Shown here: positions 1 to 64,000 of the stretch, piece after piece | Layout of the letters: every line of letters starts with the position of its first letter | Position numbering within the stretch: the stretch's first letter is position 1 | Source of the DNA: an uncultured Bacteroidota bacterium | GTDB lineage: Bacteria > Bacteroidota > Bacteroidia > 2-12-FULL-35-15 | Length of the DNA stretch: 64,000 nucleotides | Direction of reading: 5' to 3' | Assembly: GCA_903847205.1 (NCBI GenBank) | Contig: CAINDA010000063.1 | Location: 1 to 64,000 of the forward strand | Position numbers and translations under genes: made by a program | Notes under the pieces: model-generated | The model's input: only the letters and a program-made list of their open reading frames with translations | Told to the model about the DNA's origin: nothing | Databases searched by the model: none

Positions 1-1
1 A

Positions 2-526
2 AGTTTCACCCAGTATATGCATACAATAGTACAGTATAAAAACCTTGTTAAACATGCTGTTGCGCAGCAGTCTTTGGGTGCCTTACCGGCAGTACCGGTA
101 TTAGGTACAGCACCTGAAGCAGTTGCAGAAGGTATATTTGATCGTGTCGGAAAATTAATAAAACGTATTAAAGCAAGCGCAAACTATAACGATAATATGG
201 GACAGCTGCTGGGTATTGTTGCCCCGGTTACTGTTATTGACACGGCGTTGCTTCAGCCGGTGTTAAAAGTTAAAATCGATGCAGGCCGTCCCCGCATTAA
301 AACGGTTAAAGGCAATGCAGAGGCACTTGATTTGTATGTGGACAGAAAAGATGGTGCAGGTTACGTGTTTCTATGCAGGCTTATCAAATTTAATTATATT
401 GATATTGCCAGCCTGCCTGCAAATACATTATTTGCAGAATGGGATTACAAAGGTATGTACGTAATCGGCAATAATCCGGTAGGTTTGATGAGTGCAGTTG
501 TAAGCATTATTGTAAAGAAGCTGTAA
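2..526 (+). CDS. Bacteroidota hypothetical protein, C-terminal part (5' end outside window)
   Basis: The reading frame is open to the left edge of the window (codons precede the first ATG at 17), so this is probably the 3' portion of a longer gene. What remains is about 170 residues. The first half is rich in helix-forming residues and ends with an NYNDNMGQLLGIV segment. The second half looks like a beta-sandwich (fibronectin type III-like) with a DLYVDRKDGAGYVFL strand pair and an AEWDYKGMYVI strand. I recognise this helix-plus-sandwich pattern from small Bacteroidota proteins of unknown function, which supports the taxonomic call but not a role. No signal peptide can be judged because the start is missing. 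A perfect terminator follows the stop codon. Confidence 0.6.
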   Translation, partial: SFTQYMHTIVQYKNLVKHAVAQQSLGALPAVPVLGTAPEAVAEGIFDRVGKLIKRIKASANYNDNMGQLLGIVAPVTVIDTALLQPVLKVKIDAGRPRIKTVKGNAEALDLYVDRKDGAGYVFLCRLIKFNYIDIASLPANTLFAEWDYKGMYVIGNNPVGLMSAVVSIIVKKL

Positions 527-546
527 GCTGAAAATGTATAATGACA

Positions 547-578
547 GCCCTCCGGAGTGCAGTCCGGAGGGCTTTTTT
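547..578 (+). terminator. Rho-independent terminator
   Basis: A perfect 10-bp stem (GCCCTCCGGA paired with TCCGGAGGGC, 547-556 and 563-572) with a 6-nt loop is followed by six T residues. It lies 21 nt after the stop codon of the upstream gene and isolates it from the response regulator at 732. Confidence 0.95.
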
Positions 579-681
579 AATTTTATCCTTGAAACAATTT
601 TAAAACCGTTATATATTAACTTAAATTCTTTTTTATATTTTCTCCATTATGCCTTACTTTTAGTTTGTTCGAAAAAACAAT

Positions 682-689
682 TACTTTTG
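682..689 (+). promoter_or_regulatory. Candidate -7 promoter box for the NtrC-like regulator
   Basis: TACTTTTG matches the Bacteroidota -7 consensus TAnnTTTG exactly and lies 43 nt before the ATG at 732. A TTTG at 664-667 could serve as the -33 element, but the 14-nt spacing is shorter than usual, so the assignment is tentative. Confidence 0.4.
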
Positions 690-731
690 TTTTGGAATTT
701 TAATTATCACATTCCCAAGCACAAAAAATAA

Positions 732-1898
732 ATGACAAAATTATTAATCATCGACGACGAAAAAAGTATCCGCAAAACATTGCGCGAAATATTAGAGTAT
801 GAAAAATACCAGGTAGATGAAGCTTGTGATGGCTCTGAAGGACTTGCTATGATTCAGAAAGATAAGTATGATATAATTCTCTGCGATATTAAAATGCCGA
901 AAATGGACGGCATTGAAGTGCTGGATAAAATTATGCAATTATCCTCTGATACACCGGTAATAATGATTTCGGGGCATGGTAATATTGAAACTGCTGTTGA
1001 AGCGGTGAAAAAAGGCGCATTTGATTTTATTGCAAAACCTCTGGATCTAAACCGCCTGCTGGTAACCCTTAGGAACGCAATGGATAAATCTACCTTAGTT
1101 ACCGAAACTAAAGTATTAAAAAAGAAAGTGAGTAAAACTTTTGATATGATTGGAGCGTCAAAAGCAATTGTGCAGATTCAGGAAATGATTGAACGTGTGG
1201 CGCCCACTGATGCCCGTGTTTTAATAACCGGCGGAAACGGAAGCGGGAAAGAGCTTGTAGCACGCTGGCTTCATGAAAAAAGCAGCCGTGCAAATGCGTC
1301 GCTGATTGAAGTAAATTGTGCTGCTATACCAAGCGAGCTGATTGAAAGCGAATTATTCGGGCATGAAAAAGGGGCGTTCACATCGGCTATCAGCCAGCGT
1401 AAAGGCAAATTTGAACAGGCAGAAGGCGGAACAATATTTTTGGATGAAATCGGCGATATGAGTCTTTCTGCTCAGGCAAAGGTTTTGCGTGCTTTGCAGG
1501 AAAATAAAATTACCCGGGTAGGCGGGGAAAAAGAAATTAAAGTAAACGTGCGTGTTGTGGCCGCCACCAACAAAGATCTGCAGAAAGAAATTGCATCAGG
1601 AAATTTTCGCGAAGATTTATATCACCGTTTGAGTGTTATCCTTATTCATGTCCCTTCTTTAAACGACCGTAAAGAGGATATCCCCTTATTGGCAGAACAC
1701 TTTTTAAAATTAATCTGCGATGATCATGGAATGCCTCCTAAAACCTTTACCAAAGAGGCAATAGCAGAACTTCAAAAAATAAATTGGACAGGTAATATCC
1801 GGGAATTTAGGAATGTTGTAGAGCGCTTAATTATTCTTTGCGATAAAACTATTACAGATAAAGATGTGATTGCGTATGCCCGCCCTTTAAAAGGATAA
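732..1898 (+). CDS. NtrC/AtoC-type response regulator, receiver plus sigma-54 AAA+ domain, no DNA-binding domain
   Basis: Residues 3-115 form a receiver domain with the acidic pocket D8/D9, phosphoacceptor D52 in LCDIKMP, and K102 in AKPLD. Residues 140-360 form a sigma-54-activating AAA+ ATPase with Walker A GGNGSGKE (167-174) and the [10 protein letters not shown] Walker B region. The sigma-54 contact loop reads GAFTSA (214-219) rather than the canonical GAFTGA. The protein stops at residue 388, shortly after the ATPase, without the Fis-type helix-turn-helix usual in NtrC proteins. It could act on sigma-54 from solution, or not be a conventional activator. No sensor kinase is adjacent. It is convergent with the sugar-nucleotide cluster. 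Confidence 0.9.
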
Positions 1899-1965
1899 AA
1901 ATTTTATTTGAAAATGTGCTGAATTGAAAATAAGTTTAAACATTCAATTCATCAAATTTCATTAA

Positions 1966-3033
1966 CTATCTTTTCGAATACTGTATCTCGTAATATTTTT
2001 TATAATCCCCGGAAGTAACGTTGTTCAGCCATTCTTCATTTGTAAGATACCAGTCAACTGTTTTTTCTAAACCTTCTTCAAACTGCAGCGACGGTGTCCA
2101 TCCTAATTCTTTTTGCAGCTTTGATGAGTCAATTGCATAGCGGAGATCATGGCCGGCACGGTCTTTCACGTAGGTAATCAATTTTGCAGATTCTCCTGCA
2201 GTGCGGTTTAATTTCTTATCCATGATTTTACACAGCAGATGAATTAAATCAATATTCGTCCATTCATTATGCCCTCCGATATTATATGTACTGCCTGCTT
2301 TTGCATTATGGAAAATTACATCAATAGCACGGGCATGATCCTCTACCCAAAGCCAGTCGCGTATGTTTTCGCCTTTTCCGTAAATAGGAATCGGTTTATT
2401 GTTTTTGATATTATAGATTGAAAGAGGAATTAATTTTTCAGGGAAATGATAACTGCCGTAATTGTTGGAACAATTAGAAATAACAGCATCCAGACCGTAA
2501 GTATCATGGTAAGCTCTTACAAAATGATCCGAACTGGCTTTTGATGCTGAGTATGGGCTGTGAGGATCGTATGCTGTTGTTTCAGTAAACATGCCGGTTT
2601 CTCCTAAACTGCCGTACACTTCATCTGTAGATACATGGTAAAAACGGGAATCTGTCTCCTTGCCATCTGCTTTTAACCAATTGGCTTTAGCAGCATTTAA
2701 TAAATTTACTGTGCCGATAACATTGGTCATCACAAATTCCAATGGGTTGCTGATGCTCCTGTCAACATGGCTTTCAGCAGCAAGGTGAATAACACTTCCG
2801 AATTTATGAAGTTCAAATAATTCATTAATAAAGACCGCATCAACGATATCGCCTTTTACAAAAGAATAATTTGGTTTGTTTTCTATGTCGGTAAGATTAG
2901 CAAGATTACCCGCGTAAGTAAGCTTATCCAGGTTTACAATTTCATAATCAGGATATTTATTTACAAATAAACGGACAACATGCGAACCGATGAATCCTGC
3001 GCCTCCGGTGATAAGTATTTTTTTGTTTTTCAT
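1966..3033 (-). CDS. rfbB: dTDP-glucose 4,6-dehydratase
   Basis: A 355-aa extended short-chain dehydrogenase that converts dTDP-glucose to dTDP-4-keto-6-deoxyglucose for deoxysugar synthesis in surface polysaccharides. Visible features are the NAD-binding GGAGFIGS (10-17), the subfamily signature STDEVYG (135-141) and the catalytic pair Y161/K165 in YSASK. Length and order are typical for RmlB. It is the last gene of a minus-strand run of sugar-nucleotide genes; none of the other rml genes (A, C, D) is in the window, so the dTDP-rhamnose set is either split or a different deoxysugar is made. Confidence 0.95.
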   Translation of the reverse strand: MKNKKILITGGAGFIGSHVVRLFVNKYPDYEIVNLDKLTYAGNLANLTDIENKPNYSFVKGDIVDAVFINELFELHKFGSVIHLAAESHVDRSISNPLEFVMTNVIGTVNLLNAAKANWLKADGKETDSRFYHVSTDEVYGSLGETGMFTETTAYDPHSPYSASKASSDHFVRAYHDTYGLDAVISNCSNNYGSYHFPEKLIPLSIYNIKNNKPIPIYGKGENIRDWLWVEDHARAIDVIFHNAKAGSTYNIGGHNEWTNIDLIHLLCKIMDKKLNRTAGESAKLITYVKDRAGHDLRYAIDSSKLQKELGWTPSLQFEEGLEKTVDWYLTNEEWLNNVTSGDYKKYYEIQYSKR

Positions 3034-3114
3034 TTTTTTTCCTCTTGATCACCCTTTAAAAGTGAGAATTGATTAAAATAATTCTGCTGAAATTCAATAA
3101 AACAGATTTCAATC

Positions 3115-4404
3115 TTACAAACTCCAATAATTTAAATTTTTAATTTTAGTCCTTAAAATTCCTTTTACATCAACGAGTATCCCGCCTTCTGAAAGTATTG
3201 ATTTATAAAAGGATTCATCGTATGCTGAATATTCTTTATGATTTACGGCAACTATAACGGCATCGTATCCTGTTCCAATTTTTTCTTCCAATCCAAAACC
3301 ATATTCATGCATTAATTCTTTTGATGAGGCATGAGGGTCAACAATATCAACACCAACTCCAAAAGATTTAAATTCTTTAACAACATCTGCAATTTTCGAA
3401 TTTCTGATGTCGCTCACGTTTTCTTTAAAAGTAGCGCCCATTACCAATACGCGCGATTCGTTGATATTTTTTTTAGCTGCAATTATTTTTTTTACTGTCT
3501 GCTTTGCAACGTAAAAGCCCATTGAGTCATTCACATAACGGCCGGAGTTAATTACTCTTGAGTGGTAGCCCAATTCTTCGGCTTTATAAGTTAAGTAATA
3601 TGGGTCAACTCCAATGCAGTGACCGCCGACAAGACCAGGTGAAAATTTCAAGAAATTCCATTTTGTTCCTGCAGCTTCCAATACATCATAGGTATTAATG
3701 TGCATCCGGTTGAAGATGATTGAAAGTTCATTCATCAAAGCAATGTTCACGTCACGCTGCGTGTTCTCAATGATTTTAGCTGCTTCAGCAACTTTTATAG
3801 AGGAAGCCTTGTATACTCCTGGTTCCACAATTATTTTGTAAACGCTTGCAATATTTTCTAAGGATTCATCGCAGCAGCCAGATACAACTTTTATTATTTT
3901 AGTAATAGTAAGTTCTTTATCGCCTGGGTTTATTCTTTCTGGTGAATATCCTACTTTGAAATCGGTTTTGAATTTTAACCCCGATGCTTTTTCTAAAACC
4001 GGTATGCAGTCTTCTTCAGTACAGCCGGGATAAACAGTTGATTCATAAACAACGTAATCTCCTTTTTTTAAAGCTTTGCCGACGGTGTGTGATGCGCTGA
4101 GCAAGGGTTTTAAGTCGGGAAGATTGTGGTCGTCAATAGGAGTGGGGACAGCAACGATAAAAAAAATTGCTTGTTTCAATACATCAATTGAGGATGTAAA
4201 TTCAATATCGCATCCTTGGAAATCTGCAGGTTTTAATTCTTTTGAAGGATCGATGCCGTTCTGCATCATCTTTACACGTTCTTTGTTAATGTCGAAACCA
4301 ATTACTTTTACTTTTGAAGCAAATGCCAATGCAATTGGCAGCCCCACATACCCGAGGCCGATTACTGCAATTTTTGCTTCTTTCTTTAATATTTTTGCGT
4401 ACAT
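3115..4404 (-). CDS. UDP-N-acetyl-hexosamine 6-dehydrogenase (WbpA/TviB/VipA-type)
   Basis: A 429-aa nucleotide-sugar dehydrogenase of the UDP-Glc/Man dehydrogenase superfamily. It has the N-terminal Rossmann motif GLGYVGLP (from residue 16), the SPERINPGD motif (154-162) and the catalytic cysteine C263 in GGHCIGVDPYYL. The GGHCIGVDPYYL form and overall length resemble the UDP-GlcNAc/GalNAc 6-dehydrogenases rather than UDP-glucose dehydrogenase. Together with the downstream WlbA- and WlbB-like genes it suggests synthesis of an acetamido-uronic acid. The exact epimer cannot be decided from sequence alone. Confidence 0.88.
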   Translation of the reverse strand: MYAKILKKEAKIAVIGLGYVGLPIALAFASKVKVIGFDINKERVKMMQNGIDPSKELKPADFQGCDIEFTSSIDVLKQAIFFIVAVPTPIDDHNLPDLKPLLSASHTVGKALKKGDYVVYESTVYPGCTEEDCIPVLEKASGLKFKTDFKVGYSPERINPGDKELTITKIIKVVSGCCDESLENIASVYKIIVEPGVYKASSIKVAEAAKIIENTQRDVNIALMNELSIIFNRMHINTYDVLEAAGTKWNFLKFSPGLVGGHCIGVDPYYLTYKAEELGYHSRVINSGRYVNDSMGFYVAKQTVKKIIAAKKNINESRVLVMGATFKENVSDIRNSKIADVVKEFKSFGVGVDIVDPHASSKELMHEYGFGLEEKIGTGYDAVIVAVNHKEYSAYDESFYKSILSEGGILVDVKGILRTKIKNLNYWSL

Positions 4405-4411
4405 TATTTTG

Positions 4412-4909
4412 GTTTGTAGTTTTCAGTTTGTTGTTCTATGTTTATTGCTTATTGTCAATTTCTGTTCTGTGTTTGAATTTTTCTCCTTTTACATTAGATT
4501 TATTCAAATAGGTTACGAAACTTCCTGTTTTATTGATTATTGTTTGTGCTAAAATACTGCATTCTTCAAATTCTGTTTTGTCGATATAATTATAATCCAG
4601 GGCTCTATATAATTGAGAACGCGTTTCTGAGCAGGAACCGATTGAATAACATAAAAATGTTACAAATTCTTTATTGCCGCCTCTTCCAAAACCTTCAGCA
4701 ATATTGTCCATTACTGAACCACTCGAATCTCTTATCTGATTCCTAATACCAAAATCTTTATTAAATTTTTCTTTTTCAGTTAAAGCAAAAACTTTCTTTG
4801 ATAGCAGCCTGGCTAATTGCCAAATTTCTAATTCTTCAAATTTCGTTATCGTTGCCATAAATAATTATTTTAACAAAAAATACAGAACAACAAATCACAA
4901 ACTACAAAC
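4412..4909. repeat. Inverted repeats flanking the four-helix-bundle gene
   Basis: The left arm (about 4412-4437) and the reverse complement of the right arm (about 4882-4909) share two identical 11-nt blocks, GTTTGTAGTTT and TTTGTTGTTCT, separated by four differing bases. The pair encloses exactly one gene (4442-4858), which sits between two sugar-nucleotide genes that would otherwise be adjacent. This looks like a small inserted unit, but no target-site duplication is evident. Confidence 0.7.
4442..4858 (-). CDS. Four-helix-bundle protein (23S rRNA intervening-sequence / S23 family)
   Basis: A 138-aa helical protein with the family hallmarks: an ELEIWQLARLL first helix, the RDSSGSVMDNIAEGFGRG loop-helix and the ETRSQLYRALDYNYI helix. 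This family was first found encoded inside 23S rRNA intervening sequences but is common as free-standing genes in Bacteroidota. Its molecular role is not established; related Avd proteins assist diversity-generating retroelements, but no reverse transcriptase or variable repeat is present here. The gene interrupts the sugar cluster and is bracketed by inverted repeats, suggesting it arrived as a unit. Confidence 0.88.
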   Translation of the reverse strand: MATITKFEELEIWQLARLLSKKVFALTEKEKFNKDFGIRNQIRDSSGSVMDNIAEGFGRGGNKEFVTFLCYSIGSCSETRSQLYRALDYNYIDKTEFEECSILAQTIINKTGSFVTYLNKSNVKGEKFKHRTEIDNKQ

Positions 4910-4911
4910 GT

Positions 4912-5940
4912 TTAACCTTTTCTTGTTTTCTTTCTTAATGCGTAAATCCGTTCGATTATATCAACCACTTTTAAACCTTCCATTGCATTAGTTGTAATTG
5001 TTGTTCTGCCTTTTAATGTATCAATTACATTTTTGAAAATATAATTATGATTGTTTGCCGAGCCTTTGTACGCACCGTAATCATTAGCTGCGTTAGTTGC
5101 TTCCAATACTGGCATTGTATAATCTTTAATGTGGCAGTATTCCACTTTATCCATATACTGTCCGCCCACTTTTACGCTGCCTTTGCTTCCGATGATTGTA
5201 ATACTGCTTTCGAGGTTGGTATCCCAGACCGAAGTTGAATAGTTGATGCTTCCCATCCCTCCGTTCAGGAAATTAAAATTCACATAACCGCTGTCTTCAA
5301 AATCGGTTAAACCGGCATGATTAAAATCTTTGAATTTAGCCTGGATATCTTTTAAATCTCCGAAGAGCCAGTACATAATATCAATGAAGTGAGAGAATTG
5401 GGTAAACAATGTACCGCCGTCCAATTGCTGGGTACCTTTCCAGCCCCCCTTTTTATAATAGCGGTCATCACGGTTCCAGTAACAGTTAAGCTGCACCATA
5501 AAAATATCGCCGATAATTTTATTTTCAATAATCTCTTTTAACCATACAGATGGCGGTGAGTAGCGGTTCTGCATAACACAGAAAACAGTTCTATGGACTT
5601 GCAGCGCTTTAAAAATAATAGTTTCGCAGTCAGCTTTTGTGAGGGCCATTGGTTTTTCACAAATAATGTTTTTGCGGGCTTCAAGAGCTGTTAACGAATG
5701 CTGGGCATGTAATCCATTAGGTGTGCATATACTCACCACTTCAACTTCGGGATGAGAAGCCAGCATTTCTTCAGGCGAGGAATAAAAATTTTCTTTTAAA
5801 TCAGAAAGGCCTAATTGTTTTTTAGAAGCAATATCGCAGACTGCAGCTAATTCGGCTTCATCATTTCTCCGGATCATTTCAGCGTGGCGCTTGCCGATAT
5901 GCCCCTGGCCGATTACTGCAAATTTTATTTTTTGACTCAT
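4912..5940 (-). CDS. Gfo/Idh/MocA oxidoreductase, WlbA/WbpB-like
   Basis: A 342-aa NAD(P)-dependent oxidoreductase. It has the N-terminal Rossmann motif GQGHIGKRH (11-19), the family EKP motif with catalytic K96 (EKPMAL) and the C-terminal substrate fold with GGTLFTQFSHFIDIMYWLFG. The position next to a UDP-HexNAc 6-dehydrogenase and a hexapeptide acetyltransferase matches the WlbA/WbpB step, oxidation at C3 of UDP-GlcNAcA before transamination. The partner DegT-type aminotransferase (WlbC/WbpE) is not in this window. The function is inferred from context; fold and cofactor use are secure. Confidence 0.82.
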   Translation of the reverse strand: MSQKIKFAVIGQGHIGKRHAEMIRRNDEAELAAVCDIASKKQLGLSDLKENFYSSPEEMLASHPEVEVVSICTPNGLHAQHSLTALEARKNIICEKPMALTKADCETIIFKALQVHRTVFCVMQNRYSPPSVWLKEIIENKIIGDIFMVQLNCYWNRDDRYYKKGGWKGTQQLDGGTLFTQFSHFIDIMYWLFGDLKDIQAKFKDFNHAGLTDFEDSGYVNFNFLNGGMGSINYSTSVWDTNLESSITIIGSKGSVKVGGQYMDKVEYCHIKDYTMPVLEATNAANDYGAYKGSANNHNYIFKNVIDTLKGRTTITTNAMEGLKVVDIIERIYALRKKTRKG

Positions 5941-5985
5941 ATTTTAATTTTTGTCTGCTGCTAGAAATATGGCAGCTTCAAATAT

Positions 5986-6561
5986 TTAAATTTTTCTCAC
6001 CTTCCCATTCTCAAACTTATATTTTTCTTTACTTTCCAAGCACTCTGCAATGCCGTCTTTATCAAATTTTAAACGATGTCCGTATTCACTTATCCACCCC
6101 ATTTGTCTGGCCGGATTACCAACCCATAAAGAGTAAGGCGGAATGTTTTTTGTAATTACCGCACCGGCACCGATAAATGCATATTCGCCGATATTGTGCC
6201 CGCATACAATGGTTGCATTTGCCCCGATTGATGCGCCTTTTCCAACATGAGTTTTTGCGTATTCATTTTTTCGGTTAACAGCACTGCGTGGATTAATAAC
6301 ATTTGTAAATACCATTGAGGGACCAAGAAAAACGTCATCATCACAGGTTACACCGGTGTATATGGAAACATTGTTCTGCACTTTAACATTTCTTCCTAAA
6401 ACAACTTCTGGAGAAATAACAACATTTTGGCCAAGATTACAATTTTCCCCTAACACGCAGTTAGGCATAATGTGAGAAAAATGCCATATTTTAGATCCCT
6501 TCCCAATGCTGCATCCATCATCAATAAAAGCAGTTGAATGTGCAAAAAAGTCCCGTTCCAT
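5986..6561 (-). CDS. Left-handed beta-helix N-acetyltransferase, WlbB/WbpD-like
   Basis: A 191-aa hexapeptide-repeat acyltransferase. The repeat pattern runs through most of the length (for example [20 protein letters not shown] and [20 protein letters not shown]) and the chain ends with the [15 protein letters not shown] tail seen in nucleotide-sugar 3-N-acetyltransferases. The expected reaction is acetyl-CoA-dependent acetylation of a 3-amino group on a UDP-uronic acid. It is the first gene of a minus-strand block (acetyltransferase, oxidoreductase, dehydrogenase, RfbB) with a promoter-like box 22 nt upstream. Confidence 0.85.
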
Positions 6562-6582
6562 TTTATGTTACATTAAGATTGG

Positions 6583-6590
6583 CAAAAATA
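6583..6590 (-). promoter_or_regulatory. Candidate -7 promoter box for the UDP-sugar block
   Basis: On the minus strand this reads TATTTTTG, an exact TAnnTTTG match, 22 nt upstream of the acetyltransferase ATG. It lies in the 70-nt gap after the aminotransferase gene. No clear -33 element is visible. Confidence 0.5.
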
Positions 6591-6631
6591 AGAATTTACT
6601 TGAAACAGTAAGGATTTATAAGGTATAAATG

Positions 6632-7741
6632 TCAGCGGATTGTTTCGTTCAAAGCCGCTGATATATTAAAAAGCCCTTTGTTCAATGACTCTTTATCAGG
6701 CCAGCCGTAGCCTATCCTCATAAAGCGTTTATCCATTTCAAACCAATGACCTGGACCAACAAGTGTTTTATAATTGTTGTAAAGCGTGCTATAAAAAAGT
6801 TCAGTGTTAACAATTATTTCTTTTTTTATCCTTGGGAAACAGATAACACCTCCCTGAGGTTCTACCCACTCTAGATTGGGATTTTGATCCATCCAGATTT
6901 TTACCAATTCAAAATTGGTTTTTACTTTTTGATGAACTGCAGGTAAGAAGCTTTTTTTCTTCTGCAAAAATTGATAGGCGATTTCTTCGTCAACAATGGA
7001 ATTGCATAAAAATATCTGTTCTTTGGCGGCTAAAAATAATTCCTGTAATTTTTTATTTTGGGTAATAAGCCAGCCTATCCGAATGCCCGGCAGGCCGAAA
7101 GCCTTGGATACAGATGATACACTGATTACGTTGGGTGATAATGAAGCAGCAAGGGGCAGTTTAATTCCCGCTGTTAAATCGCGGTAAGTTTCATCTACCA
7201 ATAAAAAACAATTATTTAATTCTGCTGCTTCAATAAGTTCCAAAAGCGTTTGTTCCGAAATTACTGTTCCTGTTGGATTATGCGGGGTTGTTATGCTGAT
7301 ACATTTTGTATTAGGCTTTATCAGCGATTGAATCAATGGAACATTGAGTTGAAAATCAGTTTCAAAATTCAAATCAATAAAATCAATTTCGCATCCGATA
7401 GCTCTCGGTGTTTCAATATTTGTCGCATAATTAGGGCGGACAACAATTAAATGATCTTTTGAGCTTAATAATGATGTTGCTGCAATGAACAAAGCAGCTG
7501 CGGCACCTGCAGTAATTAATATATCCTCAGCAGAAATGTCAGTGTATTCAGAAGCAATGAATTCGCGCAGTTCCGGTTTGCCTAAGTGATGGCCGTAACA
7601 GAGAATTAATTCGTTTAAATTTAATTGAAGGTCTTTAAATAGAGCGTCATGAATTGAACTTTCCGCAAGATTACATTCAATCGTATCATAGCCCAATTGC
7701 TCCGGAGATTCAATTTCTATGGGCATTCGTTTGTATTTCAT
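6632..7741 (-). CDS. Pyridoxal-phosphate aminotransferase, class I/II
   Basis: A 369-aa fold-type I PLP enzyme. Visible residues include HNPTG (154-158), the cofactor aspartate in LVDETYRD (D183), the Schiff-base lysine K213 in SVSKAFGLPGIRIGW and a late MRIGYG strand with the substrate-carboxylate arginine. The class I/II fold does not match the DegT aminotransferase expected for the neighbouring uronic-acid pathway, so its substrate is more likely an amino acid. It lies 8 nt downstream of rsmG on the same strand, so co-transcription is likely. The substrate is unknown. Confidence 0.82.
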   Translation of the reverse strand: MKYKRMPIEIESPEQLGYDTIECNLAESSIHDALFKDLQLNLNELILCYGHHLGKPELREFIASEYTDISAEDILITAGAAAALFIAATSLLSSKDHLIVVRPNYATNIETPRAIGCEIDFIDLNFETDFQLNVPLIQSLIKPNTKCISITTPHNPTGTVISEQTLLELIEAAELNNCFLLVDETYRDLTAGIKLPLAASLSPNVISVSSVSKAFGLPGIRIGWLITQNKKLQELFLAAKEQIFLCNSIVDEEIAYQFLQKKKSFLPAVHQKVKTNFELVKIWMDQNPNLEWVEPQGGVICFPRIKKEIIVNTELFYSTLYNNYKTLVGPGHWFEMDKRFMRIGYGWPDKESLNKGLFNISAALNETIR

Positions 7742-7749
7742 CTGGCTGT

Positions 7750-8373
7750 TTACATTGGCAGATAAACTATTTTTTTTGTTTCAAAAAATTCTTCAGCGAA
7801 AAAATCTTTTAAATCATAGAATACCGCGTGCTTTTTAAAATTTTGAAACTCCTCGGTAAGGTCTCCTCCCTTAAGGAATAGCAGACCATTTGGCAGGCTG
7901 TTGAATTGTTTTTTACTTATTTTGTTCTGCACCCATCTGTAAAATATTGAACTGTCGGTAACGGCGCGGCTGATTATAAAATCAAATTTCTCATTCACAT
8001 CTTCTGCCCGGATATTTTCGGCTCTTAAATTATTTAAACCAATTGCAGCGGCTACTTCATTTACAACTTTAATCTTTTTACCAATCGAATCGACAAGATA
8101 AAAATTGCATTCAGGAAAAAATATTGCAAGCGGAATGCCTGGGAAACCGCCGCCACATCCTACATCCATGATTTTTGTTTTAGGCTTAAAGTCTATTACT
8201 TTAGCAAGTGACAATGAATGGAGAACATGCCGCTCATATAATAAATCAATATCCTTACGTGAAATTACATTTATCTGCGCGTTCCAGTGCTCGTATAAAC
8301 CCTGAAGAGCGCTAAATTGGTTCTGCTGTGTTTCTGTAATATCGGGAAAGTATTTTAGAAGAATCGAAATCAC
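7750..8373 (-). CDS. rsmG: 16S rRNA (guanine527-N7)-methyltransferase
   Basis: A Rossmann methyltransferase that makes m7G527 in 16S rRNA from S-adenosylmethionine. The SAM motif MDVGCGGGFPGIPLAI and the upstream INVISRKDIDLLYERHVLHSL segment are diagnostic of RsmG/GidB. I place the start at a GTG (8373), giving MISILLKYFPDI, because homologs begin close to ILLKYFP. A TTG at 8388 would add five hydrophobic residues. No ATG is available. The gene follows the sigma-factor gene and precedes the aminotransferase closely. Confidence 0.92.
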   Translation of the reverse strand: MISILLKYFPDITETQQNQFSALQGLYEHWNAQINVISRKDIDLLYERHVLHSLSLAKVIDFKPKTKIMDVGCGGGFPGIPLAIFFPECNFYLVDSIGKKIKVVNEVAAAIGLNNLRAENIRAEDVNEKFDFIISRAVTDSSIFYRWVQNKISKKQFNSLPNGLLFLKGGDLTEEFQNFKKHAVFYDLKDFFAEEFFETKKIVYLPM

Positions 8374-8404
8374 GAAATAGAAAGACAATAAATTAATTGA
8401 AAAT

Positions 8405-9022
8405 TTAAATTTTCCCGCTTGAGTTTTTCAAAATATTGGCTAAAAATTCCCGGGCGCGAAATAATTGGGCTTTAACGGTACCAAGCGGTAATTGAAGCTT
8501 AACAGCAATTTCCTCATAAGATAGTTCATCAAAATAACGAAGCTCCACTAATTCCCGGTAACGGGGTTTTAATTTTTCAACAACATCCCTCATGAGCTGC
8601 ACTTTTTGCTTCTTAACCATGTGTTCCTCCGGATTCAAGCTGTCAGCTTTAACATCCATGCTCATTTCCCCGCCCTCTTCATTTTCGAATTTACGGTCGA
8701 TAGAAAACATAACCATTTTTTTTCGGCGGATAAAATCAATACAGTTATTTGAAGCAATTTTGAATAGCCAAGTACTGAAGGCATAAGTGGGGGTATATTG
8801 ATTCAGTCGTTTAAATGCTTTACCAAAAGCTTCAATTGTTAAATCATCAGCATCGTCCTTATTATTAACCATCTTAAGCAGCATAAAATAAACTGAATCG
8901 CGGTAGCGGCCCATCAATTCGGCATATGCTTTTTGGCTCCCTTTATCAAGTGCAGCTCTAATTAAATTATAATCGTACACAGCCTTAACTGATAAATTCG
9001 TGTCAAATTCTAATTCATCCAT
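8405..9022 (-). CDS. RNA polymerase sigma factor, sigma-70/ECF type
   Basis: A roughly 205-aa two-domain sigma factor. Region 2 (about residues 30-105) carries DDADDLTIEAFGKAFKRL and TWLFKIASNNCIDFIRRKK. Region 4 (about 140-200) carries LKPRYRELVELRYFDELSYEEIAVKLQLPLGTVKAQLFRAR, a typical helix-turn-helix. A 30-residue linker is present. I choose ATG 9022 over the upstream TTG; this ATG overlaps the glycosyltransferase stop as ATGGATGA, implying translational coupling. No anti-sigma factor is adjacent, so it may be a constitutive sigma of the SigW/RpoE-like kind found in Bacteroidota. Confidence 0.9.
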   Translation of the reverse strand: MDELEFDTNLSVKAVYDYNLIRAALDKGSQKAYAELMGRYRDSVYFMLLKMVNNKDDADDLTIEAFGKAFKRLNQYTPTYAFSTWLFKIASNNCIDFIRRKKMVMFSIDRKFENEEGGEMSMDVKADSLNPEEHMVKKQKVQLMRDVVEKLKPRYRELVELRYFDELSYEEIAVKLQLPLGTVKAQLFRAREFLANILKNSSGKI

Positions 9023-10154
9023 TTGATTTCTTCCATTTGTTTTTTGCGGCAAAAATACTAGATAAGGTAACCAAGGGGTATAGTATTAATAAAACCGGTT
9101 CTATAATTGGTGAAGTTAACAATAAATCTTTTTCAGATAACAATTTCATTGAATTTCTGAAGATAATAATTTGGATTAATAATCGCAAACCAAAAAGTGA
9201 TAAAACAAAAATTGGTTCAAACTGAAGTATCAAAAGAATTATAAATGGAACATAAAATAAATACTGGCTGAAGCGAATCATTGATAACGTCAATTTTGTA
9301 TTTGAATTATAGTGCTTGAATGTGCTGAACTGCCTGCGTTTTTGAAATATCCAATCTTTGAATGATTTTTTTACACGCGAAACAGTCTGGCTGTTAATGC
9401 TGATTTCAATTTGAGTATTATGTTTTGTCGCTGCTTCATTTACAAATAAATTGTCATCTCCGGCTTCAATATGATAATGTGATGCAAAGCCCTTCATTTT
9501 AAAAAACAAGGATTTTTTATAAGCCAGATTTCTTCCGTTGCCAGTATAAGTTTTTCCCAAAAGGGAGAAGGATAAAAATTGCAGCGAATTCATGAAAGTA
9601 TCAAAGCGGATTATTTTGTTTAAAAAACCTTTTTGTTTTTCGTATCCTGAATAACCGAGAACTATTTCTGTTTCCGGATTGAAATGCTGCATCATATTCA
9701 TGAGCCAGTCTTTGCTATTGGGTTTGCAGTCGGCATCAGTAAATAGAAGATGCTCATGGGAAGCACCTTTTATACCAAGCATCAGGGCCACTTTTTTTCC
9801 ATGAAGATGATTTTTACTTTCCTGAATTGTAACAATTTTTAAATTGGAATGTTTTTTTGCCATCTCCTTTAATATGTCCGAAGTATTATCAAACGAGCAG
9901 TCATTTACAACCACAACTTCATAATTGGGATAATCCTGATCGAAAATGAAAGGTAAAAACTCAACTAAATTATCTTCTTCATTGCGTGCGCAGATGATTA
10001 TTGAAGCAGGAGGAGTATTGGGAGGAAGCACTGTTTTTTTATAAAATGCCAGTTTTCTGAAGATGCCTAAATAATAGCAAAGCTGTGCTATTAGAGCAAT
10101 ACAGAATACAATGAAAATAAATAATCCCGCCGAAACTGTTGTGAAAGAAGACAT
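9015..10154 (-). CDS. Membrane-anchored family 2 glycosyltransferase
   Basis: A 379-aa protein. An N-terminal membrane helix (about 8-30) is followed by a GT-A domain with PPASIIICARNEEDNL, NDCSFDNT and the metal-binding FTDADCKPN motif; the GAGDDNLFVNEAATKHNT region and a QKRRQFSTFKHY motif (resembling Q-x-x-R-W) suit processive or lipid-directed transferases. Two or three hydrophobic segments close the protein (about 290-365). The donor and acceptor are unknown. Its last bases overlap the sigma-factor start by 8 nt. Confidence 0.88.
   Translation of the reverse strand: MSSFTTVSAGLFIFIVFCIALIAQLCYYLGIFRKLAFYKKTVLPPNTPPASIIICARNEEDNLVEFLPFIFDQDYPNYEVVVVNDCSFDNTSDILKEMAKKHSNLKIVTIQESKNHLHGKKVALMLGIKGASHEHLLFTDADCKPNSKDWLMNMMQHFNPETEIVLGYSGYEKQKGFLNKIIRFDTFMNSLQFLSFSLLGKTYTGNGRNLAYKKSLFFKMKGFASHYHIEAGDDNLFVNEAATKHNTQIEISINSQTVSRVKKSFKDWIFQKRRQFSTFKHYNSNTKLTLSMIRFSQYLFYVPFIILLILQFEPIFVLSLFGLRLLIQIIIFRNSMKLLSEKDLLLTSPIIEPVLLILYPLVTLSSIFAAKNKWKKSNG
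9050..9057 (-). promoter_or_regulatory. Candidate internal -7 box for the sigma-factor gene
   Basis: Minus-strand TATTTTTG, an exact TAnnTTTG match, lies inside the 3' end of the glycosyltransferase, 28 nt before the sigma-factor ATG. It would allow the sigma gene to be expressed independently of the upstream gene. Confidence 0.4.
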
Positions 10155-10489
10155 AAATGCTGCTGCGAATTACAAATAAAACCGAACTATGAATTAAAAA
10201 AAATCTGAAAAAATAATTCGAATTAATTTTACGAATTATGAAAGTCGCTTCAAACTGCGAAGATTGTAATTAATTAAAATTCACAATTCGCAGTAAAAGA
10301 CAAAAATAGACTGAACCGGTCTATGCTAATATATTATCTTTGGCAGGATTTAAACAAAGTAATTAACAATTTAATTGAACGAATTATTTATAAACAGAAT
10401 TACGGATTCCAAAAGCAATGTCTGCAGTGATAATTTATAACTGCAGCAAATATTAGTTTTTCAAAATTTGTAATTCGCATTAGTATTTT
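10155..10489. other. Divergent intergenic region with nested palindromes
   Basis: The 335-bp gap between the glycosyltransferase and tgt holds no supportable gene. A GCGAATTACAAA word at 10165-10176 is inverted at 10467-10478, so it brackets almost the whole gap. An imperfect 39-bp palindrome with CTGCGAA / TTCGCAG ends occupies 10255-10293. TATCTTTG at 10335-10342 is an exact -7-type box, reading towards tgt with a 147-nt leader. Confidence 0.6.
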
Positions 10490-11620
10490 ATGAAATTTAG
10501 TATTTTACACTTAGATAAAAACAGTAAAGCAAGAGCCGGGGAAATTATTACAGATCACGGCTTAATTCAAACACCTATTTTTATGCCGGTGGGTACCGCC
10601 GGCACTGTTAAGGCGGTTCATCAAAGAGAATTGAAAAATGATATCAAGGCACAGATTATTTTAGGAAATACCTACCATTTATATATGCGCCCAGGACTTG
10701 AAATTATTGAGCAGGCCGGAGGACTCCATAAATTCAATGGATGGGACAGGCCTTTATTGACTGACAGCGGGGGATACCAGGTTTATTCATTATCCAATCA
10801 GCGAAAACTTTCTGAAGAGGGCGCAAAATTTACATCACATATCGACGGCAGTAAACATTTTTTCAGTCCGGAAGGAGTGATGGATATTCAGCGCATCATT
10901 GGTGCCGATATAATTATGGCTTTTGATGAATGCACGCCCTATCCATGCGAATACGATTATGCAAGAAAATCATTGGATATGACACATCGCTGGCTGAAAC
11001 TCTGCTGTGCCCGCTTTGATCAAACAGAAGGTAAATACGGATTTTCTCAGACTCTTTTTCCAATTGTTCAAGGAAGTGTATTTAAAGATTTAAGAGAAAA
11101 GTCGGCCGAATTTATTGCATCACAAAATAGGGAAGGAAATGCTATCGGGGGATTATCAGTTGGTGAACCCGCTGAAGAAATGTATGCGATGACGGAGATA
11201 GTATGCGGTATTCTGCCAGCCGATAAGCCCCGTTACCTGATGGGAGTGGGCACACCGATAAATATTTTAGAAAGTATTGCTTTAGGAATTGATATGTTTG
11301 ACTGTGTTATGCCAACACGAAATGCCCGCCATGGCTTATTATACACACAAAACGGCATGATGAATATTAAAAACGAAAAATGGAAAAACGATTTTTCTCC
11401 CTTGGATGAAAATGGTACTTCTTATGTTGATAAAGAATATTCAAAAGCATATCTTCGCCATTTAGTTCATTCGCAGGAATTATTGGGAGCGCAGATTTCA
11501 AGTATTCATAATCTGGCTTTTTACCTGTGGTTAGTGGGTGAAGCGCGTAATCAAATTATTGCCGGAACATTTAGAGAGTGGAAAGATAAAATGGTGAAAC
11601 AGATGAATTCCCGGCTGTAA
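10490..11620 (+). CDS. tgt: Queuine tRNA-ribosyltransferase (tRNA-guanine transglycosylase)
   Basis: A 376-aa TIM-barrel enzyme that swaps guanine-34 of GUN-anticodon tRNAs for a queuosine precursor. Visible residues are the general base D92 (TDSGGYQV), the nucleophile region FDCVMPTRNARHG (D271), and GGLSVGEP with MGVGTP for base and ribose binding. The usual C-terminal zinc motif (CxCxxC plus His) is absent: the equivalent stretch reads NGTSYVDKEYSKAYLRHL, leaving only the later HNLAFYL. I recall this cysteine-less form from other Bacteroidota. The gene has its own upstream region and is followed at 82 nt by the LptG-like permease. Confidence 0.95.
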   Translation: MKFSILHLDKNSKARAGEIITDHGLIQTPIFMPVGTAGTVKAVHQRELKNDIKAQIILGNTYHLYMRPGLEIIEQAGGLHKFNGWDRPLLTDSGGYQVYSLSNQRKLSEEGAKFTSHIDGSKHFFSPEGVMDIQRIIGADIIMAFDECTPYPCEYDYARKSLDMTHRWLKLCCARFDQTEGKYGFSQTLFPIVQGSVFKDLREKSAEFIASQNREGNAIGGLSVGEPAEEMYAMTEIVCGILPADKPRYLMGVGTPINILESIALGIDMFDCVMPTRNARHGLLYTQNGMMNIKNEKWKNDFSPLDENGTSYVDKEYSKAYLRHLVHSQELLGAQISSIHNLAFYLWLVGEARNQIIAGTFREWKDKMVKQMNSRL

Positions 11621-11701
11621 ATAGATGTTTGACTTAAGACTTGAGATATGTGAATTGATTTCTTTAGTCCCATATAACATTACAACAATTTTAATTCTAA
11701 A

Positions 11702-12778
11702 ATGAAGATATTAGATATATACATTATTAAAAAATTTTTGGGAACCTTCTTTTTCTCAATGACACTCATCATTCTGATAGTGGTTGTGTTTGATATTTCA
11801 GAAAAAATTGATGATTTTATTCAGAAGGATGCTCCTTTGAAAGCAATCATTTTTGATTTTTATTTTAATTTTATTCCATATTTCGTTAACCTGTTCAGCC
11901 CTCTCTTCACATTTATTGCGGTTATTCTATTCACTTCCAAAATGGCTACACGTACCGAAATTGTTGCCATTTTAAGCAGCGGTGTCAGCTATAGAAGACT
12001 GCTGCTGCCATACTTGGTATCGGCAACCGTGATTGCCTTATTATCTCTGTACTTAAATAATTTTGTGATACCAAAGGCTACAAAAAAGAGAATTGCTTTT
12101 GAAGACAGGTATATCAGAAATGAATTTCGTAACAACAGTAAAAATATTCACCTCCAGATATCTCCTGATAATTATATTTATTTGGAACGATTTAATGTTC
12201 AGGAGCAGACCGGATATAAATTTTCAATTGAAAAATTCAGCGAAGGCAAATTGGATTATAAACTAATGGCTGAAAATATTAAATGGGACAGTGTTAAAAA
12301 AGATTGGACAATTAATAATTATTTTGCCCGCACAATCAATGGTGTTGATGAGAATATCCGGAAAGGAAAAAAAATTGATACAACTTTGGGTTTTACTCCC
12401 AAAGAATTCGGGCGTAAAGACAATACCGTTGAAACGATGGATTACAATGAACTCAATCAATATATTGATTCCGAAAGGTTAAAAGGAGCTGACAATATTG
12501 AGCTCTTGCAGATAGAAAAATACAGAAGGATAGCTTTCCCTTTCGCAACATTTATTTTAACATTGATAGGTGTTTCAATAGCAAGCCGTAAAGTGCGCGG
12601 AGGTATTGGAATGCACATCGGGCTTGGTATTTTAATAAGTTTTACATTTATCTTGTTTATGCAGGTAAGCACCACATTTGCTGCAGGAGGCTTGGTTTCA
12701 CCATTGGTTTCGGTATGGATACCTAACTTTTTGTTTACTATTTTAGCCTTGTACCTGCTGAAGACAGCCCAAAAATAG
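11702..12778 (+). CDS. LptF/LptG-family permease (YjgP/YjgQ)
   Basis: A 358-aa inner-membrane protein with three N-terminal helices (about 10-35, 50-75, 97-120), a periplasmic beta-jellyroll-like region (about 125-265) and three C-terminal helices (about 268-355). This is the architecture of the lipopolysaccharide-export permeases that work with the LptB ATPase. The opening MKILDIYIIKKFLGTFFFSM is typical. Bacteroidota often encode LptF/G copies singly, so I do not choose between F and G. A reiterated-word repeat begins within its stop codon. Confidence 0.88.
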   Translation: MKILDIYIIKKFLGTFFFSMTLIILIVVVFDISEKIDDFIQKDAPLKAIIFDFYFNFIPYFVNLFSPLFTFIAVILFTSKMATRTEIVAILSSGVSYRRLLLPYLVSATVIALLSLYLNNFVIPKATKKRIAFEDRYIRNEFRNNSKNIHLQISPDNYIYLERFNVQEQTGYKFSIEKFSEGKLDYKLMAENIKWDSVKKDWTINNYFARTINGVDENIRKGKKIDTTLGFTPKEFGRKDNTVETMDYNELNQYIDSERLKGADNIELLQIEKYRRIAFPFATFILTLIGVSIASRKVRGGIGMHIGLGILISFTFILFMQVSTTFAAGGLVSPLVSVWIPNFLFTILALYLLKTAQK

Positions 12779-12899
12779 TTTAAAGTTTGAAAGTTCAAAG
12801 TTTAAAGTTCTGTTCAGTGCTGTAGGAATAATACAATTAAGTTCATACACGTTAAACCAAATTCTAACTTTCAACTTTCCAACTTTAAACTAATCCATC
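12777..12899. repeat. Reiterated-word intergenic palindrome
   Basis: Between the converging permease and ispE genes lie a left block of AAAGTTTGAAAGTTCAAAG-type words and a right block of the reversed words (AACTTTCAACTTTCCAACTTT). The left block starts in the permease stop codon. Its first 30 nt (12777-12806) are identical to 41595-41624 after trxA. There is no T-run terminator. Confidence 0.75.
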
Positions 12900-12903
12900 A
12901 ACT

Positions 12904-13728
12904 TTATAACATACCTTCCCAGACAAAACAATCTTTAAATTGTTTTTTTAAATCCGTTTTATTTTTAAACAAGCCGTATACTGTTGAACCGCTTCCGCTC
13001 ATTGCTGCATATACAGCGCCAGAAGAATATAACTTTTCTTTTATTTTTTTTAGTTCAGGAAATTGAGGGAAAATCGAATCTTCAAAATCATTATGAATAA
13101 ATTCTTTCCACTGTTCAATTGGTAAATTAAGCAAGTCATTTTCTAGTGATCGAATCGGCATTTTAGGAACTACGCCGCTGTATGCCTTTGCCGTGTTGAT
13201 GTGTATATTGGGATAAATTAATACAGCGTAATAAGAACTCAAATCAAGTTTCATGGATTCATATTGATCACCTGTTCCTTCTGCAAAAGCAGGTTTGTTA
13301 CTGATAAAAAAAGAACAGTCGCTTCCAAGCTGGCGCGCGTAGTGATGCATTTCGCCCCATGAAATACCTAATTCAAATTTGTCATTCAGCAGATGAATAA
13401 AAAAGGCAGCATCGGCCGAACCGCCTCCCAGGCCTGCGCCAATAGGAATGTGTTTATATAAATGAACTCTTACATTGGGCAGTGAATAATCTGCAGCAAT
13501 TAAATGATACGCATAATAACATAAATTATCATCGGCATTGCCGGGAATTTCAATTCCTGAAAACGTAAAAATAATCCGTGCTGCTCCAGCATCAGTGTTT
13601 TCAATAACTTCCAGAGCATCGAATAAAGCCACAGGATAAAAAGCACTTTCGATATTATGATAGCCGTCGATGCGTTTTTCAATAATATTGAGTCCGATAT
13701 TTATTTTTGCGTTAGGAAATGAAATCAT
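12904..13728 (-). CDS. ispE: 4-diphosphocytidyl-2-C-methyl-D-erythritol kinase
   Basis: A 274-aa GHMP kinase of the MEP isoprenoid pathway that phosphorylates CDP-methylerythritol at the 2-position with ATP. The N-terminal AKINIGLNI with K8, the phosphate loop PIGAGLGGGSADAAF (from 95) and the C-terminal MSGSGSTVYGLF glycine motif are all in place. With ispH at 19-20 kb it shows that this organism uses the MEP route. It is transcribed away from accA with its own promoter-like box. Confidence 0.95.
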   Translation of the reverse strand: MISFPNAKINIGLNIIEKRIDGYHNIESAFYPVALFDALEVIENTDAGAARIIFTFSGIEIPGNADDNLCYYAYHLIAADYSLPNVRVHLYKHIPIGAGLGGGSADAAFFIHLLNDKFELGISWGEMHHYARQLGSDCSFFISNKPAFAEGTGDQYESMKLDLSSYYAVLIYPNIHINTAKAYSGVVPKMPIRSLENDLLNLPIEQWKEFIHNDFEDSIFPQFPELKKIKEKLYSSGAVYAAMSGSGSTVYGLFKNKTDLKKQFKDCFVWEGML

Positions 13729-13795
13729 TTTATTTGTTTAGAATGCAGCAGCAATGAATTTAAAATGCGTTAAATTTTTTTATTTAAGAACGCTG

Positions 13796-13803
13796 CAAAG
13801 ATA
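13796..13803 (-). promoter_or_regulatory. Candidate -7 promoter box for ispE
   Basis: Minus-strand TATCTTTG, an exact TAnnTTTG match, lies 67 nt upstream of the ispE ATG in the ispE/accA divergent region. Confidence 0.45.
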
Positions 13804-13866
13804 CATTTATAGAAATTCGTTATTCGCATATAATTTGTATTTTAGCCTTCCAAAAAATTTTAAACA

Positions 13867-14868
13867 ATGAATTATTTAGATTTTGAAAAGCCGATTGCCA
13901 ATTTATATGAGCAGTTGGAAAAATTGAAACAGGTGGCTGTAAAAAGCGGTGTGGATGTTTCGGTAAACGCGGCTGAGATTGAAGAAAAAATAAAGCAGAC
14001 CAAAGCAGAAATATACAGTGTCTTAACTCCATGGCAGCGTGTTCAGGTTTCCCGTCATCCCGACAGACCTTATACACTTGCTTATATTGATTATATAACC
14101 GGAGGTACGTTTATGGAACTGCATGGTGACCGGACTGTGAAGGACGACAAAGCAATGGTAGGCGGTTTCGGAAGTGTGGATGGAAAAACGGTTATGTTTA
14201 TCGGGCAGCAAAAAGGAGTTAATACCAAAATGAGGCAGATCCGGAATTTTGGAATGGCAAATCCGGAAGGTTACCGCAAAGCATTGCGTTTAATGAAATT
14301 GGCGGAAAAATTTAATAAGCCTATAGTTACATTTATTGATACTCCCGGTGCATATCCAGGACTGGAAGCGGAAGAGCGCGGTCAGGGAGAAGCGATTGCG
14401 AGAAATTTATTAGAAATGGCACAGTTAAAAGTGCCGGTAATCTGTATTGTTATTGGCGAAGGAGCATCAGGAGGTGCTTTGGGCATAGGTATTGGGGATA
14501 AAGTATTAATGCTTGAAAACACTTGGTATTCGGTTATTTCACCAGAATCATGTTCTTCTATTTTATGGCGCAACTGGAATAACAAAGAACGTGCTGCAGA
14601 AGCATTAAAATTGACTCCGGAAGATATGTTAGCAAATAAATTGATTGACGGTATTATTCCTGAACCTCTAGGCGGTGCTCATACCAGCCATGAAGAAACA
14701 TTTATAACTGTTAAGGCTGAAATTTTAAAGTACATTTCTAAATTAGAAAAAATTGATCCTAAAAAACGTGTAGACCAGCGTATTGAAAAATTCTGCGCAA
14801 TGGGTGTTGTTAATGAAGAATCATCTGGCATTCCCGAAAGTGAGGTTTTGCTGGACAAAGAGCCTTAG
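13867..14868 (+). CDS. accA: Acetyl-CoA carboxylase carboxyltransferase subunit alpha
   Basis: A 333-aa subunit that with AccD transfers carboxyl from biotin to acetyl-CoA to make malonyl-CoA for fatty-acid synthesis. It opens [20 protein letters not shown], has the [22 protein letters not shown] segment, the crotonase-like core with DTPGAYPG and the oxyanion-forming [15 protein letters not shown]. Length is normal for the bacterial alpha subunit. accD is not in the window. A 424-nt gap with regulatory-looking palindromes follows before hemA. Confidence 0.96.
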
Positions 14869-15292
14869 CCATTTGAATTTTTTCTTTAGGAACCAATATA
14901 ATAGGAATCTGTTCCTGAAATTATTGTGAAATGAGATGAATAAATTGATGCATCTTATTATTTCAAAAAACTACAAAGACAATCCTCAGTACAAAATTGA
15001 TATTTAAAAATTTCTGCAGATTAAAGAATTTAAAAAAAGCGATAATTTTTTTATCTCTGCATACTCTTCTTCCGAACAAATAATCTGCCCATTTTACAAC
15101 TTATTAAACTTTATCTCTGCAAAAGACATGATTAGAATCATGTTTAACTTTTTAGGTTACAATGTTCTCATCTTGAATGCGTTGTCTTGTTAAAGTAAAT
15201 TAGAATAGTTCTAAACTGACTCTATGACAATTCTATGACACAAAGAACTTAAATAGAGATGAAATTTGTTGTAAATAAAAGAAGGAGGAATT
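14869..15292 (+). promoter_or_regulatory. hemA upstream region with two palindromes and a phased direct repeat
   Basis: This 424-bp gap has no supportable gene. Its right half contains ACATGATTAGAATCATGT (15126-15143), with perfect 8-bp arms and a 2-nt centre; TTAGAATAGTTCTAA (15200-15214), with perfect 6-bp arms and a 3-nt centre; and the direct repeat TCTATGACA at 15221-15229 and 15232-15240, spaced 11 bp so both copies face the same side of the helix. The palindromes share the AGAAT core. These look like regulator sites for hemA, although the first, followed by T-rich sequence, could be a weak accA terminator. Confidence 0.55.
15283..15288 (+). promoter_or_regulatory. Strong Shine-Dalgarno sequence for hemA
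   Basis: AGGAGG lies 4 nt before the GTG at 15293. Other starts in the window have A-rich leaders without such a motif, as is usual in Bacteroidota. The motif decides the GTG start and suggests unusually direct ribosome recruitment for this gene. Confidence 0.7.
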
Positions 15293-16525
15293 GTGAATAA
15301 TATAAAAATCATAGCATTTACGCATAAGACTACCGAAATAAGTAATATCGGCAGAATGCATATTGAGGAAAATAATTTAGAAAGCCGCCTGGCCTTTTTA
15401 AAGCAGGCTTCCGGTGTTGATGAATTACTGTACCTCTCTACCTGCAACCGTGTTGAATTTATGCTTGCTTGCAGCGAAAAAATAAATAATACCTTCCTGA
15501 ATAAATTTTTCAAAGCATTTAATACCAGCTGGACTGAAACTGAAATTTCCTGGGCAGCGGCAAATGTTCAGGTATTTGAAGATGATGAGGCTTTGCATCA
15601 TTTATTTAATGTTGCATCATCTATAGATTCATTGGTTGTCGGCGAGAGAGAAATTATTACTCAGGTACGCACTGCGTATGAGAAATGCAGCGCATTCAAT
15701 TTAACCGGTGATTTGATCAGGCTGGCAATTAAAAAAACAATTGAAACTGCAAAAGACGTTTATACACATACTGATATCGCCCGTAATCCAGTATCCGTTG
15801 TTTCATTGGCTTATCGCAGACTTCGTGAGTTGAATGTTAAACAAGATGCTCGTTTTTTGATTATCGGCTCAGGTATAACAAATACCACAATGGCTAAATA
15901 TTTAAAAAAACATGAATTTCCCAACTTCACTATTTTTAACCGCACTTTGGCCAATGCAGAAAAATTGGCGTCAGAGCTTAATGGTAAGGCTTATCCGCTT
16001 TCTGAATTAAGTAATTATAAAGTAGGTTTTGATATTATCGTTACATGCACGGGCGCTGCCGAAAGTATTATCACTCCTGAAATTTATAAGAGCCTTGTGG
16101 GCAATGATAAATCTAAAAAAATTGTGGTTGACCTTGCTGTTCCCAATGATTTGGATCCGGAAATATTAAATAACTACGATGTTAATTTAATTGCAATAAA
16201 TAATCTGCAGGAAGTTGCTAAAGAAAATTTAATGGCACGCGAACAGGAAATGCTGGCCTGCCATACTATAATTGAAAAAAACATTTTAGAATTCAAGCAG
16301 ATTTTAAAAACCCGGAAAGTTGAACAGGCAATGAGTGAAGTGCCAAAAAAAATGAAAGAGATCAGAACCACCGCCAATGAGGTGTTTGCAAAAGATTTAT
16401 CAAGTTTAGATGCTGCCTCCAAAGAAGTATTGGATAGAATTTTATCTTATATGGAAAAAAAATACATCAGTGTGCCAATGAAAATGGCAAAAGCTATTTT
16501 GATTGAAGACATAAATAATAATTAA
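15293..16525 (+). CDS. hemA: Glutamyl-tRNA reductase
   Basis: A 410-aa enzyme for the first committed step of C5-pathway tetrapyrrole synthesis: it reduces glutamyl-tRNA(Glu) to glutamate-1-semialdehyde with NADPH. Visible features are the catalytic C51 in YLSTCNRVEF, the VVGEREIITQVRTAYEKC motif, the Rossmann domain (LIIGSGITNTTMAKYL) and the C-terminal dimerisation helices. Translation starts at GTG behind a perfect AGGAGG. The next gene is the hemC-hemD fusion, separated by a terminator, so expression is probably split between the two. Confidence 0.96.
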   Translation: MNNIKIIAFTHKTTEISNIGRMHIEENNLESRLAFLKQASGVDELLYLSTCNRVEFMLACSEKINNTFLNKFFKAFNTSWTETEISWAAANVQVFEDDEALHHLFNVASSIDSLVVGEREIITQVRTAYEKCSAFNLTGDLIRLAIKKTIETAKDVYTHTDIARNPVSVVSLAYRRLRELNVKQDARFLIIGSGITNTTMAKYLKKHEFPNFTIFNRTLANAEKLASELNGKAYPLSELSNYKVGFDIIVTCTGAAESIITPEIYKSLVGNDKSKKIVVDLAVPNDLDPEILNNYDVNLIAINNLQEVAKENLMAREQEMLACHTIIEKNILEFKQILKTRKVEQAMSEVPKKMKEIRTTANEVFAKDLSSLDAASKEVLDRILSYMEKKYISVPMKMAKAILIEDINNN

Positions 16526-16540
16526 CTTTATCTCCATAAG

Positions 16541-16566
16541 CCCTCTTTATTAAGAGGGATTTTTAT
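16541..16566 (+). terminator. Terminator between hemA and hemCD
   Basis: CCCTCTT (16541-16547) pairs with AAGAGGG (16552-16558) across a TATT loop, followed by a T-rich ATTTTTATTT run. It lies 15 nt after the hemA stop and 20 nt before the hemCD start, so hemCD needs read-through or a promoter inside hemA. Confidence 0.8.
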
Positions 16567-16586
16567 TTCTCCTAAAAAATATTTTA

Positions 16587-18146
16587 ATGGAAAGAAAAAT
16601 AACAATTGGCTCAAGAGGTAGTGATTTAGCATTGTGGCAGGCGAATCACATCTTACGCAGAGTTCAGAAATTAGGACTTACTGCTGAAATAAAAATTATA
16701 TCCACCCAAGGGGATCAAATTCAGAATTTGAGTTTGGATAAACTTGAAGGAAAAGGTTTTTTTACCAAAGAAATTGAAGAAGCTTTATTAAATAAGGAAA
16801 TTGATTTAGCTGTTCACTCCCAAAAAGATTTGCCTACAACATCTCCTGCAGGGCTTAAAATTGCTGCTGTTTCCGAAAGGGAAGACGCTGCTGATTTAGT
16901 TGTTGTACGTAAAGAATGTGTTGATAATTTATTGAAATTGTCTATCAAAAAAAATGGAATTGTCGGTACTTCTTCACCCCGCAGGAAGTCGCAGTTATTG
17001 GCTTTTAGGAGCGACATTCAAATTGCTGACCTTCGCGGCAACGTGCCTACGCGTATTCAAAAATTACGCGACAAAAAATACGATGCTATTCTTCTGGCTG
17101 CTGCCGGAATAGAACGTTTGAAAATTAATCTGAGCGAATTTAAAGTGATCCGTCTTGATCCGAAAGAGTTTATTCCAGCTCCTGCACAAGGTGTATTAGG
17201 GCTTCAGATTCGGGAAGACGATCATGAATTATTTGAATATATTAATAAATTAAATTCGGAGAAAGTTCAAGATACTATAGGGATCGAACGGAAAGTATTG
17301 AACCTGCTGGAGGGTGGATGCCAGTTGCCGCTTGGTGTTTACTGCATTAAAGAAGATAATAAATTTAAAGTTTGGACATCCAAAGCCGAGGACTGGAATA
17401 AAATGCCTAAACGGGTTTACCTTGAATCATACAGTGATGAAGGATTTGCTGAAAAAATTGTTCAAAAAATCAAATCAATAGCGCCTACTTCTGTTATTAT
17501 TACACGCGACTTGAATAAAGATTCATTTTTCAAGAATGTGCTTCAAGGTAATGGGTACAAGGTTCATGGCATTTCATTTATTGAGACGCAAAAAGCTGCT
17601 GTTACTTCTATACCGCAAAGCGACTGGGTGTTTTTTGCCAGTTCAAATGCTGTTAATTTTTTCTTTGAACAAAATCCGCAGTTAAAAGCAAAAACAAAAT
17701 TCGGCGTAATCGGCAAAGCAACTGAAGAAGAATTAAAAAAGCACGATAGAAATGCTGCATTCGTTGGTTCAATAAACGATACTAAAGCTGTCGGGAAAAA
17801 ATTTGCGAAAGCTGCTGGTGCTGAAACTGTTTTGTTTCCGCAGGCTAAAGGCGGGCTGCGCACAGTTCAGCAACAGTTTGAAGACGCGTCTAAATTAACC
17901 GATCTCGTAGTTTATGAAACAGTAAAAAAAGAAAACCGCGAGCTTCCTAAAGCAGAAGTGATTGTATTTACCAGCCCTTCGAATGTTGAATCGTTTTTTG
18001 AAAAATGGAAAATTAATTCGGATCAAAAAATAATTGCAATCGGAAAATCAACTGAGAAAAAATTAAAAGAGTTCGGAGTAGAAAATTGTTTACTGCCTGC
18101 TACTTTTGATGAAGTGGGATTAGCCGAGGCTGTTTTCGGGCTTTAG
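16587..18146 (+). CDS. hemC-hemD: Fused porphobilinogen deaminase and uroporphyrinogen-III synthase
   Basis: A 519-aa bifunctional protein for two consecutive haem steps. Residues 1-300 are hydroxymethylbilane synthase, with IGSRGSDLALWQ, catalytic D81 in HSQKDLP, SPRRKSQ and the dipyrromethane-cofactor cysteine C245 in EGGCQLPLGVYC. From about residue 315 onward is a HemD-type region (VIITRDLNKDSFF, WVFFASSNAVNFFFEQ, VFTSPSNVESFFEKW), low in conserved identity as usual for HemD. A fusion can channel the unstable hydroxymethylbilane between sites. The join is in frame with no internal stop. Confidence 0.93.
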   Translation: MERKITIGSRGSDLALWQANHILRRVQKLGLTAEIKIISTQGDQIQNLSLDKLEGKGFFTKEIEEALLNKEIDLAVHSQKDLPTTSPAGLKIAAVSEREDAADLVVVRKECVDNLLKLSIKKNGIVGTSSPRRKSQLLAFRSDIQIADLRGNVPTRIQKLRDKKYDAILLAAAGIERLKINLSEFKVIRLDPKEFIPAPAQGVLGLQIREDDHELFEYINKLNSEKVQDTIGIERKVLNLLEGGCQLPLGVYCIKEDNKFKVWTSKAEDWNKMPKRVYLESYSDEGFAEKIVQKIKSIAPTSVIITRDLNKDSFFKNVLQGNGYKVHGISFIETQKAAVTSIPQSDWVFFASSNAVNFFFEQNPQLKAKTKFGVIGKATEEELKKHDRNAAFVGSINDTKAVGKKFAKAAGAETVLFPQAKGGLRTVQQQFEDASKLTDLVVYETVKKENRELPKAEVIVFTSPSNVESFFEKWKINSDQKIIAIGKSTEKKLKEFGVENCLLPATFDEVGLAEAVFGL

Positions 18147-18181
18147 GGATAATTTATTTTCTATTAGAAAAATTGAATATT

Positions 18182-18217
18182 AATCCTGACAGGTTTTAAA
18201 ACCTATCAGGATTTTGT
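18182..18217. terminator. Bidirectional terminator hairpin after hemCD
   Basis: AATCCTGACAGGTTTT pairs with AAAACCTATCAGGATT (18182-18213) with one mismatch, followed by TTTG on the plus strand and preceded by A-rich sequence. It sits between convergent hemCD and the DUF3108 gene and can serve both. Confidence 0.75.
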
Positions 18218-18228
18218 TTGTTAAAGAA

Positions 18229-19068
18229 CTATTTTGGTACAAGTGCATCAATAGTATTCCTCAGTCCTTTATAGCCGCTTAACTTTACTTTTATTGTACC
18301 GACAATAATCGGCGTTTCCACATACACAGGCATTTTGTTTTTATCATCTGTAACCCATACTACCATTCCTTCACCACCTTTAAAAATAGTGCCTTCAAGT
18401 AATTTAGGGGAGAATTTTATGCAGCGTATATCTCCGAGTAAATCGTTTTTAATGGTTTCTTTTCCCAAATAGCGGACGTAAGAAAAATAGACCTTTCCAT
18501 CAAGTACGTAGGTGATAGGGATAGTATCTTTGGGTTTACATTTTGAAAAATCAAGACAGCGGGCATAAAAAACAGCAGTTATCAAATCATTTGTACAAGG
18601 GGTAATAGCGATAGAATCAAGCTTCACCATTTTTTTATTTTTTCGATCGGCTGTGTAAATTTTATTTTTTTGCTGATTAAAAATATAATCGTCATGTGCA
18701 GTGCTGAAACCTTCACTAACTTCTCTGCTGAAACGTAATGGCCTTAAGGACGCAGTGTCGGCATAAGATTCATATTTATCACGAACTTTAAAAAACCAAT
18801 CATAACTTGGGTAAGTGGAGCCTGATCCTACAAAATGATACATCGTTTTCCCTCCAAATTCCACAGTGGCAGTTGAAAATCCGGCTTCACCAGCATTCAT
18901 CCAAATAGCTCCCCAGTTGTAATAGACCTGGTAGCTGAGCTCTTCGCCGGATTTAAATGACTGATTTTTTACTGCGCAGGTTTTTTGAGCCTGCATTGAG
19001 GCTGAAAATATAATGGAGATGCAGATTAAAAAAAAATTCATCCTGTTATTTGAATTCCTTGTCTGCAT
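18229..19068 (-). CDS. DUF3108-domain exported protein
   Basis: I place the start at ATG 19068; an upstream TTG would add six residues. A basic n-region and hydrophobic core (NFFLICISIIFSASMQAQ) form a Sec signal peptide. The mature part opens SFKSGEELSYQVYYNWGAIWMNAGEAGFS and continues with the YDWFFKVRDKYESYADTASLRPLRF pattern typical of DUF3108 periplasmic proteins, whose role is unknown. It begins 33 nt after the ispH stop on the same strand, so the two are likely co-transcribed. Length (about 279 aa) is normal for the family. Confidence 0.85.
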   Translation of the reverse strand: MQTRNSNNRMNFFLICISIIFSASMQAQKTCAVKNQSFKSGEELSYQVYYNWGAIWMNAGEAGFSTATVEFGGKTMYHFVGSGSTYPSYDWFFKVRDKYESYADTASLRPLRFSREVSEGFSTAHDDYIFNQQKNKIYTADRKNKKMVKLDSIAITPCTNDLITAVFYARCLDFSKCKPKDTIPITYVLDGKVYFSYVRYLGKETIKNDLLGDIRCIKFSPKLLEGTIFKGGEGMVVWVTDDKNKMPVYVETPIIVGTIKVKLSGYKGLRNTIDALVPK

Positions 19069-19101
19069 TGTGTTTTCTAATAACAAAATCGAATGTAATT
19101 T

Positions 19102-20328
19102 TTAAATAGTTTCGATTTCTTTCAATACTTCATTCACATTTTTAACATTCGGATAAAATGAAAGGATTTTTTGGAGCACGGCGTCAACCAATGAATCCGG
19201 GCAGGATGCACCGCTAGTGAGCAGAATATTTACCGGTGATTTTTCGGGCAGAAAATTATTCGAAGTTAAATGTTCCTGTTTTGAATAAAGGAAATGATTG
19301 ATGCGCTTTTTAGAAACGATTTCTCCGGCTGATGAAATAAAATAAGTTGGCAGCTTCGCTTCGCATAATTCTACAATGTGCGAAGTATTTGAACTGTTAT
19401 AACCGCCCACAACAACTGCTAAATCAGCGTTAACGTTGAGCAGCCCGTAAGTTGATTCCTGATTTTCATTAGTTGCGTAACATAATGTATCACGGGTATC
19501 AGCAAAATGATTTTTAAGTTCTGCTCCAGCATATTTCTGAATCATCACGGCTTTAAAATAATCAACAATTTCCTGCGTTTCAGAGGCCAGCATGGTGGTT
19601 TGATTAATAATTCCAACCTTCATCAAATGTTCAAGAGGTTTAAAATTTTCGGAATACTTTCCTTTGAAAATTGTTTCGAATTTATCGAGAGATAGGTTTC
19701 CCAAAATAAATTCTCCTATTATCTTTGACTCATGAATGTCTTTAACTATAATAGAAGGGGCGTTTTTTTCACTCCGTGAAAAAGTAGCGCGGGTTTCTTC
19801 GTGTTTGTCTTTGCCGTGAATAATTATTGTATAATTTTCTTCACCCAGCTTTTCTGCTTTTTTCCATACGCGGTCAACAAAAGGGCAGGTAGTATCATAT
19901 CTGCGGACTTCTATACCTCTGTTATAGAGTTCATTTTCAATTTGTAATGTGGTGCCGAATGCCGGAATTATTACAATATCTTCTTTAGTAAGTGCATCAA
20001 AAGGAATAATCTGGTTACCCGAAGTATCCATTAAAAATTTTGCACCGCGTTCCAATAAATCCTTATTCACATCTGGATTATGAATCATCTGGCTAAGCAA
20101 AAAAATGCGGCTCTCCGGATTATCTTCTATTGCTTTGAAGGCAATTTCAATGGCATTTTCTACTCCGTAACAAAAACCAAAATGCCGTGCAATATAAAAA
20201 CGAACCGGACCGAAATCAAGCAGTGTAGGACTGAAATTTTTTTTTCTTGGATCCATTATTTTCCGGATTTCTTTGACTTTTGAAATTATCGGACTTTTAT
20301 AAAAATCTGGAATGTTAAAACTTTTCAT
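19102..20328 (-). CDS. ispH: 4-hydroxy-3-methylbut-2-enyl diphosphate reductase, long form
   Basis: A 408-aa [4Fe-4S] enzyme for the last MEP-pathway step, giving IPP and DMAPP from HMBPP. Cysteine ligands are visible in HFGFCYGVENAI (C53), DTTCPFVDRVWKKAEKLG and SGASCPDSLVDAVL; the IIIHGKDKHEETRATFS segment and SSNTSHIVELC follow. At about 400 aa it belongs to the longer lineage also seen in cyanobacteria and plants, not the 310-aa E. coli type. Neighbour on the same strand is the DUF3108 protein. Confidence 0.95.
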   Translation of the reverse strand: MKSFNIPDFYKSPIISKVKEIRKIMDPRKKNFSPTLLDFGPVRFYIARHFGFCYGVENAIEIAFKAIEDNPESRIFLLSQMIHNPDVNKDLLERGAKFLMDTSGNQIIPFDALTKEDIVIIPAFGTTLQIENELYNRGIEVRRYDTTCPFVDRVWKKAEKLGEENYTIIIHGKDKHEETRATFSRSEKNAPSIIVKDIHESKIIGEFILGNLSLDKFETIFKGKYSENFKPLEHLMKVGIINQTTMLASETQEIVDYFKAVMIQKYAGAELKNHFADTRDTLCYATNENQESTYGLLNVNADLAVVVGGYNSSNTSHIVELCEAKLPTYFISSAGEIVSKKRINHFLYSKQEHLTSNNFLPEKSPVNILLTSGASCPDSLVDAVLQKILSFYPNVKNVNEVLKEIETI

Positions 20329-20371
20329 TTGTTTAATTTAGCATGCAAATCACTGTAAAATTAAGTGCAAT

Positions 20372-21136
20372 TTATTTAATTCTCAAATCAAAAATTTTAT
20401 CCTTTATTATTAGTTCGCCCTTAATATCTTTCTCTTTAGGGGCTTCAAGACTATAAATGTTTAATATTTTATTTTTTTTATCAATCTTAAATGCAAAGCT
20501 TGTTTGTGTTTTACTGCTGCTTGTGAAGTCAATGGTATTGGATGGGGTAGTGGTTTCTCCAACACAGTCTCCGCTGTAGCAAATGTAGTATGAAACAAAG
20601 TTTTCAAGACCAATTACTCGTCCATCCGTAGTAAAAATGATTTTTTGCTGCGTAGGTTTATCATCCTTGTACAAAAAATATTCACCCGCAATCATCTGCT
20701 CATTAAGATAATAATCAAAAACCCATTTGTGTTCTTTGTTTTCAGGAACTTTTTTAAATTCGGAGCTGGCTGCAATACCAGTCCAGGCTGTATCCATCAT
20801 TGTGATGGAGCTATCTGGATTTAATGTAAAAAGCATATCGCCTTTCCATGTGGGTTTTAGAAGGACAAAATTACTGCCTTGTTTTTTATATGCAAATTTA
20901 TATTCTGAGATACCATCATCTATGTCAACACTGTCTGTGCAGAAAAAATGCATTTCAAAACAAAAATGAGGAACACCGCCAGGGACAGTATCTGCAATTT
21001 TTTTTAAGACAGTATTGTTTACGTAATCTCCTCTGACACCTTGAAAGCTTTCAGGCTTCTTTTCCCTATTGATACAGGAAGAGAAAAGCATGCTTGCAAA
21101 CAGGACAAACTGAAATAATGCCGTCCTGATATTCAT
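20372..21136 (-). CDS. Predicted lipoprotein of unknown function
   Basis: From ATG 21136 the protein starts MNIRTALFQFVLFASMLFSSCINREK, a lipoprotein signal with a plausible lipobox ending at the cysteine; a start at 21166 adds ten residues that spoil the short n-region. The mature part has no motif I recognise, and reads as alternating strands with many Thr/Ser/Asp (SITMMDTAWTGIA, EYFLYKDDKPTQQKIIF). It could be a periplasmic beta-rich protein. It lies between ispH and a TPP enzyme, all on the minus strand, with no functional link visible. Confidence 0.7.
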   Translation of the reverse strand: MNIRTALFQFVLFASMLFSSCINREKKPESFQGVRGDYVNNTVLKKIADTVPGGVPHFCFEMHFFCTDSVDIDDGISEYKFAYKKQGSNFVLLKPTWKGDMLFTLNPDSSITMMDTAWTGIAASSEFKKVPENKEHKWVFDYYLNEQMIAGEYFLYKDDKPTQQKIIFTTDGRVIGLENFVSYYICYSGDCVGETTTPSNTIDFTSSSKTQTSFAFKIDKKNKILNIYSLEAPKEKDIKGELIIKDKIFDLRIK

Positions 21137-21210
21137 TTTTGTAATACTGAATTTATATTTCACCATACTTATTTTTCAAAATTATTTATGCTCGCTGTCA
21201 AGGAATAAAT

Positions 21211-22947
21211 TTAACCCAACACATGGCGTTTAATTGCTCTGCCTATAAAGCGAACTTTTTCATTCAACGGAAACCGGCTCAGGTTGGCTTTCACAACGCC
21301 TTTGGTCATGTAAGTCTTTTTTGAATAATCAATTTTTACATCAACTAAAACAGGTTTACCAGATGCCGAAATTTCTTTTGCTTCTTTAATTGCATTTTCC
21401 AATTGAGTATCATTATCGATTGAAATAAAATGACAGCCGGTTGCAATCGCCACTCCTTCTATTTTCACATCGCCAATGGTTGTGCAGGTTTTTCTGTTCA
21501 TTGGTATTTCCTGAAACTTGCTTATCTGCGCAAGTTCGCCGTCGTGAAAAACGAACACCATTATTCCTAACTTGTTTGTGGCAGCGGTAAGGAGTTCCAT
21601 ACAGGTCATTAAAAATGCACCATCGCCGACAATAGCAACTACCTGCTTATCTGGGTTTGATAATTTGGTTCCAATAGTTGCCGGGATACAAAAGCCCATG
21701 CAGTTAAAATCAGTAGGAGAAATAAATCCTTTGGGCTGATATACAGGGAAAAGTTCAGCCGCTAAAAACGTGTGCCAGCCATCATCAACAATCATAATTG
21801 CATCATCATTTATCTGCGATCGCAGCTCTTTAAAAAAGAAACCGGGAGAAACAATATCTTTCTTTTTTTCTTTTGTCCATTCATCAAAATATGCTTTTTT
21901 ATCGCGAGCTATCTTTTCTGTCAGTCCAGCTTTGTTCACTGATGATTGAAACTTACGGCTGTTTAATTCTTCAAGGATAGCTTCAAAGGATAATTTTGAG
22001 TCACTTTCGATGCTTACTTTAGCAGGATAATTCTTATTAAAAACTTCGGGATTAATGTCAATATGAATAAGGTTTTCTGGAACAACAACACCATAACTTC
22101 CAGTAGCCAATTCCGAAAAACGAACACCGACAGCTAACATACAGTCGCAATTTTTAAAAGCATTCTGCCCTGCAGGAACAGCAGACAAACCAAAGCCGAC
22201 ACCAGTGTGCAGCGGATGGTTTGCGGGGAAAGAACTTAAACCCTGCAAGGTGGTGCAGACAGGGGTATTTAAAGCATCAGCCAATTTTTTTATTGATTCA
22301 GAAGCATGAGCAGAGCCCCAGCCAACATAGATTCCCGGATTTTTTGCTGCAACAAGTAAATCTACTGCCTGTTTAATTTTTGTTAAATCAGGTTTTGGAA
22401 TTTGGTATTTTCTGACATAATTTTTTACCTCAGGAACTTCACCCTGAAACATTTGTATCTCCACCGGAATTTCAATGAACACCGGTCCGGGCTCTCCGCC
22501 TGTTGCGATTTCGTAAGCTTCGTAAATACTTGGAATAATATCTTCGTGTTTCTCGATGAGAAAATATTTTTTTGTAATGCCCTGCACAATCTTACTCAAA
22601 TCCATTTGATGAAGCTGATAATGTTTCCCGCTGTCTCGCCGTGTTCCGCCGGAAATAACTAACATGGGGCTTCCGTCAAGAAATGCTTCCCCAATACCGC
22701 TCATAGCATGGGTTGTACCTGCAGCCGGGACAATAACAATTGTTCCGATTGTATTTGAAGAACGGGAAACACCGTCTGCCATAAAGGCTGCACAGCCTTC
22801 GTGAGTGACTAATAAGGGGGTGATTTTCTTCGAATTATTAAGTGCGTCATATATTTCAGTAGTATGTACACCGGGAATGCCGAATGTAAATTTTACACCT
22901 ATTTGCTCCAAAGCGTGAACAACCAGTTCCGATCCTGTTTTTTTCAT
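21211..22947 (-). CDS. Thiamine-diphosphate-dependent enzyme, acetolactate synthase-like
   Basis: A 578-aa three-domain ThDP enzyme. The PYR domain carries the cofactor-activating glutamate in LLVTHEGCAAFMADG, a central Rossmann-like domain follows, and the PP domain has the GDGAFLMTCMELLTAA metal motif near residue 440. Where this motif usually ends in Asn (N-D-G), the sequence reads FHDGELAQISKFQ, a known variation in some acetolactate-synthase-like subfamilies. No FAD or regulatory subunit partner is adjacent, so true acetolactate synthase is unlikely. The next gene downstream in the unit's order is an FAD dehydrogenase, 20 nt upstream on the same strand. The substrate is unknown; it is not of the sulfoacetaldehyde acetyltransferase type. 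Confidence 0.8.
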   Translation of the reverse strand: MKKTGSELVVHALEQIGVKFTFGIPGVHTTEIYDALNNSKKITPLLVTHEGCAAFMADGVSRSSNTIGTIVIVPAAGTTHAMSGIGEAFLDGSPMLVISGGTRRDSGKHYQLHQMDLSKIVQGITKKYFLIEKHEDIIPSIYEAYEIATGGEPGPVFIEIPVEIQMFQGEVPEVKNYVRKYQIPKPDLTKIKQAVDLLVAAKNPGIYVGWGSAHASESIKKLADALNTPVCTTLQGLSSFPANHPLHTGVGFGLSAVPAGQNAFKNCDCMLAVGVRFSELATGSYGVVVPENLIHIDINPEVFNKNYPAKVSIESDSKLSFEAILEELNSRKFQSSVNKAGLTEKIARDKKAYFDEWTKEKKKDIVSPGFFFKELRSQINDDAIMIVDDGWHTFLAAELFPVYQPKGFISPTDFNCMGFCIPATIGTKLSNPDKQVVAIVGDGAFLMTCMELLTAATNKLGIMVFVFHDGELAQISKFQEIPMNRKTCTTIGDVKIEGVAIATGCHFISIDNDTQLENAIKEAKEISASGKPVLVDVKIDYSKKTYMTKGVVKANLSRFPLNEKVRFIGRAIKRHVLG

Positions 22948-22967
22948 GAAATATTATTTATTTAAAA

Positions 22968-24575
22968 TTATTTTGAAATCGAATTCGCAGCTACTCTGCC
23001 TGTTAAAACACATGTTCCTAAAAATGTTCCTTCTAATGACCGAAGCCCGTGAATACCGCCTCCTCCGAACCCAGCAGATTCACCAATAGCATACAGACCG
23101 TCGATTGGATTTTGCTCTTTAGTAAGTACCCTGCAATTTAAATCTGTTTGAATTCCGCCAAGAGTTTTTCTTGTAAGAATATGTTCCCTCACAGCGATTA
23201 AAGGCAATGCTTTTGAATCATTTATTTTTTGAAATTTACAAGTCCTTACTCGGTCGCCTTTGTACTGCCTTGCATGGGCTATTCGCCGTAACTGTTCATC
23301 ATTATAAAGCGAAGGTCCGCGGTCAATAGTATCGTCATACGTTTTTACTGCATCTCTTAGTACATTAAGATTTACATCGTTTTCACCAGTAAGTGTATTC
23401 ATTTTTTTTACTAATTCCTCAATAGAATCAGCTACTACAAAATCTTTGCAGTTGGCTATAAAATCATCCACTAATTCTTTGCTGCCGAATAAAATAGTTT
23501 TTAAAAATAAAGGAAAATTTTTATCCCTGATGGCCCTATTAGAATCAGCACCCGAAGCGGCTAATTCTTTTAATGCAATTTTCATATTCATGATCTGCCA
23601 TGAATATTTTTTTTCCTGCTTGCATACTTCTTCTACTAAAAAACGCGTATCGAAGCCTGTAACAAGGGGAATAGGAAATCTTTCGCCGGTATATTTTACC
23701 CAAAGGGCTGATTTGGGCGGTACCAGGCTTATTCCATGATTAGGAAAATACGGCCTCGGATGATTTACTCCACCGGCATAATGCCAGCATTTATCAATAT
23801 TAGTAATGTAACCGGAATGTTTTTCAACAGCGTCATGCAATAGGCCGTCTGCTTCAAGAATTGACCCGTTGAGAATTGTTTCCGGCGGGGTTCCCCAAGG
23901 TTTATACCAGTTTGCTCGCACTTTTTCAACACTGCCGCAAATACCTCCGGATGCAATTACCACATTTTCTGCTTCAACAGAAAATTCTTCGCCGTTCAAT
24001 TCATTTACGCCGATAACACCCGACGCTCTATTTTGTGAAACGGTAATATCTGTTACCTTATGTTTGAATTTTAAAGTGAGGTTAGCATTATTTTTATGAG
24101 CTCTCAGCTGTTTTTCAAGCTCTCCAGTCAGGCTGGTACCTGTTCCCCAAACCATGTGAAACCGCGGCACTGAATTACCAGGCTTATACAAGCCTCTTTC
24201 CACCCAATGTACAACAGGGAAGAAACTAACGCCCTGCTTTTTCAGCCATGAATAAACATTATCGGTACATTCATTCACATATTTTTCTGCCCAGAGTTTC
24301 GGCCACTTAGCATCGGCTTCAAATTCTGCAAAAGAATGCCAGTCTTTCAAAGCTAAGTCCGGGCTGTCTTTTATTCCGGTTCTGCGCTGTAAAGGAGAAT
24401 TCACAAAAAACATTCCCCCGAAGGATGCCTTTGCCAAGCCTCCGAAACGCTCTTCTTCAGCTCTATCGAGCAAAAAAACTTTTTTTCCTTTGTTTAGTAA
24501 TTCAAGAGCACAGACCATTCCTGCAAGGCCGCCACCGGCAACTATAACATCGGTTTTGTAATTAGTTTTTGACAT
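22968..24575 (-). CDS. FAD-binding dehydrogenase (fumarate reductase / KstD-like)
   Basis: A 535-aa flavoprotein with an N-terminal Rossmann motif VIVAGGGLAGMVCALELL, a LLDRAEEERFGGLAKASFGGMFFV flavin segment, and the C-terminal GLYAIGESAGFGGGGIHGLRSLEGTFLG that closes the FAD site in the fumarate reductase/3-ketosteroid dehydrogenase family. It probably oxidises or reduces a C=C bond; the substrate is unknown. No signal peptide is present, so it is cytoplasmic. It precedes the TPP enzyme by 20 nt and they are likely one transcript. Confidence 0.82.
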   Translation of the reverse strand: MSKTNYKTDVIVAGGGLAGMVCALELLNKGKKVFLLDRAEEERFGGLAKASFGGMFFVNSPLQRRTGIKDSPDLALKDWHSFAEFEADAKWPKLWAEKYVNECTDNVYSWLKKQGVSFFPVVHWVERGLYKPGNSVPRFHMVWGTGTSLTGELEKQLRAHKNNANLTLKFKHKVTDITVSQNRASGVIGVNELNGEEFSVEAENVVIASGGICGSVEKVRANWYKPWGTPPETILNGSILEADGLLHDAVEKHSGYITNIDKCWHYAGGVNHPRPYFPNHGISLVPPKSALWVKYTGERFPIPLVTGFDTRFLVEEVCKQEKKYSWQIMNMKIALKELAASGADSNRAIRDKNFPLFLKTILFGSKELVDDFIANCKDFVVADSIEELVKKMNTLTGENDVNLNVLRDAVKTYDDTIDRGPSLYNDEQLRRIAHARQYKGDRVRTCKFQKINDSKALPLIAVREHILTRKTLGGIQTDLNCRVLTKEQNPIDGLYAIGESAGFGGGGIHGLRSLEGTFLGTCVLTGRVAANSISK

Positions 24576-24627
24576 GAAATTATTTTATAAAACAAAATAA
24601 AATTTTTAAAAGCTAAGGCTTGACAAA

Positions 24628-25068
24628 TCATATCGGGATTTTTACTACCACTTTTTTTACCTTGGAAATTTGGGTTGCCTTAATGCAGGGCATATGTATG
24701 TCATCAGGAAAAAATATTGTGAACATTCCCGCTTCAACTTTAATTAAATCAGTATCGCATTCATAAAAGGCATAATCATTCTCCGCATTTTTAATCACCG
24801 GTATCTGATTTTTCAGAAGCGTAACTCCCATATATTCGACACCTGAAATAATGTAATGAATATCGATATACTTGAAATGACTTTCAATTTCACTTTTATC
24901 TTTAGTATCATATTCCATAACAATTGCAAAAATATCGCCATTGTCTATTTCATATTTACCTGCTTCAATTGAAGTTAAATCAGTTTCATTTATATAAGCA
25001 AATGCCTTAGCAATATTCTTGCTAAGGCCTGCATAAAGTTTAGAATTTTCAATCTTATCTATAACCAT
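24628..25068 (-). CDS. YhcH/YjgK/YiaL family cupin-like protein
   Basis: A 146-aa protein of the DUF386 family. The HFKYIDIHYIISGVEYMGVTLL strand set, YDTKDKSEIESHFK and the late FFPDDIHMPCI give the double-stranded beta-helix with conserved acidic and His residues typical of these proteins. Members occur in sialic-acid and other sugar-acid catabolic loci and are proposed to act on sugars or sugar acids. Here it precedes a flavoprotein and a TPP enzyme on the same strand, so a catabolic role is plausible. Confidence 0.85.
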   Translation of the reverse strand: MVIDKIENSKLYAGLSKNIAKAFAYINETDLTSIEAGKYEIDNGDIFAIVMEYDTKDKSEIESHFKYIDIHYIISGVEYMGVTLLKNQIPVIKNAENDYAFYECDTDLIKVEAGMFTIFFPDDIHMPCIKATQISKVKKVVVKIPI

Positions 25069-25078
25069 CTTTTTTTAA

Positions 25079-25234
25079 GAGCCGGAGGCTCGATAAATTT
25101 TGTAACAACGGATTTTAATTCGTTGATAAGAAACATACATCTTTCTTAAGAGCCATAGGCTCGGTCAATTTTGTAACAACGGATTTAAATCCGTTGATAA
25201 AATAACATCCCTCCTTCATGAGAGCCGTAGGCTC
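25079..25234. repeat. REP-like palindrome units, right side of the transposase 3' end
   Basis: Three GAGCC-nnn-GGCTC hairpins lie at 25079-25091, 25150-25162 and 25222-25234. The first two are each followed after 14 nt by a second palindrome, CAACGGATTTTAATTCGTTG (25106-25125) and CAACGGATTTAAATCCGTTG (25177-25196). The third is a half unit directly before the transposase stop. Both full units are in the same orientation. Confidence 0.85.
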
Positions 25235-25243
25235 GGCACATAT

Positions 25244-25705
25244 CTATTTCAACTCCTCAAAAATATACCTCTCATCATAAGGCACATTAAATTTTTTCAA
25301 AAAAGTCAAATACTCTTCCTTAAAAGTTTTCTTCTTGTGATGCTCTTCCTGATTCTGTATGTATTTATATACCGCATCTATTTGAGACTGCCCATAAGAA
25401 AACGCCCCATAGCCCTCCTGCCATTCAAAACGACTATCCGTTAATATATTATCATTAATATATTTTGATGATTTGGCTTTTACTGTTTTCATTAAGTCAG
25501 AAATAGAAACAACAGGCTTTAAGCCTAGAAGACAATGAACATGATCTTCAACACCATTAACGATAATAGTTTTACAGCCGGCTTCATTAATTAGATTGCC
25601 AATGACTGCAAAAAAATTGCTTTTCCATTTGTGATCAATAACAGCAGCACGGTACTTAACAGCAAAAACAGTTTGAAGATATATTTGATGATAGGTATTT
25701 GCCAC
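25244..25705 (-). CDS. tnpA: IS200-like Y1 (HUH) transposase
   Basis: A 153-aa single-domain transposase of the IS200/IS605 TnpA family. The HUH motif is in GVEDHVHCLLGL (H55, H57) and the catalytic tyrosine is Y115 in YKYIQNQEEHHKK. The SRFEWQEGYGAFSYGQSQ segment is typical. No TnpB lies alongside. The gene is bracketed on both sides by REP-like palindromes, as for REP-associated tyrosine transposases that act on or spread such palindromes. The frame is intact and could be active. Confidence 0.92.
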   Translation of the reverse strand: MANTYHQIYLQTVFAVKYRAAVIDHKWKSNFFAVIGNLINEAGCKTIIVNGVEDHVHCLLGLKPVVSISDLMKTVKAKSSKYINDNILTDSRFEWQEGYGAFSYGQSQIDAVYKYIQNQEEHHKKKTFKEEYLTFLKKFNVPYDERYIFEELK

Positions 25706-25746
25706 TATGTTCTTATACTTTATAAAAAATATTTGTAATATGCGCC

Positions 25747-25832
25747 GAGCCCATGGCTCTCTGTTATTGCGCGGGCTCTTGTTTGCAACGGATTAAAATC
25801 CGTTGTTACAAAATTTATCGAACCTACGGTTC
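25747..25832. repeat. REP-like palindrome units, left (5') side of the transposase
   Basis: GAGCC-CAT-GGCTC (25747-25759) is followed by CAACGGATTAAAATCCGTTG (25786-25805) and GAACC-TAC-GGTTC (25820-25832). The last pair is a full unit in inverted orientation compared with the units at the other end of the transposase, so the element has oppositely facing units at its two ends. Confidence 0.85.
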
Positions 25833-25917
25833 TTTGCTACCCAATTGTGCCGTTCAGAATAGAAACAATTTATATTTCAGAAAAAGAAAAATTTAAAATT
25901 CGGCTTAGCAATAATAT

Positions 25918-26469
25918 TTATAGCAATTTCACACATTCTTTATAAACGTCGCTTAAATTGTCATAAATTGCTGCTACAATAGTTTTATTTAAAACCTCCT
26001 TAATAGTTAAGTCGATAAGTTTGCCTTTTAATAACTGAAACCAAGTCTTTTTTCCTAAATTGAAATGATTTTTTAAAGACTCAATTTCTTCAAATATTAT
26101 TTCCTGACCAAGCCCTTGCTTGTTCAGTTGGTCAATTATTTCATTTAACTTAGAATGAAGTTTAGATTCCTCTTCAGTTGAAAACACATCATCTGGTTTT
26201 GGTTCAAATGAGTAATACTTGTTTATACCGTCAATTTCCTGATCAATTACAAACAAACCTAAGTCCCTTTCTTCAGGAAATTGAGTATTGGTTTCTTGTC
26301 GAAGAATTTTTAAAAAATCAAGTTTATCTCTGTCGCGATTAAAATCAAAAAGTTTTGAAGTCAGCTGCGATTTAAGTTTTCCCAAGGAATTAACTTCACC
26401 ATTATTGTATAAATCCTCAATGAAATTATTTGCTTCTTTTTCGACTATATTCATATAAATATTTTTCAT
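25918..26469 (-). CDS. Hypothetical cytoplasmic protein
   Basis: A 183-aa protein that I do not recognise. It lacks a signal peptide or membrane segment and appears almost wholly helical, with charged helices (EEESKLHSKLNEIIDQLNKQGLG) that could form a coiled coil. A second ATG five codons in (26454) is equally acceptable as the start. Base use is more A+T-rich than the neighbouring metabolic genes, and it sits between an IS200-like transposase and an aminotransferase, so recent acquisition is possible. No partner gene or pathway can be suggested. Confidence 0.6.
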   Translation of the reverse strand: MKNIYMNIVEKEANNFIEDLYNNGEVNSLGKLKSQLTSKLFDFNRDRDKLDFLKILRQETNTQFPEERDLGLFVIDQEIDGINKYYSFEPKPDDVFSTEEESKLHSKLNEIIDQLNKQGLGQEIIFEEIESLKNHFNLGKKTWFQLLKGKLIDLTIKEVLNKTIVAAIYDNLSDVYKECVKLL

Positions 26470-26553
26470 CAGGAATAAACATCCATAAATATTCCCTATA
26501 ATTCTTTTATAAAACAGCCTTACAAAAGCAAAAGATTATTTAAAATTTCACCC

Positions 26554-27909
26554 CTAATTACAAAACTCATCCGCAATCGCAATTGCCTGAGAAATTATTG
26601 CTAATCCTTCATCTGCCTGTTCTTTGGTAAGACATAAAGGCGGTGCAATAAAAATATAATTCCATCTTACAAAAGTGTACATGCCGAGTTCTTTTATTTT
26701 GGCAGCCACTTTATTCATGATAACCATTTCGTCAGGCTTAGCATTGAATGGAGCCATTGCTTCTTTGGTTTTTCTGTTTTTAACAAGCTCTATACAGCCA
26801 AGTAATCCGGTGTTTCTAAAATCACCGATAGAAGGATGTTTGGCTTTCATTTCTTCCACTCTGCCTTCAATGTATTTACCCATTGCAGCTGCATTGGCAA
26901 CCATATCTTCGTCTTCATAAATTTTCAATACTTCTAATGCTGCAGCGCATGCCACTGCATGTGCAGAGTAAGTGAGCCCGAGCATTAAAGGTTTATCATC
27001 ATAAAAAGCTGCAATTTTATCACTTACGATTAATGCGCCGAAAGGAATATAACCTGCTGTCAAGCCTTTTGCTGTTGCAATCATATCAGGTATTACACCA
27101 TGATTATCAATTCCAAACCAGTTGCCTGTGCGTCCAAAACCGCTCATCACTTCATCTGCAATCAATAAGATGCCGTGTTTATCACAGAGAGCTCTCAGCT
27201 TTTTAAAATAATCAGGCGGGTATTTTATACAGCCGCTGCTGCCGCTTTCGCCTTCCATCAATATTGCAGCAATAGTTCCTGGGCCTTCAAATTCAATTAC
27301 TCTTTCAATATGGCTTACACATTCATATTTGCAGGCTCCGAAAGTCTGACCAAACGGACAGCGGTAACAGAAAGGATCTTCAACATGAACAAAATTAGGT
27401 GCCTGCTGGCTGTCGGCAGGAATTTTACGAGGGTCGCCGCCTGCGGTCATTGCACCGTATGATGCACCGTGAAATGCACGGTAGCGTGTAATTATTTTAT
27501 GACGGCCGGAATATAATCTTGCCAGTTTAATTGCATTTTCAATAGCAGTTGCACCGCATACCGTGAACAAGGCTTTATTCATGCCTTCCGGAGTGATTGA
27601 TGCTAATTTTTTTCCTAATTCACCGCGTACTTTTGTAACGCAGCTTGGTGTTACATAACTCACTTCCTGCATCTGCTTAACAACTGCATCAGTTACACGC
27701 TGGTTGCCATGGCCGATATTTACATTCATCAGCCCGCTAGAGAAATCGAGGTAACGTTTACCATCATAATCATAGAGGTAAACTCCTTTGGCATTTTTTA
27801 CTGCTATTGGTGAAATCCCTTTTTGCTTGCTCCATGAAAATAAAGTATAGTCAAGACTATTCTGAATTATTTCTTCTGCTTCCGATACTGTTTTTGCATT
27901 TGTACTCAT
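26554..27909 (-). CDS. Class III (omega) aminotransferase
   Basis: A 451-aa fold-type I PLP enzyme of the class III family. It has the GGDP substrate loop, the DEVMSGFGRTG cofactor aspartate motif and the Schiff-base lysine in TAKGLTAGYIPFGAL (near residue 277). The CYRCPFGQTFGACKYECVSHIERVI insertion is characteristic of omega-amino-acid:pyruvate transaminases such as those for taurine or beta-alanine. With the upstream methylmalonate-semialdehyde dehydrogenase it suggests breakdown of beta-alanine or 3-aminoisobutyrate. A terminator hairpin lies between the two genes. Confidence 0.87.
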   Translation of the reverse strand: MSTNAKTVSEAEEIIQNSLDYTLFSWSKQKGISPIAVKNAKGVYLYDYDGKRYLDFSSGLMNVNIGHGNQRVTDAVVKQMQEVSYVTPSCVTKVRGELGKKLASITPEGMNKALFTVCGATAIENAIKLARLYSGRHKIITRYRAFHGASYGAMTAGGDPRKIPADSQQAPNFVHVEDPFCYRCPFGQTFGACKYECVSHIERVIEFEGPGTIAAILMEGESGSSGCIKYPPDYFKKLRALCDKHGILLIADEVMSGFGRTGNWFGIDNHGVIPDMIATAKGLTAGYIPFGALIVSDKIAAFYDDKPLMLGLTYSAHAVACAAALEVLKIYEDEDMVANAAAMGKYIEGRVEEMKAKHPSIGDFRNTGLLGCIELVKNRKTKEAMAPFNAKPDEMVIMNKVAAKIKELGMYTFVRWNYIFIAPPLCLTKEQADEGLAIISQAIAIADEFCN

Positions 27910-27958
27910 AACTTACGTCGATTAAAAATTAATAATTTAATGTTGTTGTTTGAAAAAC

Positions 27959-27993
27959 AAACGCCCTCACACTTTTTCTGTATGAAGGCGTTT
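27959..27993 (-). terminator. Terminator after methylmalonate-semialdehyde dehydrogenase
   Basis: On the minus strand AAACGCCTTCATAC pairs with GTGTGAGGGCGTTT (14 bp with two G-U pairs) across a 7-nt loop and is followed by GTTTTTC. It begins 8 nt after the dehydrogenase stop, so the downstream aminotransferase is at least partly uncoupled. Confidence 0.8.
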
Positions 27994-28001
27994 CGTTTGA
28001 A

Positions 28002-29474
28002 TTAGCTCATCCAATTGGTCTTTGCTTCGGCATTCCATTTGGTAGTAGTTTTTTTCAATTTTGTCCAGAATTCAATAGAGCTTTTACCTGTTAAATCACC
28101 TGCACCAAATTTTGAATCGTTCCAGCCTCCGAAAGAAAATGGTTCTCTTGGAACAGGTACACCGATGTTAACGCCAATCATTCCGGCACTTGCGCGGTCA
28201 ATAACATAACGTGCCATAGCACCGCTCTGAGTAAATACTGCAGCAGCATTTCCGTAAGGATTAGCATTTTCAATGGCCAGCGCTTCGTCAACATTTTTTA
28301 CTCTGATGATGGAAATTACCGGCCCGAAAATTTCTTCTTTTGCAACGCTCATCTCTGGTGTAACAAAATCGATAACGGTGGGTCCTACATAATAACCGTT
28401 TTCTTTTCCTTTAACCACAGTGTTTCTGCCGTCAATGAGAATTTTTGCTCCCTGCGTTTCTGCTTCAGTAATATATTTTTCGATACGGTCTTTTGCAGCC
28501 TGCGAAATAACAGCTCCTAAGTTTTGTCCCGGGATTATTTTTTTTGCTTCAACACAAATCTGGTCAATGATGCTGTCTACATTACCAACAGCAACCATTG
28601 CAGATGCAGCCATACAGCGTTGTCCGGCACAGCCCGACATTGATGCAGTAACGTTAGATGCTGTCATAGCAGGATGCGCATCCGGAAGTACAATCAAATG
28701 ATTTTTTGCACCGCCTAAAGCCAATACTCTTTTAAAATTTGAAGATGCTCTGGCATACACTAGTTTCGCCACTTTCGTAGATCCTACAAATGAAACGGCT
28801 TCAATTCCGGGATGATCGCAGATTGCTTCAACAATTTCGCGGTCGCCGTTTACAATATTTAAAACGCCGTCAGGCAGACCGGCTTCTTTTAACAATTCAA
28901 CAATTTTAAGACAGCTTAAAGGCACTGCCTCAGACGGCTTTAAAATCATAGTGTTTCCTAAAGCAATTGCATTTGGGATAGTCCAGTTAGGGACCATACT
29001 TGGAAAGTTGAAAGGTGCAATGCACGCCACAACTCCAATAGGAACACGGTCGGTACGGCACTCAACGCCTTTGCTTACTTCAAGAACTTCGCCGCCGGTT
29101 AACTGTGGCAGAGAGCATGCAAATTCAGTTAATTCAATACTTTTTTCAACTTCGGCTCTTGCTTCATCCAATGTTTTTCCATTTTCTTCCTGCACCAGCT
29201 GAGATAATTCCAGCATGTGTTTTTCAAGCAGTGTTTTATATTTAAAAAATACCTGAACACGTTCTTTTATTGGTGTTTTCGACCATATTTCAAAAGCTTT
29301 TTTTGCAGCGGTTACAGCTTGATCCAAATCTGCTTTAGACGAAAGAGGCACTTTTGATAACACACTGCCATCCAGGGGGGATTTAACATCAAGATATTTA
29401 TCAGTTGTGTTAGGAATTAATTTCCCTCCTACATAATTTTTTATTTCGGGATACTTCATTGTAAGTGTTGGCAT
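28002..29474 (-). CDS. mmsA: CoA-acylating methylmalonate-semialdehyde dehydrogenase
   Basis: A 490-aa aldehyde dehydrogenase. It oxidises malonate or methylmalonate semialdehyde with NAD and CoA, releasing CO2 and giving acetyl- or propionyl-CoA. Visible features are the EVEKSIELTEFACSLPQ segment, the NAD-binding FVGSTKVAK, the catalytic C287 in CAGQRCMAAS and the C-terminal FSFGGWNDSKFGAGDLTGK typical of MmsA/IolA. Normal length. The neighbouring class III aminotransferase would supply the semialdehyde. It has its own promoter-like box. Confidence 0.93.
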   Translation of the reverse strand: MPTLTMKYPEIKNYVGGKLIPNTTDKYLDVKSPLDGSVLSKVPLSSKADLDQAVTAAKKAFEIWSKTPIKERVQVFFKYKTLLEKHMLELSQLVQEENGKTLDEARAEVEKSIELTEFACSLPQLTGGEVLEVSKGVECRTDRVPIGVVACIAPFNFPSMVPNWTIPNAIALGNTMILKPSEAVPLSCLKIVELLKEAGLPDGVLNIVNGDREIVEAICDHPGIEAVSFVGSTKVAKLVYARASSNFKRVLALGGAKNHLIVLPDAHPAMTASNVTASMSGCAGQRCMAASAMVAVGNVDSIIDQICVEAKKIIPGQNLGAVISQAAKDRIEKYITEAETQGAKILIDGRNTVVKGKENGYYVGPTVIDFVTPEMSVAKEEIFGPVISIIRVKNVDEALAIENANPYGNAAAVFTQSGAMARYVIDRASAGMIGVNIGVPVPREPFSFGGWNDSKFGAGDLTGKSSIEFWTKLKKTTTKWNAEAKTNWMS

Positions 29475-29505
29475 GGCTGTTTTTTTATTAAAATTAGTAC
29501 TTCTG

Positions 29506-29513
29506 CAAAATTA
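29506..29513 (-). promoter_or_regulatory. Candidate -7 promoter box for mmsA
   Basis: Minus-strand TAATTTTG, an exact TAnnTTTG match, 32 nt before the mmsA ATG. The 224-bp gap up to the flavoprotein gene also contains a long perfect inverted repeat (29607-29649). Confidence 0.5.
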
Positions 29514-29606
29514 AAATAATTCCTGAGATGGGGGATTAAAAGTGTTGATTCTTTTAAGGTAATAAATCAATGAGGTTTGTTAAGGAACGTTCGACCGCCA
29601 GCCGGG

Positions 29607-29649
29607 GTCGAATGTTTATAGAACAATACAATTTCTATAAACATTCGAC
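29607..29649. repeat. Perfect 17-bp inverted repeat
   Basis: GTCGAATGTTTATAGAA (29607-29623) is exactly inverted at 29633-29649 with a 9-nt spacer. GC-rich flanks continue partial symmetry outward. No T-run follows on either strand, so it is not a standard terminator. It lies 50 nt after the BaiN-like gene stop. Confidence 0.75.
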
Positions 29650-29698
29650 TCCTCCGGAGCCGCACAAAAATGTTCAATTAAATTACATCGGGTAAAAT

Positions 29699-30925
29699 TC
29701 ATGAATTGGCACTCTGGGCAGCAATCCATCCGGTGGTCCAGGCATTTTGAAAATTGAATCCTCCGGTTATACCGTCAACATCAATAATTTCTCCTGCAAA
29801 ATAAAGATTTGGAATTATTTTACTCTGCATGGTGCTGAAATCTATTTCTTTTAAACTGATGCCTCCGCAGGTAACAAACTCTTCTTTAAAAGTGGTTTTC
29901 CCAAGCACTTTATATTCATCATTAAGGATGGAAGTGATTAGGATGTTTGCATTTTTTTTCGGCAGATCAGCCCAGCGGGCGGTTTCTGGGATACCTGCTT
30001 TTGAGGTAAAATATTCCCAAAGCCTTTTCGGGAGCTCTACAGGAAAATTATTAAAAATCAGCTTTGCAGGATTTTCGCTTCTTTGATTTGCAAATTCGAT
30101 ACGTAGTTTTTCTTCTGTATGTTTTGGCAGCCAGTTTATGATAGCTGCAAAATTATAGTTCAAATCGCTTAATTGGCGGGCTCCCCATGCAGATGCTTTT
30201 AATACTGCCGGCCCGCTTAGTCCCCAATGGGTTATCAATAAAGGGCCTTCGGTTTCTATCTTTGTTCCCGCCACCCTGATTTTAGCATGAGGCACTGAAA
30301 CGCCCATCAACTGCGTGACTGCATTATTCGGAATATTAAATGTGAACAATGAGGGGACTGGTTTTATAATGGTGTGTCCTAATTTTTTTAACCAATCGTA
30401 GGCGGTATCTTTTGAATTGCCGCCAGAAGCTATAATCAGCTTGTCACATTCGAATGTACCGCCGCCATTTGCTTTCAGAGTAAATGTATTATTTTCGTTT
30501 TTTGTAATTTCTGTTACATCAACGTTTAGTTTAATTTTTATGCCTGCTTTTTCAGCTTCCTGAACTAGGCAGTTAACAATGGTTTCGGAGCTATCAGTAA
30601 CTGGAAACATTCTGCCGTCTGCTTCTGTTTTTAATTCAATTCCCCGCTGTTCGAACCATTTTACAGTATCAGCTGAAGAGAATCTGCTGAAGGCACTGCG
30701 AAGCTCTTTTTCGCCTCGGGGATAGTTTTTAACAAGAAGGGAATTATCAAAGCAGGCATGTGTAACATTACATCTTCCTCCTCCTGAAACACGCACTTTT
30801 GAAAGCAGTTTGGAACTTTTTTCAAGTAAAATAACTTCGCAGTTTTTATGAAGCTGAGCACTGTTTATTGATGCAAAAAATCCAGCAGCCCCTCCGCCGA
30901 TAACTATTAATTGTTTTGAATTCAA
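29699..30925 (-). CDS. BaiN/HI0933-family NAD(P)/FAD-dependent oxidoreductase
   Basis: A 408-aa flavoprotein with the N-terminal Rossmann motif VIGGGAAGFFASINSAQ, the RVSGGGRCNVTHAC motif that marks the HI0933/YhiN family, and the closing NLYFAGEIIDVDGITGGFNFQNAWTTG FAD segment. Members are soluble flavoproteins; one (BaiN) acts in gut bile-acid dehydroxylation, but most have no known substrate. Nothing around the gene suggests one here. The next genes on the same strand are cbpM and cbpA. Confidence 0.9.
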   Translation of the reverse strand: MNSKQLIVIGGGAAGFFASINSAQLHKNCEVILLEKSSKLLSKVRVSGGGRCNVTHACFDNSLLVKNYPRGEKELRSAFSRFSSADTVKWFEQRGIELKTEADGRMFPVTDSSETIVNCLVQEAEKAGIKIKLNVDVTEITKNENNTFTLKANGGGTFECDKLIIASGGNSKDTAYDWLKKLGHTIIKPVPSLFTFNIPNNAVTQLMGVSVPHAKIRVAGTKIETEGPLLITHWGLSGPAVLKASAWGARQLSDLNYNFAAIINWLPKHTEEKLRIEFANQRSENPAKLIFNNFPVELPKRLWEYFTSKAGIPETARWADLPKKNANILITSILNDEYKVLGKTTFKEEFVTCGGISLKEIDFSTMQSKIIPNLYFAGEIIDVDGITGGFNFQNAWTTGWIAAQSANS

Positions 30926-30976
30926 AATTATTTTTTAATCATTTATTTATTATTCACCAGCGGTAAATAGATGCTT

Positions 30977-31279
30977 TTACAAGCTTTCGTCTTCATACAA
31001 ACTCAGCCTGTTTTTGAGTGCAGTAATTTCATCCTGCATGTTATTCACACGGTTTAATAAATGAGTAATGGCTTCGATGCCTTCCAAATTAATTTCCAGA
31101 TCGTAATGCATCCGTAAAAACTTCTCTAATTGCTGCAACTGACGGGTATCAATATAGGATGTTTCCTTAATGGTGGTAATTTCAATCAATCCAAACTCTT
31201 TTAATGAGCTGATAAATGAAATTTCGATCTGGTGGCTGCTACAAAAATCATTGGCAGCTATTAAATGTCCCGTTTCCAT
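30977..31279 (-). CDS. cbpM: Chaperone modulator CbpM
   Basis: A 100-aa MerR-like helical protein with FCSSHQIEISFISSLKEFGLIEI as its helix-turn-helix-like region, LQQLEKFLRMHYDLEINLEGIEAI, and a C-terminal coiled coil. CbpM binds the J domain of CbpA and controls its co-chaperone and DNA-binding activity. It starts 18 nt after the cbpA stop on the same strand, the canonical cbpA-cbpM operon order. Confidence 0.88.
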   Translation of the reverse strand: METGHLIAANDFCSSHQIEISFISSLKEFGLIEITTIKETSYIDTRQLQQLEKFLRMHYDLEINLEGIEAITHLLNRVNNMQDEITALKNRLSLYEDESL

Positions 31280-31297
31280 AGGTTGTGATTATTAAAG

Positions 31298-32203
31298 TTA
31301 AGAATTTGACAATTCGGTAAATAAAGCTTTTTGTTTTTCTGTTAAATTGGCTGGGATTTTAACTGTGTAGGTCACATATAAATCTCCAAACTCCCCTTCC
31401 TTCTTATAAACGGGGAATCCTTTTCCTTTTAACTTTACTTTAGTTCCGTTCTGAGTTTCAGCAGGGACTTTCAATTTTACTTTCCCGGTTAATGTATCAA
31501 CAGTGGCTTCTCCTCCTAATACGGCAGTGTATAAATCTATTTCTACTGAAGTATATAAATTATTTCCTTCACGTTTAAATTTAGTATCGTTGGTAATTGA
31601 AAATGCAATGAATAAATCGCCGTTCGGACCGCCATTCACGCCGGGACCTCCATGGCCTGCAATTTTAATGGTCTGCCCGTTTTCAATTCCTGCAGGGATT
31701 GTAATGCGGATATTTTTTCCGTTTACAGTTAATGTCTGCTGATGGGTTTGAAGAGCATCAATTAAATTAAGATGCAGTTCGGCATTAAAATCCTGCCCTC
31801 TGTATTTTGCCTGTCTGCCTGCTCCTCCACTGCCTGATGCACCGCCGAACATGGATCCGAAAAAATCTGAAAAACCAGAAAAATCTTCTTCGCCCTGTCC
31901 GCCTCCAAAATGCTGTTCTCTGCCTCGCTGACCTGATGAAGCACCTTGCGCCTGCTGTGCTTTTTCATATTCTTCACCATGCTTCCAATCCTTGCCGTAT
32001 TTATCGTATTTCTTGCGATTTTCAGGATCGCTCAATACTTCATTCGCTTCGTTAAGCTGTTGAAACAATTTGTTAGCCTCTTTGTTATTGGGGTTCAAAT
32101 CGGGATGATGTTTCCTTGCAAGCTTGCGGTAGGCTTTTTTGATATCCTCCGTTGATGCACTTTTATCAATACCTAATACTTTGTAATAATCAATAAATTC
32201 CAT
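31298..32203 (-). CDS. cbpA: DnaJ-like co-chaperone CbpA
   Basis: A 301-aa type II J-protein. The N-terminal J domain (about 4-70) has the HPD triad at 33-35; a Gly/Ser/Phe-rich linker (about 80-135) includes [14 protein letters not shown]; the C-terminal substrate-binding domains follow, with no zinc-finger cysteines. It stimulates Hsp70 (DnaK) ATPase, and in E. coli CbpA also binds curved DNA. The partner modulator gene follows immediately. Confidence 0.93.
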
Positions 32204-32502
32204 AATTTAAATTTTGCTTAAAGGTAGTAAAATACTAAATTATTCAGCAGTGATTTTGGTCATATACAGAAGGGGCCGCGGAAATATCCTTTTAATGCAA
32301 TTAATCTTCAATGTTTCTGTCACCGTCCATCGTCAAAGGAGATGGCTGTGATAAGCTGATGCTTGTTGACTTAATGCTTAAGCTTTATGAAGGGAAAGAA
32401 AGATTTAAACCGATACGCCCGGCAGAACAAAATAATTTGGACACAGGATTATAACTTTAATTAACTTTTAATTTAAAAAACAATATTATACATTTGCCCC
32501 GC
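32204..32502 (+). other. Divergent intergenic region with a 47-codon open frame
   Basis: An ATG-to-TAA frame at 32311-32454 encodes a 47-aa hydrophilic peptide with LVDLMLKLYEGKERFKPIRP. Its codon use looks protein-like and it may be the remnant of the C-terminus of a larger gene, but I cannot name it. TACATTTG at 32489-32496 is an exact -7-type box only 7 nt before the next start codon, suggesting a nearly leaderless transcript. Confidence 0.4.
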
Positions 32503-32829
32503 ATGTTAAAGCTGATAAAAAAATATTGTTCCATTTTTTTTCTCCTTCTCTTTCTTTTCCCGGCGGCAGAGAAAGAATTTCATGCATACAAACATATCGG
32601 CGAAAGCCATTGTAATGAAAGGGCTGCGAAACATTTCCATGAAGCAGAGCACCACTGTTCTATCTGCGATTTTACAAGTACTGACTCAAACACTCCTGCC
32701 AAATCACAATATACAGCGGTAATTGCTGTTTCAAATTCTTTTTATAATCCTTTTGCTGAAAGTGTAAATACTCCAAATGCCTTTCAAAATTTACCTTCCA
32801 GAGCTCCTCCAATAGTTTTGTCTGCTTAA
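32503..32829 (+). CDS. Small His/Cys-rich membrane-anchored or exported protein, copy 1
   Basis: I place the start at ATG 32503; the TTG at 32494 belongs to the promoter-like TACATTTG. The 108-aa product opens with a hydrophobic segment (SIFFLLLFLFPAAEK), then a metal-ligand-rich stretch GESHCNERAAKHFHEAEHHCSICDF, and ends ESVNTPNAFQNLPSRAPP. A paralog with the same ligand pattern lies at 35541-35891, on the other side of the TonB receptor. The pattern resembles small Bacteroidota proteins found near copper or zinc receptors. I infer periplasmic or membrane-attached metal binding; the metal is not determinable. Confidence 0.75.
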   Translation: MLKLIKKYCSIFFLLLFLFPAAEKEFHAYKHIGESHCNERAAKHFHEAEHHCSICDFTSTDSNTPAKSQYTAVIAVSNSFYNPFAESVNTPNAFQNLPSRAPPIVLSA

Positions 32830-33020
32830 TTAATCCGTATTGTTTTAATTAATAATTCTATTTCAATACCTCTTGCCTCTTCGTAGAGTTATTCAATTTA
32901 TCAAATAAAATTAAAATGTTTCCCGCAAAGGATCATTGACGCAGATTAGAGCAATGTTTATTTTTATGTTTTTTCTGTAGCTTAATGTCTTTGCCGGAAA
33001 TAAATCTTAAAGAGATTATC

Positions 33021-35495
33021 ATGAGAAAAATAATTTATACTTTTTCTGTCATATTTTTTATAGTAATAAGTTCAGTTGCGGCTTCAAATGACCATGGTCC
33101 AAAGACTATCCTCACTGGAAAAGTAACTGATAAAGAAACGGGCGAAACATTGCCTGGCGTTACCTTGTATATCCCCGATTTAAAAACGGGGGCGGTTTCT
33201 GCTATTGACGGTACCTACAAGATAATAAATCTGCCTGCACGAAAAGTTTTGCTGCAGATAAGTCTGATAGGCTACAAAACAATGCTGGTAACAATTGATT
33301 TATCAAAGACAGTAGCAAAAGATTTTGCTTTAGAAAGTTCAATCAAAGAAATAAATGAAGTTGTTGTTACGGGTACTTCAAAAGCTACTGAAATAAGGAT
33401 GAGCCCGGTTCCTATTGCTGTTATTGACAGCAAACATCTACAGGAAAATCTAAGCTCTAATGTTATTGATGCAATTGCGAAATTACCCGGTGTTAACACC
33501 GTAACAACCGGGCCGAATGTTTCCAAACCCTTTATCCGCGGGCTGGGCTACAACCGCATCCTTACTTTGAATGACGGCGTAAGGCAAGAAGGACAGCAGT
33601 GGGGTGATGAACATGGAATTGAAGTGGACGGATTTTCTATTGCCAGAATAGAAGTTGTAAAAGGGCCGGCCAGCCTTATTTACGGTTCGGATGCTTTAGC
33701 CGGCGTAGTAAACTTAATACCCGAACCGCCAGTGACTGAAGGTGTGATGAAAGGAAGTTTTTTGTCGAACTACCAAAGCAATAACGGACTGCTGGCTTAC
33801 TCCGCAGCCATTGCTGCAAATAATAACGGATTTATCTGGGGAGGAAGACTGTCGGATAAAGAAGCAACAAATTATCAAAATAAAATTGACGGAAGGGTTT
33901 ACGGCACATCTTTTAAAGAGAAGGATGCTGATGTGTATATAGGGCTGAACAAGGAATGGGGATATTCCCACCTAAAGTTTTCGGTGTTTGATGATCTGCA
34001 GAGCATACCTGACGGCAGCCGGGATTCGGTTTCCAGAAAATTTACAAAGCAGATTAGTGAAGCGGATACGCTGCGCCCAATTGTATCAGATGCGGATTTG
34101 AAAACTTATACAATCCCTGTATTACATCAGTATGTGCAGCATTACAAAATTGTTTCATCAAATAATTTTATTATCGGCAACGGTAAATTAGGATTAAATT
34201 TAGGATACCAGCAGAATATCCGCAGAGAATTCAGCCACCCTGAAAACCCTGATATTGCAGGTTTATATCTTGTCCTTAAATCTTATACGTATGATTTAAA
34301 ATACCATTTTCCAGAAAAAAACGGCTGGGAATCAACCATTGGGTTAAATGGGATGTACCAGACAAATGCCAATATGGGCAGCGAGTTTATTATTCCTGAT
34401 TATAATTTATTTGACATCGGCCCTTTTGCATTTGTTAAAAAAACATTTAAAAAGCTGGATGTAAGTGCTGGGTTGCGCTATGATACACGGTCGTTTAAGA
34501 ATGACGGTATGTACACCAAAAAAGATCCGCAGACAGGATTTGAAATGCAGACTTCTGATACCGCCGGGGCCGTTCATCCTTTTACAGCCTACAGCCATAG
34601 CTTTTCAGGCGCTTCAGGAAGCTTTGGCGCAACTTACAGCCTGTCGGATAATTTCTTTCTGAAAGCCAATATTGCAAGAGGATACAGAGCACCTAATATT
34701 TCAGAAATTTCAGCAAACGGTGTTCATCCCGGAACAAATATTTACCAGATAGGCAATCCTGATTTTAAATCTGAATTAAGCCTGCAGGAGGATGTCGGTG
34801 TATTTTATTCCGCGAAACATATAACTGTAGAAGCAGATGTTTTTGATAATACTATTTCAAATTATATTTATAATGCGAAGGTTTTGAACGGCAAAGGACT
34901 TGATTCTATTATTGTTCCGGGTAACCAGACCTTCCAATTTCAGGCAGCGCAGGCACAGATTTACGGCGGTGAGTTGAGCATTGATATTCATCCTCATCCT
35001 CATCCTTTAGACTGGCTGCATTTTGAAAATTCAATTTCGATATTGTATGCGCTAAATAAAGGTGTTAACGGCGGTGCCCCGATAACAGACAGCACTAAAT
35101 ACCTGCCCTTTATACCGCCGATGCACACACATTCAGAATTAAGGGCGGACTTTAAAAAGAAGTTCAAACATTTTTCTTCGCTTTATGCGAAAGTGGAAAT
35201 GGAATATTATGCTGAGCAGAACAGGGCGTATTTAGCATATAATACAGAAACTGTTACACCCGGCTATACCTTATTTAATGCAGGAATCGGTGCTGATGTG
35301 ATTAACAAAGCCGGTAAAACTATTGCCAGTATTCATGTTTTAGGAAATAATATTACTGACGCTGCTTATCAATCACACTTGAGCAGGTTAAAATATTTTG
35401 AAGAATATCCTAATAACGGAAGCAGTCATAGCGGTATTTACAATATGGGACGGAATATCAGCTTTAAACTGCTGATACCGCTTGAATTTAAATAA
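33021..35495 (+). CDS. TonB-dependent outer-membrane receptor
   Basis: I choose ATG 33021 (MRKIIYTFSVIFFIVISSVAAS) because it gives a proper signal peptide; the start at 32985 adds 12 polar residues. The mature protein has a carboxypeptidase-like beta-sandwich (TGKVTDKETGETLPGVTLYIP, about 30-110), a plug domain (about 120-235, with GVNTVTTGPNVSKPFIRGLGYNRIL and VEVVKGPASLIYGSDALAGVVNLI) and a beta-barrel to the C-terminus (824 aa in all). An IDIHPHPHPLDWLHFENS loop is histidine-rich. Flanking His/Cys-rich small proteins suggest a metal or metallophore as substrate. Confidence 0.93.
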   Translation: MRKIIYTFSVIFFIVISSVAASNDHGPKTILTGKVTDKETGETLPGVTLYIPDLKTGAVSAIDGTYKIINLPARKVLLQISLIGYKTMLVTIDLSKTVAKDFALESSIKEINEVVVTGTSKATEIRMSPVPIAVIDSKHLQENLSSNVIDAIAKLPGVNTVTTGPNVSKPFIRGLGYNRILTLNDGVRQEGQQWGDEHGIEVDGFSIARIEVVKGPASLIYGSDALAGVVNLIPEPPVTEGVMKGSFLSNYQSNNGLLAYSAAIAANNNGFIWGGRLSDKEATNYQNKIDGRVYGTSFKEKDADVYIGLNKEWGYSHLKFSVFDDLQSIPDGSRDSVSRKFTKQISEADTLRPIVSDADLKTYTIPVLHQYVQHYKIVSSNNFIIGNGKLGLNLGYQQNIRREFSHPENPDIAGLYLVLKSYTYDLKYHFPEKNGWESTIGLNGMYQTNANMGSEFIIPDYNLFDIGPFAFVKKTFKKLDVSAGLRYDTRSFKNDGMYTKKDPQTGFEMQTSDTAGAVHPFTAYSHSFSGASGSFGATYSLSDNFFLKANIARGYRAPNISEISANGVHPGTNIYQIGNPDFKSELSLQEDVGVFYSAKHITVEADVFDNTISNYIYNAKVLNGKGLDSIIVPGNQTFQFQAAQAQIYGGELSIDIHPHPHPLDWLHFENSISILYALNKGVNGGAPITDSTKYLPFIPPMHTHSELRADFKKKFKHFSSLYAKVEMEYYAEQNRAYLAYNTETVTPGYTLFNAGIGADVINKAGKTIASIHVLGNNITDAAYQSHLSRLKYFEEYPNNGSSHSGIYNMGRNISFKLLIPLEFK

Positions 35496-35540
35496 TAACA
35501 AAAGCGCAGGATGAAAAAATAATTTATCCTGCCAGACGAA

Positions 35541-35891
35541 ATGCAAAGACAATTAAAAAAATACAGTTCGATTTTTGTTCTCCTTCTTTTCCTGTTACCT
35601 ATGGCAGAGAAGGCAAAGCACGACTTTGCACACACCTTAGATACCCATTGTACAACAGGGAGTAAACACTTCCATAATTTAGAACACAATTGCGCGCTCT
35701 GTGATTTTTCAATTAATGATACTCATTTTCCAGTCGATGCATCAACTCAATTTGTAATACTTCTCAACGGGATTTCATTTAATTCAGTTACTGAAAGTGT
35801 AAATATTCCAAATGCTTTTCAGGATATTCCTTCAAGGGGGCCACCAGCTTTACACTTGCCTCAGACATTCATTCAAATATTAACCACATAG
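35541..35891 (+). CDS. Small His/Cys-rich membrane-anchored or exported protein, copy 2
   Basis: A 116-aa paralog of the protein at 32503. Shared features in order: KKY-SIF-LLLFL-P-AEK at the N-terminus, HC, KHFH, EHNCALCDF and ESVNIPNAFQDIPSRGPP. Sequence between the motifs has diverged, so the duplication is old and the ligand pattern has been kept. It follows the TonB receptor by 45 nt and is probably co-transcribed with it. The last codons run into the left arm of a 113-bp inverted-repeat element, which supplies the stop codon. Confidence 0.75.
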   Translation: MQRQLKKYSSIFVLLLFLLPMAEKAKHDFAHTLDTHCTTGSKHFHNLEHNCALCDFSINDTHFPVDASTQFVILLNGISFNSVTESVNIPNAFQDIPSRGPPALHLPQTFIQILTT

Positions 35892-35993
35892 AAACATAGG
35901 TAAAAAGAGATTTATACAAGATTTTTTTATACAGCTATGTTATAGGCTCTATCTATTCTTTTATAACTTTTTATCTATGTTTCTATGTGGTTA
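35881..35993. repeat. 113-bp element with 27-bp terminal inverted repeats
   Basis: The two ends (35881-35907 and 35967-35993) are inverted copies with a single mismatch. The outer part reads TAACCACATAGAAACATAG. The 59-bp middle is A+T-rich and non-coding. The left arm contains the TAG stop of the preceding gene. The size and structure fit a miniature inverted-repeat element or a large hairpin. Confidence 0.8.
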
Positions 35994-36034
35994 GAAGTAT
36001 AAACAATAAACAACCCATTCTAAAACTTAAAAAT

Positions 36035-36889
36035 ATGAAATCTATAAAACTACTAGCATTTACAGCCTTACTGCTGGGTTCTTGCAGAGCAAGTTCTGCA
36101 AATATTATTTCGGATGGAAGCTCCATCATTTTAAATGCTGATAAATCAAAAATCGCTGTGCCAGAAATAAAAACTGATGATGTTAAACCGCAATCTGGAA
36201 AAGTGCGCGGTTACGGCATCTCATTCGGAGGAGGCACTATTTTAATTCCTTCTGGTAATTTTGATATGCTGAACCAGCACCTGACAAAAAATAATTATGC
36301 TGCAGTTCCTTTACAATACACAACCTGGAATATGAGGATGATACATGCCATATATAAAAACACTGTTTTTAATATGGATTTCGGCGGTATCCTTCAAAAA
36401 AATACTGTGACTGATTCATCTAAAACAACCATGACAGGTTCCTCTTTTAACCTTGCATTGGGAAAAGTTATTTATCATGGAAATAAACTGATTATATATC
36501 CCATGGCAGGAGTTGATTTTGGCAGTTTTAATCTGCATTCGCATTTTACCGGTGCAGACAAAGCAAGCGATATCTCTGGAGATAATGTTTACCGCTCTTT
36601 TGATTTTTCGTTGAACATAGATTATCTCTTTCACGGCTTTGATGAAAAAGTCGACTGGAATGCTTCAAGTAAAGCATTTCCGATACACGGCACGGGATTA
36701 TTATCATTTACAATCGGCTATGTTTACTGCCCTTCAAACACTTATTGGAACGACAGCAATTACGATATATCCAGCAGGTTTAACACCAATGTTAATTACC
36801 CGGCTAATGTAATCGGCAGCACAACATCTTCTAATTTTTCAATGCTTTATGCAAGCTTGAAAATTGGGTTTGGTTCGTTTTATAAATAA
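36035..36889 (+). CDS. Exported or lipid-anchored protein, probable outer-membrane barrel
   Basis: From ATG 36035 the protein starts MKSIKLLAFTALLLGSCRASSA, a signal peptide with a possible lipobox at LGSC; a 16-residue upstream extension from 35987 would mask it. The mature part (about 265 aa) has alternating hydrophobic strands and many aromatic/Gly residues (GYGISFGGGTILIPSGNF, HAIYKNTVFNMDFGGIL, LIIYPMAGVDFGSF, FSMLYASLKIGFGSFYK), consistent with a small barrel ending in an aromatic-rich strand. I do not recognise the family. It follows the TonB receptor and His/Cys proteins and may belong to the same system. Confidence 0.65.
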   Translation: MKSIKLLAFTALLLGSCRASSANIISDGSSIILNADKSKIAVPEIKTDDVKPQSGKVRGYGISFGGGTILIPSGNFDMLNQHLTKNNYAAVPLQYTTWNMRMIHAIYKNTVFNMDFGGILQKNTVTDSSKTTMTGSSFNLALGKVIYHGNKLIIYPMAGVDFGSFNLHSHFTGADKASDISGDNVYRSFDFSLNIDYLFHGFDEKVDWNASSKAFPIHGTGLLSFTIGYVYCPSNTYWNDSNYDISSRFNTNVNYPANVIGSTTSSNFSMLYASLKIGFGSFYK

Positions 36890-36897
36890 TATGGCAA

Positions 36898-37143
36898 TAT
36901 TTAAGCTTGAAGCTGTTCCTAAAGTCCTACGAAGGCAGTATTTAAGTTTGAACGTGTCCGTAAAGTGCTACGAAGACAATATTTAAGTGTGAACGTGTCT
37001 GTAAAGTCCTACGGAGGCAATATTTAAGTGTGAGCCTGTTCGTAAAGTACTACGAAGACAATATTTAAATGTGAACCTGTTCGTAAAGTACGGCGGTAGC
37101 AGTATTTAAGTGTGAACTTACTCATAGACTTCTATGAAGGCAA
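36898..37143 (+). repeat. Six 41-bp tandem repeats, each with a hairpin
   Basis: TATTTAAG-type unit starts fall at 36898, 36939, 36980, 37021, 37062 and 37103, exactly 41 bp apart. Each unit holds an inverted repeat; the clearest is TTCGTAAAGTACTACGAA (37039-37056). Units 3 and 6 carry paired changes that keep the stem. The period is not a multiple of three and no frame crosses it. The array lies between a barrel gene and a terminator, so it is probably transcribed as a 3' untranslated region. Confidence 0.9.
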
Positions 37144-37152
37144 TGTCAATAC

Positions 37153-37184
37153 AGCCTTCCTGATTATTTCAGGAAGGCTTTTTT
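37153..37184 (+). terminator. Rho-independent terminator after the 41-bp array
   Basis: AGCCTTCCTGA (37153-37163) pairs perfectly with TCAGGAAGGCT (37169-37179) across TTATT and is followed by TTTTTGTTTTT. It probably ends the receptor/barrel transcript, including the 41-bp repeats. Confidence 0.93.
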
Positions 37185-37537
37185 GTTTTTATCAATGTTT
37201 AATTTTGTTTAAACAGCATGGAAGTTCAATAATTCAGAAATAAACAGAACCACAGAATATTAACTCAATAGCTCCTTTGCGTCCTTTGCGCTTTGTCTTC
37301 GCGAACTTTGCGGTAAAAATCAGCTTCCCTAAATATAATTTTTTCTTTTTCACATCTTTTCAACATCCGAAAATCAAAGTCAATTATTAGCTAAATTTAC
37401 ATCCCTGCAAAACTTCAAAATAATTTGGAAATGTGCTGATGTGCAAATTTGAAAATACAACAGGCTCAAACAATTTAACAATCTCACATTTAAACCATCT
37501 CTTGAGAAGGACTTAAAGGGGGTTTAACAACAGTCAA
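37185..37537 (+). other. dnaE upstream region with reiterated-word repeats
   Basis: This 353-bp stretch has no supportable gene. CTTTGCG-type words are reiterated at 37274-37314. A second repeat family appears at 37421-37457 as AATTTGGAAATGTGCTGATG followed by AAATTTGAAAAT; a close relative is at 1906-1931. I could not identify a clear promoter. Confidence 0.6.
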
Positions 37538-40500
37538 ATGAATTTTTCCCACTTACACGTACATACACAATTCTCCCTGCTGGATGGTGCTGCCGATATT
37601 TCATCGCTTTACAAAAAGGCGGTAAAGGATAATATGCGGGCGCTTGCCATTACCGATCACGGCAATATGTTCGGCGTATTTAAGTTTGTTGCAGAGGCTG
37701 CAAAACACAATACACCTGATAATCCCAATAAAATAAAACCCATTGTAGGCTGCGAATTTTATGTGGTTGAAAACCGCCACAAACGTCAGTTTACAAAGGA
37801 AGACAAAGATGTGCGTTACCATCAGCTCTTATTAGCAAAAAATCCTGAAGGCTATAAAAACCTGCTGAAGCTTTGTTCTGCGGGCTATACCGAAGGTTTG
37901 TATGGTAAATATCCGCGCATCGATAAAGAATTAATTTTACAGTATCACACTGGATTAATTGCTACAACCTGCTGTCTGGGGGCCTCTGTGCCAAGAGTGA
38001 TATTAAGAAAAGGAGAAGAAGAAGGCGAAAAAGAATTCAAATGGTGGCTCGATATTTTCGGAGAAGATTATTATATCGAGCTGCAGCGACACAGCATCCC
38101 TGAGCAGAACACTGTAAATGAAGTGTTATTAAAGTTTGCAAAAAAATATAATGTTAAAATAATTGCATCTAATGATTCTCACTACGTAGATCAGCAGGAT
38201 TCAAATGCTCATGATATTTTATTGTGCATCAACACTGGCGAAAAGCAGAGTACGCCTACCATGAAGGATTTCGGCGATGATGATTCTACTTCATCAAAAG
38301 GTAAAAGGTTTGCATTTTTCAACGATCAGTTTTATTTTAAAACAACGGCTGAGATGACCCAGCTCTTCAGCGATTTACCTCAGGCAATTGATAATACCAA
38401 CGAAATTGTTGACAAGATTGTACCTCTGAAACTCAAGCAGGACATCATGCTGCCGAACTTTCAAATCCCTTTGGAATTTTTAACACAGGACGATTACCTC
38501 CATCATTTAACTTTCACAGGTGCAAAAAAACGTTACATAGATATATCGCCTGAAGTAGAAGAGCGCCTCAACTTTGAGCTGAACACCATAAGGATCATGG
38601 GTTTTGCGGGTTACTTTTTAATTGTATCTGATTTTATTAATCATGGAAAAGATATCGGCGTATTCATTGGTCCTGGCCGTGGCTCTGCTGCAGGCTCTGC
38701 CGTGGCATACTGTATCGGCATTACCAATATCGATCCTATTAAATATAATTTACTGTTCGAGCGTTTCTTGAATCCTGATCGTAAGTCGATGCCCGATATT
38801 GATACAGATTTTGATGATCAGGGCCGTCAGAAAGTAATCGATTATGTTGTTGAAAAATACGGAAAAAATCAGGTTGCGCAGATTGTAACATACGGTACAA
38901 TGGCTGCAAAGATGAGCATTAAGGATGTTGCGCGTGTGTTGGATCTGCCTTTGCAGGATTCAAATATGCTCGCAAAATTAGTTCCTGATAAACCGGGTAT
39001 AGAATTAAAACGCGTCCTAAGAGCCCCAATGACAGGTGAAGCAAGCTTAGAAGAAAAGGAAGGCTTGACAAAAGAAGATTTAGAAGATGTAAAAAAACTC
39101 CGTGCATTGCTTGCCGGAAATGATCTTCAGGCAAGAGTGCTCAAAGAAGCTTTGATATTGGAAGGCTCTGTAAGAGGCACTGGTATTCATGCTTCAGCCA
39201 TCATCATTGCTCCCAAAGACCTTACAGAAATTGTTCCGATTGCTGCATCCAAAGAAACTGAATTATACATCACACAATACGATGGCAGAGTGATTGAAGA
39301 TGCCGGCGTAATTAAAATGGACTTCCTAGGCCTGAAAACACTCACTATCATTCGGGATGCTCTAAAGCTCATTAAAGAAAATCACGGTGTGTCGTTGATA
39401 ATTGATGATGTTCCTTTAGATGATGCAAAAACATTTGAGCTTTACCAGCGCGGTGATACCAATGGCACATTTCAGTTTGAAAGCGCCGGTATGCAGAAAC
39501 ATTTAATCAATTTAAAGCCCGATAAATTTGCTGATTTAATTGCGATGAATGCATTGTATCGCCCGGGGCCTATCGAATATATTCCAAATTTTATTGCACG
39601 TAAACACGGCCGTGAGGCTATCACGTATGATGTTCCTGAAATGGAAGAATACCTTGCAGATACCTATGGAATCACTGTTTACCAGGAACAGGTGATGCTC
39701 CTTTCGCAGAAGCTCGCAGGCTTCTCAAAAGGCGATGCTGATATTCTGCGGAAAGCGATGGGTAAAAAAGACAGATACACCCTTGATAAAATGAAAGGCC
39801 AATTTATGGCAGGAGCCACTGCAAAGGGTCTGGCTGTGGCGAAACTTGAAAAAATTTGGACTGACTGGGAGAAGTTTGCACAATACGCTTTTAATAAATC
39901 ACATTCTACATGCTATGCTTTTGTTGCCTATCAAACAGCGTATTTAAAAGCACATTACCCCGGTGAATACATGGCATCCGTGCTTACTCATAACTTAAGC
40001 AATATAGATAAGATCACTTTCTTTATGGACGAGTGCAAACGCATCGGTGTTCCTGTGCTCGGCCCCGATGTGAATGAAAGTGCTTACCAGTTTGCAGTTA
40101 ACAAAGCTGGGCAGATACGCTTCGGAATGGGTGCTGTAAAAGGAGTAGGGGAGGCCGCAGTTGTTTCTATCGTGGAAGAACGCACTCTGAACGGGCCTTA
40201 CAAAAGTGTTTTTGATTTTGTGAGAAGAATTAATCTAAGGGCTGCTAATAAAAAAACGTTTGAAAGCCTTGCTTTTGCAGGCGGTTTAGATTCGTTTAAT
40301 ATTCATCGTGCTACCTATTTCTTTACGGAAGGAAATGACAATATTAATTTCCTGGAAAGAACAATCCGTTACGGAAGTTCTCATCAGGAAGGTGTTAACT
40401 CCGCCCAGGTTTCATTATTCGGCGAAGAGAGTTCAGTTGATATGCCTGAACCAAAAATCCCGGTCTGCGAGGCCTGGACTAATTTAGAGCAGTTAAAAAA

Positions 40501-41134
40501 TGAAAAAGATGTGGTAGGTTTTTTTATTTCCGGCCATCCTTTGGATACCTATAAATTAGAAATTGAAAACTTTTGTTTTCATTCTGTCAGCGACATTAAA
40601 AAAATTGAAGAGAATAAAAATAAGGACTTGGTGTTTGGCGGTATTGTTACCAACGTTCATAACGGAGTGACCAAAACCGGCAACCCCTGGGGAAAAATCA
40701 CTGTTGAAGATTACAGGGAATCAACTGAATTAGCCTTTTTCGGAGAAGATTATGTTAAGTTTAAACCTTATATGATCAGCGGCTTATTTTTATATGTGAA
40801 AGGCAAAATATCAGAAAGATTTAAAAATTCCGGCAATTTTGAATTTAAAGTAAGCAATATACAGCTGTTATCCGAACTGCGCGATAAATTAGCAAGAAGT
40901 ATAACTGTGGATCTGTCGATAAAAGACTTGTCGGACGAGTTTATAACTAAGTTTAATGCTATACTTGCTGCTAACATTGAAGCACAACCGCGCAATTGCA
41001 CGCTCAAATTTAAAGTGATTGATTCCGAAGAAAATATTCATGTGTTACTGCCTTCAAAAAAAATAAAAGTAAATCCTAATAATGATTTGCTTGAATTGCT
41101 GGCATTGCATCATTTGGAGTTTAAGTTAAATTAG
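37538..41134 (+). CDS. dnaE: DNA polymerase III subunit alpha
   Basis: A 1198-aa replicative polymerase of the DnaE1 type. Order: PHP domain (HLHVHTQFSLLDG at the start, ALAITDHGNMFG), palm with the catalytic aspartates in MPDIDTDFDDQGRQ, the GPGRGSAAGSAVAYCIGIT motif, fingers, the YNKSHSTCYAFVAYQTAYLKAHY motif, a helix-hairpin-helix region and a C-terminal OB fold (FGGIVTNVHNGVTKTGNPWGKITVED). A QVSLFG motif (before residue 980) resembles a beta-clamp-binding peptide. The gene stands alone, with trxA 138 nt downstream. Confidence 0.97.
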   Translation: MNFSHLHVHTQFSLLDGAADISSLYKKAVKDNMRALAITDHGNMFGVFKFVAEAAKHNTPDNPNKIKPIVGCEFYVVENRHKRQFTKEDKDVRYHQLLLAKNPEGYKNLLKLCSAGYTEGLYGKYPRIDKELILQYHTGLIATTCCLGASVPRVILRKGEEEGEKEFKWWLDIFGEDYYIELQRHSIPEQNTVNEVLLKFAKKYNVKIIASNDSHYVDQQDSNAHDILLCINTGEKQSTPTMKDFGDDDSTSSKGKRFAFFNDQFYFKTTAEMTQLFSDLPQAIDNTNEIVDKIVPLKLKQDIMLPNFQIPLEFLTQDDYLHHLTFTGAKKRYIDISPEVEERLNFELNTIRIMGFAGYFLIVSDFINHGKDIGVFIGPGRGSAAGSAVAYCIGITNIDPIKYNLLFERFLNPDRKSMPDIDTDFDDQGRQKVIDYVVEKYGKNQVAQIVTYGTMAAKMSIKDVARVLDLPLQDSNMLAKLVPDKPGIELKRVLRAPMTGEASLEEKEGLTKEDLEDVKKLRALLAGNDLQARVLKEALILEGSVRGTGIHASAIIIAPKDLTEIVPIAASKETELYITQYDGRVIEDAGVIKMDFLGLKTLTIIRDALKLIKENHGVSLIIDDVPLDDAKTFELYQRGDTNGTFQFESAGMQKHLINLKPDKFADLIAMNALYRPGPIEYIPNFIARKHGREAITYDVPEMEEYLADTYGITVYQEQVMLLSQKLAGFSKGDADILRKAMGKKDRYTLDKMKGQFMAGATAKGLAVAKLEKIWTDWEKFAQYAFNKSHSTCYAFVAYQTAYLKAHYPGEYMASVLTHNLSNIDKITFFMDECKRIGVPVLGPDVNESAYQFAVNKAGQIRFGMGAVKGVGEAAVVSIVEERTLNGPYKSVFDFVRRINLRAANKKTFESLAFAGGLDSFNIHRATYFFTEGNDNINFLERTIRYGSSHQEGVNSAQVSLFGEESSVDMPEPKIPVCEAWTNLEQLKNEKDVVGFFISGHPLDTYKLEIENFCFHSVSDIKKIEENKNKDLVFGGIVTNVHNGVTKTGNPWGKITVEDYRESTELAFFGEDYVKFKPYMISGLFLYVKGKISERFKNSGNFEFKVSNIQLLSELRDKLARSITVDLSIKDLSDEFITKFNAILAANIEAQPRNCTLKFKVIDSEENIHVLLPSKKIKVNPNNDLLELLALHHLEFKLN

Positions 41135-41168
41135 AAGGAACAAAATGTCACCTTGTCATAAAAAACAA

Positions 41169-41189
41169 ATTGGCAAATGATTTGCCAAT
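41169..41189. repeat. Perfect palindrome in the dnaE-trxA gap
   Basis: ATTGGCAAAT-G-ATTTGCCAAT is a perfect 10-bp inverted repeat. No T-run follows. Its right arm provides a TTTG at 41181-41184 that lies 20 nt before TATCTTTA (41205-41212), a near match to the -7 box, so the palindrome overlaps a likely trxA promoter. Confidence 0.65.
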
Positions 41190-41271
41190 ACAGAGTCGCA
41201 GCTTTATCTTTACAGTTCAATAAAAATCAAATCAATAATTATATAAACCAGCAATTATAAAAAACTAAATT

Positions 41272-41589
41272 ATGGCATTAGAAATAACAGACGCTAATTT
41301 TGAGGAGTTAGTAGCAAAATCAGACAAACCCGTATTGCTTGACTTTTGGGCAGAATGGTGCGGACCCTGCCGTATGGTTGGGCCGGTAGTAGATGAATTA
41401 TCGAAAGACTATGAAGGAAAAGCAGTAGTAGGAAAAGTAAATGTCGATGACAATGCAAATGTTTCTGCAATGTTCGGCGTTCGCAATATCCCTACAATAT
41501 TGTTTTTCAAAGGAGGAGTTGTTGTTGATAAGCAGGTTGGAGCAGTTCCAAAATCAGTATTAGATGCAAAACTTAAAGCACTTCTTTAG
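41272..41589 (+). CDS. trxA: Thioredoxin
   Basis: A 105-aa classical thioredoxin with the active site W29-C30-G31-P32-C33 (DFWAEWCGPCRM), the buried aspartate in LLDFW, the cis-proline in VRNIPTILFFKGG and the GAVPKSVLDAKL C-terminal helix. It reduces cytoplasmic disulphides with electrons from thioredoxin reductase. No signal peptide. Followed by a terminator embedded in a reiterated-word repeat. Confidence 0.96.
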   Translation: MALEITDANFEELVAKSDKPVLLDFWAEWCGPCRMVGPVVDELSKDYEGKAVVGKVNVDDNANVSAMFGVRNIPTILFFKGGVVVDKQVGAVPKSVLDAKLKALL

Positions 41590-41594
41590 ACTTT

Positions 41595-41763
41595 AGTTTA
41601 AAGTTTGAAAGTTCAAAGTTTAAAAGTTAACAGCAGGTGGATTAATTAACCTGCTGTTATTTTTTATCTGTCTCCTGAACTTCTTAACTTTAAACTTTCC
41701 AAATTAAACTTTCTAACTTTAAACTTTAAACTGTCTAACTTTTAACTTTCCAACTTTAAAACT
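41595..41763. repeat. Reiterated-word repeat enclosing the trxA terminator
   Basis: A left block (41595-41624, identical over 30 nt to 12777-12806) and a long right block of inverted words (about 41683-41763, AACTTTAAACTTTCC types) enclose a terminator. The right block runs directly into the DUF58 start codon. Confidence 0.8.
41629..41664 (+). terminator. Rho-independent terminator after trxA
   Basis: AACAGCAGGT (41629-41638) pairs with ACCTGCTGTT (41649-41658) across a 10-nt loop and is followed by ATTTTTTATC. Confidence 0.9.
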
Positions 41764-42693
41764 TTGAACTCAATAGATCCGCAGCCATTACAGCAGTTTA
41801 CTCATTTGGAGTTAATCGCCCGGCAGGTGGTGGAAGGCTTTATAACAGGTCTTCACAAAAGTCCGTTTCATGGTTTCAGCGTTGAATTTGCTGAACACCG
41901 TTTATACAACAAAGGCGAATCAACCAAACATATTGATTGGAAACTTTTTGGACGAACAGATAAATTATTTATCAAACGTTACGAAGAAGAAACCAATCTG
42001 CGCTGTCATCTGATTATTGATGATTCATCCTCCATGTACTTTCCAGTAATGGAAGAGAAAAGTTCTAAACTTAACAAAATAAATTTTTCAGTTTATGCAG
42101 CAGCCGCTTTAATAGAGCTCCTGAAGCGCCAGCGCGATGCAGTCGGCCTCAGTGTGTTTTCTGATAAAATTGAAACTCATACCCCCGACAAATCAAGCTC
42201 ACTCCATCACAAAATGCTGTATCACGAATTGGAAAAATTGATACAGCCTCATAACCTGAAAGAACATAAAAAAACTTCAGCCATTGAAGCCCTTCATCAA
42301 ATTGCAGAAGCTGTTCACAAGCGCTCACTCGTAATTATTTTCAGTGATATGATGGATTCAAAAGCGAACTCGGAAGAACTATTTTCAGCCTTACAGCATT
42401 TGAAGCACAATAAACACGAAGTGATTTTATTTCACGTTGTTGATCAGCAGAAAGAGCTTGATTTTGATTTCGAGAACCGTCCTTACCGCTTCATTGACAT
42501 GGAAACCGGGGAAGAAGTAAAACTTCACCCAAGTGAAATAAAAGACACTTACCAGACTTCAATGACTGAATACAAAAAAGAATTAATGCTTAAATGCGGA
42601 CAATATAAAATTGATTTTGTAGAAGCAGACATTAACAAAGGTTTCGATCAGGTTCTGATGCCCTACCTCTTGAAAAGGACTAAAATGCTCTAA
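41764..42693 (+). CDS. DUF58-domain protein (vWA-like), MoxR-associated type
   Basis: A 309-aa protein with the DUF58 signature GESTKHIDWKLFGRTDKLFIKRYEEETNL followed by a von Willebrand A-like fold whose metal-binding segment reads LIIDDSSSMYF. Such proteins usually accompany MoxR ATPases in envelope-related systems; no moxR is in the window. Only CTT TCC AAC TTT AAA ACT separates the last in-frame stop from the TTG at 41764, and no ATG is available, so TTG (or a non-standard codon) must be the start. That TTG is part of the preceding reiterated-word repeat. Confidence 0.88.
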   Translation: MNSIDPQPLQQFTHLELIARQVVEGFITGLHKSPFHGFSVEFAEHRLYNKGESTKHIDWKLFGRTDKLFIKRYEEETNLRCHLIIDDSSSMYFPVMEEKSSKLNKINFSVYAAAALIELLKRQRDAVGLSVFSDKIETHTPDKSSSLHHKMLYHELEKLIQPHNLKEHKKTSAIEALHQIAEAVHKRSLVIIFSDMMDSKANSEELFSALQHLKHNKHEVILFHVVDQQKELDFDFENRPYRFIDMETGEEVKLHPSEIKDTYQTSMTEYKKELMLKCGQYKIDFVEADINKGFDQVLMPYLLKRTKML

Positions 42694-42943
42694 GTCCGAT
42701 TTGTTTTTATCTGAATATTTAATCCTTAAATGAACAGCAGCAAACCTTCAGTTTACTTCCCTTTTCTATAAATCTGCAAAAAAAAACAGTATACTTTTTA
42801 AACCCTTTATTCATAGATGCTTCTGGATATTTTAAATTATCGAAACTACTATAGAACCTTTAATTCATAGGGATAAATTTTATGACCTTTGGGTACTTTA
42901 ATTCAATTTTTTTTTGGATATTTACGCAAAATTAATTAAAGGT

Positions 42944-43981
42944 ATGAAATCAATAATACTCAAGAGTAAATTAGCGATATTAGTTTTAGTTGGTTTGTTA
43001 TGTCAAACAACTGTAAAGTCGCAGGAAACACTTTATCCTTTTAAAGATAAAGGTAAATACGGCTATATCAATAAAACCGGCAAAGTAATTATTCCTGCTC
43101 AGTTTGAGTATGCCGACAAATTTCACGAAGATTTAGCAGTTGTGAGACAAGGTACGAAATTTGGATTTATTGATTCTAAAGGTAAAATGGTTATTCCAGC
43201 TCAGTATGATGATAAAACCGACGGGTATTTTTCCGAAGGGTTAGCTTGTGTAAAAAATGGGGCTAAATATTCTTACATCGATAAAGCCGGGAAAACCATA
43301 TTAGAGCCTAAATGCGAGCATGCTTATAAATTTTCTGACGGGATGGCCCGCCTGCAGATTGGAATTAAATTTGCCTATATCGATAAAAAAGGAAACGTTG
43401 TAATAAAACCTGAATACGACGCTGCATGGGACTTTAAGGAAGGTTTGGCACGTGTGCAGAAAGACGGGAAATGGGGCTTTATTGATAAAACCGGGAAAGT
43501 AGTTATTGATTTTCTTTATGATGATGCTTTCGAATTTTCAGAAGGTTTGGCAAATGTAAAAATCGGAAATGAAAAAAACGGGAAATGGGGCTATATTGAT
43601 AAAACAGGGAAACCTGTTATTGAAGCCCAGTTTGATAAAGCTTTTACTTTTTCTGAAGGCTTAGCGTGTGTGCGGATAGGAGGATTTAAAAATGGAAAAT
43701 ACGGGTATATTAATAAAACCGGCAAAATGATTATTAACCCGGTTTTTACCGGTGCATTTTTTTTCAATGATGGATTAGCTTGTGTAAGCACATCACCATG
43801 GGTGATCGGGAGCTTTAAAGATGCTAAATGGCAGTATATAGATAAAACTGGAAAAACTGTTATCAACCCCAATTCTGATTTTGCATCTGATTTTTATTCA
43901 GGGTTAGTGTATGTGAGTGACGGCGGTGTTTTTTCTTATATAGATAAAACAGGCAAAACTATTTGGACTTCGTCAAAATAA
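42944..43981 (+). CDS. WG-repeat exported protein
   Basis: I start at ATG 42944 (MKSIILKSKLAILVLVGLLCQTTVKSQ), which gives a Sec signal peptide; the upstream TTG at 42914 adds ten residues. The mature protein is nine WG-type repeats of about 35 residues, each with a KWGFIDKTGKVVI-like core and a FSEGLA(C/R)V end. WG repeats probably form a repeat-strand scaffold; their function is not established. No other domain is present. The 250-bp upstream gap has a pair of CTTTA(A/T)TCATAG-type words (about 42805 and 42858) but nothing more. Confidence 0.85.
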   Translation: MKSIILKSKLAILVLVGLLCQTTVKSQETLYPFKDKGKYGYINKTGKVIIPAQFEYADKFHEDLAVVRQGTKFGFIDSKGKMVIPAQYDDKTDGYFSEGLACVKNGAKYSYIDKAGKTILEPKCEHAYKFSDGMARLQIGIKFAYIDKKGNVVIKPEYDAAWDFKEGLARVQKDGKWGFIDKTGKVVIDFLYDDAFEFSEGLANVKIGNEKNGKWGYIDKTGKPVIEAQFDKAFTFSEGLACVRIGGFKNGKYGYINKTGKMIINPVFTGAFFFNDGLACVSTSPWVIGSFKDAKWQYIDKTGKTVINPNSDFASDFYSGLVYVSDGGVFSYIDKTGKTIWTSSK

Positions 43982-44059
43982 ATAGATTTTTAAGATACTT
44001 TGCAATTATAATAACCAATAAAATTTTACCAGCTAACCAACAATTAATCAATTAAAAAA

Positions 44060-45379
44060 ATGACAAAAACAACAGTGGAAAAATTCGAAAAATACAAAGT
44101 AAAAGATATGTCTCTTGCGGCTTGGGGACGTAAAGAAATTAAACTTGCAGAAGCAGAAATGCCAGGCTTAATGGCTCTTCGTGCTGAATTCGGCGCATCA
44201 AAACCATTGAAAAATGCTCGTATCGCAGGCTGTCTGCACATGACAATTCAAACAGCAGTTTTAATTGAAACCCTGATTGAATTAGGAGCTGAAGTTACCT
44301 GGTCATCATGCAATATATTTTCAACACAAGATCATGCAGCTGCTGCAATTGCTGCTGCTGGTATTTCTGTATATGCCTGGAAAGGTATGAATGAAACTGA
44401 GTTCGACTGGTGTATAGAACAGACATTGTTCTTCGGTGAAGACCGCAAACCGTTAAACATGATTTTAGATGACGGCGGTGATTTAACAAATATGGTGTTC
44501 GACAGATTTCCTGAATTAATCAAAGGAATAAAAGGACTTTCTGAAGAAACTACTACAGGTGTTCACCGTTTGTATGAGCGTATGACAAACGGAACATTGC
44601 ATATCCCTGCAATTAACGTAAATGATTCAGTTACTAAATCAAAATTCGATAACAAATACGGCTGCCGCGAATCTTTAGTGGATGCAATCCGCAGAGCAAC
44701 AGATTTGATGCTTGCTGGTAAAGTGGCTGTAGTAGCTGGTTACGGGGATGTTGGAAAAGGCTCTTCAGAATCTTTAAGTTCTCAGGGAGTACGTGTTATT
44801 GTTACTGAAATTGATCCTATCTGTGCGCTGCAGGCTGCAATGGACGGCTACCAGGTAATGAAAATGGATAATGCAGTTAAAGAAGCTGATATTATTGTAA
44901 CAACTACAGGAAACAAAAATATTGTTGTTGACCGTCATTTCAAGGCAATGAAAAACAATGCAGTAGTTTGTAACATCGGCCATTTTGATACAGAAATTGA
45001 TATGGCTTGGTTAAATAAAAATTACGGTACCACTAAAGATGTTATCAAACCTCAGGTTGATAAATATACTATTGATGGTAAGGATATTATTGTACTTGCA
45101 GAAGGCCGTTTAGTAAATTTAGGTTGTGCCACTGGTCACCCGTCATTTGTGATGAGTAACTCTTTTACAAACCAAACTTTAGCGCAGCTTGAACTTTGGA
45201 CTAATACTGATAAGTATGAAAACAAAGTTTATACATTGCCTAAGCACTTAGATGAAAAAGTAGCGCGCCTTCATCTTGGAAAAATCAATTGTGAATTAGA
45301 TACCCTAACACCAGAACAGGCCGCATATATCGGCGTAACTGTTGAAGGGCCGTTTAAATCTGATGCATACAGATACTAG
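44060..45379 (+). CDS. ahcY: Adenosylhomocysteinase
   Basis: A 439-aa NAD-dependent hydrolase that splits S-adenosylhomocysteine to adenosine and homocysteine, relieving product inhibition of methyltransferases. It has the substrate-binding [16 protein letters not shown] and [15 protein letters not shown] segments, the NAD-binding [16 protein letters not shown], and the C-terminal [32 protein letters not shown] with the closing Lys/Tyr-containing tail. Length is typical. A terminator follows. Confidence 0.97.
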
Positions 45380-45404
45380 AATTATCTGATAACTTTTTCT
45401 TATT

Positions 45405-45443
45405 AAAAATCCCCTTCCTCACAAAATGAGATAGGGGATTTTT
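45405..45443. terminator. Bidirectional terminator after ahcY
   Basis: AAAAATCCCC and CTCA on the left pair with TGAG and AGGGGATTTTT on the right (45405-45443). A-run and T-run on opposite sides allow termination in both directions, serving ahcY and the convergent lipoprotein gene. Confidence 0.88.
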
Positions 45444-45500
45444 AATATAGAGAAAAAAATATGAAGGGTGAAAGGGTTAAAAAGGGATAGAGTTTTTTGT

Positions 45501-45929
45501 TTAATTGAAGATATGCAAAACATTTCCGTCAAAAGTGGTATTGTAACTTTTTAGCGGAAGCCCTGCAGGACCCTGGGTTACAGAGCCGTCGTAAATTGAA
45601 AATTTTGAATGGCAGCAGGTGTCTTTGGCTAAAATATTGGTAGCATCCACTACAACTGTTGCACATGGCGAAGATGATTGATACGTGCAGTTACGGTCGT
45701 AAGCCATAAAGTCGGTTGATGATTTTCGATATACTAATATTCCCCTTACACCGCCGGTAACATAAATCCAGCCGCCAACACCGTTAAGGTTTACAAAACT
45801 TGGGTTGTTGGTATATAAATAAATATCAACAGCTACAATTGGAACACTATTGTTAGTATTGTCTTTTTTGCAGCTATAGATACCAATAATTAAAATTAAA
45901 GAAATTAGAAAATAAAAAGGAAGTTTCAT
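45501..45929 (-). CDS. Rieske-like lipoprotein with incomplete cluster ligands
   Basis: From ATG 45929 the protein starts MKLPFYFLISLILIIGIYSCKKD, a lipoprotein signal with lipobox cysteine. The C-terminal two thirds resemble a small Rieske domain: first ligand loop AYDRNCTYQSSSPC, second loop DTCCHSKFSIYDGSVTQGPAGLPLKSY. In a true Rieske protein each loop has Cys and His; here the first loop lacks the histidine, so a [2Fe-2S] cluster is doubtful. A fold kept for another purpose is possible. An exact -7-type box lies 25 nt upstream. Confidence 0.75.
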   Translation of the reverse strand: MKLPFYFLISLILIIGIYSCKKDNTNNSVPIVAVDIYLYTNNPSFVNLNGVGGWIYVTGGVRGILVYRKSSTDFMAYDRNCTYQSSSPCATVVVDATNILAKDTCCHSKFSIYDGSVTQGPAGLPLKSYNTTFDGNVLHIFN

Positions 45930-45953
45930 TTGAATGGAAGAGTTATTGTTAAA

Positions 45954-45961
45954 CAAATTTA
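45954..45961 (-). promoter_or_regulatory. Candidate promoter for the Rieske-like lipoprotein
   Basis: Minus-strand TAAATTTG is an exact -7 match; a TTG about 20 nt further upstream could be the -33 element. Confidence 0.5.
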
Positions 45962-46104
45962 ATTAATTTATTGTTTAGTAACAAGGATGAAAAATATTCC
46001 AATATAAATGCCGTTCTTTAAAAAAGGAAAATCTATATTTATTTGTATATTTTTGATTATGTTTTTTATAAATCCATTAATGAATCGGCACTAAAATTTT
46101 TTAA

Positions 46105-46434
46105 ATGAAAACTCTTTTTCGAAAAACAATTGTATTGTTTGTTTTCTTGATGCCCTTTGCTGCTCTTGCACAGGAAGCTGCCATTGCTAAAGATAAAGAA
46201 AAGAATACTGCTCCGGCCAGTTCAAGGGCACAGCGCAAAAAAGCAAAACAGAAATGGAAAGAAGGCCGCTTAGCAGAAAGAGATCAGGCAAAAGCGGTTA
46301 AAGATTATCATAAACATCTGCAATCTAAAGACACAAAAAAAAGAATGCGTCAGGAAAAAAAACGGTCTGAAAGATTAAAAACAAATAAAAAAGAATCTTC
46401 CATTGTGAGATGGTTTAAATATAAGCATCATTGA
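46105..46434 (+). CDS. Small, highly basic exported protein
   Basis: A 109-aa protein with a clear signal peptide (MKTLFRKTIVLFVFLMPFAALAQ) followed by an unusually basic, helical mature part: about a third of residues are Lys or Arg (SRAQRKKAKQKWKEGRL, KKRMRQEKKRSERLK). No enzyme motif. Such periplasmic basic proteins may bind nucleic acid or polyanionic envelope components; this is inference. It lies upstream of a two-component sensor on the same strand, with a repeat in the gap. Confidence 0.7.
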   Translation: MKTLFRKTIVLFVFLMPFAALAQEAAIAKDKEKNTAPASSRAQRKKAKQKWKEGRLAERDQAKAVKDYHKHLQSKDTKKRMRQEKKRSERLKTNKKESSIVRWFKYKHH

Positions 46435-46496
46435 ATAAATAATTAATTTGAAAATTACAGCATCTGGTTTTCAAATTTGTCCATTGTCACATTTGT

Positions 46497-49487
46497 ATGC
46501 AAAAAACAAGACTATTTTTTTTACTTTTCTATTCACTCACACTATCTCTGATTACTGAGGTATGTTTTGCTCAATCCTATTATTTTCAAAATTTTTCTGT
46601 TGAAGACGGCCTTCCTTTTGTAAATGTATCTGCCCTTTTTCAGGACAGCAAAGGTAACCTCTGGTCGGGCGGGTATGGCGGTCTAAGTAAATTCGATGGC
46701 GTATCTTTTACCAATTACAGCCCTAAAAATGGATTGCTAAACCATTCAGTAACCTGTATTAACGAGGATAATAAAGGCAATCTATGGATAGGGACAATCA
46801 GCGGTATAAATAAATTTGCAGATGGGAAATTTACCGGATATACTGTTAAAAACGGACTTGCCAGCAATTCCATTACAGCTTCTTTAAAAGATAAGAAAGG
46901 CCGTTTATGGTTCGGTACTGACAAAGGAATCAGCGTTCTGCTCGACAGCACTTTTATAAATTATACTGTTAAAGATGGATTAATCAGCAATGCCGTAAAT
47001 TGTATTTATGAGGATCAATCGGGCAGTATTTGGATAGGAACAAATGACGGTATAAGTGTTTTTGACGGTAAAAAATTTAGTAATTACAATACCTCAAACG
47101 GCCTGTTAAATAATCATATCAACAGTATTACTCAGGATATAAAACAAAATATCTGGATTGCCTCATCTAACGGATTATGTAAATGGAACCAAAACAAATT
47201 TACATTTTATACCAAAGAGCAGGGGCTTATTGACAATGATATCAAAGCTGTTATAACTGATTTTAGGAATGCCCTGTGGATAGCGACAAGCAAAGGTTTG
47301 ATGAAATTCGAAAATGAAAAATTTTCAGCTTACACCCTGCATAAAAATCATAACAGCAGTATCATCAGCTGTCTTTACCAGGATTACGAACATAATTTAT
47401 GGATAGGAACTTATGCCGGTTTGTTCAAATACAGGGGAAACCCCTTTGTCAGCTATGGTATAGAGGACGGTCTATCCCGCCAATTTATTTATGGTATCCT
47501 TCGCGATTCAAAAAATATTCTATGGGCAGGTTCTAAAGACGGGGGCTTATTTAAATTCGAAGCAGGCCGGTTTACTCAGTTTAACAGCCAGAACGGGCTG
47601 AAAGCAAAAAGCGTAAATGCAATTTATGAAGCATCGCCGGGTACTCTATGGCTTGGTACTGATGCCGGCTTAAAAATTTACGACGGAAAGCAGTTTGTTG
47701 AAAAGCTTGACTCATCAGGTGTTTTCAGCCGTGCTATTAATTGTTTTTATAAAGATTCAAGAAATAATTTGTGGATAGGAGGCAATAATGAGATTTTTAA
47801 ATTCGACCCTTCAGCTTCAGATAAAGCAGGCTCAAAAAAATTTATGCGCTATACTTTTAAAACCAGAAGTTCAAACTTTCAGGTATGGACCTTTGTGGAA
47901 GATTTGAAAGGCTCGCTCTGGATCGGTACTTATTTAGGCGGCTTAATTAAATATGACGGAAAAGATTTTATTGAATGCAGTGAAAAATTGGGTTTGAAAA
48001 ACGATTCGTATCTCACATCATTGATTGATAAAGAAGGCAACATTTATCTTGGTGCTCTTGATGGCTTATGGATGTTTAATCCTGCAATGGCTGCAGTTAA
48101 ACCAGTAAATTTTGGTGAAGCCGACGGCATGAGTTCTGATTTAATTTATTCTATAACTTTTGGACAGACACAAAATGAAATTTGGACAGGAACAAATCAG
48201 GGCTTAAATAAAATTGATATTGCTGAATATAAAAAATCAAGGCATAAAAATATTATTCCATTCGGTAAACACGAGGGCTTTTCAGGTGTTGAGTGCAACT
48301 CCAACGGCACCTGGGTTGACCCCGACGGCTCCATTTGGTTTGGTACAGTGAACGGACTTATTAAATACGATCCTAAAGAATATATTGATAATACTGCAGA
48401 ATCAAAAACAAGTATTACCGGCTTCAGCCTCTTTTACAAGGATACTGTTTTAACAGATAATACGCATCTGAAATACAGCGACAATAATATCACATTTTAT
48501 TATTCCGGCATAAGCCTTACTAATCCCGAAAAGGTACAGTATTCGCATATATTGGAAGGTTTTGAAAAAAATTGGTCGCCTCAGTCAAAAGAGCGGCTGG
48601 TAACATATTCCAATCTTCCTTCCGGCGCATATACTTTTAAAGTAATCAGCTCAAACAATGAAGGCGTCTGGAATAAAACCCCTGTAAGCTTTACCTTTAT
48701 TATAAACAAACCATTTTGGAGAACATGGGCTTTCATCATTATCTCTTCACTGCTTATTACAGCATTCTTAATTCTATCCATCCGTTTCCGTATTCGGAAA
48801 ATTAAAAATCGGGAAATACGAAAAACAGAACTCAACAAAAAAATCGCCAACATTGAATCACAGGCTCTGCGGGCTCAGATGAATCCTCATTTTATTTTCA
48901 ACACATTGAGCTCCATCCAGCATTATATTTCGAACAGCAATACCGAAGCTGCATTAAAATACTTGTCGAAATTCGCAAAGCTTATGCGCAAAATTATGGA
49001 GAATTCTAAACAGCAGATGATTGCTGTTGCTGAAGAAATCAATGCACTCAATTTATATTTAGAATTAGAAATAATGCGTTTCGATAAAAAATTTGAATAC
49101 CAAATTGATATTGATCCCGGCATTGATCAAAATTACGACCGCATACCATCCATGCTTATTCAGCCTTACGTAGAAAATGCAATTATACACGGCCTGCTTC
49201 CCAAGGAAGGTGTTGGGAAAATTTCAATAACTTTACAAAAACAAAATGATACAATTTTATGCATCATCGAGGATAACGGAATTGGCCGCGAAAAATCAAA
49301 AGAGTTTAAGAAAAACCGATTGCAGCAGCACAAGTCAATGGGAATGAGTATAACGCAGGATAGGCTGGATATTTTAAATTCCAGTTTGAGCAGTAATATT
49401 CACTCCGAAATAATTGACTTGTACGAAAAGGGCGAATCGGCTGGAACAAAAATTCGGCTGGTTATCCCGCTGGAGGTGGATGAATAG
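46497..49487 (+). CDS. Membrane sensor kinase: periplasmic beta-propeller plus LytS-type histidine kinase
   Basis: A 996-aa sensor. A signal peptide (about 1-25) is followed by two-component-regulator propeller repeats of the pattern DxxGNLWxGTxxGLxxF (about 30-640), a Y_Y_Y-type sandwich (about 665-735), a transmembrane helix near 741-764 and a His_kinase domain with phosphoacceptor H798 in AQMNPHFIFNTLSSIQHYI. The ATPase N box is IQPYVENAIIHGLL (about 890) and the G box EDNGIGREKS. It lacks the fused AraC domain of hybrid Bacteroidota sensors and pairs instead with the LytTR regulator downstream. The ligand is unknown. Confidence 0.93.
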   Translation: MQKTRLFFLLFYSLTLSLITEVCFAQSYYFQNFSVEDGLPFVNVSALFQDSKGNLWSGGYGGLSKFDGVSFTNYSPKNGLLNHSVTCINEDNKGNLWIGTISGINKFADGKFTGYTVKNGLASNSITASLKDKKGRLWFGTDKGISVLLDSTFINYTVKDGLISNAVNCIYEDQSGSIWIGTNDGISVFDGKKFSNYNTSNGLLNNHINSITQDIKQNIWIASSNGLCKWNQNKFTFYTKEQGLIDNDIKAVITDFRNALWIATSKGLMKFENEKFSAYTLHKNHNSSIISCLYQDYEHNLWIGTYAGLFKYRGNPFVSYGIEDGLSRQFIYGILRDSKNILWAGSKDGGLFKFEAGRFTQFNSQNGLKAKSVNAIYEASPGTLWLGTDAGLKIYDGKQFVEKLDSSGVFSRAINCFYKDSRNNLWIGGNNEIFKFDPSASDKAGSKKFMRYTFKTRSSNFQVWTFVEDLKGSLWIGTYLGGLIKYDGKDFIECSEKLGLKNDSYLTSLIDKEGNIYLGALDGLWMFNPAMAAVKPVNFGEADGMSSDLIYSITFGQTQNEIWTGTNQGLNKIDIAEYKKSRHKNIIPFGKHEGFSGVECNSNGTWVDPDGSIWFGTVNGLIKYDPKEYIDNTAESKTSITGFSLFYKDTVLTDNTHLKYSDNNITFYYSGISLTNPEKVQYSHILEGFEKNWSPQSKERLVTYSNLPSGAYTFKVISSNNEGVWNKTPVSFTFIINKPFWRTWAFIIISSLLITAFLILSIRFRIRKIKNREIRKTELNKKIANIESQALRAQMNPHFIFNTLSSIQHYISNSNTEAALKYLSKFAKLMRKIMENSKQQMIAVAEEINALNLYLELEIMRFDKKFEYQIDIDPGIDQNYDRIPSMLIQPYVENAIIHGLLPKEGVGKISITLQKQNDTILCIIEDNGIGREKSKEFKKNRLQQHKSMGMSITQDRLDILNSSLSSNIHSEIIDLYEKGESAGTKIRLVIPLEVDE

Positions 49488-49603
49488 CAAGTCCCCCTTG
49501 CGCGCTGCCTCTGCGATAGAGAATGAAGGTGCATTTGACAGTGTGCTGCAGGAGGATGTTTTTTAACATTAATAAATTCGTAATAATTTGATAAAATAAT
49601 TAT

Positions 49604-50353
49604 ATGATAAAAGCTGTAATAGTTGATGATGAATTAGGCGCGCGCGAATCATTATCTAAAATGATCGAAAAAAATTGTGCCGGTATTGAAATTGCTGCCA
49701 AAGCTGATTCAATGACCAGTGCTTATGATGCCATCAGCAGGTACCAGCCTGATTTAGTTTTTTTGGATATAGAAATGCCTAACGGCAATGCTTTCGACTT
49801 ACTTGAAAAATTTAAAGAAATTGATTTTGATATTATTTTCACTACTGCCTTCGACCATTATGCCATTAAAGCTATCAAGTTCAGTGCCGTTGATTATCTT
49901 CTAAAGCCCATTGACACCGAAGAGCTGGTTCAGGCAGTGCATCGTTTTGAAGATAAAGCCGGGCATAAAAGCATGCTGGATAAAAAATTCAAAACCCTTC
50001 TGGCTAACATTAAACCTGAAAACAAACTGAAAAAAGTCGGTATTCCGGACGGAGACGGCTTAATATTCATCAACCTCTCCGATATCATTCGCTGCGATTC
50101 CGACGGCAACTATACGTTTTTTATTCTCACCACAGGCAAAAGAATTATGGCCTCACGTACCCTCGGTGAATACGAGCAGATGTTTGCCGATGATAACTTC
50201 TGCAGGGTTCACCGTTCGCATCTTATCAACTTGCAGCACGTGAAAAAATATATTAAAGGCGAAGGAGGATACGTCGTAATGAGCGATAACTCCCAGGTTG
50301 AAGTCTCCAGAAGAAATAAATCTGATTTTCTTGAAAAATTATCCCTAATCTAG
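49604..50353 (+). CDS. LytTR-family response regulator
   Basis: A 249-aa regulator partner of the sensor kinase 117 nt upstream. The receiver domain (about 1-120) has D8/D9 and phosphoacceptor D55 in VFLDIEMP; the C-terminal LytTR DNA-binding domain (about 145-249) has DIIRCDSDGNYTFF, MASRTLGEYEQMF and FCRVHRSHLINLQHVKKYIKGEGGYVVMSDNSQVEVSRR. Targets are not known; the small peptide and TonB receptor downstream are possible candidates. Confidence 0.93.
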   Translation: MIKAVIVDDELGARESLSKMIEKNCAGIEIAAKADSMTSAYDAISRYQPDLVFLDIEMPNGNAFDLLEKFKEIDFDIIFTTAFDHYAIKAIKFSAVDYLLKPIDTEELVQAVHRFEDKAGHKSMLDKKFKTLLANIKPENKLKKVGIPDGDGLIFINLSDIIRCDSDGNYTFFILTTGKRIMASRTLGEYEQMFADDNFCRVHRSHLINLQHVKKYIKGEGGYVVMSDNSQVEVSRRNKSDFLEKLSLI

Positions 50354-50733
50354 TTTACCGCTTTTCGTTTAATTTCCGCCGTTAAATAAGTAAAACTCTC
50401 CTTTCACTCAATGTGTCCTGAACTTCTGTTCTTTCTATTGTAATATTGTAATAGAAATCAGGGCAGATAAAATACCAGCTGAAATTTTTTACTTCTAATT
50501 CAAACAGTCTGAAATTTACTAAACAAATTTTTTCTCTGTTTTCTTAAAAGATTCAAAAAAATAGGTGCCGGGTTTTGCCGCAAAATTAATTGGCACATGG
50601 GGATGTTGTTTAGATTAATAGGCAGATACCCGCACCTTAATTTAATATTTAATTCAATTGCAGTCTTTCACATTAATCTAACAGAAAATGGCAGAACGCT
50701 TACCTGTTATTAACAATTAAAAAATCAAAAAAA
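50354..50733 (+). other. Intergenic region with a candidate structured RNA
   Basis: No gene is supportable in this 380-bp gap. AGGTGCCGGGT (50563-50573) can pair with ACCCGCACCT (50628-50637) with one bulged C, closing a 75-nt domain. GTGCC (50565-50569) can instead pair with GGCAC (50592-50596), so two mutually exclusive stems share one strand. The domain ends 97 nt before the small open frame at 50734. Confidence 0.4.
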
Positions 50734-50859
50734 ATGAACAAGAAATCAGCAGTCCGCAAAGGGTACAGTTACCGCGAAGAAGGTATTGGAACCATTACAA
50801 TTCTAATGGCAGCAGCCACAGTAGCAATTATTTTCTTCAGCATTTACAATGCAGTATAA
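50734..50859 (+). CDS. 41-aa single-pass membrane peptide
   Basis: A short frame with an A-rich leader before the ATG (AAAAAAAATG). The product has a basic, aromatic N-terminus (MNKKSAVRKGYSYREEG) followed by about 22 hydrophobic residues (GTITILMAAATVAIIFFSIY), that is, one membrane helix with an inside-positive start. A terminator hairpin follows after 23 nt, giving a self-contained small gene. I do not recognise the family. It lies between a LytTR regulator and a large TonB receptor. Confidence 0.6.
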   Translation: MNKKSAVRKGYSYREEGIGTITILMAAATVAIIFFSIYNAV

Positions 50860-50882
50860 TTTTCAGTTTTGTTTGTTTGAGA

Positions 50883-50915
50883 AAAGCCGGTCCGGTATTA
50901 TACCGGATTGGCTTT
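50883..50915 (+). terminator. Terminator after the 41-aa gene
   Basis: AAAGCC plus GGTCCGGTA (from 50883) pair with TACCGGATT plus GGCTTT (to 50915) across TTA: about 15 bp with two G-U pairs. The T-run after the stem is short (TTTAAA). Confidence 0.75.
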
Positions 50916-51001
50916 AAACAAGTTAAAACAGGATTTTATTCCTAAAATAAATTGTTAAAAAGCGGGGAAAAAAAAACTTGCTCAAGAATTTTAAATATTC
51001 C

Positions 51002-51009
51002 TATATTTA
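51002..51009 (+). promoter_or_regulatory. Candidate promoter for the large TonB receptor
   Basis: TATATTTA matches the -7 box at 7 of 8 positions and follows a TTG (50978-50980) by 21 nt. An inverted repeat with CAATTTGAAAAT / ATTTTCAAATTG arms (51039-51073) lies between it and the start codon. Confidence 0.4.
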
Positions 51010-51104
51010 CGCGCTTTAAAATTTAGGCTTGAATAAAACAATTTGAAAATATGTTTATATAATTTTCAAATTGCCGAATTATCAAATTATCAAATTATAA
51101 TAAT

Positions 51105-54100
51105 ATGCTGCAAAAATTACTCGTTACCTTCTCGATTGTTATCGCCTCAGCTGGCTTGATGCTGGGACAAAACGAATCCGCAATTAAAGTAAAACTTACC
51201 GACAAAGCCAATAAAGAAACAATTCCATTTGCGAATGTAATTGTTGAAATGGGCGGTATGCAGGCTGGTGTAGGAACCACCAACATAGATGGTGAAGTTA
51301 CTATTAAGCCCTTAAGTCCCGGTAAGTATAATGTAAAAGCCACTTATGTGGGTTACCAGACTGTAATTATTGGAGACATAAACGTAGGCGTTGGTAAAAC
51401 TGTTTATTTGAATATGGAGTTGACTGCAGGACAGGAGCTTCCAATTATTGAAGTAGCAGTTTGGAAAGAACCACTCATTGATCCTGATACTAAATCAGGA
51501 GGAACCGTAACACGCGAAGAATACCAGCACATGGCTACTAAAGATATTAATTCAGTAGCGGCAACAACAGCAGGAATTTATCAGGCAGATGAAGGCGGAG
51601 CGCTGAATGTAAGAGGTGCCCGTGCTGAAGGGACGTCTTATTATGTGGATGGTGTAAAAGTAATCGGAAGTGCAGGTGTTCCCCAGGGATCAATTGATCA
51701 GATAACAACAATTATCGGCGGTACCCCTGCTGAATACGGAGATGCAACAGGCGGTGTTATTGCAATAACTACTCGGGGACCTGCAGCCACTTATGGCGGC
51801 GGCATAGAAATGGTATCTTCTGGTTTGGGCGAAAAAAATGCAAAGACACGCGGACTGGATGCTTATGGATATAATTTAGTTGATTTTACATTGAGCGGTC
51901 CCTTATTAACAAAAAAAGACTCTTCAAAAAATGTTAAGAAATCAGTTCTTGGTTTCTTTTTATCAGGTGAGGCTTCAACTGCTCAGGATCCCCATCCATC
52001 AGCTGTCGGTATGTACCAGGTTAAACCGGATGTATTAACCAGTTTAGAAAATGCACCTTTGCGTCCAAACCCTAATGGAGCAGGAGGTTTTGTAAATAAT
52101 GCAGAGTATATTACTATGGATGATCTGCAAAAAGTAAAATCAAGAAGCAATGTGCGTTCTAATTCATTTCTTTTGAACGGTAAAATACTTTACCAGCCTG
52201 CTGCAAATCTTGGAATTACAATTGGTGGATCGATTAATTATAATAATTACCATGATTTTGTTTACGAATATGCATTGTTTAATCCTTCAAATAATCCCCA
52301 GGTAATAAATAATACCTGGAGAGCCTACGCAAAACTTACTCAAAAGTTTAATTCAGCTACCGCTAAAGAAGAAGAGAAAACATCTTCCGCTATCACAAAT
52401 GCCTACTTTACACTTCAGGCCAGTTATTCAAAAACAAGCCAAACTGTTCAGGACGATACGCATAAGGATAATTACTTCAACTATGGGTATATCGGGAAGT
52501 TTGATCAAACTAAAACTGCCAATTATACTTATGAAACCAGAAATAAATATGACTTTAACCATGACGGTGTTAAAGATACTGTTGCTGCGTTTTATCAAAA
52601 TGGTTTCAGGGATGTAAGTCTGACATTTACTCCAAGCAACATAAATCCTGCAGGAGCAGCTTATACCAGTCAGTTTTATGCAGCCACTGATCCTGGGCTT
52701 ATCCACAACCTGAATGATGTTCAGGCTGGTTTAGGTTTGATGAACGGCGACCGGCCTTCTAACATTTATGGATTATGGTACAATACCGGCCGTCAATACG
52801 GAGGTTATAGTTTAAGTGATGTGAGCCAGTTTCGCGTGAATGCAAGTTTTTCTGCAGATATTAAAAAACATGCAGTTCAGATGGGATTTGAATTTGAGCA
52901 GCGCAGTGAAAGTGCATTTTCTCTTAGCCCTATTGCTTTATGGACTCAGATGCGTGCATTGGCAAACAGCCACCTTACCCAGTTAGACAGCGTCCCTCAT
53001 TTGAATACAGAATTATCAGGTACTTATTTGTACTATGATTTCGATCGCTTAAACGACGGCACTCAGACACAATTCGACAGAAGTTTAAGAACAGCGCTGG
53101 GTTATAATGCCAACAGCACCAACTGGATTAATGTTGATGCCTACACACCAGAGCAGATGCAGAGTTTTGGCGGACTTAAAATGTTCAGTGCAGATGATTT
53201 ATTAAACCTGGGCGGTACAGCCTTAGTAAGTTATTACGGATATGATCACACTGGAACAAAAATAAGCGGAAAACCAAGCTTAGATGATTTCTTTACCAAG
53301 AAAGATGCAAATGGAAATTTCACCCGCCAAGTTGGAGCCTATCAGCCTATTTATGTAGCAGGCTATATCCAGGATAAATTTGATTTTAAAGATGTGAAAT
53401 TTAATATCGGTCTGCGTATTGATAGGTTTGATGCAAATCAGCAGGTACTAAAAGATAAGTTTTTGCTGTATGAAGCCAAAACTGCAGGTGAAGTAAACTT
53501 TGCTTCTGAGTTTAATACTACCAAACCCGCAAATATTGGGAGTGATTATGTAGTTTATGTTAATGATAAAGACAACCCCACAAAAGTTGTTGGTTACAGA
53601 AACGGGACTACATGGTATAACGCTACTGGAGCAGAAGTTTCTGACCCAACCTCGTCATTAGCAGGTTCAAATACTGTCGATGGTGCTATTAATCCTTATT
53701 TGTTAGATCCCTCAGCTGCAAAAAACAAAGTGATTTCTTCAAAAGTATTTGAAAGTTATACGCCTCAGATTAATTTGATGCCGCGTATTGCATTTTCATT
53801 CCCAATTTCCGATGTCGCTGATTTTTTTGCTCATTATGATGTGTTAACACAGCGTCCTCCCGGCGCAAACAGGTTAGACCCTACGCAGTATTTGAATATT
53901 ACTAGTAATGCAGGACAGTTTATTAATAACCCAAATTTAAAACCAGAAAGGACGACTGATTATGAGTTAGGATTCCGCCAGGTATTAAACGACAAGAAAA
54001 ATTCTGCAATTACCTTATCTGCATTTTACCGTGAATTAAGAGATATGATCCAAGTGGTGCAGGTGGTTGATGCCTTCCCTAATAGTTATAATTCCTATGA

Positions 54101-54893
54101 TAATATTGACTTTGGTACAGTTAAAGGTTTTTCAATTGCTTATGATTTAAGGAGGTTATCAAGCGGGGTTCAGCTGAGCGCAAATTATACTTTGTCGTTT
54201 GCCGATGGAACTGGTTCAAGCGCTACTGACGGTGTTAACTTAGTAGCTGTAGGTCAGCCTAATCTTAGAACTACGCACCCTTTAGATTACGATCAGCGTC
54301 ACACTGTGATAATTAATACTGATTATCGTTTTGGCGCAGGTAAAGATTATAACGGGCCGGTATGGACCCGCCATAAAGGAACTGATAAAGAAAAATCTGT
54401 AAAAATATTTGAAAATATAGGAGCCAATATTGTTGCAAGAGCAGGTTCTGGAACTCCTTACAGCAGACAGAAAAATATTACTCAAGGTGACCCGACTTCT
54501 GGAAATGTTGTGATAGGAGTTGCACAGCGCAGCCAGCTTGCAGGTATGGTTAATGGTTCCAATCTGCCTTGGAATTTTAAAATTGATTTAAAAGTTGACA
54601 AAGATTTTGATCTTACATGGTCTGGCAAAGACGGCGGAGAAAAGAAACATGCCAGCTTAAATATTTATTTGCAGGTATTAAATGTTTTAAATGCAGTTAA
54701 CATTCTTAATGTTTACAAAGCTACAGGAAACCCGGGCGATGATGGTTATTTAGCTTCTGCTGACGGGCAGAATGCTCTTGCAAGCAAAAACAGCGCAGCA
54801 TCTTTTACCGATTTATATTCCATAAAAGTAAATGACCCTAATTATTACAGTCAGCCGCGTGTTATCCGCTTAGGTTTGGTACTGGGTTTTTAA
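51105..54893 (+). CDS. Large TonB-dependent receptor with carboxypeptidase-like domain
   Basis: A 1262-aa outer-membrane receptor. Signal peptide MLQKLLVTFSIVIASAGLMLGQ; carboxypeptidase-regulatory-like sandwich (about 28-105; VKLTDKANKETIPFANVIVE, YVGYQTVIIGDI); plug domain (about 120-230; GGALNVRGARAEGTSYYVDGVKV, GGTPAEYGDATGGVIAITT); long beta-barrel ending in RVIRLGLVLGF with terminal Phe, as outer-membrane barrels do. No SusD-like partner follows. Instead a 21-bp minisatellite, a T9SS-tailed protein and a PorV-like protein follow, so it may serve a T9SS-linked function rather than glycan uptake. Confidence 0.94.
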   Translation: MLQKLLVTFSIVIASAGLMLGQNESAIKVKLTDKANKETIPFANVIVEMGGMQAGVGTTNIDGEVTIKPLSPGKYNVKATYVGYQTVIIGDINVGVGKTVYLNMELTAGQELPIIEVAVWKEPLIDPDTKSGGTVTREEYQHMATKDINSVAATTAGIYQADEGGALNVRGARAEGTSYYVDGVKVIGSAGVPQGSIDQITTIIGGTPAEYGDATGGVIAITTRGPAATYGGGIEMVSSGLGEKNAKTRGLDAYGYNLVDFTLSGPLLTKKDSSKNVKKSVLGFFLSGEASTAQDPHPSAVGMYQVKPDVLTSLENAPLRPNPNGAGGFVNNAEYITMDDLQKVKSRSNVRSNSFLLNGKILYQPAANLGITIGGSINYNNYHDFVYEYALFNPSNNPQVINNTWRAYAKLTQKFNSATAKEEEKTSSAITNAYFTLQASYSKTSQTVQDDTHKDNYFNYGYIGKFDQTKTANYTYETRNKYDFNHDGVKDTVAAFYQNGFRDVSLTFTPSNINPAGAAYTSQFYAATDPGLIHNLNDVQAGLGLMNGDRPSNIYGLWYNTGRQYGGYSLSDVSQFRVNASFSADIKKHAVQMGFEFEQRSESAFSLSPIALWTQMRALANSHLTQLDSVPHLNTELSGTYLYYDFDRLNDGTQTQFDRSLRTALGYNANSTNWINVDAYTPEQMQSFGGLKMFSADDLLNLGGTALVSYYGYDHTGTKISGKPSLDDFFTKKDANGNFTRQVGAYQPIYVAGYIQDKFDFKDVKFNIGLRIDRFDANQQVLKDKFLLYEAKTAGEVNFASEFNTTKPANIGSDYVVYVNDKDNPTKVVGYRNGTTWYNATGAEVSDPTSSLAGSNTVDGAINPYLLDPSAAKNKVISSKVFESYTPQINLMPRIAFSFPISDVADFFAHYDVLTQRPPGANRLDPTQYLNITSNAGQFINNPNLKPERTTDYELGFRQVLNDKKNSAITLSAFYRELRDMIQVVQVVDAFPNSYNSYDNIDFGTVKGFSIAYDLRRLSSGVQLSANYTLSFADGTGSSATDGVNLVAVGQPNLRTTHPLDYDQRHTVIINTDYRFGAGKDYNGPVWTRHKGTDKEKSVKIFENIGANIVARAGSGTPYSRQKNITQGDPTSGNVVIGVAQRSQLAGMVNGSNLPWNFKIDLKVDKDFDLTWSGKDGGEKKHASLNIYLQVLNVLNAVNILNVYKATGNPGDDGYLASADGQNALASKNSAASFTDLYSIKVNDPNYYSQPRVIRLGLVLGF

Positions 54894-54984
54894 TCTAAAT
54901 GATCTGAAAATAGATCAATCATTCATTTGAAAGCCTAAAAAAAACAGGCAAAAGATAAGTGAGGATTAAGAAAAGGGAAATGAA

Positions 54985-55362
54985 GATCGGGAAAAGGGAA
55001 ATGAAGATCGAGAAAAGGGAAATGAAGATCGAGAAAAGGGAAATGAAGATCGGGAAAGGGGAAATGAAGATCGAGAAAAGGGAAGTGAAGATCGAGAAAA
55101 TGGAAATGATGATCGGGAAAACGTAAATGAAGATCGAGAAAACGTAAATGATGATCGAGAAAAGGGAAGTGAAGATCGAGAAAAGGGAAATGATGATCGG
55201 GAAAACGTAAATGAAGATCGAGAAAAGGGAAGTGAAGATCGAGAAAATGGAAATCAAGATCGGGAAAATGGAAATGAAGATCGGGAAAAGGGAAGTAAAG
55301 ATCGAGAAAACGTAAATGATGATCAAGAAAGGGTAAGTGATGAATGGGAAAAGGGAAATGAA
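54985..55362. repeat. 18-copy 21-bp purine-rich minisatellite
   Basis: GATCGRGAAAAGGGAAATGAA-type units start at 54985 and every 21 bp after (17 with GATC, one diverged), without a single insertion or deletion. Nearly all bases on the plus strand are purines. Units fall into subtypes (AAAGGG, AAATGG, AACGTA) arranged in higher-order order. A plus frame of G-N-E-D-R-E-K heptads is open but lacks a start; a minus frame is open but very hydrophobic. I treat it as non-coding. Confidence 0.9.
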
Positions 55363-55440
55363 GTGTTAATGTTGAAAAAATACAATAAATATTTAACGTA
55401 GAATATATTTTAAAAAACTATGCATATTAAAATAACAAAA

Positions 55441-58400
55441 ATGAAAGCAAACTATATTTATCGAATCATTCCCTGCTCATTATTGGTCACTCTTTTTTTC
55501 TCCTCTATTATTTTCAATGGGGCAGGTGGAGATCTCTCGGCAAGAGAAAATATAGGCGGAAGTAACCTGCCTGTTTCAAATCACCTGGTAAAATCAGTTG
55601 AGTCGGGTTGTATCAATGCAACGGCTCAGGCTGATTTGGATATAAACAGCGTAAGAGCTAAAATATTAAACGGAGGTGATATGTGGTGGGATATTTTCGG
55701 CGCTCAGAATGCTGCTTATGCTGTTCCAAAACCGCCTGTAGGACAGATTGGCCCCAGCTCTCAATTTGCAAGTTCAGTTTGGGTAGGGGGATATGATGCC
55801 GGTGGACAATTAAAAGTAGCCGCCCAGACTTACCGTCAAAGCGGAAACGATTATTGGCCGGGACCCTTGACTTCTACTGCAACAACTGATCCAGCAACTT
55901 GTATTGCCTGGGATAAATTTTATAAAATCAACAGGGCTGATGTGGAAACATATTACAATTGGGTTGCACTCGGCTCAAATGGAGCTAATCCGCTTCTTTC
56001 CGGCCAGGCAACTTTATCAAATGCAATGGATGTAATTAATAATTGGCCGGCTTACGGCCCGGAAGGACAGCCATTAGCACCATATTATGATGTAAATAAT
56101 GACGGCATTTATGATCCGGCTGCAGGTGACGTTCCTGATTTTGATATTACTGGTACACGCGGCTGCGCGGCTAAACTATACGGCGACCAATGTTTATTCT
56201 GGGTATTTAATGATAAAGGAAATATCCATACTGAAACTGGCGGTGCCTCTATCGGCCTTGAAGTTCAGGCGCAGGCTTTCGCATTTGCTACAAATGACGA
56301 ATTGAATAATGCAACATTTTTAAAATATAAAATCATTAATAAATCATCTTTTCGTCTTGATTCAACTTTTTTTGGAATTTGGGATGATGCCGACTTAGGT
56401 TTTTATATGGATGATTATGTTGGCTGCGATGTTGGTTTAGGACTTGGTATTCTTTATAACGGAACCGCCATAGACGGCAGCGGGCAGGCAACCGCTTACG
56501 GTGCTAACCCTCCTGCAATCGGCGTTGACTTTTTTGAAGGACCTTTCGCAGATCCTGACGGGCATGATAACGCTGCTTCCAGCGTTCCTTCGAGCTTCTT
56601 GAATTACGGCGATGGTATTGCTGATAATGAGCGCCTGGGTATGTGTAAGTTTATGTATTTTGAAAACACGTCAAGTGCAGTGAATGGGAATCCAATGCCG
56701 GGTGATGACCATTATCAATACTTGACCGGAACTTGGCGTAACGGTACCGGAATTACTTATGGCGGAAATGGAACGTCAGGTTCTGTGAGATGTAACTATA
56801 TGTTCCCTGGTTTATCGGATCCTTCCGGCTTTGGAGTAGGCGGTACTTTAAATAACCCCATTACAATGCCTAATTGGGATATGGTTAGTTCAAGCATTGT
56901 GCCTAATGATATGAGATTTTTGGAAAGTTCAGGGCCATTTACTTTACAGCCGGGCGCTGTTAATGTGATAACTGTTGGTGTTCCTTGGGCAAGAGCTACA
57001 CAGGGCGGGCCGCTTGCATCTGTGGCCCTTTTGAAAGGCGCTGACGCGAAAGCGCAGCTGTTGTTTAACAACTGCTTCGCAACTACTAACGGGCCCACAG
57101 CACCTGCATTAACAATACAAGAATTGAACAGGCAGTTAATCCTTACGTGGACTAATCCGGTTAATTCAAATAATTATAATGAAAGTTATTCAGAGGATTA
57201 TGATAAGGCAAATCCTAACAATTTACCTTATACTTTTCAGGGATACCAGTTGTATCAGTTAAGAGATGGGTTTGTTACGCAAGCTGATTTGTATAATGTT
57301 GATAAAGCTCGTTTGGTAATGCAGTGTGATAAAGTGGATGGTATTTCTCAGATTGTTAATTATACAAATGATGTTACTATATCAGCTTTGGTGCCACAGG
57401 AAATGGTAAACGGTTCCAACAAAGGTATTGTTCATTCAGTTTCTCTTTCAGATGATTTATTTGCAACCGGAACGGATGCAAGGCTCGTGAATCATAAAAC
57501 TTATTATTACGCGATAATAGCTTATGGTTTCAGCCAGTCTTTGGTTCCTACTAATTTTGGATCTCTTCAGGATTACAAACCATATATTGCCGGAAGAAAA
57601 TGTGCTGATTTCCCTGTGTTTACTCCTCATCCGGGTATTCCCCATATCCCTGCTCCAGAAGCTGAGGGCACAGTGCAGCAGTCGAACTATGGCAGCGGTC
57701 CTAAATTAACTCGCATAGAAGGAAGCGGTAATGGTGCAAATGTGCTTGATTTTACCAGCGAAACCGTTGATGCTATTTTTGCTGACCCTGAATGGAAAGT
57801 AAAAAATCCTGTTTATGAAAATGGTAAAGGTCCTGTTACAATTAAAGTGATTGACCCTTTGAATGTTCCCGCAGCAACAAACTTTCGTTTTATTATGAAA
57901 GCTAAATATCCTGTTACCGGCGTAGCTGCATTTATTCCACAGGATTCTTCTCGATGGGAGTTAATTAATTTAAATACCGGCGAATCGGTGAATTCAGATT
58001 CATCTATAATAATTCCGAATGAACAATTGATTAACGGGCAGAATACAGGCAGTATTGCAATAATACCTAAATGGGGCTTATCTGTAAATGTAAGATTTGC
58101 ATACAGCCCTGGTCCTACAAGGATTGTAGTTAATGGAACTCCGCCTAATACCACAACTTCATATTTTTATGATGAACCTAATAATGCTTTTCAGGAAGCA
58201 ACTATGACTTTTTCTGATCCATCAAAACAATGGTTAACTGGTGTTCCTGATCAGGATGGCACAAATGACCAAAATTGGATTCGTGCTGGTACACAAACAT
58301 TTCCTGCACCAAATGCTATTTTTGGAGATGACCAAAACGGGCTTGACAACGAGCAGCATTATGAAAAAGTTTTAGGCGGTACCTGGGCTCCTTACAGGCT

Positions 58401-59742
58401 GTGCGCTGCTTCTGCGACAACAATTCCGAATCCTATTGTATGTTCCGGCGGACCGGCTTGGGCAACTAATCTTAATGTGAATAAAATTAAAAATGTATCA
58501 AGCATTGATGTTGTAATAACACGCGATAAATCGAAATGGACGCGCTGTCCGGTGCTTGAAATGCAGGAAGAGCCTGCGTTGGCTATTGGAAATATAAAAA
58601 AATTAAATATGCGCAGTTCTCTTTCTGTAGATCAGAACGGCGTGCCTGCTATTGCAGGAAGCGGCAGCAGTACAAATAAAAATGATCCGAATTTCAATGG
58701 CGAAACAGGTATGGGTTGGTTTCCTGGATATGCAATCAATCTTGAAACCGGTGAGAGACTTAATATGGCTTTTGGGGAAGACTCCTGGTTAGCATCTGAA
58801 AATGGTGCAGACATGAAATGGAATCCAACGGCAACAGACTTTTCATATCCAAATTTTGCAACGATATTCGGGGGCAAGCATTATATTTATGTGTTTGGTC
58901 ATAATGGGAACGGTCTTTTTAATGGGGATACTTATATGGGTAACGGCTTCAGAGATCTGCCGAGTTATGATGAAGGCAAAGCGATGCGTGCATTAATGGC
59001 TGCAGTGCAGGCCGGTGCAGGCGACGGGTACAAGCGTGAAGTATTTAAAGATGCCATGTGGGTCAATATCCCATTGCTGTCCCCAATGTTCCCGCATCTT
59101 AAACTGCCTGAAGATATGCCTTCTGATGTTAAAGTTAGGCTGCGTGTTACAAAGGCTTATTCTAAATTTGGAACAGGCAATCAGGTTTCTTCCGGTTCTC
59201 TTGTTACCGGCAGCACCTATTTTGTTGAGAGCGGACCAATAACTCACAACGCAGTAAGTGTAGCTGCAGGTGCTACTTTTGTTGCTGCGAATGCTTCATG
59301 GACGTCTTCAGCAGCAAATGCCTCAGTATTGTCAACGGTAAACAATGCAGACCCAATTTATGAATTTAATACTTCAGATATTGGGACAATTAAAGCGGAT
59401 GCAGCAACTGCTAAAAGCGCGCTTGACTTGATTAACATAGTACCGAATCCTTATTATGCATATTCAGCTTATGAAGTTAAGACAAGCGATAATATTGTAA
59501 AAATTACTAATCTGCCTAGTAATTGCACCATTTCAATTTACACTTTAAAAGGAACGCTTATCAGAACACTTCAAAAAAATGACGGTGATGCAAAAGCTTC
59601 AGTGGATTGGGATTTGAAAAATCAAGCCAGAATACCTATTGCCAGCGGTTTATACATTATCGATGTAAGCGTGCCCAATGTAGGCGAAAAAATATTAAAA
59701 TGGTTTGGCGTAATGCGTCCTTTGGATTTGGAAGCATATTAA
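55441..59742 (+). CDS. Large exported protein with T9SS type A sorting tail
   Basis: I start at ATG 55441 after an A-rich leader; a start at 55420 is possible and adds seven residues. The 1433-aa product has a signal peptide (IPCSLLVTLFFSSIIFNGAGG), a long region I do not recognise with a Ca-binding-like DVNNDGIYDPAAGD loop near residue 220, several sandwich-like segments, and a C-terminal tail (about the last 85 residues, NPYYAYSAYEVK to GLYIIDVSVPNVGEKILKWFGV) typical of T9SS C-terminal domains. Cargo of T9SS is secreted across the outer membrane and often surface-attached. The function of the body is unknown. Confidence 0.82.
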   Translation: MKANYIYRIIPCSLLVTLFFSSIIFNGAGGDLSARENIGGSNLPVSNHLVKSVESGCINATAQADLDINSVRAKILNGGDMWWDIFGAQNAAYAVPKPPVGQIGPSSQFASSVWVGGYDAGGQLKVAAQTYRQSGNDYWPGPLTSTATTDPATCIAWDKFYKINRADVETYYNWVALGSNGANPLLSGQATLSNAMDVINNWPAYGPEGQPLAPYYDVNNDGIYDPAAGDVPDFDITGTRGCAAKLYGDQCLFWVFNDKGNIHTETGGASIGLEVQAQAFAFATNDELNNATFLKYKIINKSSFRLDSTFFGIWDDADLGFYMDDYVGCDVGLGLGILYNGTAIDGSGQATAYGANPPAIGVDFFEGPFADPDGHDNAASSVPSSFLNYGDGIADNERLGMCKFMYFENTSSAVNGNPMPGDDHYQYLTGTWRNGTGITYGGNGTSGSVRCNYMFPGLSDPSGFGVGGTLNNPITMPNWDMVSSSIVPNDMRFLESSGPFTLQPGAVNVITVGVPWARATQGGPLASVALLKGADAKAQLLFNNCFATTNGPTAPALTIQELNRQLILTWTNPVNSNNYNESYSEDYDKANPNNLPYTFQGYQLYQLRDGFVTQADLYNVDKARLVMQCDKVDGISQIVNYTNDVTISALVPQEMVNGSNKGIVHSVSLSDDLFATGTDARLVNHKTYYYAIIAYGFSQSLVPTNFGSLQDYKPYIAGRKCADFPVFTPHPGIPHIPAPEAEGTVQQSNYGSGPKLTRIEGSGNGANVLDFTSETVDAIFADPEWKVKNPVYENGKGPVTIKVIDPLNVPAATNFRFIMKAKYPVTGVAAFIPQDSSRWELINLNTGESVNSDSSIIIPNEQLINGQNTGSIAIIPKWGLSVNVRFAYSPGPTRIVVNGTPPNTTTSYFYDEPNNAFQEATMTFSDPSKQWLTGVPDQDGTNDQNWIRAGTQTFPAPNAIFGDDQNGLDNEQHYEKVLGGTWAPYRLCAASATTIPNPIVCSGGPAWATNLNVNKIKNVSSIDVVITRDKSKWTRCPVLEMQEEPALAIGNIKKLNMRSSLSVDQNGVPAIAGSGSSTNKNDPNFNGETGMGWFPGYAINLETGERLNMAFGEDSWLASENGADMKWNPTATDFSYPNFATIFGGKHYIYVFGHNGNGLFNGDTYMGNGFRDLPSYDEGKAMRALMAAVQAGAGDGYKREVFKDAMWVNIPLLSPMFPHLKLPEDMPSDVKVRLRVTKAYSKFGTGNQVSSGSLVTGSTYFVESGPITHNAVSVAAGATFVAANASWTSSAANASVLSTVNNADPIYEFNTSDIGTIKADAATAKSALDLINIVPNPYYAYSAYEVKTSDNIVKITNLPSNCTISIYTLKGTLIRTLQKNDGDAKASVDWDLKNQARIPIASGLYIIDVSVPNVGEKILKWFGVMRPLDLEAY

Positions 59743-59761
59743 AAAAAATTGCGAAGGATGA

Positions 59762-59797
59762 TTTTTGCCTGCAGACAAAACTGCCGGCAGGCAAAAA
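59762..59797. repeat. Inverted repeat in the gap before the PorV-like gene
   Basis: TTTTTGCCTGC (59762-59772) is inverted exactly at 59787-59797, with CTGCCGGCAG in the loop side. The T-run is in the left arm and paired, so it is not a standard terminator. Confidence 0.65.
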
Positions 59798-59827
59798 TCA
59801 GAAATTCGAAATCATAAACAATCAGCT

Positions 59828-60907
59828 ATGAAAAAACAATATACTTTATTTGCATCTATTGCCTTGATAGGCTTTTTTGTACTGCCTTCCGGTAGGGTTC
59901 TGGGAGGTAATCCTGACCGCGCTGCACAGGCAGGAGCTTCAGAATTATTAATTAATCCATGGGCACGTAGTTCCGGATGGGCTGATGCAAATACTGCTGG
60001 GGTTCACGGATTAGAGGCATTGTATGGAAATGTGGCCGGTACAGCTTTTACCAAAAAAACGGAGATATTGCTTTCCAACACCCAATGGTTAAAAGGCAGC
60101 GATATAAATATTAATTCTTTTGGGTTAACTCAAAGGGTAGGTGAGACGGGTGCTTTGGGAGTAGCTATTATGGCTATGAATTTCGGGAAAATAAATGTTA
60201 CAACAGTTGATCAGCCCGAAGGAGGATTAGGTACTTATTCGCCCCAGTTTTTAAATATTACTTTATCTTATGCTAAAGGGTTTTCAGATAATATTTTTGG
60301 AGGATTGGCCGCTAAAGTAATTACAGAGAAAACGTCTAACATAAGTTCAAGAGGATTTGCTTTGGACGGCGGTATTCAATATGTTGCAGGTAAACAAGAT
60401 CAATTGAAATTTGGTATTTCTTTGAAAAATGTCGGGCCTAGAATGACTTTCACAGGTGATGGTTTATCATTTAAAACCCCTGTGCCTTCAAGTACTCAGA
60501 ACAACACTATGACTGTAGATCAGCGCTCAGCTGACTTTGAGCTTCCCTCTTTACTTAACATTGGCGGAGGTTACGATTTTTATTTGAAAAAGGACAGTAT
60601 TTCAATGAAGACCAATAGAATAACAGTTATGGGAACTTTTACCTCTAATTCTTTTGAAAAAGATCAGTTTAAATTGGGTGTGGAATACGGCTGGAAAAAT
60701 ATTCTGATGCTGCGTGCAGGTTATGCTTATGAAACAGGTATTTTAAATTCAACAGGCAGAACTTCGGCATATACCGGGGCAAGCGCAGGATTTACATTTG
60801 AAATACCGTTTGGGAAAAATAAATCTACATTTGGTTTAGATTATTCATATAGGGCTACTAATCCTTTTAATGGAACACATTCAATAGGGGCCAGAATAAA
60901 CTTATAA
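59828..60907 (+). CDS. PorV/PorQ-family outer-membrane barrel protein
   Basis: From ATG 59828 the protein starts MKKQYTLFASIALIGFFVLPSG, a signal peptide; a start at 59765 adds 21 residues derived from the upstream hairpin region. The mature protein (about 335 aa) opens with GASELLINPWARSSGWADANTAGVHGLEALYGNVAGTAF, the signature of PorV/PorQ-like proteins, and continues as amphipathic strands to SIGARINL. PorV escorts T9SS cargo at the outer membrane. Following a T9SS-tailed protein directly, it is likely a dedicated partner of that cargo. Confidence 0.85.
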   Translation: MKKQYTLFASIALIGFFVLPSGRVLGGNPDRAAQAGASELLINPWARSSGWADANTAGVHGLEALYGNVAGTAFTKKTEILLSNTQWLKGSDININSFGLTQRVGETGALGVAIMAMNFGKINVTTVDQPEGGLGTYSPQFLNITLSYAKGFSDNIFGGLAAKVITEKTSNISSRGFALDGGIQYVAGKQDQLKFGISLKNVGPRMTFTGDGLSFKTPVPSSTQNNTMTVDQRSADFELPSLLNIGGGYDFYLKKDSISMKTNRITVMGTFTSNSFEKDQFKLGVEYGWKNILMLRAGYAYETGILNSTGRTSAYTGASAGFTFEIPFGKNKSTFGLDYSYRATNPFNGTHSIGARINL

Positions 60908-60969
60908 TAATTCTGTTTTTATTTGGATTTTTATAGTCCGATTCAAAACTGACTTTACCGAAAAAATCT

Positions 60970-61025
60970 TATATTTGCACGTATGAAGAGAGTTTTCCCA
61001 AGGAGAATTCTCTTCATGTTTTTTA
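60970..61025 (+). promoter_or_regulatory. greA leader: promoter box, 16-bp hairpin and T-run
   Basis: TATATTTG (60970-60977) is an exact -7 box. From 60983 to 61017 the sequence forms a 16-bp hairpin with a CAA loop (two G-U pairs), followed by G and six T residues (61019-61024). A 17-codon frame, MKRVFPRRILFMFFINA, starts at the base of the hairpin (60983) and stops at 61036. The greA ATG is at 61047. Confidence 0.75.
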
Positions 61026-61046
61026 TTAATGCTTAAATTAAAAATA

Positions 61047-61520
61047 ATGGCACAGATATCTTATTTTACTAAAGAGGGATTAAAAAGACTGAGTGACGAG
61101 CTGCATCAATTAAAAACGCATGAGCGTTCATATATTTCCAAACAGATTGCAGAAGCACGTGATAAAGGCGACTTGTCTGAAAACGCTGAATATGATGCTG
61201 CCAAGGAAGCTCAGGGGTTGTTAGAACTTAAAATTTCTAAATTGGAAGAAGTAATGAGCAGCGCCAGGCTGATTGATGAATCAACATTAGATGTATCAAA
61301 AGTACTTATCTTATCAAAAGTGAAAATTAAAAATTCTGCTAATGGCGCGGTTACAACCTATACACTTGTGGCAGAAAATGAAGCAGATTTAAAAGCAGGT
61401 AAAATATCCGTTGACTCCCCAATAGGAAAAGGATTGCTGGGAAAAAAAGCCGGTGAAACTGCCGACATAAAAGTTCCTTCCGGTACTATTAAATTTGAAG
61501 TGGTTGAAATATCGAGGTAG
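61047..61520 (+). CDS. greA: Transcription elongation factor GreA
   Basis: A 158-aa factor that enters the RNA polymerase secondary channel and stimulates cleavage of backtracked RNA. The N-terminal coiled coil runs from about 10 to 75, with the acidic tip in ARDKGDLSENAEYDAAKEAQG; the C-terminal FKBP-like domain includes SPIGKGLLGKKAGETADIKVPSG. I choose ATG 61047 (MAQISYFTKEGLKRL) because homologs begin there; ATG 61029 adds six residues that arise from the leader. Followed by a HIT protein 162 nt downstream. Confidence 0.95.
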   Translation: MAQISYFTKEGLKRLSDELHQLKTHERSYISKQIAEARDKGDLSENAEYDAAKEAQGLLELKISKLEEVMSSARLIDESTLDVSKVLILSKVKIKNSANGAVTTYTLVAENEADLKAGKISVDSPIGKGLLGKKAGETADIKVPSGTIKFEVVEISR

Positions 61521-61682
61521 GTTAAATTAGAGAAATGAAGAATTAGAGAATTGGAAAAAAATTCTGGATTTATTTATTAATTTCAAGAATTTATGCATAA
61601 TCCAATTCTATAACTCTCCAAATCACAAAATCCCCAACTCCTAAATTCTCCAAACCTCTAAATCAACAATTCTCCAATTTAT
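61521..61682. repeat. Reiterated-word repeat between greA and the HIT gene
   Basis: A left block (GAATTAGAGAATTGG words, about 61533-61556) faces a right block of inverted words (CCAATTCTATAACTCTCC to ACAATTCTCCAATTT, about 61600-61680). Same type of architecture as the repeats at 12.8 and 41.6 kb but made of different words. Confidence 0.65.
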
Positions 61683-62087
61683 ATGGCAAGCATCTTTTCC
61701 AAAATAGTAAGCGGAGAAATTCCCTCTCATAAAATTTTAGAGAACGAAAAATTTCTTGCGTTTTTAGATGTTTTTCCGCTAGTTCATGGTCATATTTTAG
61801 TTATCCCTAAAATAGAAATTGATTATATTTTTGATATGGATGATGCGGATTTGGCTGAAATGATGCTGTTTGCAAAGGATGTTGCAAAAGCACAGAAGGC
61901 GGCTGTTCCTTGTAAACGCATCGGCATTGCGATAATTGGTTTAGAAGTGCCTCATGCACACATTCATTTAGTGCCGATGAATACTGCAAATGATGTTAAT
62001 TTTACGCAGCCAAAATTGAAACCTTCGCAGGAAGAGTTAAGCGGGATGGCTTTAAAAATTCGTTCCTTATTAAAGGTAAATATTTAA
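61683..62087 (+). CDS. HIT family nucleotide-binding protein
   Basis: A 134-aa protein of the Hint branch. It opens SIFSKIVSGEIPSHKILENEKFLAFLD, has HGHILVIPK, and the catalytic histidine triad in GLEVPHAHIHLVPM. Hint proteins hydrolyse nucleoside phosphoramidates. Length is normal and all catalytic histidines are present. Probably read from its own promoter or from greA. The physiological substrate is not known. Confidence 0.93.
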   Translation: MASIFSKIVSGEIPSHKILENEKFLAFLDVFPLVHGHILVIPKIEIDYIFDMDDADLAEMMLFAKDVAKAQKAAVPCKRIGIAIIGLEVPHAHIHLVPMNTANDVNFTQPKLKPSQEELSGMALKIRSLLKVNI

Positions 62088-62164
62088 TTCTGCAATTGTA
62101 AGGAGGTATAGGTTTTAATAACGAAATTCAATTCACAAATTCTCCGATTTTTCGAACTCTCCGA

Positions 62165-62722
62165 TTACCCTTTCTTATTTGGGTTCTCAGCTAAAAAAGC
62201 TTTCCAGCCGCTGTATGTTTTTTCAGCAGTGCCTGGCTTCCGCTGAAAGTGATGGCACACAGCCGCAGCTAAAGCATCTGTAGCATCTAAAAACTCGGGA
62301 GTTTCCTTAAAGTTTAAAAGTGTTTTTAACATGGCAGCAACCTGTTCTTTTGAAGCATTTCCGCTGCCTGTAATGGATTGTTTTATTTTTTTGGGGGAAT
62401 ATTCCTGTATCGGTATGTTTCTTGAAAGAGCACCTGCAATAGCCACTCCCTGCGCCCTTCCTAATTTAAGCATGGATTGAACATTTTTTCCGAAGAAAGG
62501 TGCTTCAATTGATAACTCATCCGGCTTATATTCGTCAATTAAAGATATAACACGGTTAAATATTTTTTGAAGCTTTAATGCGTGGTCTCCCACTTTTTCA
62601 AGACGCAGCACACCCATCACAATAAGTTCCATCTTACTGCCTTTGATATGTATAAGCCCATAGCCCATGATGTTGGTGCCAGGGTCGATTCCTAAAATAA
62701 TTTTATCGGTTGTTTTCGTAAT
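62165..62722 (-). CDS. ruvC: Holliday-junction resolvase RuvC, probable ATT start
   Basis: RuvC cuts Holliday junctions with RuvAB. Catalytic residues are the N-terminal Asp in ILGIDPGTN, Glu in [11 protein letters not shown], and acidic residues in [15 protein letters not shown]. Starting at the first ATG (62668) would remove the essential first Asp. The frame is open upstream to a stop at 62732-62734, and in that stretch there is no ATG, GTG or TTG. An ATT at 62722 gives (M)[14 protein letters not shown], which matches where homologs start. I therefore annotate ATT as the start; a sequencing or genuine mutation is the alternative. Confidence 0.85.
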
Positions 62723-62734
62723 CCTAAAATTTTA

Positions 62735-63071
62735 GTGCTGACAAATAAATAGTCCTGCAAAGTTATAAGTCTTTTGAAATGGAACATTTTTATTCTTCCT
62801 TAAACTCGGCCAGCTCTTGATTAATAATAAAATACCTATTCTGTAATGTAAATAGTACCGCCCGTCAGTTGTTTTGCAAAATTTGTCTTATTATAACCAG
62901 AATAGAATAATTATTGATTTTTTGTTATTATTTTTAACCGCATCTTATTTTAAAATAGGAGAAGGGAAAATTGTTTTGCCGTCCATTTAATTTACATTTT
63001 ATATTTATTGATTACCGGATTGATGGACGCTTACTTCAATTCTTTATGGAATGGCTGATAACATTGGATGA
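62735..63071. other. Divergent intergenic region between ruvC and the ABC permease
   Basis: 337 bp without a supportable gene. Minus-strand TAACTTTG (62758-62765) is an exact -7-type box 36 nt before the ruvC ATT. CTAAAATTTTAG (62724-62735) is a perfect 12-bp palindrome directly 5' of that ATT. CGTCCAT is inverted as ATGGACG about 40 nt further on (around 62982 and 63023). Confidence 0.55.
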
Positions 63072-64000
63072 ATGACTAAAAAGGAAGAAAAATATTATTC
63101 ATTAACATATTTTGCATGGCAGCGGTTTAAAAAAAACAAACTTGCTATGTTTGGTTTAATCGTTATTTGTTTGTGCATGGTGATGGCGGCTTTAGGTTTT
63201 GCAATCACTCCTGATTCAACCCCTGATGCAAACGACCAGCTGCTTGAACTTTCGAAAAAACGCCCAGGGTTTAAAGTTCAGATGCTTGAAGTCCGCAAAA
63301 ATGAGGCATCCCATCACGTTAATATTTTTTCAAAAATGCTTTTCGGTGAAGTAAGCGATTACCGTTCCATCCCTTTTTCGAGTTATAAATTTGACGGCAA
63401 TGATATTGTTTTAACTGAATATACAGGCGAGGATAAGCGCCCCGGGGCAGATTTTAAATTTAACCTGGCAGATGTTGTTTACCCGGTAAACACTGCTTCT
63501 ATTGAAAATAATGCAGAGAAGGGGTATGTTGAATTTAATGAATTGGGCAGCATTAAAAAAACAAGAAAGACTGCAAAAGAATTACAAATTGAAATAGAGA
63601 AAAATAATATAATAACTAAAAAATTTATTCTGGGTACTGATCCCGCAGGACGGGATTTGTTAAGCCGGCTGATGATAGGCACCAGAGTTTCGTTTTCTGT
63701 CGGCTTTACTGCTGTATTTATTTCGGTAATTATTGGGATTTTAATGGGAGCCCTGGCTGGCTATTACAGGGGCTGGGTAGATGATATTATTATTTGGTTT
63801 ATAAATGTAGTTTGGTCGGTGCCGACATTACTGCTTGTTATTGCAATTACGCTTGCACTCGGAAAAGGCTTTTGGCAGGTGTTTATTGCTGTAGGTTTAA
63901 CGATGTGGGTTGAAGTGGCACGTGTAATCCGCGGGCAGATTATGAGCCTTCGTGAAATGGAATTTATTGAAGCGGGGAGGGCTTTAGGGTTTACAAATTT
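63072..64000 (+). CDS. Oligopeptide/dipeptide ABC transporter permease, OppC/DppC type (3' end outside window)
   Basis: The frame begins MTKKEEKYYSLTYFAWQRFKKNKLAMFGLIVICLCMVM and runs off the right edge after about 309 residues. A first membrane helix (about 25-50) is followed by a 120-residue periplasmic insert, then FILGTDPAGRDLLSRLMIGTRVSFSVGF, several membrane helices, and the ATPase-contact loop EAGRALGFTN. This is OppC/DppC; the long insert after helix 1 is common in Bacteroidota. The partner permease and ATPases are not in the window. Confidence 0.9.
   Translation, partial: MTKKEEKYYSLTYFAWQRFKKNKLAMFGLIVICLCMVMAALGFAITPDSTPDANDQLLELSKKRPGFKVQMLEVRKNEASHHVNIFSKMLFGEVSDYRSIPFSSYKFDGNDIVLTEYTGEDKRPGADFKFNLADVVYPVNTASIENNAEKGYVEFNELGSIKKTRKTAKELQIEIEKNNIITKKFILGTDPAGRDLLSRLMIGTRVSFSVGFTAVFISVIIGILMGALAGYYRGWVDDIIIWFINVVWSVPTLLLVIAITLALGKGFWQVFIAVGLTMWVEVARVIRGQIMSLREMEFIEAGRALGFTN

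Follow-up and report, generated by a model that had tools for sequence, protein, structure and literature searches.

Two paralogous His/Cys-rich small ORFs beside a ZnuD-like TonB receptor in Bacteroidota: candidate metal-sensing arrest-peptide leaders

RESULTS

Two paralogous small ORFs at a TonB receptor locus

The window analyzed here is a stretch of 64,000 nucleotides from an uncultured Bacteroidota bacterium. The locus under study contains two small ORFs, referred to below as leaders 1 and 2, a TonB-dependent receptor, and a barrel-like exported protein, with the following features.

32489-32496, +, -7 promoter element of the Bacteroidota type (TAcaTTTG), located 6 nt 5' of the leader 1 ATG (sequence)
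32503-32829, +, leader 1 (uORF1), built of a signal/anchor, a His/Cys metal head, a linker of 44 aa, RAPP, and a tail of 5 aa (sequence, alignment)
32656-32667, +, CSIC motif (C52, C55) of leader 1 (alignment A1)
32800-32811, +, RAPP codons of leader 1, where ribosome arrest is predicted (sequence; the motif arrests in CruR and others, PMC12992588, PMC9426467)
32816-32837, +, candidate 5' arm surrounding the stop codon of leader 1 (duplex of -15.0 kcal/mol with 32930-32951, p=0.007 versus shuffles)
32930-32951, +, candidate 3' arm 5' of the receptor start, 70 to 91 nt from ATG 33021 (duplex computation)
33021-35495, +, ZnuD-like TonB-dependent receptor; ZnuD zinc ligands kept as E197, H198, E403, and H569 (alignment, structural match)
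35541-35891, +, leader 2 (uORF2): architecture as leader 1, with RGPP but with a tail of 14 aa and lacking its own -7 element (sequence)
35835-35846, +, RGPP codons of leader 2 (sequence)
35881-35907, +, 27-bp inverted repeat, 5' arm from the leader 2 stop codon; interspersed, MITE-like (fold z=-7.7)
35967-35993, +, same 27-bp inverted repeat, 3' arm, some 41 nt before the next start (fold)
36035-36889, +, exported barrel-like protein that leader 2 probably controls (no family match; a single homolog, G019, among 35 congeneric genomes)

A first-pass annotation had described two paralogous His/Cys-rich small proteins, one before and one after the receptor. Both ORFs are real, running from ATG 32503 to the stop at 32829 (108 aa) and from ATG 35541 to the stop at 35891 (116 aa), and the two are genuinely paralogous (48% identity, E=7e-29); a separate contig of this genome, C45, carries a third paralog (50% identity, E=2e-25). 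The ligand set HxxxH...HC...KHFH..EHxCxxC, of which HC, KHFH, and EHxC had been pointed out, is likewise real beyond chance, since an alignment of 13 diverse relatives has 16 invariant columns, among them H27, H31, H36, C37, H44, H46, E49, H50, C52, C55, R100, P102, and P103. The -7 element 6 nt before the leader 1 ATG points to a near-leaderless transcript, and TAnnTTTG occurs 3 to 14 nt before the leader ATG in 58 of 89 relatives, versus 1.5 expected.

A conserved C-terminal motif of the arrest type at a fixed distance from the His/Cys head

The two C termini read PSRAPP in leader 1 and PSRGPP in leader 2, exactly 44 residues past the CxxC. R[AG]PP is present in 88 of 90 nonredundant relatives, lying 2 to 3 residues from the C terminus in 77, and the CxxC-to-RxPP linker is 43 to 45 residues long (44±1) in 89 of the 90. 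Linker identity is 13%, versus 59% in the head, so that the sequence is nearly random while the length is fixed. This bears on the tail ESVNxPNAFQxxPSRxPP that the two paralogs share: its R[AG]PP end is kept among relatives, but the ESVNxPNAFQ part reflects only recent paralogy, because that stretch is hypervariable elsewhere. Both window leaders and almost all relatives have the CxxC (C52-C55). The listing of relatives required CxxC and RxPP, and nine excluded matches were therefore inspected by hand. These divergent relatives have lost the second Cys, but all nine carry R[AG]PP, which still lies 46 to 48 residues from the first Cys.

RAPP and RGPP are experimentally verified arrest motifs, and arrest of CruR was also obtained in vitro (PMC12992588). 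In vitro, most of the RAPP-like sequences in two proteomes failed to cause stalling (PMC10987492). The presence of these motifs 44 residues past the CxxC, where the spacing in CruR is 45 (PMC9426467) and a deviation of 1 to 2 residues is allowed for such leaders, suggests that the small proteins are best read as leaders of the next gene. Leader 1 gave a subthreshold match to DUF2946 (Pfam PF11162; E=0.0035, 18.5 bits versus a gathering score of 23.7); leader 2 gave no match to this profile, and 3 of 13 relatives matched it at E<=0.05. The rules for CutF-like proteins (fewer than 150 aa, an export signal, PP within the last 15 residues, and the next gene on the same strand within 1,000 nt; PMC9973294) describe leader 1, with the export signal judged by eye. 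Leader 2 has its PP at residues 101 and 102 of 116 and thus just misses the 15-residue rule.

Complementarity between leader stop and next start

Across loci, the leader stop-codon region pairs with the stretch just 5' of the next start codon (swap tests, z=-7.3 to -8.2; controls near 0). The complementarity peaks at -10 to +6 in the stop region by -20 to -6 in the start region, and helices were found at 31 of 63 loci versus 9.2 expected; the helix is not universal, occurring at about half of loci. As a sequence feature, this pairing is new and supports the switch reading, sitting where a stalled ribosome would be. Both window leaders deviate in detail from the pattern. The 3' arm at leader 1 lies farther from the ATG than in most relatives, and the helix is absent from the minimum-energy fold, while at leader 2 the 14-aa tail means that a stalled ribosome would fall short of the inverted repeat at the stop codon. 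Further inverted copies of that repeat are present on contigs C49 and C61. Structure is evident in the intergenic regions (mean z -1.8), which also hold somewhat more C than G (0.17 versus 0.12); no consistent terminator was seen by eye in their folds. A search of Rfam returned no known RNA family, and PHROGs and phage records gave no match.

Genes downstream of the leaders

A neighborhood search for linkage to TonB receptors in other genomes, which had been suggested, found it at 72 of 90 leaders: the receptor is the next gene at 68 and lies one to two genes on at 4. The next genes also include an OMP-ZnuA-ZnuB zinc importer (8 leaders), a receptor-partner lipoprotein (4), and a ZigA-like zinc GTPase (2, assigned with a ZigA model score of 540 bits), with a third GTPase at L178 among the divergent matches. 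The best matches of the SBP are zinc proteins, with His ligands aligned. No copper-related gene was recognized among the next genes of the 90 leaders. Leaders sit about 40 to 230 nt upstream of the next gene. No ZnuA-family gene was found in the window's own genome, so the link to ABC importers comes from the relatives. We also looked for a shared Zur/Fur box; only the third paralog (L033) has a clean palindrome (AATGATTATAATCATT), and no common palindrome lies upstream of the others.

The window receptor has a better start at 33021 (MRKII..., signal peptide). Its model has ZnuD as the best fold match (Z 37.8, rmsd 2.1), and the copper transporter OprC ranks second (Z 35.2). The zinc ligands of ZnuD are Asp99, His100, Glu340, and His499 (PMC4557270), and these positions are E/D, H, E, and H in 68, 70, 69, and 66, respectively, of 71 leader-linked receptors, including that of the window; an unlinked receptor paralog in the same genome has Phe at the His100 position. 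The receptor scores 84 bits against NCBIfam ZnuD (NF038289), for which the cutoff is 950, and it would work like ZnuD without being a member of that family. An HPHPHP run is specific to the window receptor, and relatives retain only part of it. The proposal of a metal-handling locus is supported, as are the conservation of the His/Cys ligands and receptor linkage in many genomes. Among copper, zinc, and nickel, which had been named together, neighbors and ligand homology make zinc the most likely metal sensed and copper and nickel less likely.

The barrel-like protein, given as a 300-aa protein, has a better start at 36035 (MKSIK...LLGSC). It showed no relation to the OMP250 partner family, and its AlphaFold model (pLDDT 31) is too poor to use. 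The bracketing of a receptor by two leaders recurs clearly in one unrelated genus (L135) and less clearly at L037 and L136. If these are leaders, bracketing then amounts to one leader per downstream segment.

DISCUSSION

We propose, with a probability of roughly 0.72, that each small ORF is a cis-acting leader encoding a metal-sensing arrest peptide, leader 1 acting on the TonB receptor and leader 2 on the barrel-like protein. A short, near-leaderless transcript would be translated and the leader signal sequence would emerge. Under scarcity of the metal, which is most likely zinc, translation would arrest once the final Pro codon of R[AG]PP is in the A site, a step modeled by analogy on CruR. 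The stalled ribosome would mask the last two leader codons and the stop codon. Left free, these codons would be the 5' side of a helix with sequence 8 to 16 nt upstream of the next start codon; with the ribosome on them, the start would be open and the uptake gene expressed. When the metal is present, it would be bound by the His/Cys head, about 44 to 48 residues from the peptidyl-transferase center and just outside the exit tunnel, and folding of the head would pull the chain and relieve the stall, so that the helix forms and expression drops. Near-leaderless translation and the stop/start helix are the steps for which architecture, conservation, genomic linkage, and locus-specific complementarity can be cited at the sequence level; what we infer is which metal is sensed and which way expression responds.

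The same mechanism might sense copper, as a Bacteroidota branch of CruR/CutF proper. The CxxC and RAPP architecture and spacing resemble CruR, surveys of CutF-like proteins tie most Cys-bearing members to copper, and OprC is the second-best fold match; this is nevertheless improbable given ZnuAB and ZigA genes and no recognized copper gene beside 90 leaders, the retained ZnuD ligand quartet, a second Cys that divergent members dispense with, and the reported lack of copper-related RAPP leaders in Bacteroidota (PMC12992588). The first-pass annotation had favored metal capture or delivery at the envelope; in this reading, the mature small proteins would be chaperones or scavengers that hand metal to the receptor. 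An export signal, conserved His/Cys ligands, and neighboring receptors fit such a role. We rejected it as very improbable, mainly because of the length-fixed, sequence-free linker, everything past the head but R[AG]PP being unconserved, and because of the cis RNA pairing that places the leader stop codon in a helix with the next start; together with the 40- to 230-nt position, these point to a cis-acting leader. Linkage to ABC importers and a cytosolic GTPase also argues against a carrier, and the CruR protein itself went undetected and is presumed to be broken down (PMC9426467).

With the leader reading retained, its output could still be transcriptional, the stalled ribosome blocking a Rho or intrinsic terminator, as at CruR-bfrG (PMC9426467), instead of freeing a start codon. 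That precedent and the structured intergenic regions, with their slight excess of C over G, make attenuation a possibility, but an unlikely one, as the 3' arm peaks 6 to 20 nt before the start codon, the site expected for initiation control, and the folds lack a consistent terminator. Somewhat less doubtful is that leader 2 of the window is a nonfunctional duplicate, decaying or repurposed, since it has no promoter of its own, a repeat inserted behind it, a long tail, and a rare target gene. Its ligands, 44-aa linker, and RGPP are all intact, however, and the second leader is intact in the same bracket in the unrelated genus.

More broadly, we see an even chance that zinc-responsive arrest leaders control zinc uptake (TonB receptor, ZnuAB, and ZigA) in Bacteroidota through a conserved stop/start helix, with some operons carrying two leaders in series, so that one metal would gate the receptor independently of the partner genes. 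To our knowledge, other descriptions of bacterial zinc control place it at transcription (Zur and similar regulators). Metal-sensing arrest peptides are already known for copper, and a zinc-linked branch, which does not seem to have been described so far in Bacteroidota, would widen the principle to include a second metal. Bacteroidota ribosomes make little use of Shine-Dalgarno pairing, and the branch would offer a testable mRNA switch in such a phylum. The leader reading would also give a function to many small Bacteroidota proteins that lack annotation and provides a search rule for metal-uptake genes: HxxxH..HC..H.H..HxC, 44 residues, R[AG]PP, stop.

Among known systems, ZnuD, the zinc TonB receptor of Neisseria, resembles the window receptor in fold and in its four aligned, conserved zinc ligands, but identity is about 18%, the NCBIfam score is far under the cutoff, and the window receptor has an extra CarbopepD_reg domain. 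SecM-secA and the RAPP-type ApdA/ApdP likewise have an arrest motif at the C terminus, and for SecM the stalled ribosome has been suggested to unfold a helix that covers the next start; those peptides monitor protein export, whereas a metal is the predicted signal here. CutF, upstream of cutO in Rhodobacter capsulatus, is also a nascent exported metal sensor with a C-terminal Pro motif and RNA structure across the initiation site of the next gene, and CutF-like proteins are numerous in Bacteroidota. There, however, copper switches a copper-protection gene on, whereas uptake genes here would be expected to be on without metal; the helix here starts within the last leader codons, and the motif is R[AG]PP. 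CruR (DUF2946), upstream of bfrG/crtA in Bordetella pertussis, heads a copper-related operon, unlike the 90 leaders with their zinc-type neighbors, and it has a mapped Rho site in place of a stop/start helix. The window family further differs in a head richer in His/Cys and partly Cys independent, a Pfam profile score below the cutoff, and two leaders in one operon. What the two share is a small exported leader directly 5' of a TonB receptor, with a CxxC and a C-terminal RAPP at nearly equal spacing (44 here, 45 in CruR).

Putative leaders around the TonB receptor

The two paralogous His/Cys-rich small proteins that flank the window TonB receptor were suggested in the first-pass annotation to capture or deliver metal at the envelope. 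We read them as putative cis-acting, metal-sensing ribosome-arrest leaders of the next gene and call them leader 1 and leader 2 (48% identity). All four genes of the annotated layout were located where it had placed them, with better starts for the receptor and the barrel-like protein:

32489-32496, TAnnTTTG element of leader 1
32503-32829, leader 1
from 33021, TonB receptor
35541-35891, leader 2
35881-35993, interspersed MITE-like inverted repeat (AACCACATAGAAACATAG...) at the 3' end of leader 2; other copies on contigs C49 (27394-27505) and C61 (19819-19876) of the same genome
from 36035, barrel-like exported protein
36893-37144, noncoding tandem array directly behind the barrel-like gene (41-bp unit, ~5.5 copies, 83% matches)

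The same 5.49-Mb genome encodes a third paralog (locus L033, contig C45); a single small gene separates it from another TonB receptor, which begins 800 nt downstream. A perfect palindrome resembling a Fur/Zur box, AATGATTATAATCATT, is found ~74 nt upstream of the ATG of this third leader, and the intervening gene encodes a small membrane protein (182 amino acids) whose long coiled coil is rich in His and Met (HxxM repeats); another leader locus, L037, has a counterpart.

Within the genus, 30 of 36 genomes have relatives, as do 68 of 395 genomes sampled from the class, and most matches are labeled Bacteroidetes/Bacteroidia in database records. In an alignment of 13 diverse relatives, the 16 invariant columns were confined to the signal core, the His/Cys head, and RxPP, so that the His/Cys positions are indeed conserved among homologs. 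R[AG]PP was present in 88 of 90 nonredundant members, with two to three residues after RxPP in 77. The linker from CxxC to RxPP measured 44 residues in 66 members, 45 in 13, 43 in 10, and 41 in 1; pairwise identity was 59% in the head versus 13% in the linker (7% when shuffled), indicating that linker length is kept and not its sequence. Because CxxC and RxPP were both demanded for listing, nine matches that dropped out were read by hand; each still has R[AG]PP as its ending, 46 to 48 residues from the first Cys, but has lost the second Cys.

The promoter element TAnnTTTG ends 3 to 14 nt ahead of the leader ATG in 58 of 89 loci (1.5 expected), and the leader transcripts would therefore be near-leaderless. 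Leader 2 lacks the element and is probably transcribed by read-through from the receptor.

Genes behind the leaders

The expected co-occurrence with TonB receptors was borne out: a receptor directly followed the leader in 68 of 90 cases and lay one or two genes on in 4. The next genes were otherwise OMP380-ZnuA-ZnuB (8), a receptor-partner lipoprotein (4), a ZigA-type GTPase (2, with a third, at L178, among divergent matches), and the window barrel-like protein (1); one leader had no recognizable target, and two stood at a contig end. OMP380, a 380-amino-acid outer-membrane-like protein with a C-terminal GSHGAHTY/GAHQY ahead of ZnuA/ZnuB (L050, L161, and L165), had no informative Pfam match and is a candidate zinc porin. 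At L050, ZnuB is followed, ~3.2 kb downstream of the leader, by the gene of another small protein rich in Cys (HYC...CC..K...RIHAPPD); this protein carries HAPP close to its C terminus and possibly represents a further, different arrest-leader family beside zinc genes.

The bracketed duplication, for which the first-pass annotation knew no precedent, is not unique to the window. At L135, from another family of the class, the order is leader-receptor-leader-lipoprotein-OMP with both leaders intact, and L136 and L037 show a similar, less clear bracket, the second leader at L037 being from a divergent subfamily. That leader (L037:7146-7517; HHHH...CMLCEF, linker of 43, RAPP) separates a TonB receptor from its lipoprotein/OMP partners. 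The natural reading of bracketing is one leader per gated segment.

Pairing of leader stop and next start

When the RNA from leader stop to next start was folded, many loci paired the leader's last codons and stop with the stretch just before the next ATG, by sequences that differ from locus to locus; Rfam had no family matching this RNA. The duplex energy between a stop region and the -40..0 region of the same locus was -7.4 kcal/mol versus -5.3 with the -40..0 regions of other loci (0 of 20,000 permutations as good; z = -7.3, or -8.2 using -30..0). Control segments from the same leaders or gene starts gave z = -2.3 to 0.2; as they come from the same genomes, shared base composition does not explain the pairing. 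The signal was maximal between -10..+6 around the stop and -20..-6 before the ATG, and contiguous helices occurred in 31 of 63 loci (9.2 expected). If the ribosome halts on RxPP with two or three residues left to translate, it would sit over the 5' arm, and this would account for the constant tail length.

The window copies deviate. The leader 1 stop region can pair with 32930-32951 (-15.0 kcal/mol, P = 0.007 versus shuffles), but this arm lies at a greater distance from the ATG than in most relatives, and the pairing is absent from the minimum-energy fold. At the leader 2 stop codon begins a 27-bp inverted repeat (fold z = -7.7), but the 14-residue tail carries this repeat past the stretch that a ribosome halted at RGPP would occupy. 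Given the distant arm, interspersed repeat, and long tail, the putative RNA switch is best shown by the relatives, and leader 2 may be an altered copy.

Zinc or copper

The ZnuD zinc ligands are Asp99, His100, Glu340, and His499 (PMC4557270). Among 71 leader-linked receptors, the first of these positions is acidic in 68, the second is His in 70, the third Glu in 69, and the fourth His in 66; Glu340 was matched through its location in the barrel strand instead of the printed alignment, which makes it the least secure of the four. In the closest unlinked paralog seen in the same genome, Phe replaces His100. Identity to ZnuD in this alignment is ~18%, and the AlphaFold model of the receptor (pLDDT 83) supports it, the best of 1,000 chains being ZnuD (Z 37.8, RMSD 2.1, 586 aligned); OprC scored Z 35.2. 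The leader-linked GTPase scored 540 bits against the zinc chaperone ZigA model (cutoff 600; next model 165), and the leader-linked solute-binding protein best matched zinc-binding ZnuA proteins, whose three His are kept. The ZnuAB/ZigA-type neighbors, ligand positions, and predicted fold favor zinc, with copper as a possible alternative. Zinc is not mentioned in the main texts of two leader surveys, and no zinc arrest leader was found in a search covering the main text of open-access papers.

Relation to known arrest leaders

CruR of Bordetella pertussis, a DUF2946 leader, controls a TonB receptor through metal-relieved arrest, and its CxxC lies 45 residues from the C-terminal RAPP, constant to one or two (PMC9426467). 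Both RAPP and RGPP have been verified as arrest motifs; when CruR arrests, the codons of the third and fourth motif residues occupy the P and A sites (PMC12992588). CutF-like leaders were surveyed earlier, many in Bacteroidota and many ahead of TonB genes (PMC9973294). The window leaders resemble CruR/CutF leaders in anatomy, position, and spacing but differ from CruR in a DUF2946 score under the cutoff. They are putative arrest leaders of this known kind, to which the family adds a link to zinc as candidate metal, helix coupling to the predicted arrest, and sometimes doubled leaders.

Follow-up and report, generated by a model that had tools for sequence, protein, structure and literature searches.

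In Escherichia coli, about one third of greA transcripts are reported to pass an intrinsic terminator in the gene's leader, GraL, from which short RNAs of 37-59 nt are described, and catalytically active GreA is reported to repress its own gene through this leader in vivo (PMC6829880). In vitro, by the same report, GraL termination is unaltered by GreA and an accessory factor is invoked (PMC6829880), which leaves the mechanism unsettled in E. coli as well, together with how cells set the level of a factor that serves the rescue, fidelity, and proofreading of transcription. A greA/rnk family of 5' terminators was predicted in 2010 in Proteobacteria, bacilli, and Clostridia (Naville and Gautheret, PMC2965389), ranking seventh among the 5'-terminator families of that study, which cites an earlier one. 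The main text of that paper, which covers 302 species, contains neither 'Bacteroidetes' nor 'Bacteroides', and the main text of a Bacteroides thetaiotaomicron transcription start site paper does not name greA; among the open-licence PMC papers listed in our literature searches, none appeared to report a Bacteroidota greA leader. Transcription control is little studied in Bacteroidota.

Here we report the anatomy, conservation, covariation, and greA specificity of a leader hairpin in an uncultured Bacteroidota bacterium, starting from a stretch of 64,000 nucleotides (contig CAINDA010000063.1 of assembly GCA_903847205.1; hereafter the window). The hairpin is likely to be an intrinsic terminator in the greA leader with a function like that of GraL in E. 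coli, a reading we hold with good though not full confidence and in which promoter use, termination, read-through, and feedback are all predicted. Leader terminators of greA are already known; what appears to be new is the Bacteroidota-wide form, in which the hairpin starts at about +1 to +3 and leaves no room for an antiterminator.

Anatomy of the greA leader

An earlier note on this window had described a terminator-like hairpin of 16 bp with a 3-nt loop and six T's, 22 nt upstream of the greA ATG, and a sequence at 60970-60977 that would fit the greA promoter. The hairpin is there with every coordinate exact, and so is the promoter-like sequence, a TAnnTTTG box whose role as a promoter is predicted. 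The features are as follows.

59765-60907, + strand: gene for a PorV/PorQ family protein, upstream of and co-directional with greA (NCBIfam NF033709, 142.7 bits)
60970-60977, + strand: -7 box TAnnTTTG (TATATTTG), the predicted greA promoter, read from the sequence and of the Bacteroidota sigma-A type
60982-60983, + strand: predicted transcription start (+1), placed from the position of the box
60982-61018, + strand: terminator hairpin including an outer U-G pair, from the sequence, folding, and the genus covariance model
60983-60998 and 61002-61017, + strand: hairpin core of 16 pairs including G-U pairs, with a 3-nt loop at 60999-61001, from the sequence
60983-61036, + strand: 17-codon frame MKRVFPRRILFMFFINA, whose start lies in the left arm, judged incidental
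61019-61024, + strand: U-tract of six T, from the sequence; RNA 3' ends predicted at about 61024-61027
61025-61046, + strand: A-rich spacer of 22 nt to the greA ATG, from the sequence, with no recognisable second promoter
61047-61520, + strand: greA, transcription elongation factor GreA, 157 aa (NCBIfam NF001263, 180.4 bits; TIGR01462, 173.4 bits)

As read from the sequence, one extra U-G pair (60982/61018) lengthens the stem beyond the 16-bp core. The fold of 60960-61060 has an energy of -25.4 kcal/mol, where dinucleotide shuffles average -13.6 (z -3.96) and none of 200 folds as well; the hairpin by itself accounts for -21.1 kcal/mol. The leader has the structure of an intrinsic terminator, a stable G-C-containing hairpin with a U-tract immediately 3' of it. 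In a simple scan of 50000-64000 this hairpin (18 pairs counted) is the longest among 12 terminator-like sites, the number of sites being uninformative alone since the same scan yields a mean of 12.3 in shuffles.

The GreA protein has a single match in the 5.49-Mb genome at E 0.001. An alternative in-frame ATG at 61029 would add 6 codons, and the alignment of relatives supports the start at 61047. D42 and E45 are invariant among 21 aligned GreA sequences; from our reading of the motif, we take them to be the catalytic acidic pair, equivalent to E. coli D41/E44.

Position of the predicted promoter

A transcription start map of F. psychrophilum gives the TAnnTTTG consensus at -12 to -5 (PMC9723704), which places +1 in the window at 60982, or at 60983 by the preference for A. 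In the base pattern around the box, A occupies the predicted +1 in 60% of 108 same-class leaders, which A60983 fits. In the window, the predicted +1 falls on the hairpin's first base or the next one. Among exact-box leaders, the median distance from box to hairpin is 6 nt in the genus and 5 nt in the class, putting the hairpin at about +3 or +2; from the predicted start to the hairpin, the median is 1-2 nt and the 90th percentile about 5 nt.

Among 52 leaders that were selected for T, an exact TAnnTTTG lies directly upstream of the hairpin in 38 (45 with one mismatch allowed) and between the hairpin and the ATG in none. A one-mismatch box does occur between hairpin and ATG in 11 of the 52, which counts against a start in front of the hairpin. 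Taken together, the leader comparison supports the earlier proposal that transcription begins at or upstream of the hairpin: greA transcripts very probably begin with the hairpin or immediately ahead of it and have to cross it.

Comparison with known leaders

The closest described system is GraL (PMC6829880, RF01769), which the Bacteroidota leader resembles in having an intrinsic terminator shortly after the promoter (predicted here), before greA and on the same strand, in the full-length greA mRNA that reads through, or here would read through, the terminator, and in the GreA with its acidic pair encoded downstream. The short RNA predicted here from the box position and the U-tract would be about 42-46 nt, within the size range described for GraL (PMC6829880). 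The geometry is different: from the E. coli promoter P1, as described, the terminator lies about 19 nt after +1 and the ATG at +150, whereas the predicted positions here are about +1 to +3 and about +65. Short RNAs from P2 are given as 12 nt shorter, which by our arithmetic puts that start about 7 nt before the hairpin and narrows the difference. The promoters also differ, being sigma-70 and sigma-E in E. coli (PMC6829880) and TAnnTTTG, by prediction, here. Given the predicted start, a segment corresponding to the GraL feedback segment (+1 to +18 from P1) is absent 5' of the terminator in exact-box leaders. In E. coli MG1655 we located the GraL hairpin at -131 to -103, with an RF01769 match of 127.5 bits; this model of the Enterobacteria greA leader has no match above its gathering score in the window or in 20 named Bacteroidota loci, and weak matches to Rfam models (E of 0.13 or more) were discarded as far below gathering scores. 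The parallel with GraL drawn in the earlier note holds up in layout and predicted RNA size and has to be widened, since greA leader terminators are not confined to E. coli.

The greA leaders of Naville and Gautheret likewise have a conserved 5' terminator before greA, found by place and not by sequence, and differ in that a clear antiterminator is described in each case (PMC2965389), whereas here there is almost no 5' sequence. Judged from the predicted +1, no transcribed sequence 5' of the stem is available to form one.

Conservation across Bacteroidota

Leaders were collected from 57 of 59 relatives, the window's genome included (34 of the genus and 23 others of the same class), from 80 named loci, and from a phylum draw of 118 genomes. 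The named loci, mostly Flavobacteriales with a few Cytophagales by their titles, are taken to belong to the window's class; L059-L062 were dropped before counting as duplicate contigs, and the remaining 76 together with the 23 relatives make up a further same-class set of 99. The phylum draw gave 60 leaders, 25 of the same class and not already in the set and 35 of 89 from other classes, hand-picked to spread over families. Start codons were set by a simple rule, and some, for example that of L051, are probably wrong. Outside Bacteroidota one locus, that of E. coli, was compared.

A conserved 5' terminator upstream of greA, as in the leaders of Naville and Gautheret, was found in 178 of 193 leaders as a terminator-like hairpin with a T-tract, against totals of 17-27 in five shuffled versions; 15 leaders fail the test. 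By set, the hairpin is present in 34/34 genus leaders, 20/23 other same-class relatives, 67/76 named loci, 25/25 leaders of the class draw, and 32/35 of the other classes, where shuffles give 4-9 of 35 and a separate estimate expects 7.8. Among the 57 leaders of the relatives and the window, 51 have in their last 110 nt a best hairpin that outdoes every one of 20 shuffles. In leaders unselected for T, the median number of T after the outermost G-C pair is 9 in nt 1-12, part of them sitting in A-U pairs of the stem, and 3 in nt 13-24, and the first stretch exceeds the second in 29/29 genus and 78/84 other same-class leaders.

A stricter architecture test required an exact box, a hairpin starting 0-16 nt later, and at least 5 T in 8. 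It is passed by 29/34 genus leaders, 66/99 further same-class leaders, and 15/25 same-class leaders of the phylum draw, with 0-1 shuffles passing per set; altogether, 110 of 158 same-class leaders pass and 48 fail. With one box mismatch allowed the numbers rise to 32/34, 79/99, and 19/25, and those of the shuffles to as many as 5, 10, and 3. A terminator between the promoter (predicted) and the start codon is therefore found in the window's class, whereas only 3 of 35 leaders from other classes show the exact pattern, so that the promoter is no more than putative there. From the distribution of the hairpin, many greA messages across the phylum probably end early at a stop signal in the leader.

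In two leaders of family f21 the layout is different: L053 has a short hairpin (-8.9 kcal/mol) 32 nt behind the -7 box, which leaves a 5' segment as in E. coli, and L178 resembles it. By eye, tandem hairpins with T-rich tails stand between the -7 box and greA in L114, L131, and L087 (two Aequorivita and a MAG).

Pairing in the stem

Conservation of the stem in the greA leaders of related genomes, a check suggested in the earlier note, was examined in two alignments; the stem is conserved and its pairing kept. In the genus alignment (A1, 33 of 34 genus leaders, with the misaligned rows L024, L026, L030, and L032 counting against pairing), 93.5% of pair cells are standard and the covariation is 0.399, compared with 0.229 after shuffling and 0.105-0.200 after sliding. 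Fifty cells changed on both sides (shuffled mean 17.4), and 7 pairs contain both-side changes, a number reached by 52 of 500 shuffles. Flavobacteriales-type leaders have a different stem, AAATCCCGT..AYGGGATTT. Their alignment (A3) started from 42 leaders in which an exact box and a short hairpin with a CCCG, CCCA, or CTCG stem had been flagged; L073, L076, L127, L132, L161, L168, and L182 were dropped as near-duplicates or for different stems, a choice that leans towards pairing and leaves 35. In these, 95.9% of cells are paired, and the covariation is 0.236, compared with 0.176 shuffled and 0.021-0.103 slid. Only 2 pairs changed on both sides there, a number that 326 of 500 shuffles reach, so support from this group is moderate. 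The alignment lists leave out L018, L053, L054, L056, and L058 and the hairpin-less L051 and L052. Between further families the stem sequences differ strongly. These comparisons suggest that the sequence of the stem changes while its pairing is kept.

A G-U pair is frequent in the stem, in 26 of 33 genus leaders (A1 columns 36-64) and 20 of 35 Flavobacteriales-type leaders (A3 columns 27-37), and would weaken a hairpin formed from the opposite strand. We also considered a conserved role as a trans-acting small RNA and set it aside, as the alignments hold no conserved unpaired stretch besides the -7 box and the tail.

Specificity for greA

Terminator-like hairpins ending 10-75 nt before a start codon are common, occurring at 9 of the window's 48 ORFs of at least 80 aa and, in a congener stretch of 400 kb, at 64 of 268 ORFs, and in both stretches an exact TAnnTTTG directly upstream of such a hairpin is found at greA only. 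Around loci L003-L158, a set that includes the congener stretch and leaves out four duplicates, the exact test picks out 5 of 565 ORFs other than greA, one of the five being a second greA leader copy, and with one box mismatch allowed it picks out 33.

A covariance model of the genus leaders ranks the greA hairpin best in the window's genome, at 60.5 bits with the next match at 38.6, the window's own sequence having been a row of the model. The greA leader is the best match of this model, R1, in all 22 genus genomes searched that have a greA match, though the majority of the leaders had gone into building R1 and match by construction. A dispersed regulon of such hairpins was rejected: the nine weaker R1 matches inspected, among the matches listed (4 of 10 others in the window's genome and 5 in congeners), either resemble ordinary 3' terminators or are not close to a start codon.

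A proposed mechanism and its control

We propose that greA would be transcribed from the -7 box at 60970-60977, the RNA beginning at or within a few nt of the hairpin's first base, and that RNA polymerase, about 42-46 nt into the transcript, would encounter an intrinsic terminator with all its parts. A considerable fraction of the transcripts would stop there as a short hairpin RNA, the remainder would read through into greA, and the leader terminator would in this way set the amount of GreA. With the start codon behind the termination point, the terminator would be either a fixed brake or one that is tuned by way of the polymerase or of a protein bound to the hairpin. With almost no RNA 5' of the hairpin, no upstream antiterminator can form, and control, if there is any, must work by way of the transcribing polymerase and the factors associated with it, or of a protein that recognises the hairpin as it emerges. 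GreA itself would be the most plausible controller, in a feedback repression such as that reported for E. coli GraL; by this analogy, and given a working terminator, we put GreA feedback on its leader at somewhat under an even chance.

The leader terminator could instead answer to NusA, NusG, Rho, NTP or ppGpp levels, or a hairpin-binding protein, or be an unregulated low-level brake, an alternative to which we give a real but minority weight. The sequence holds no pointer to GreA as effector, the G-U pair common in the stem in both alignments would also suit this alternative, and a precedent exists in the rimP leader, a short terminator without visible antiterminator that likewise stands before an operon holding an elongation factor gene and for which a protein reader, probably NusA, has been proposed (PMC2965389). 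The rimP leader as described there differs from the greA leaders in its conserved GGGc..gCCC stem, given for Firmicutes and Gammaproteobacteria (PMC2965389), whereas greA stems here vary by family; this wide variation argues against one sequence-specific binder throughout the phylum. In E. coli, moreover, the effect is reported to need catalytic GreA, and Hfq and the Nus factors are in the authors' belief excluded (PMC6829880).

Returning to control by GreA, a more specific version is a 'minimal' attenuator across the phylum, whose leader consists of a terminator starting at about +1 and no more, with the transcribing polymerase as sensor and active GreA deciding the outcome at the U-tract. 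The level of active GreA would clear backtracked or paused states at the U-tract and so determine whether the polymerase terminates or reads into greA. We offer this version tentatively and think it rather unlikely to be right in full. A circuit reduced to promoter, hairpin, U-tract, and gene would allow a clean test of whether GreA alters intrinsic termination. By analogy, many bacteria may ration GreA with a leader brake like that of E. coli; if so, taken with E. coli, bacilli, and Clostridia, self-metering of greA by its own terminator would be general and repeatedly kept, and would set the cell's capacity for transcript cleavage.

Other readings of the hairpin

It is improbable, in our estimate, that the hairpin is solely the 3' terminator of the upstream gene and has the greA promoter in front of it by chance. 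In the window the PorV-family gene runs in the same direction as greA and stops 75 nt short of the hairpin, which may double as its terminator; over all loci, too, the most frequent neighbour (89 loci) is a co-directional ORF whose end is no more than 150 nt away. With one box mismatch or fewer, however, the architecture persists in 63 of the 88 loci whose closest upstream ORF (60 aa or longer) reads in the opposite direction, so the hairpin is not just the terminator of a neighbouring gene. It also persists in 9 of the 18 loci with a co-directional ORF that stops farther than 150 nt away. This tally covers 195 loci including E. coli, with L059-L062 counted as lacking the architecture, and its upstream ORFs were called mechanically, so that some may not be genes. 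The placement of the exact box, directly before the hairpin in 38 of 52 leaders and in none between hairpin and ATG, also speaks against this reading.

Hairpins at or near the 5' end of an mRNA are classic stabilisers, and the leader hairpin, being stable and at or near the predicted 5' end, would fit such a role. We doubt strongly, however, that it chiefly guards the greA mRNA against decay and that the T-rich stretch is incidental: a T-tract is superfluous for a stabiliser, yet T is concentrated just behind the stem (the medians of 9 and 3 given above), and the E. coli greA leader terminator is reported to terminate (PMC6829880).

The 17-codon frame described in the earlier note does exist, starting in the left arm and ending 10 nt before greA, but it is not conserved: of the 29 genus leaders with the exact architecture, 4 (L001, L005, L016, and L024) have an ATG frame of at least 8 codons that begins with the first bases of the hairpin, and we judge the frame incidental. 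Ribosome-mediated attenuation through this frame, which would be leaderless if +1 is 60983, is very improbable, for although any ATG frame of at least 8 codons within 25 nt of the box is fairly common (10/29 genus, 28/66 further same-class, and 7/15 phylum-draw leaders), no conserved short frame over the terminator was found among the genus leaders, and many other frames begin in the loop or right arm and are dictated by the stem, such as MGFFLF from ATGGGATTTTTT.

Neighbours of greA

In one relative (L005; G033:C9:7657-7752) a second piece of greA, a 32-residue start fragment with its own copy of the leader hairpin, lies upstream of the intact gene and, by eye, adjoins a porV-like frame, a partial tandem duplication that is either real or an assembly error. 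In the window, the motif 'attctcc' and near copies of it recur, by eye, 3' of greA (61521-61682) and 3' of a HIT-family gene (62088-62164). A HIT-like gene following greA in L085, L088, L090, L115, L122, L124, L135, and L136 is preceded by a one-mismatch box and a terminator-like hairpin ending 20-35 nt before its start, as seen among the 25 of 33 one-mismatch matches printed; these hairpins are probably 3' terminators of greA.
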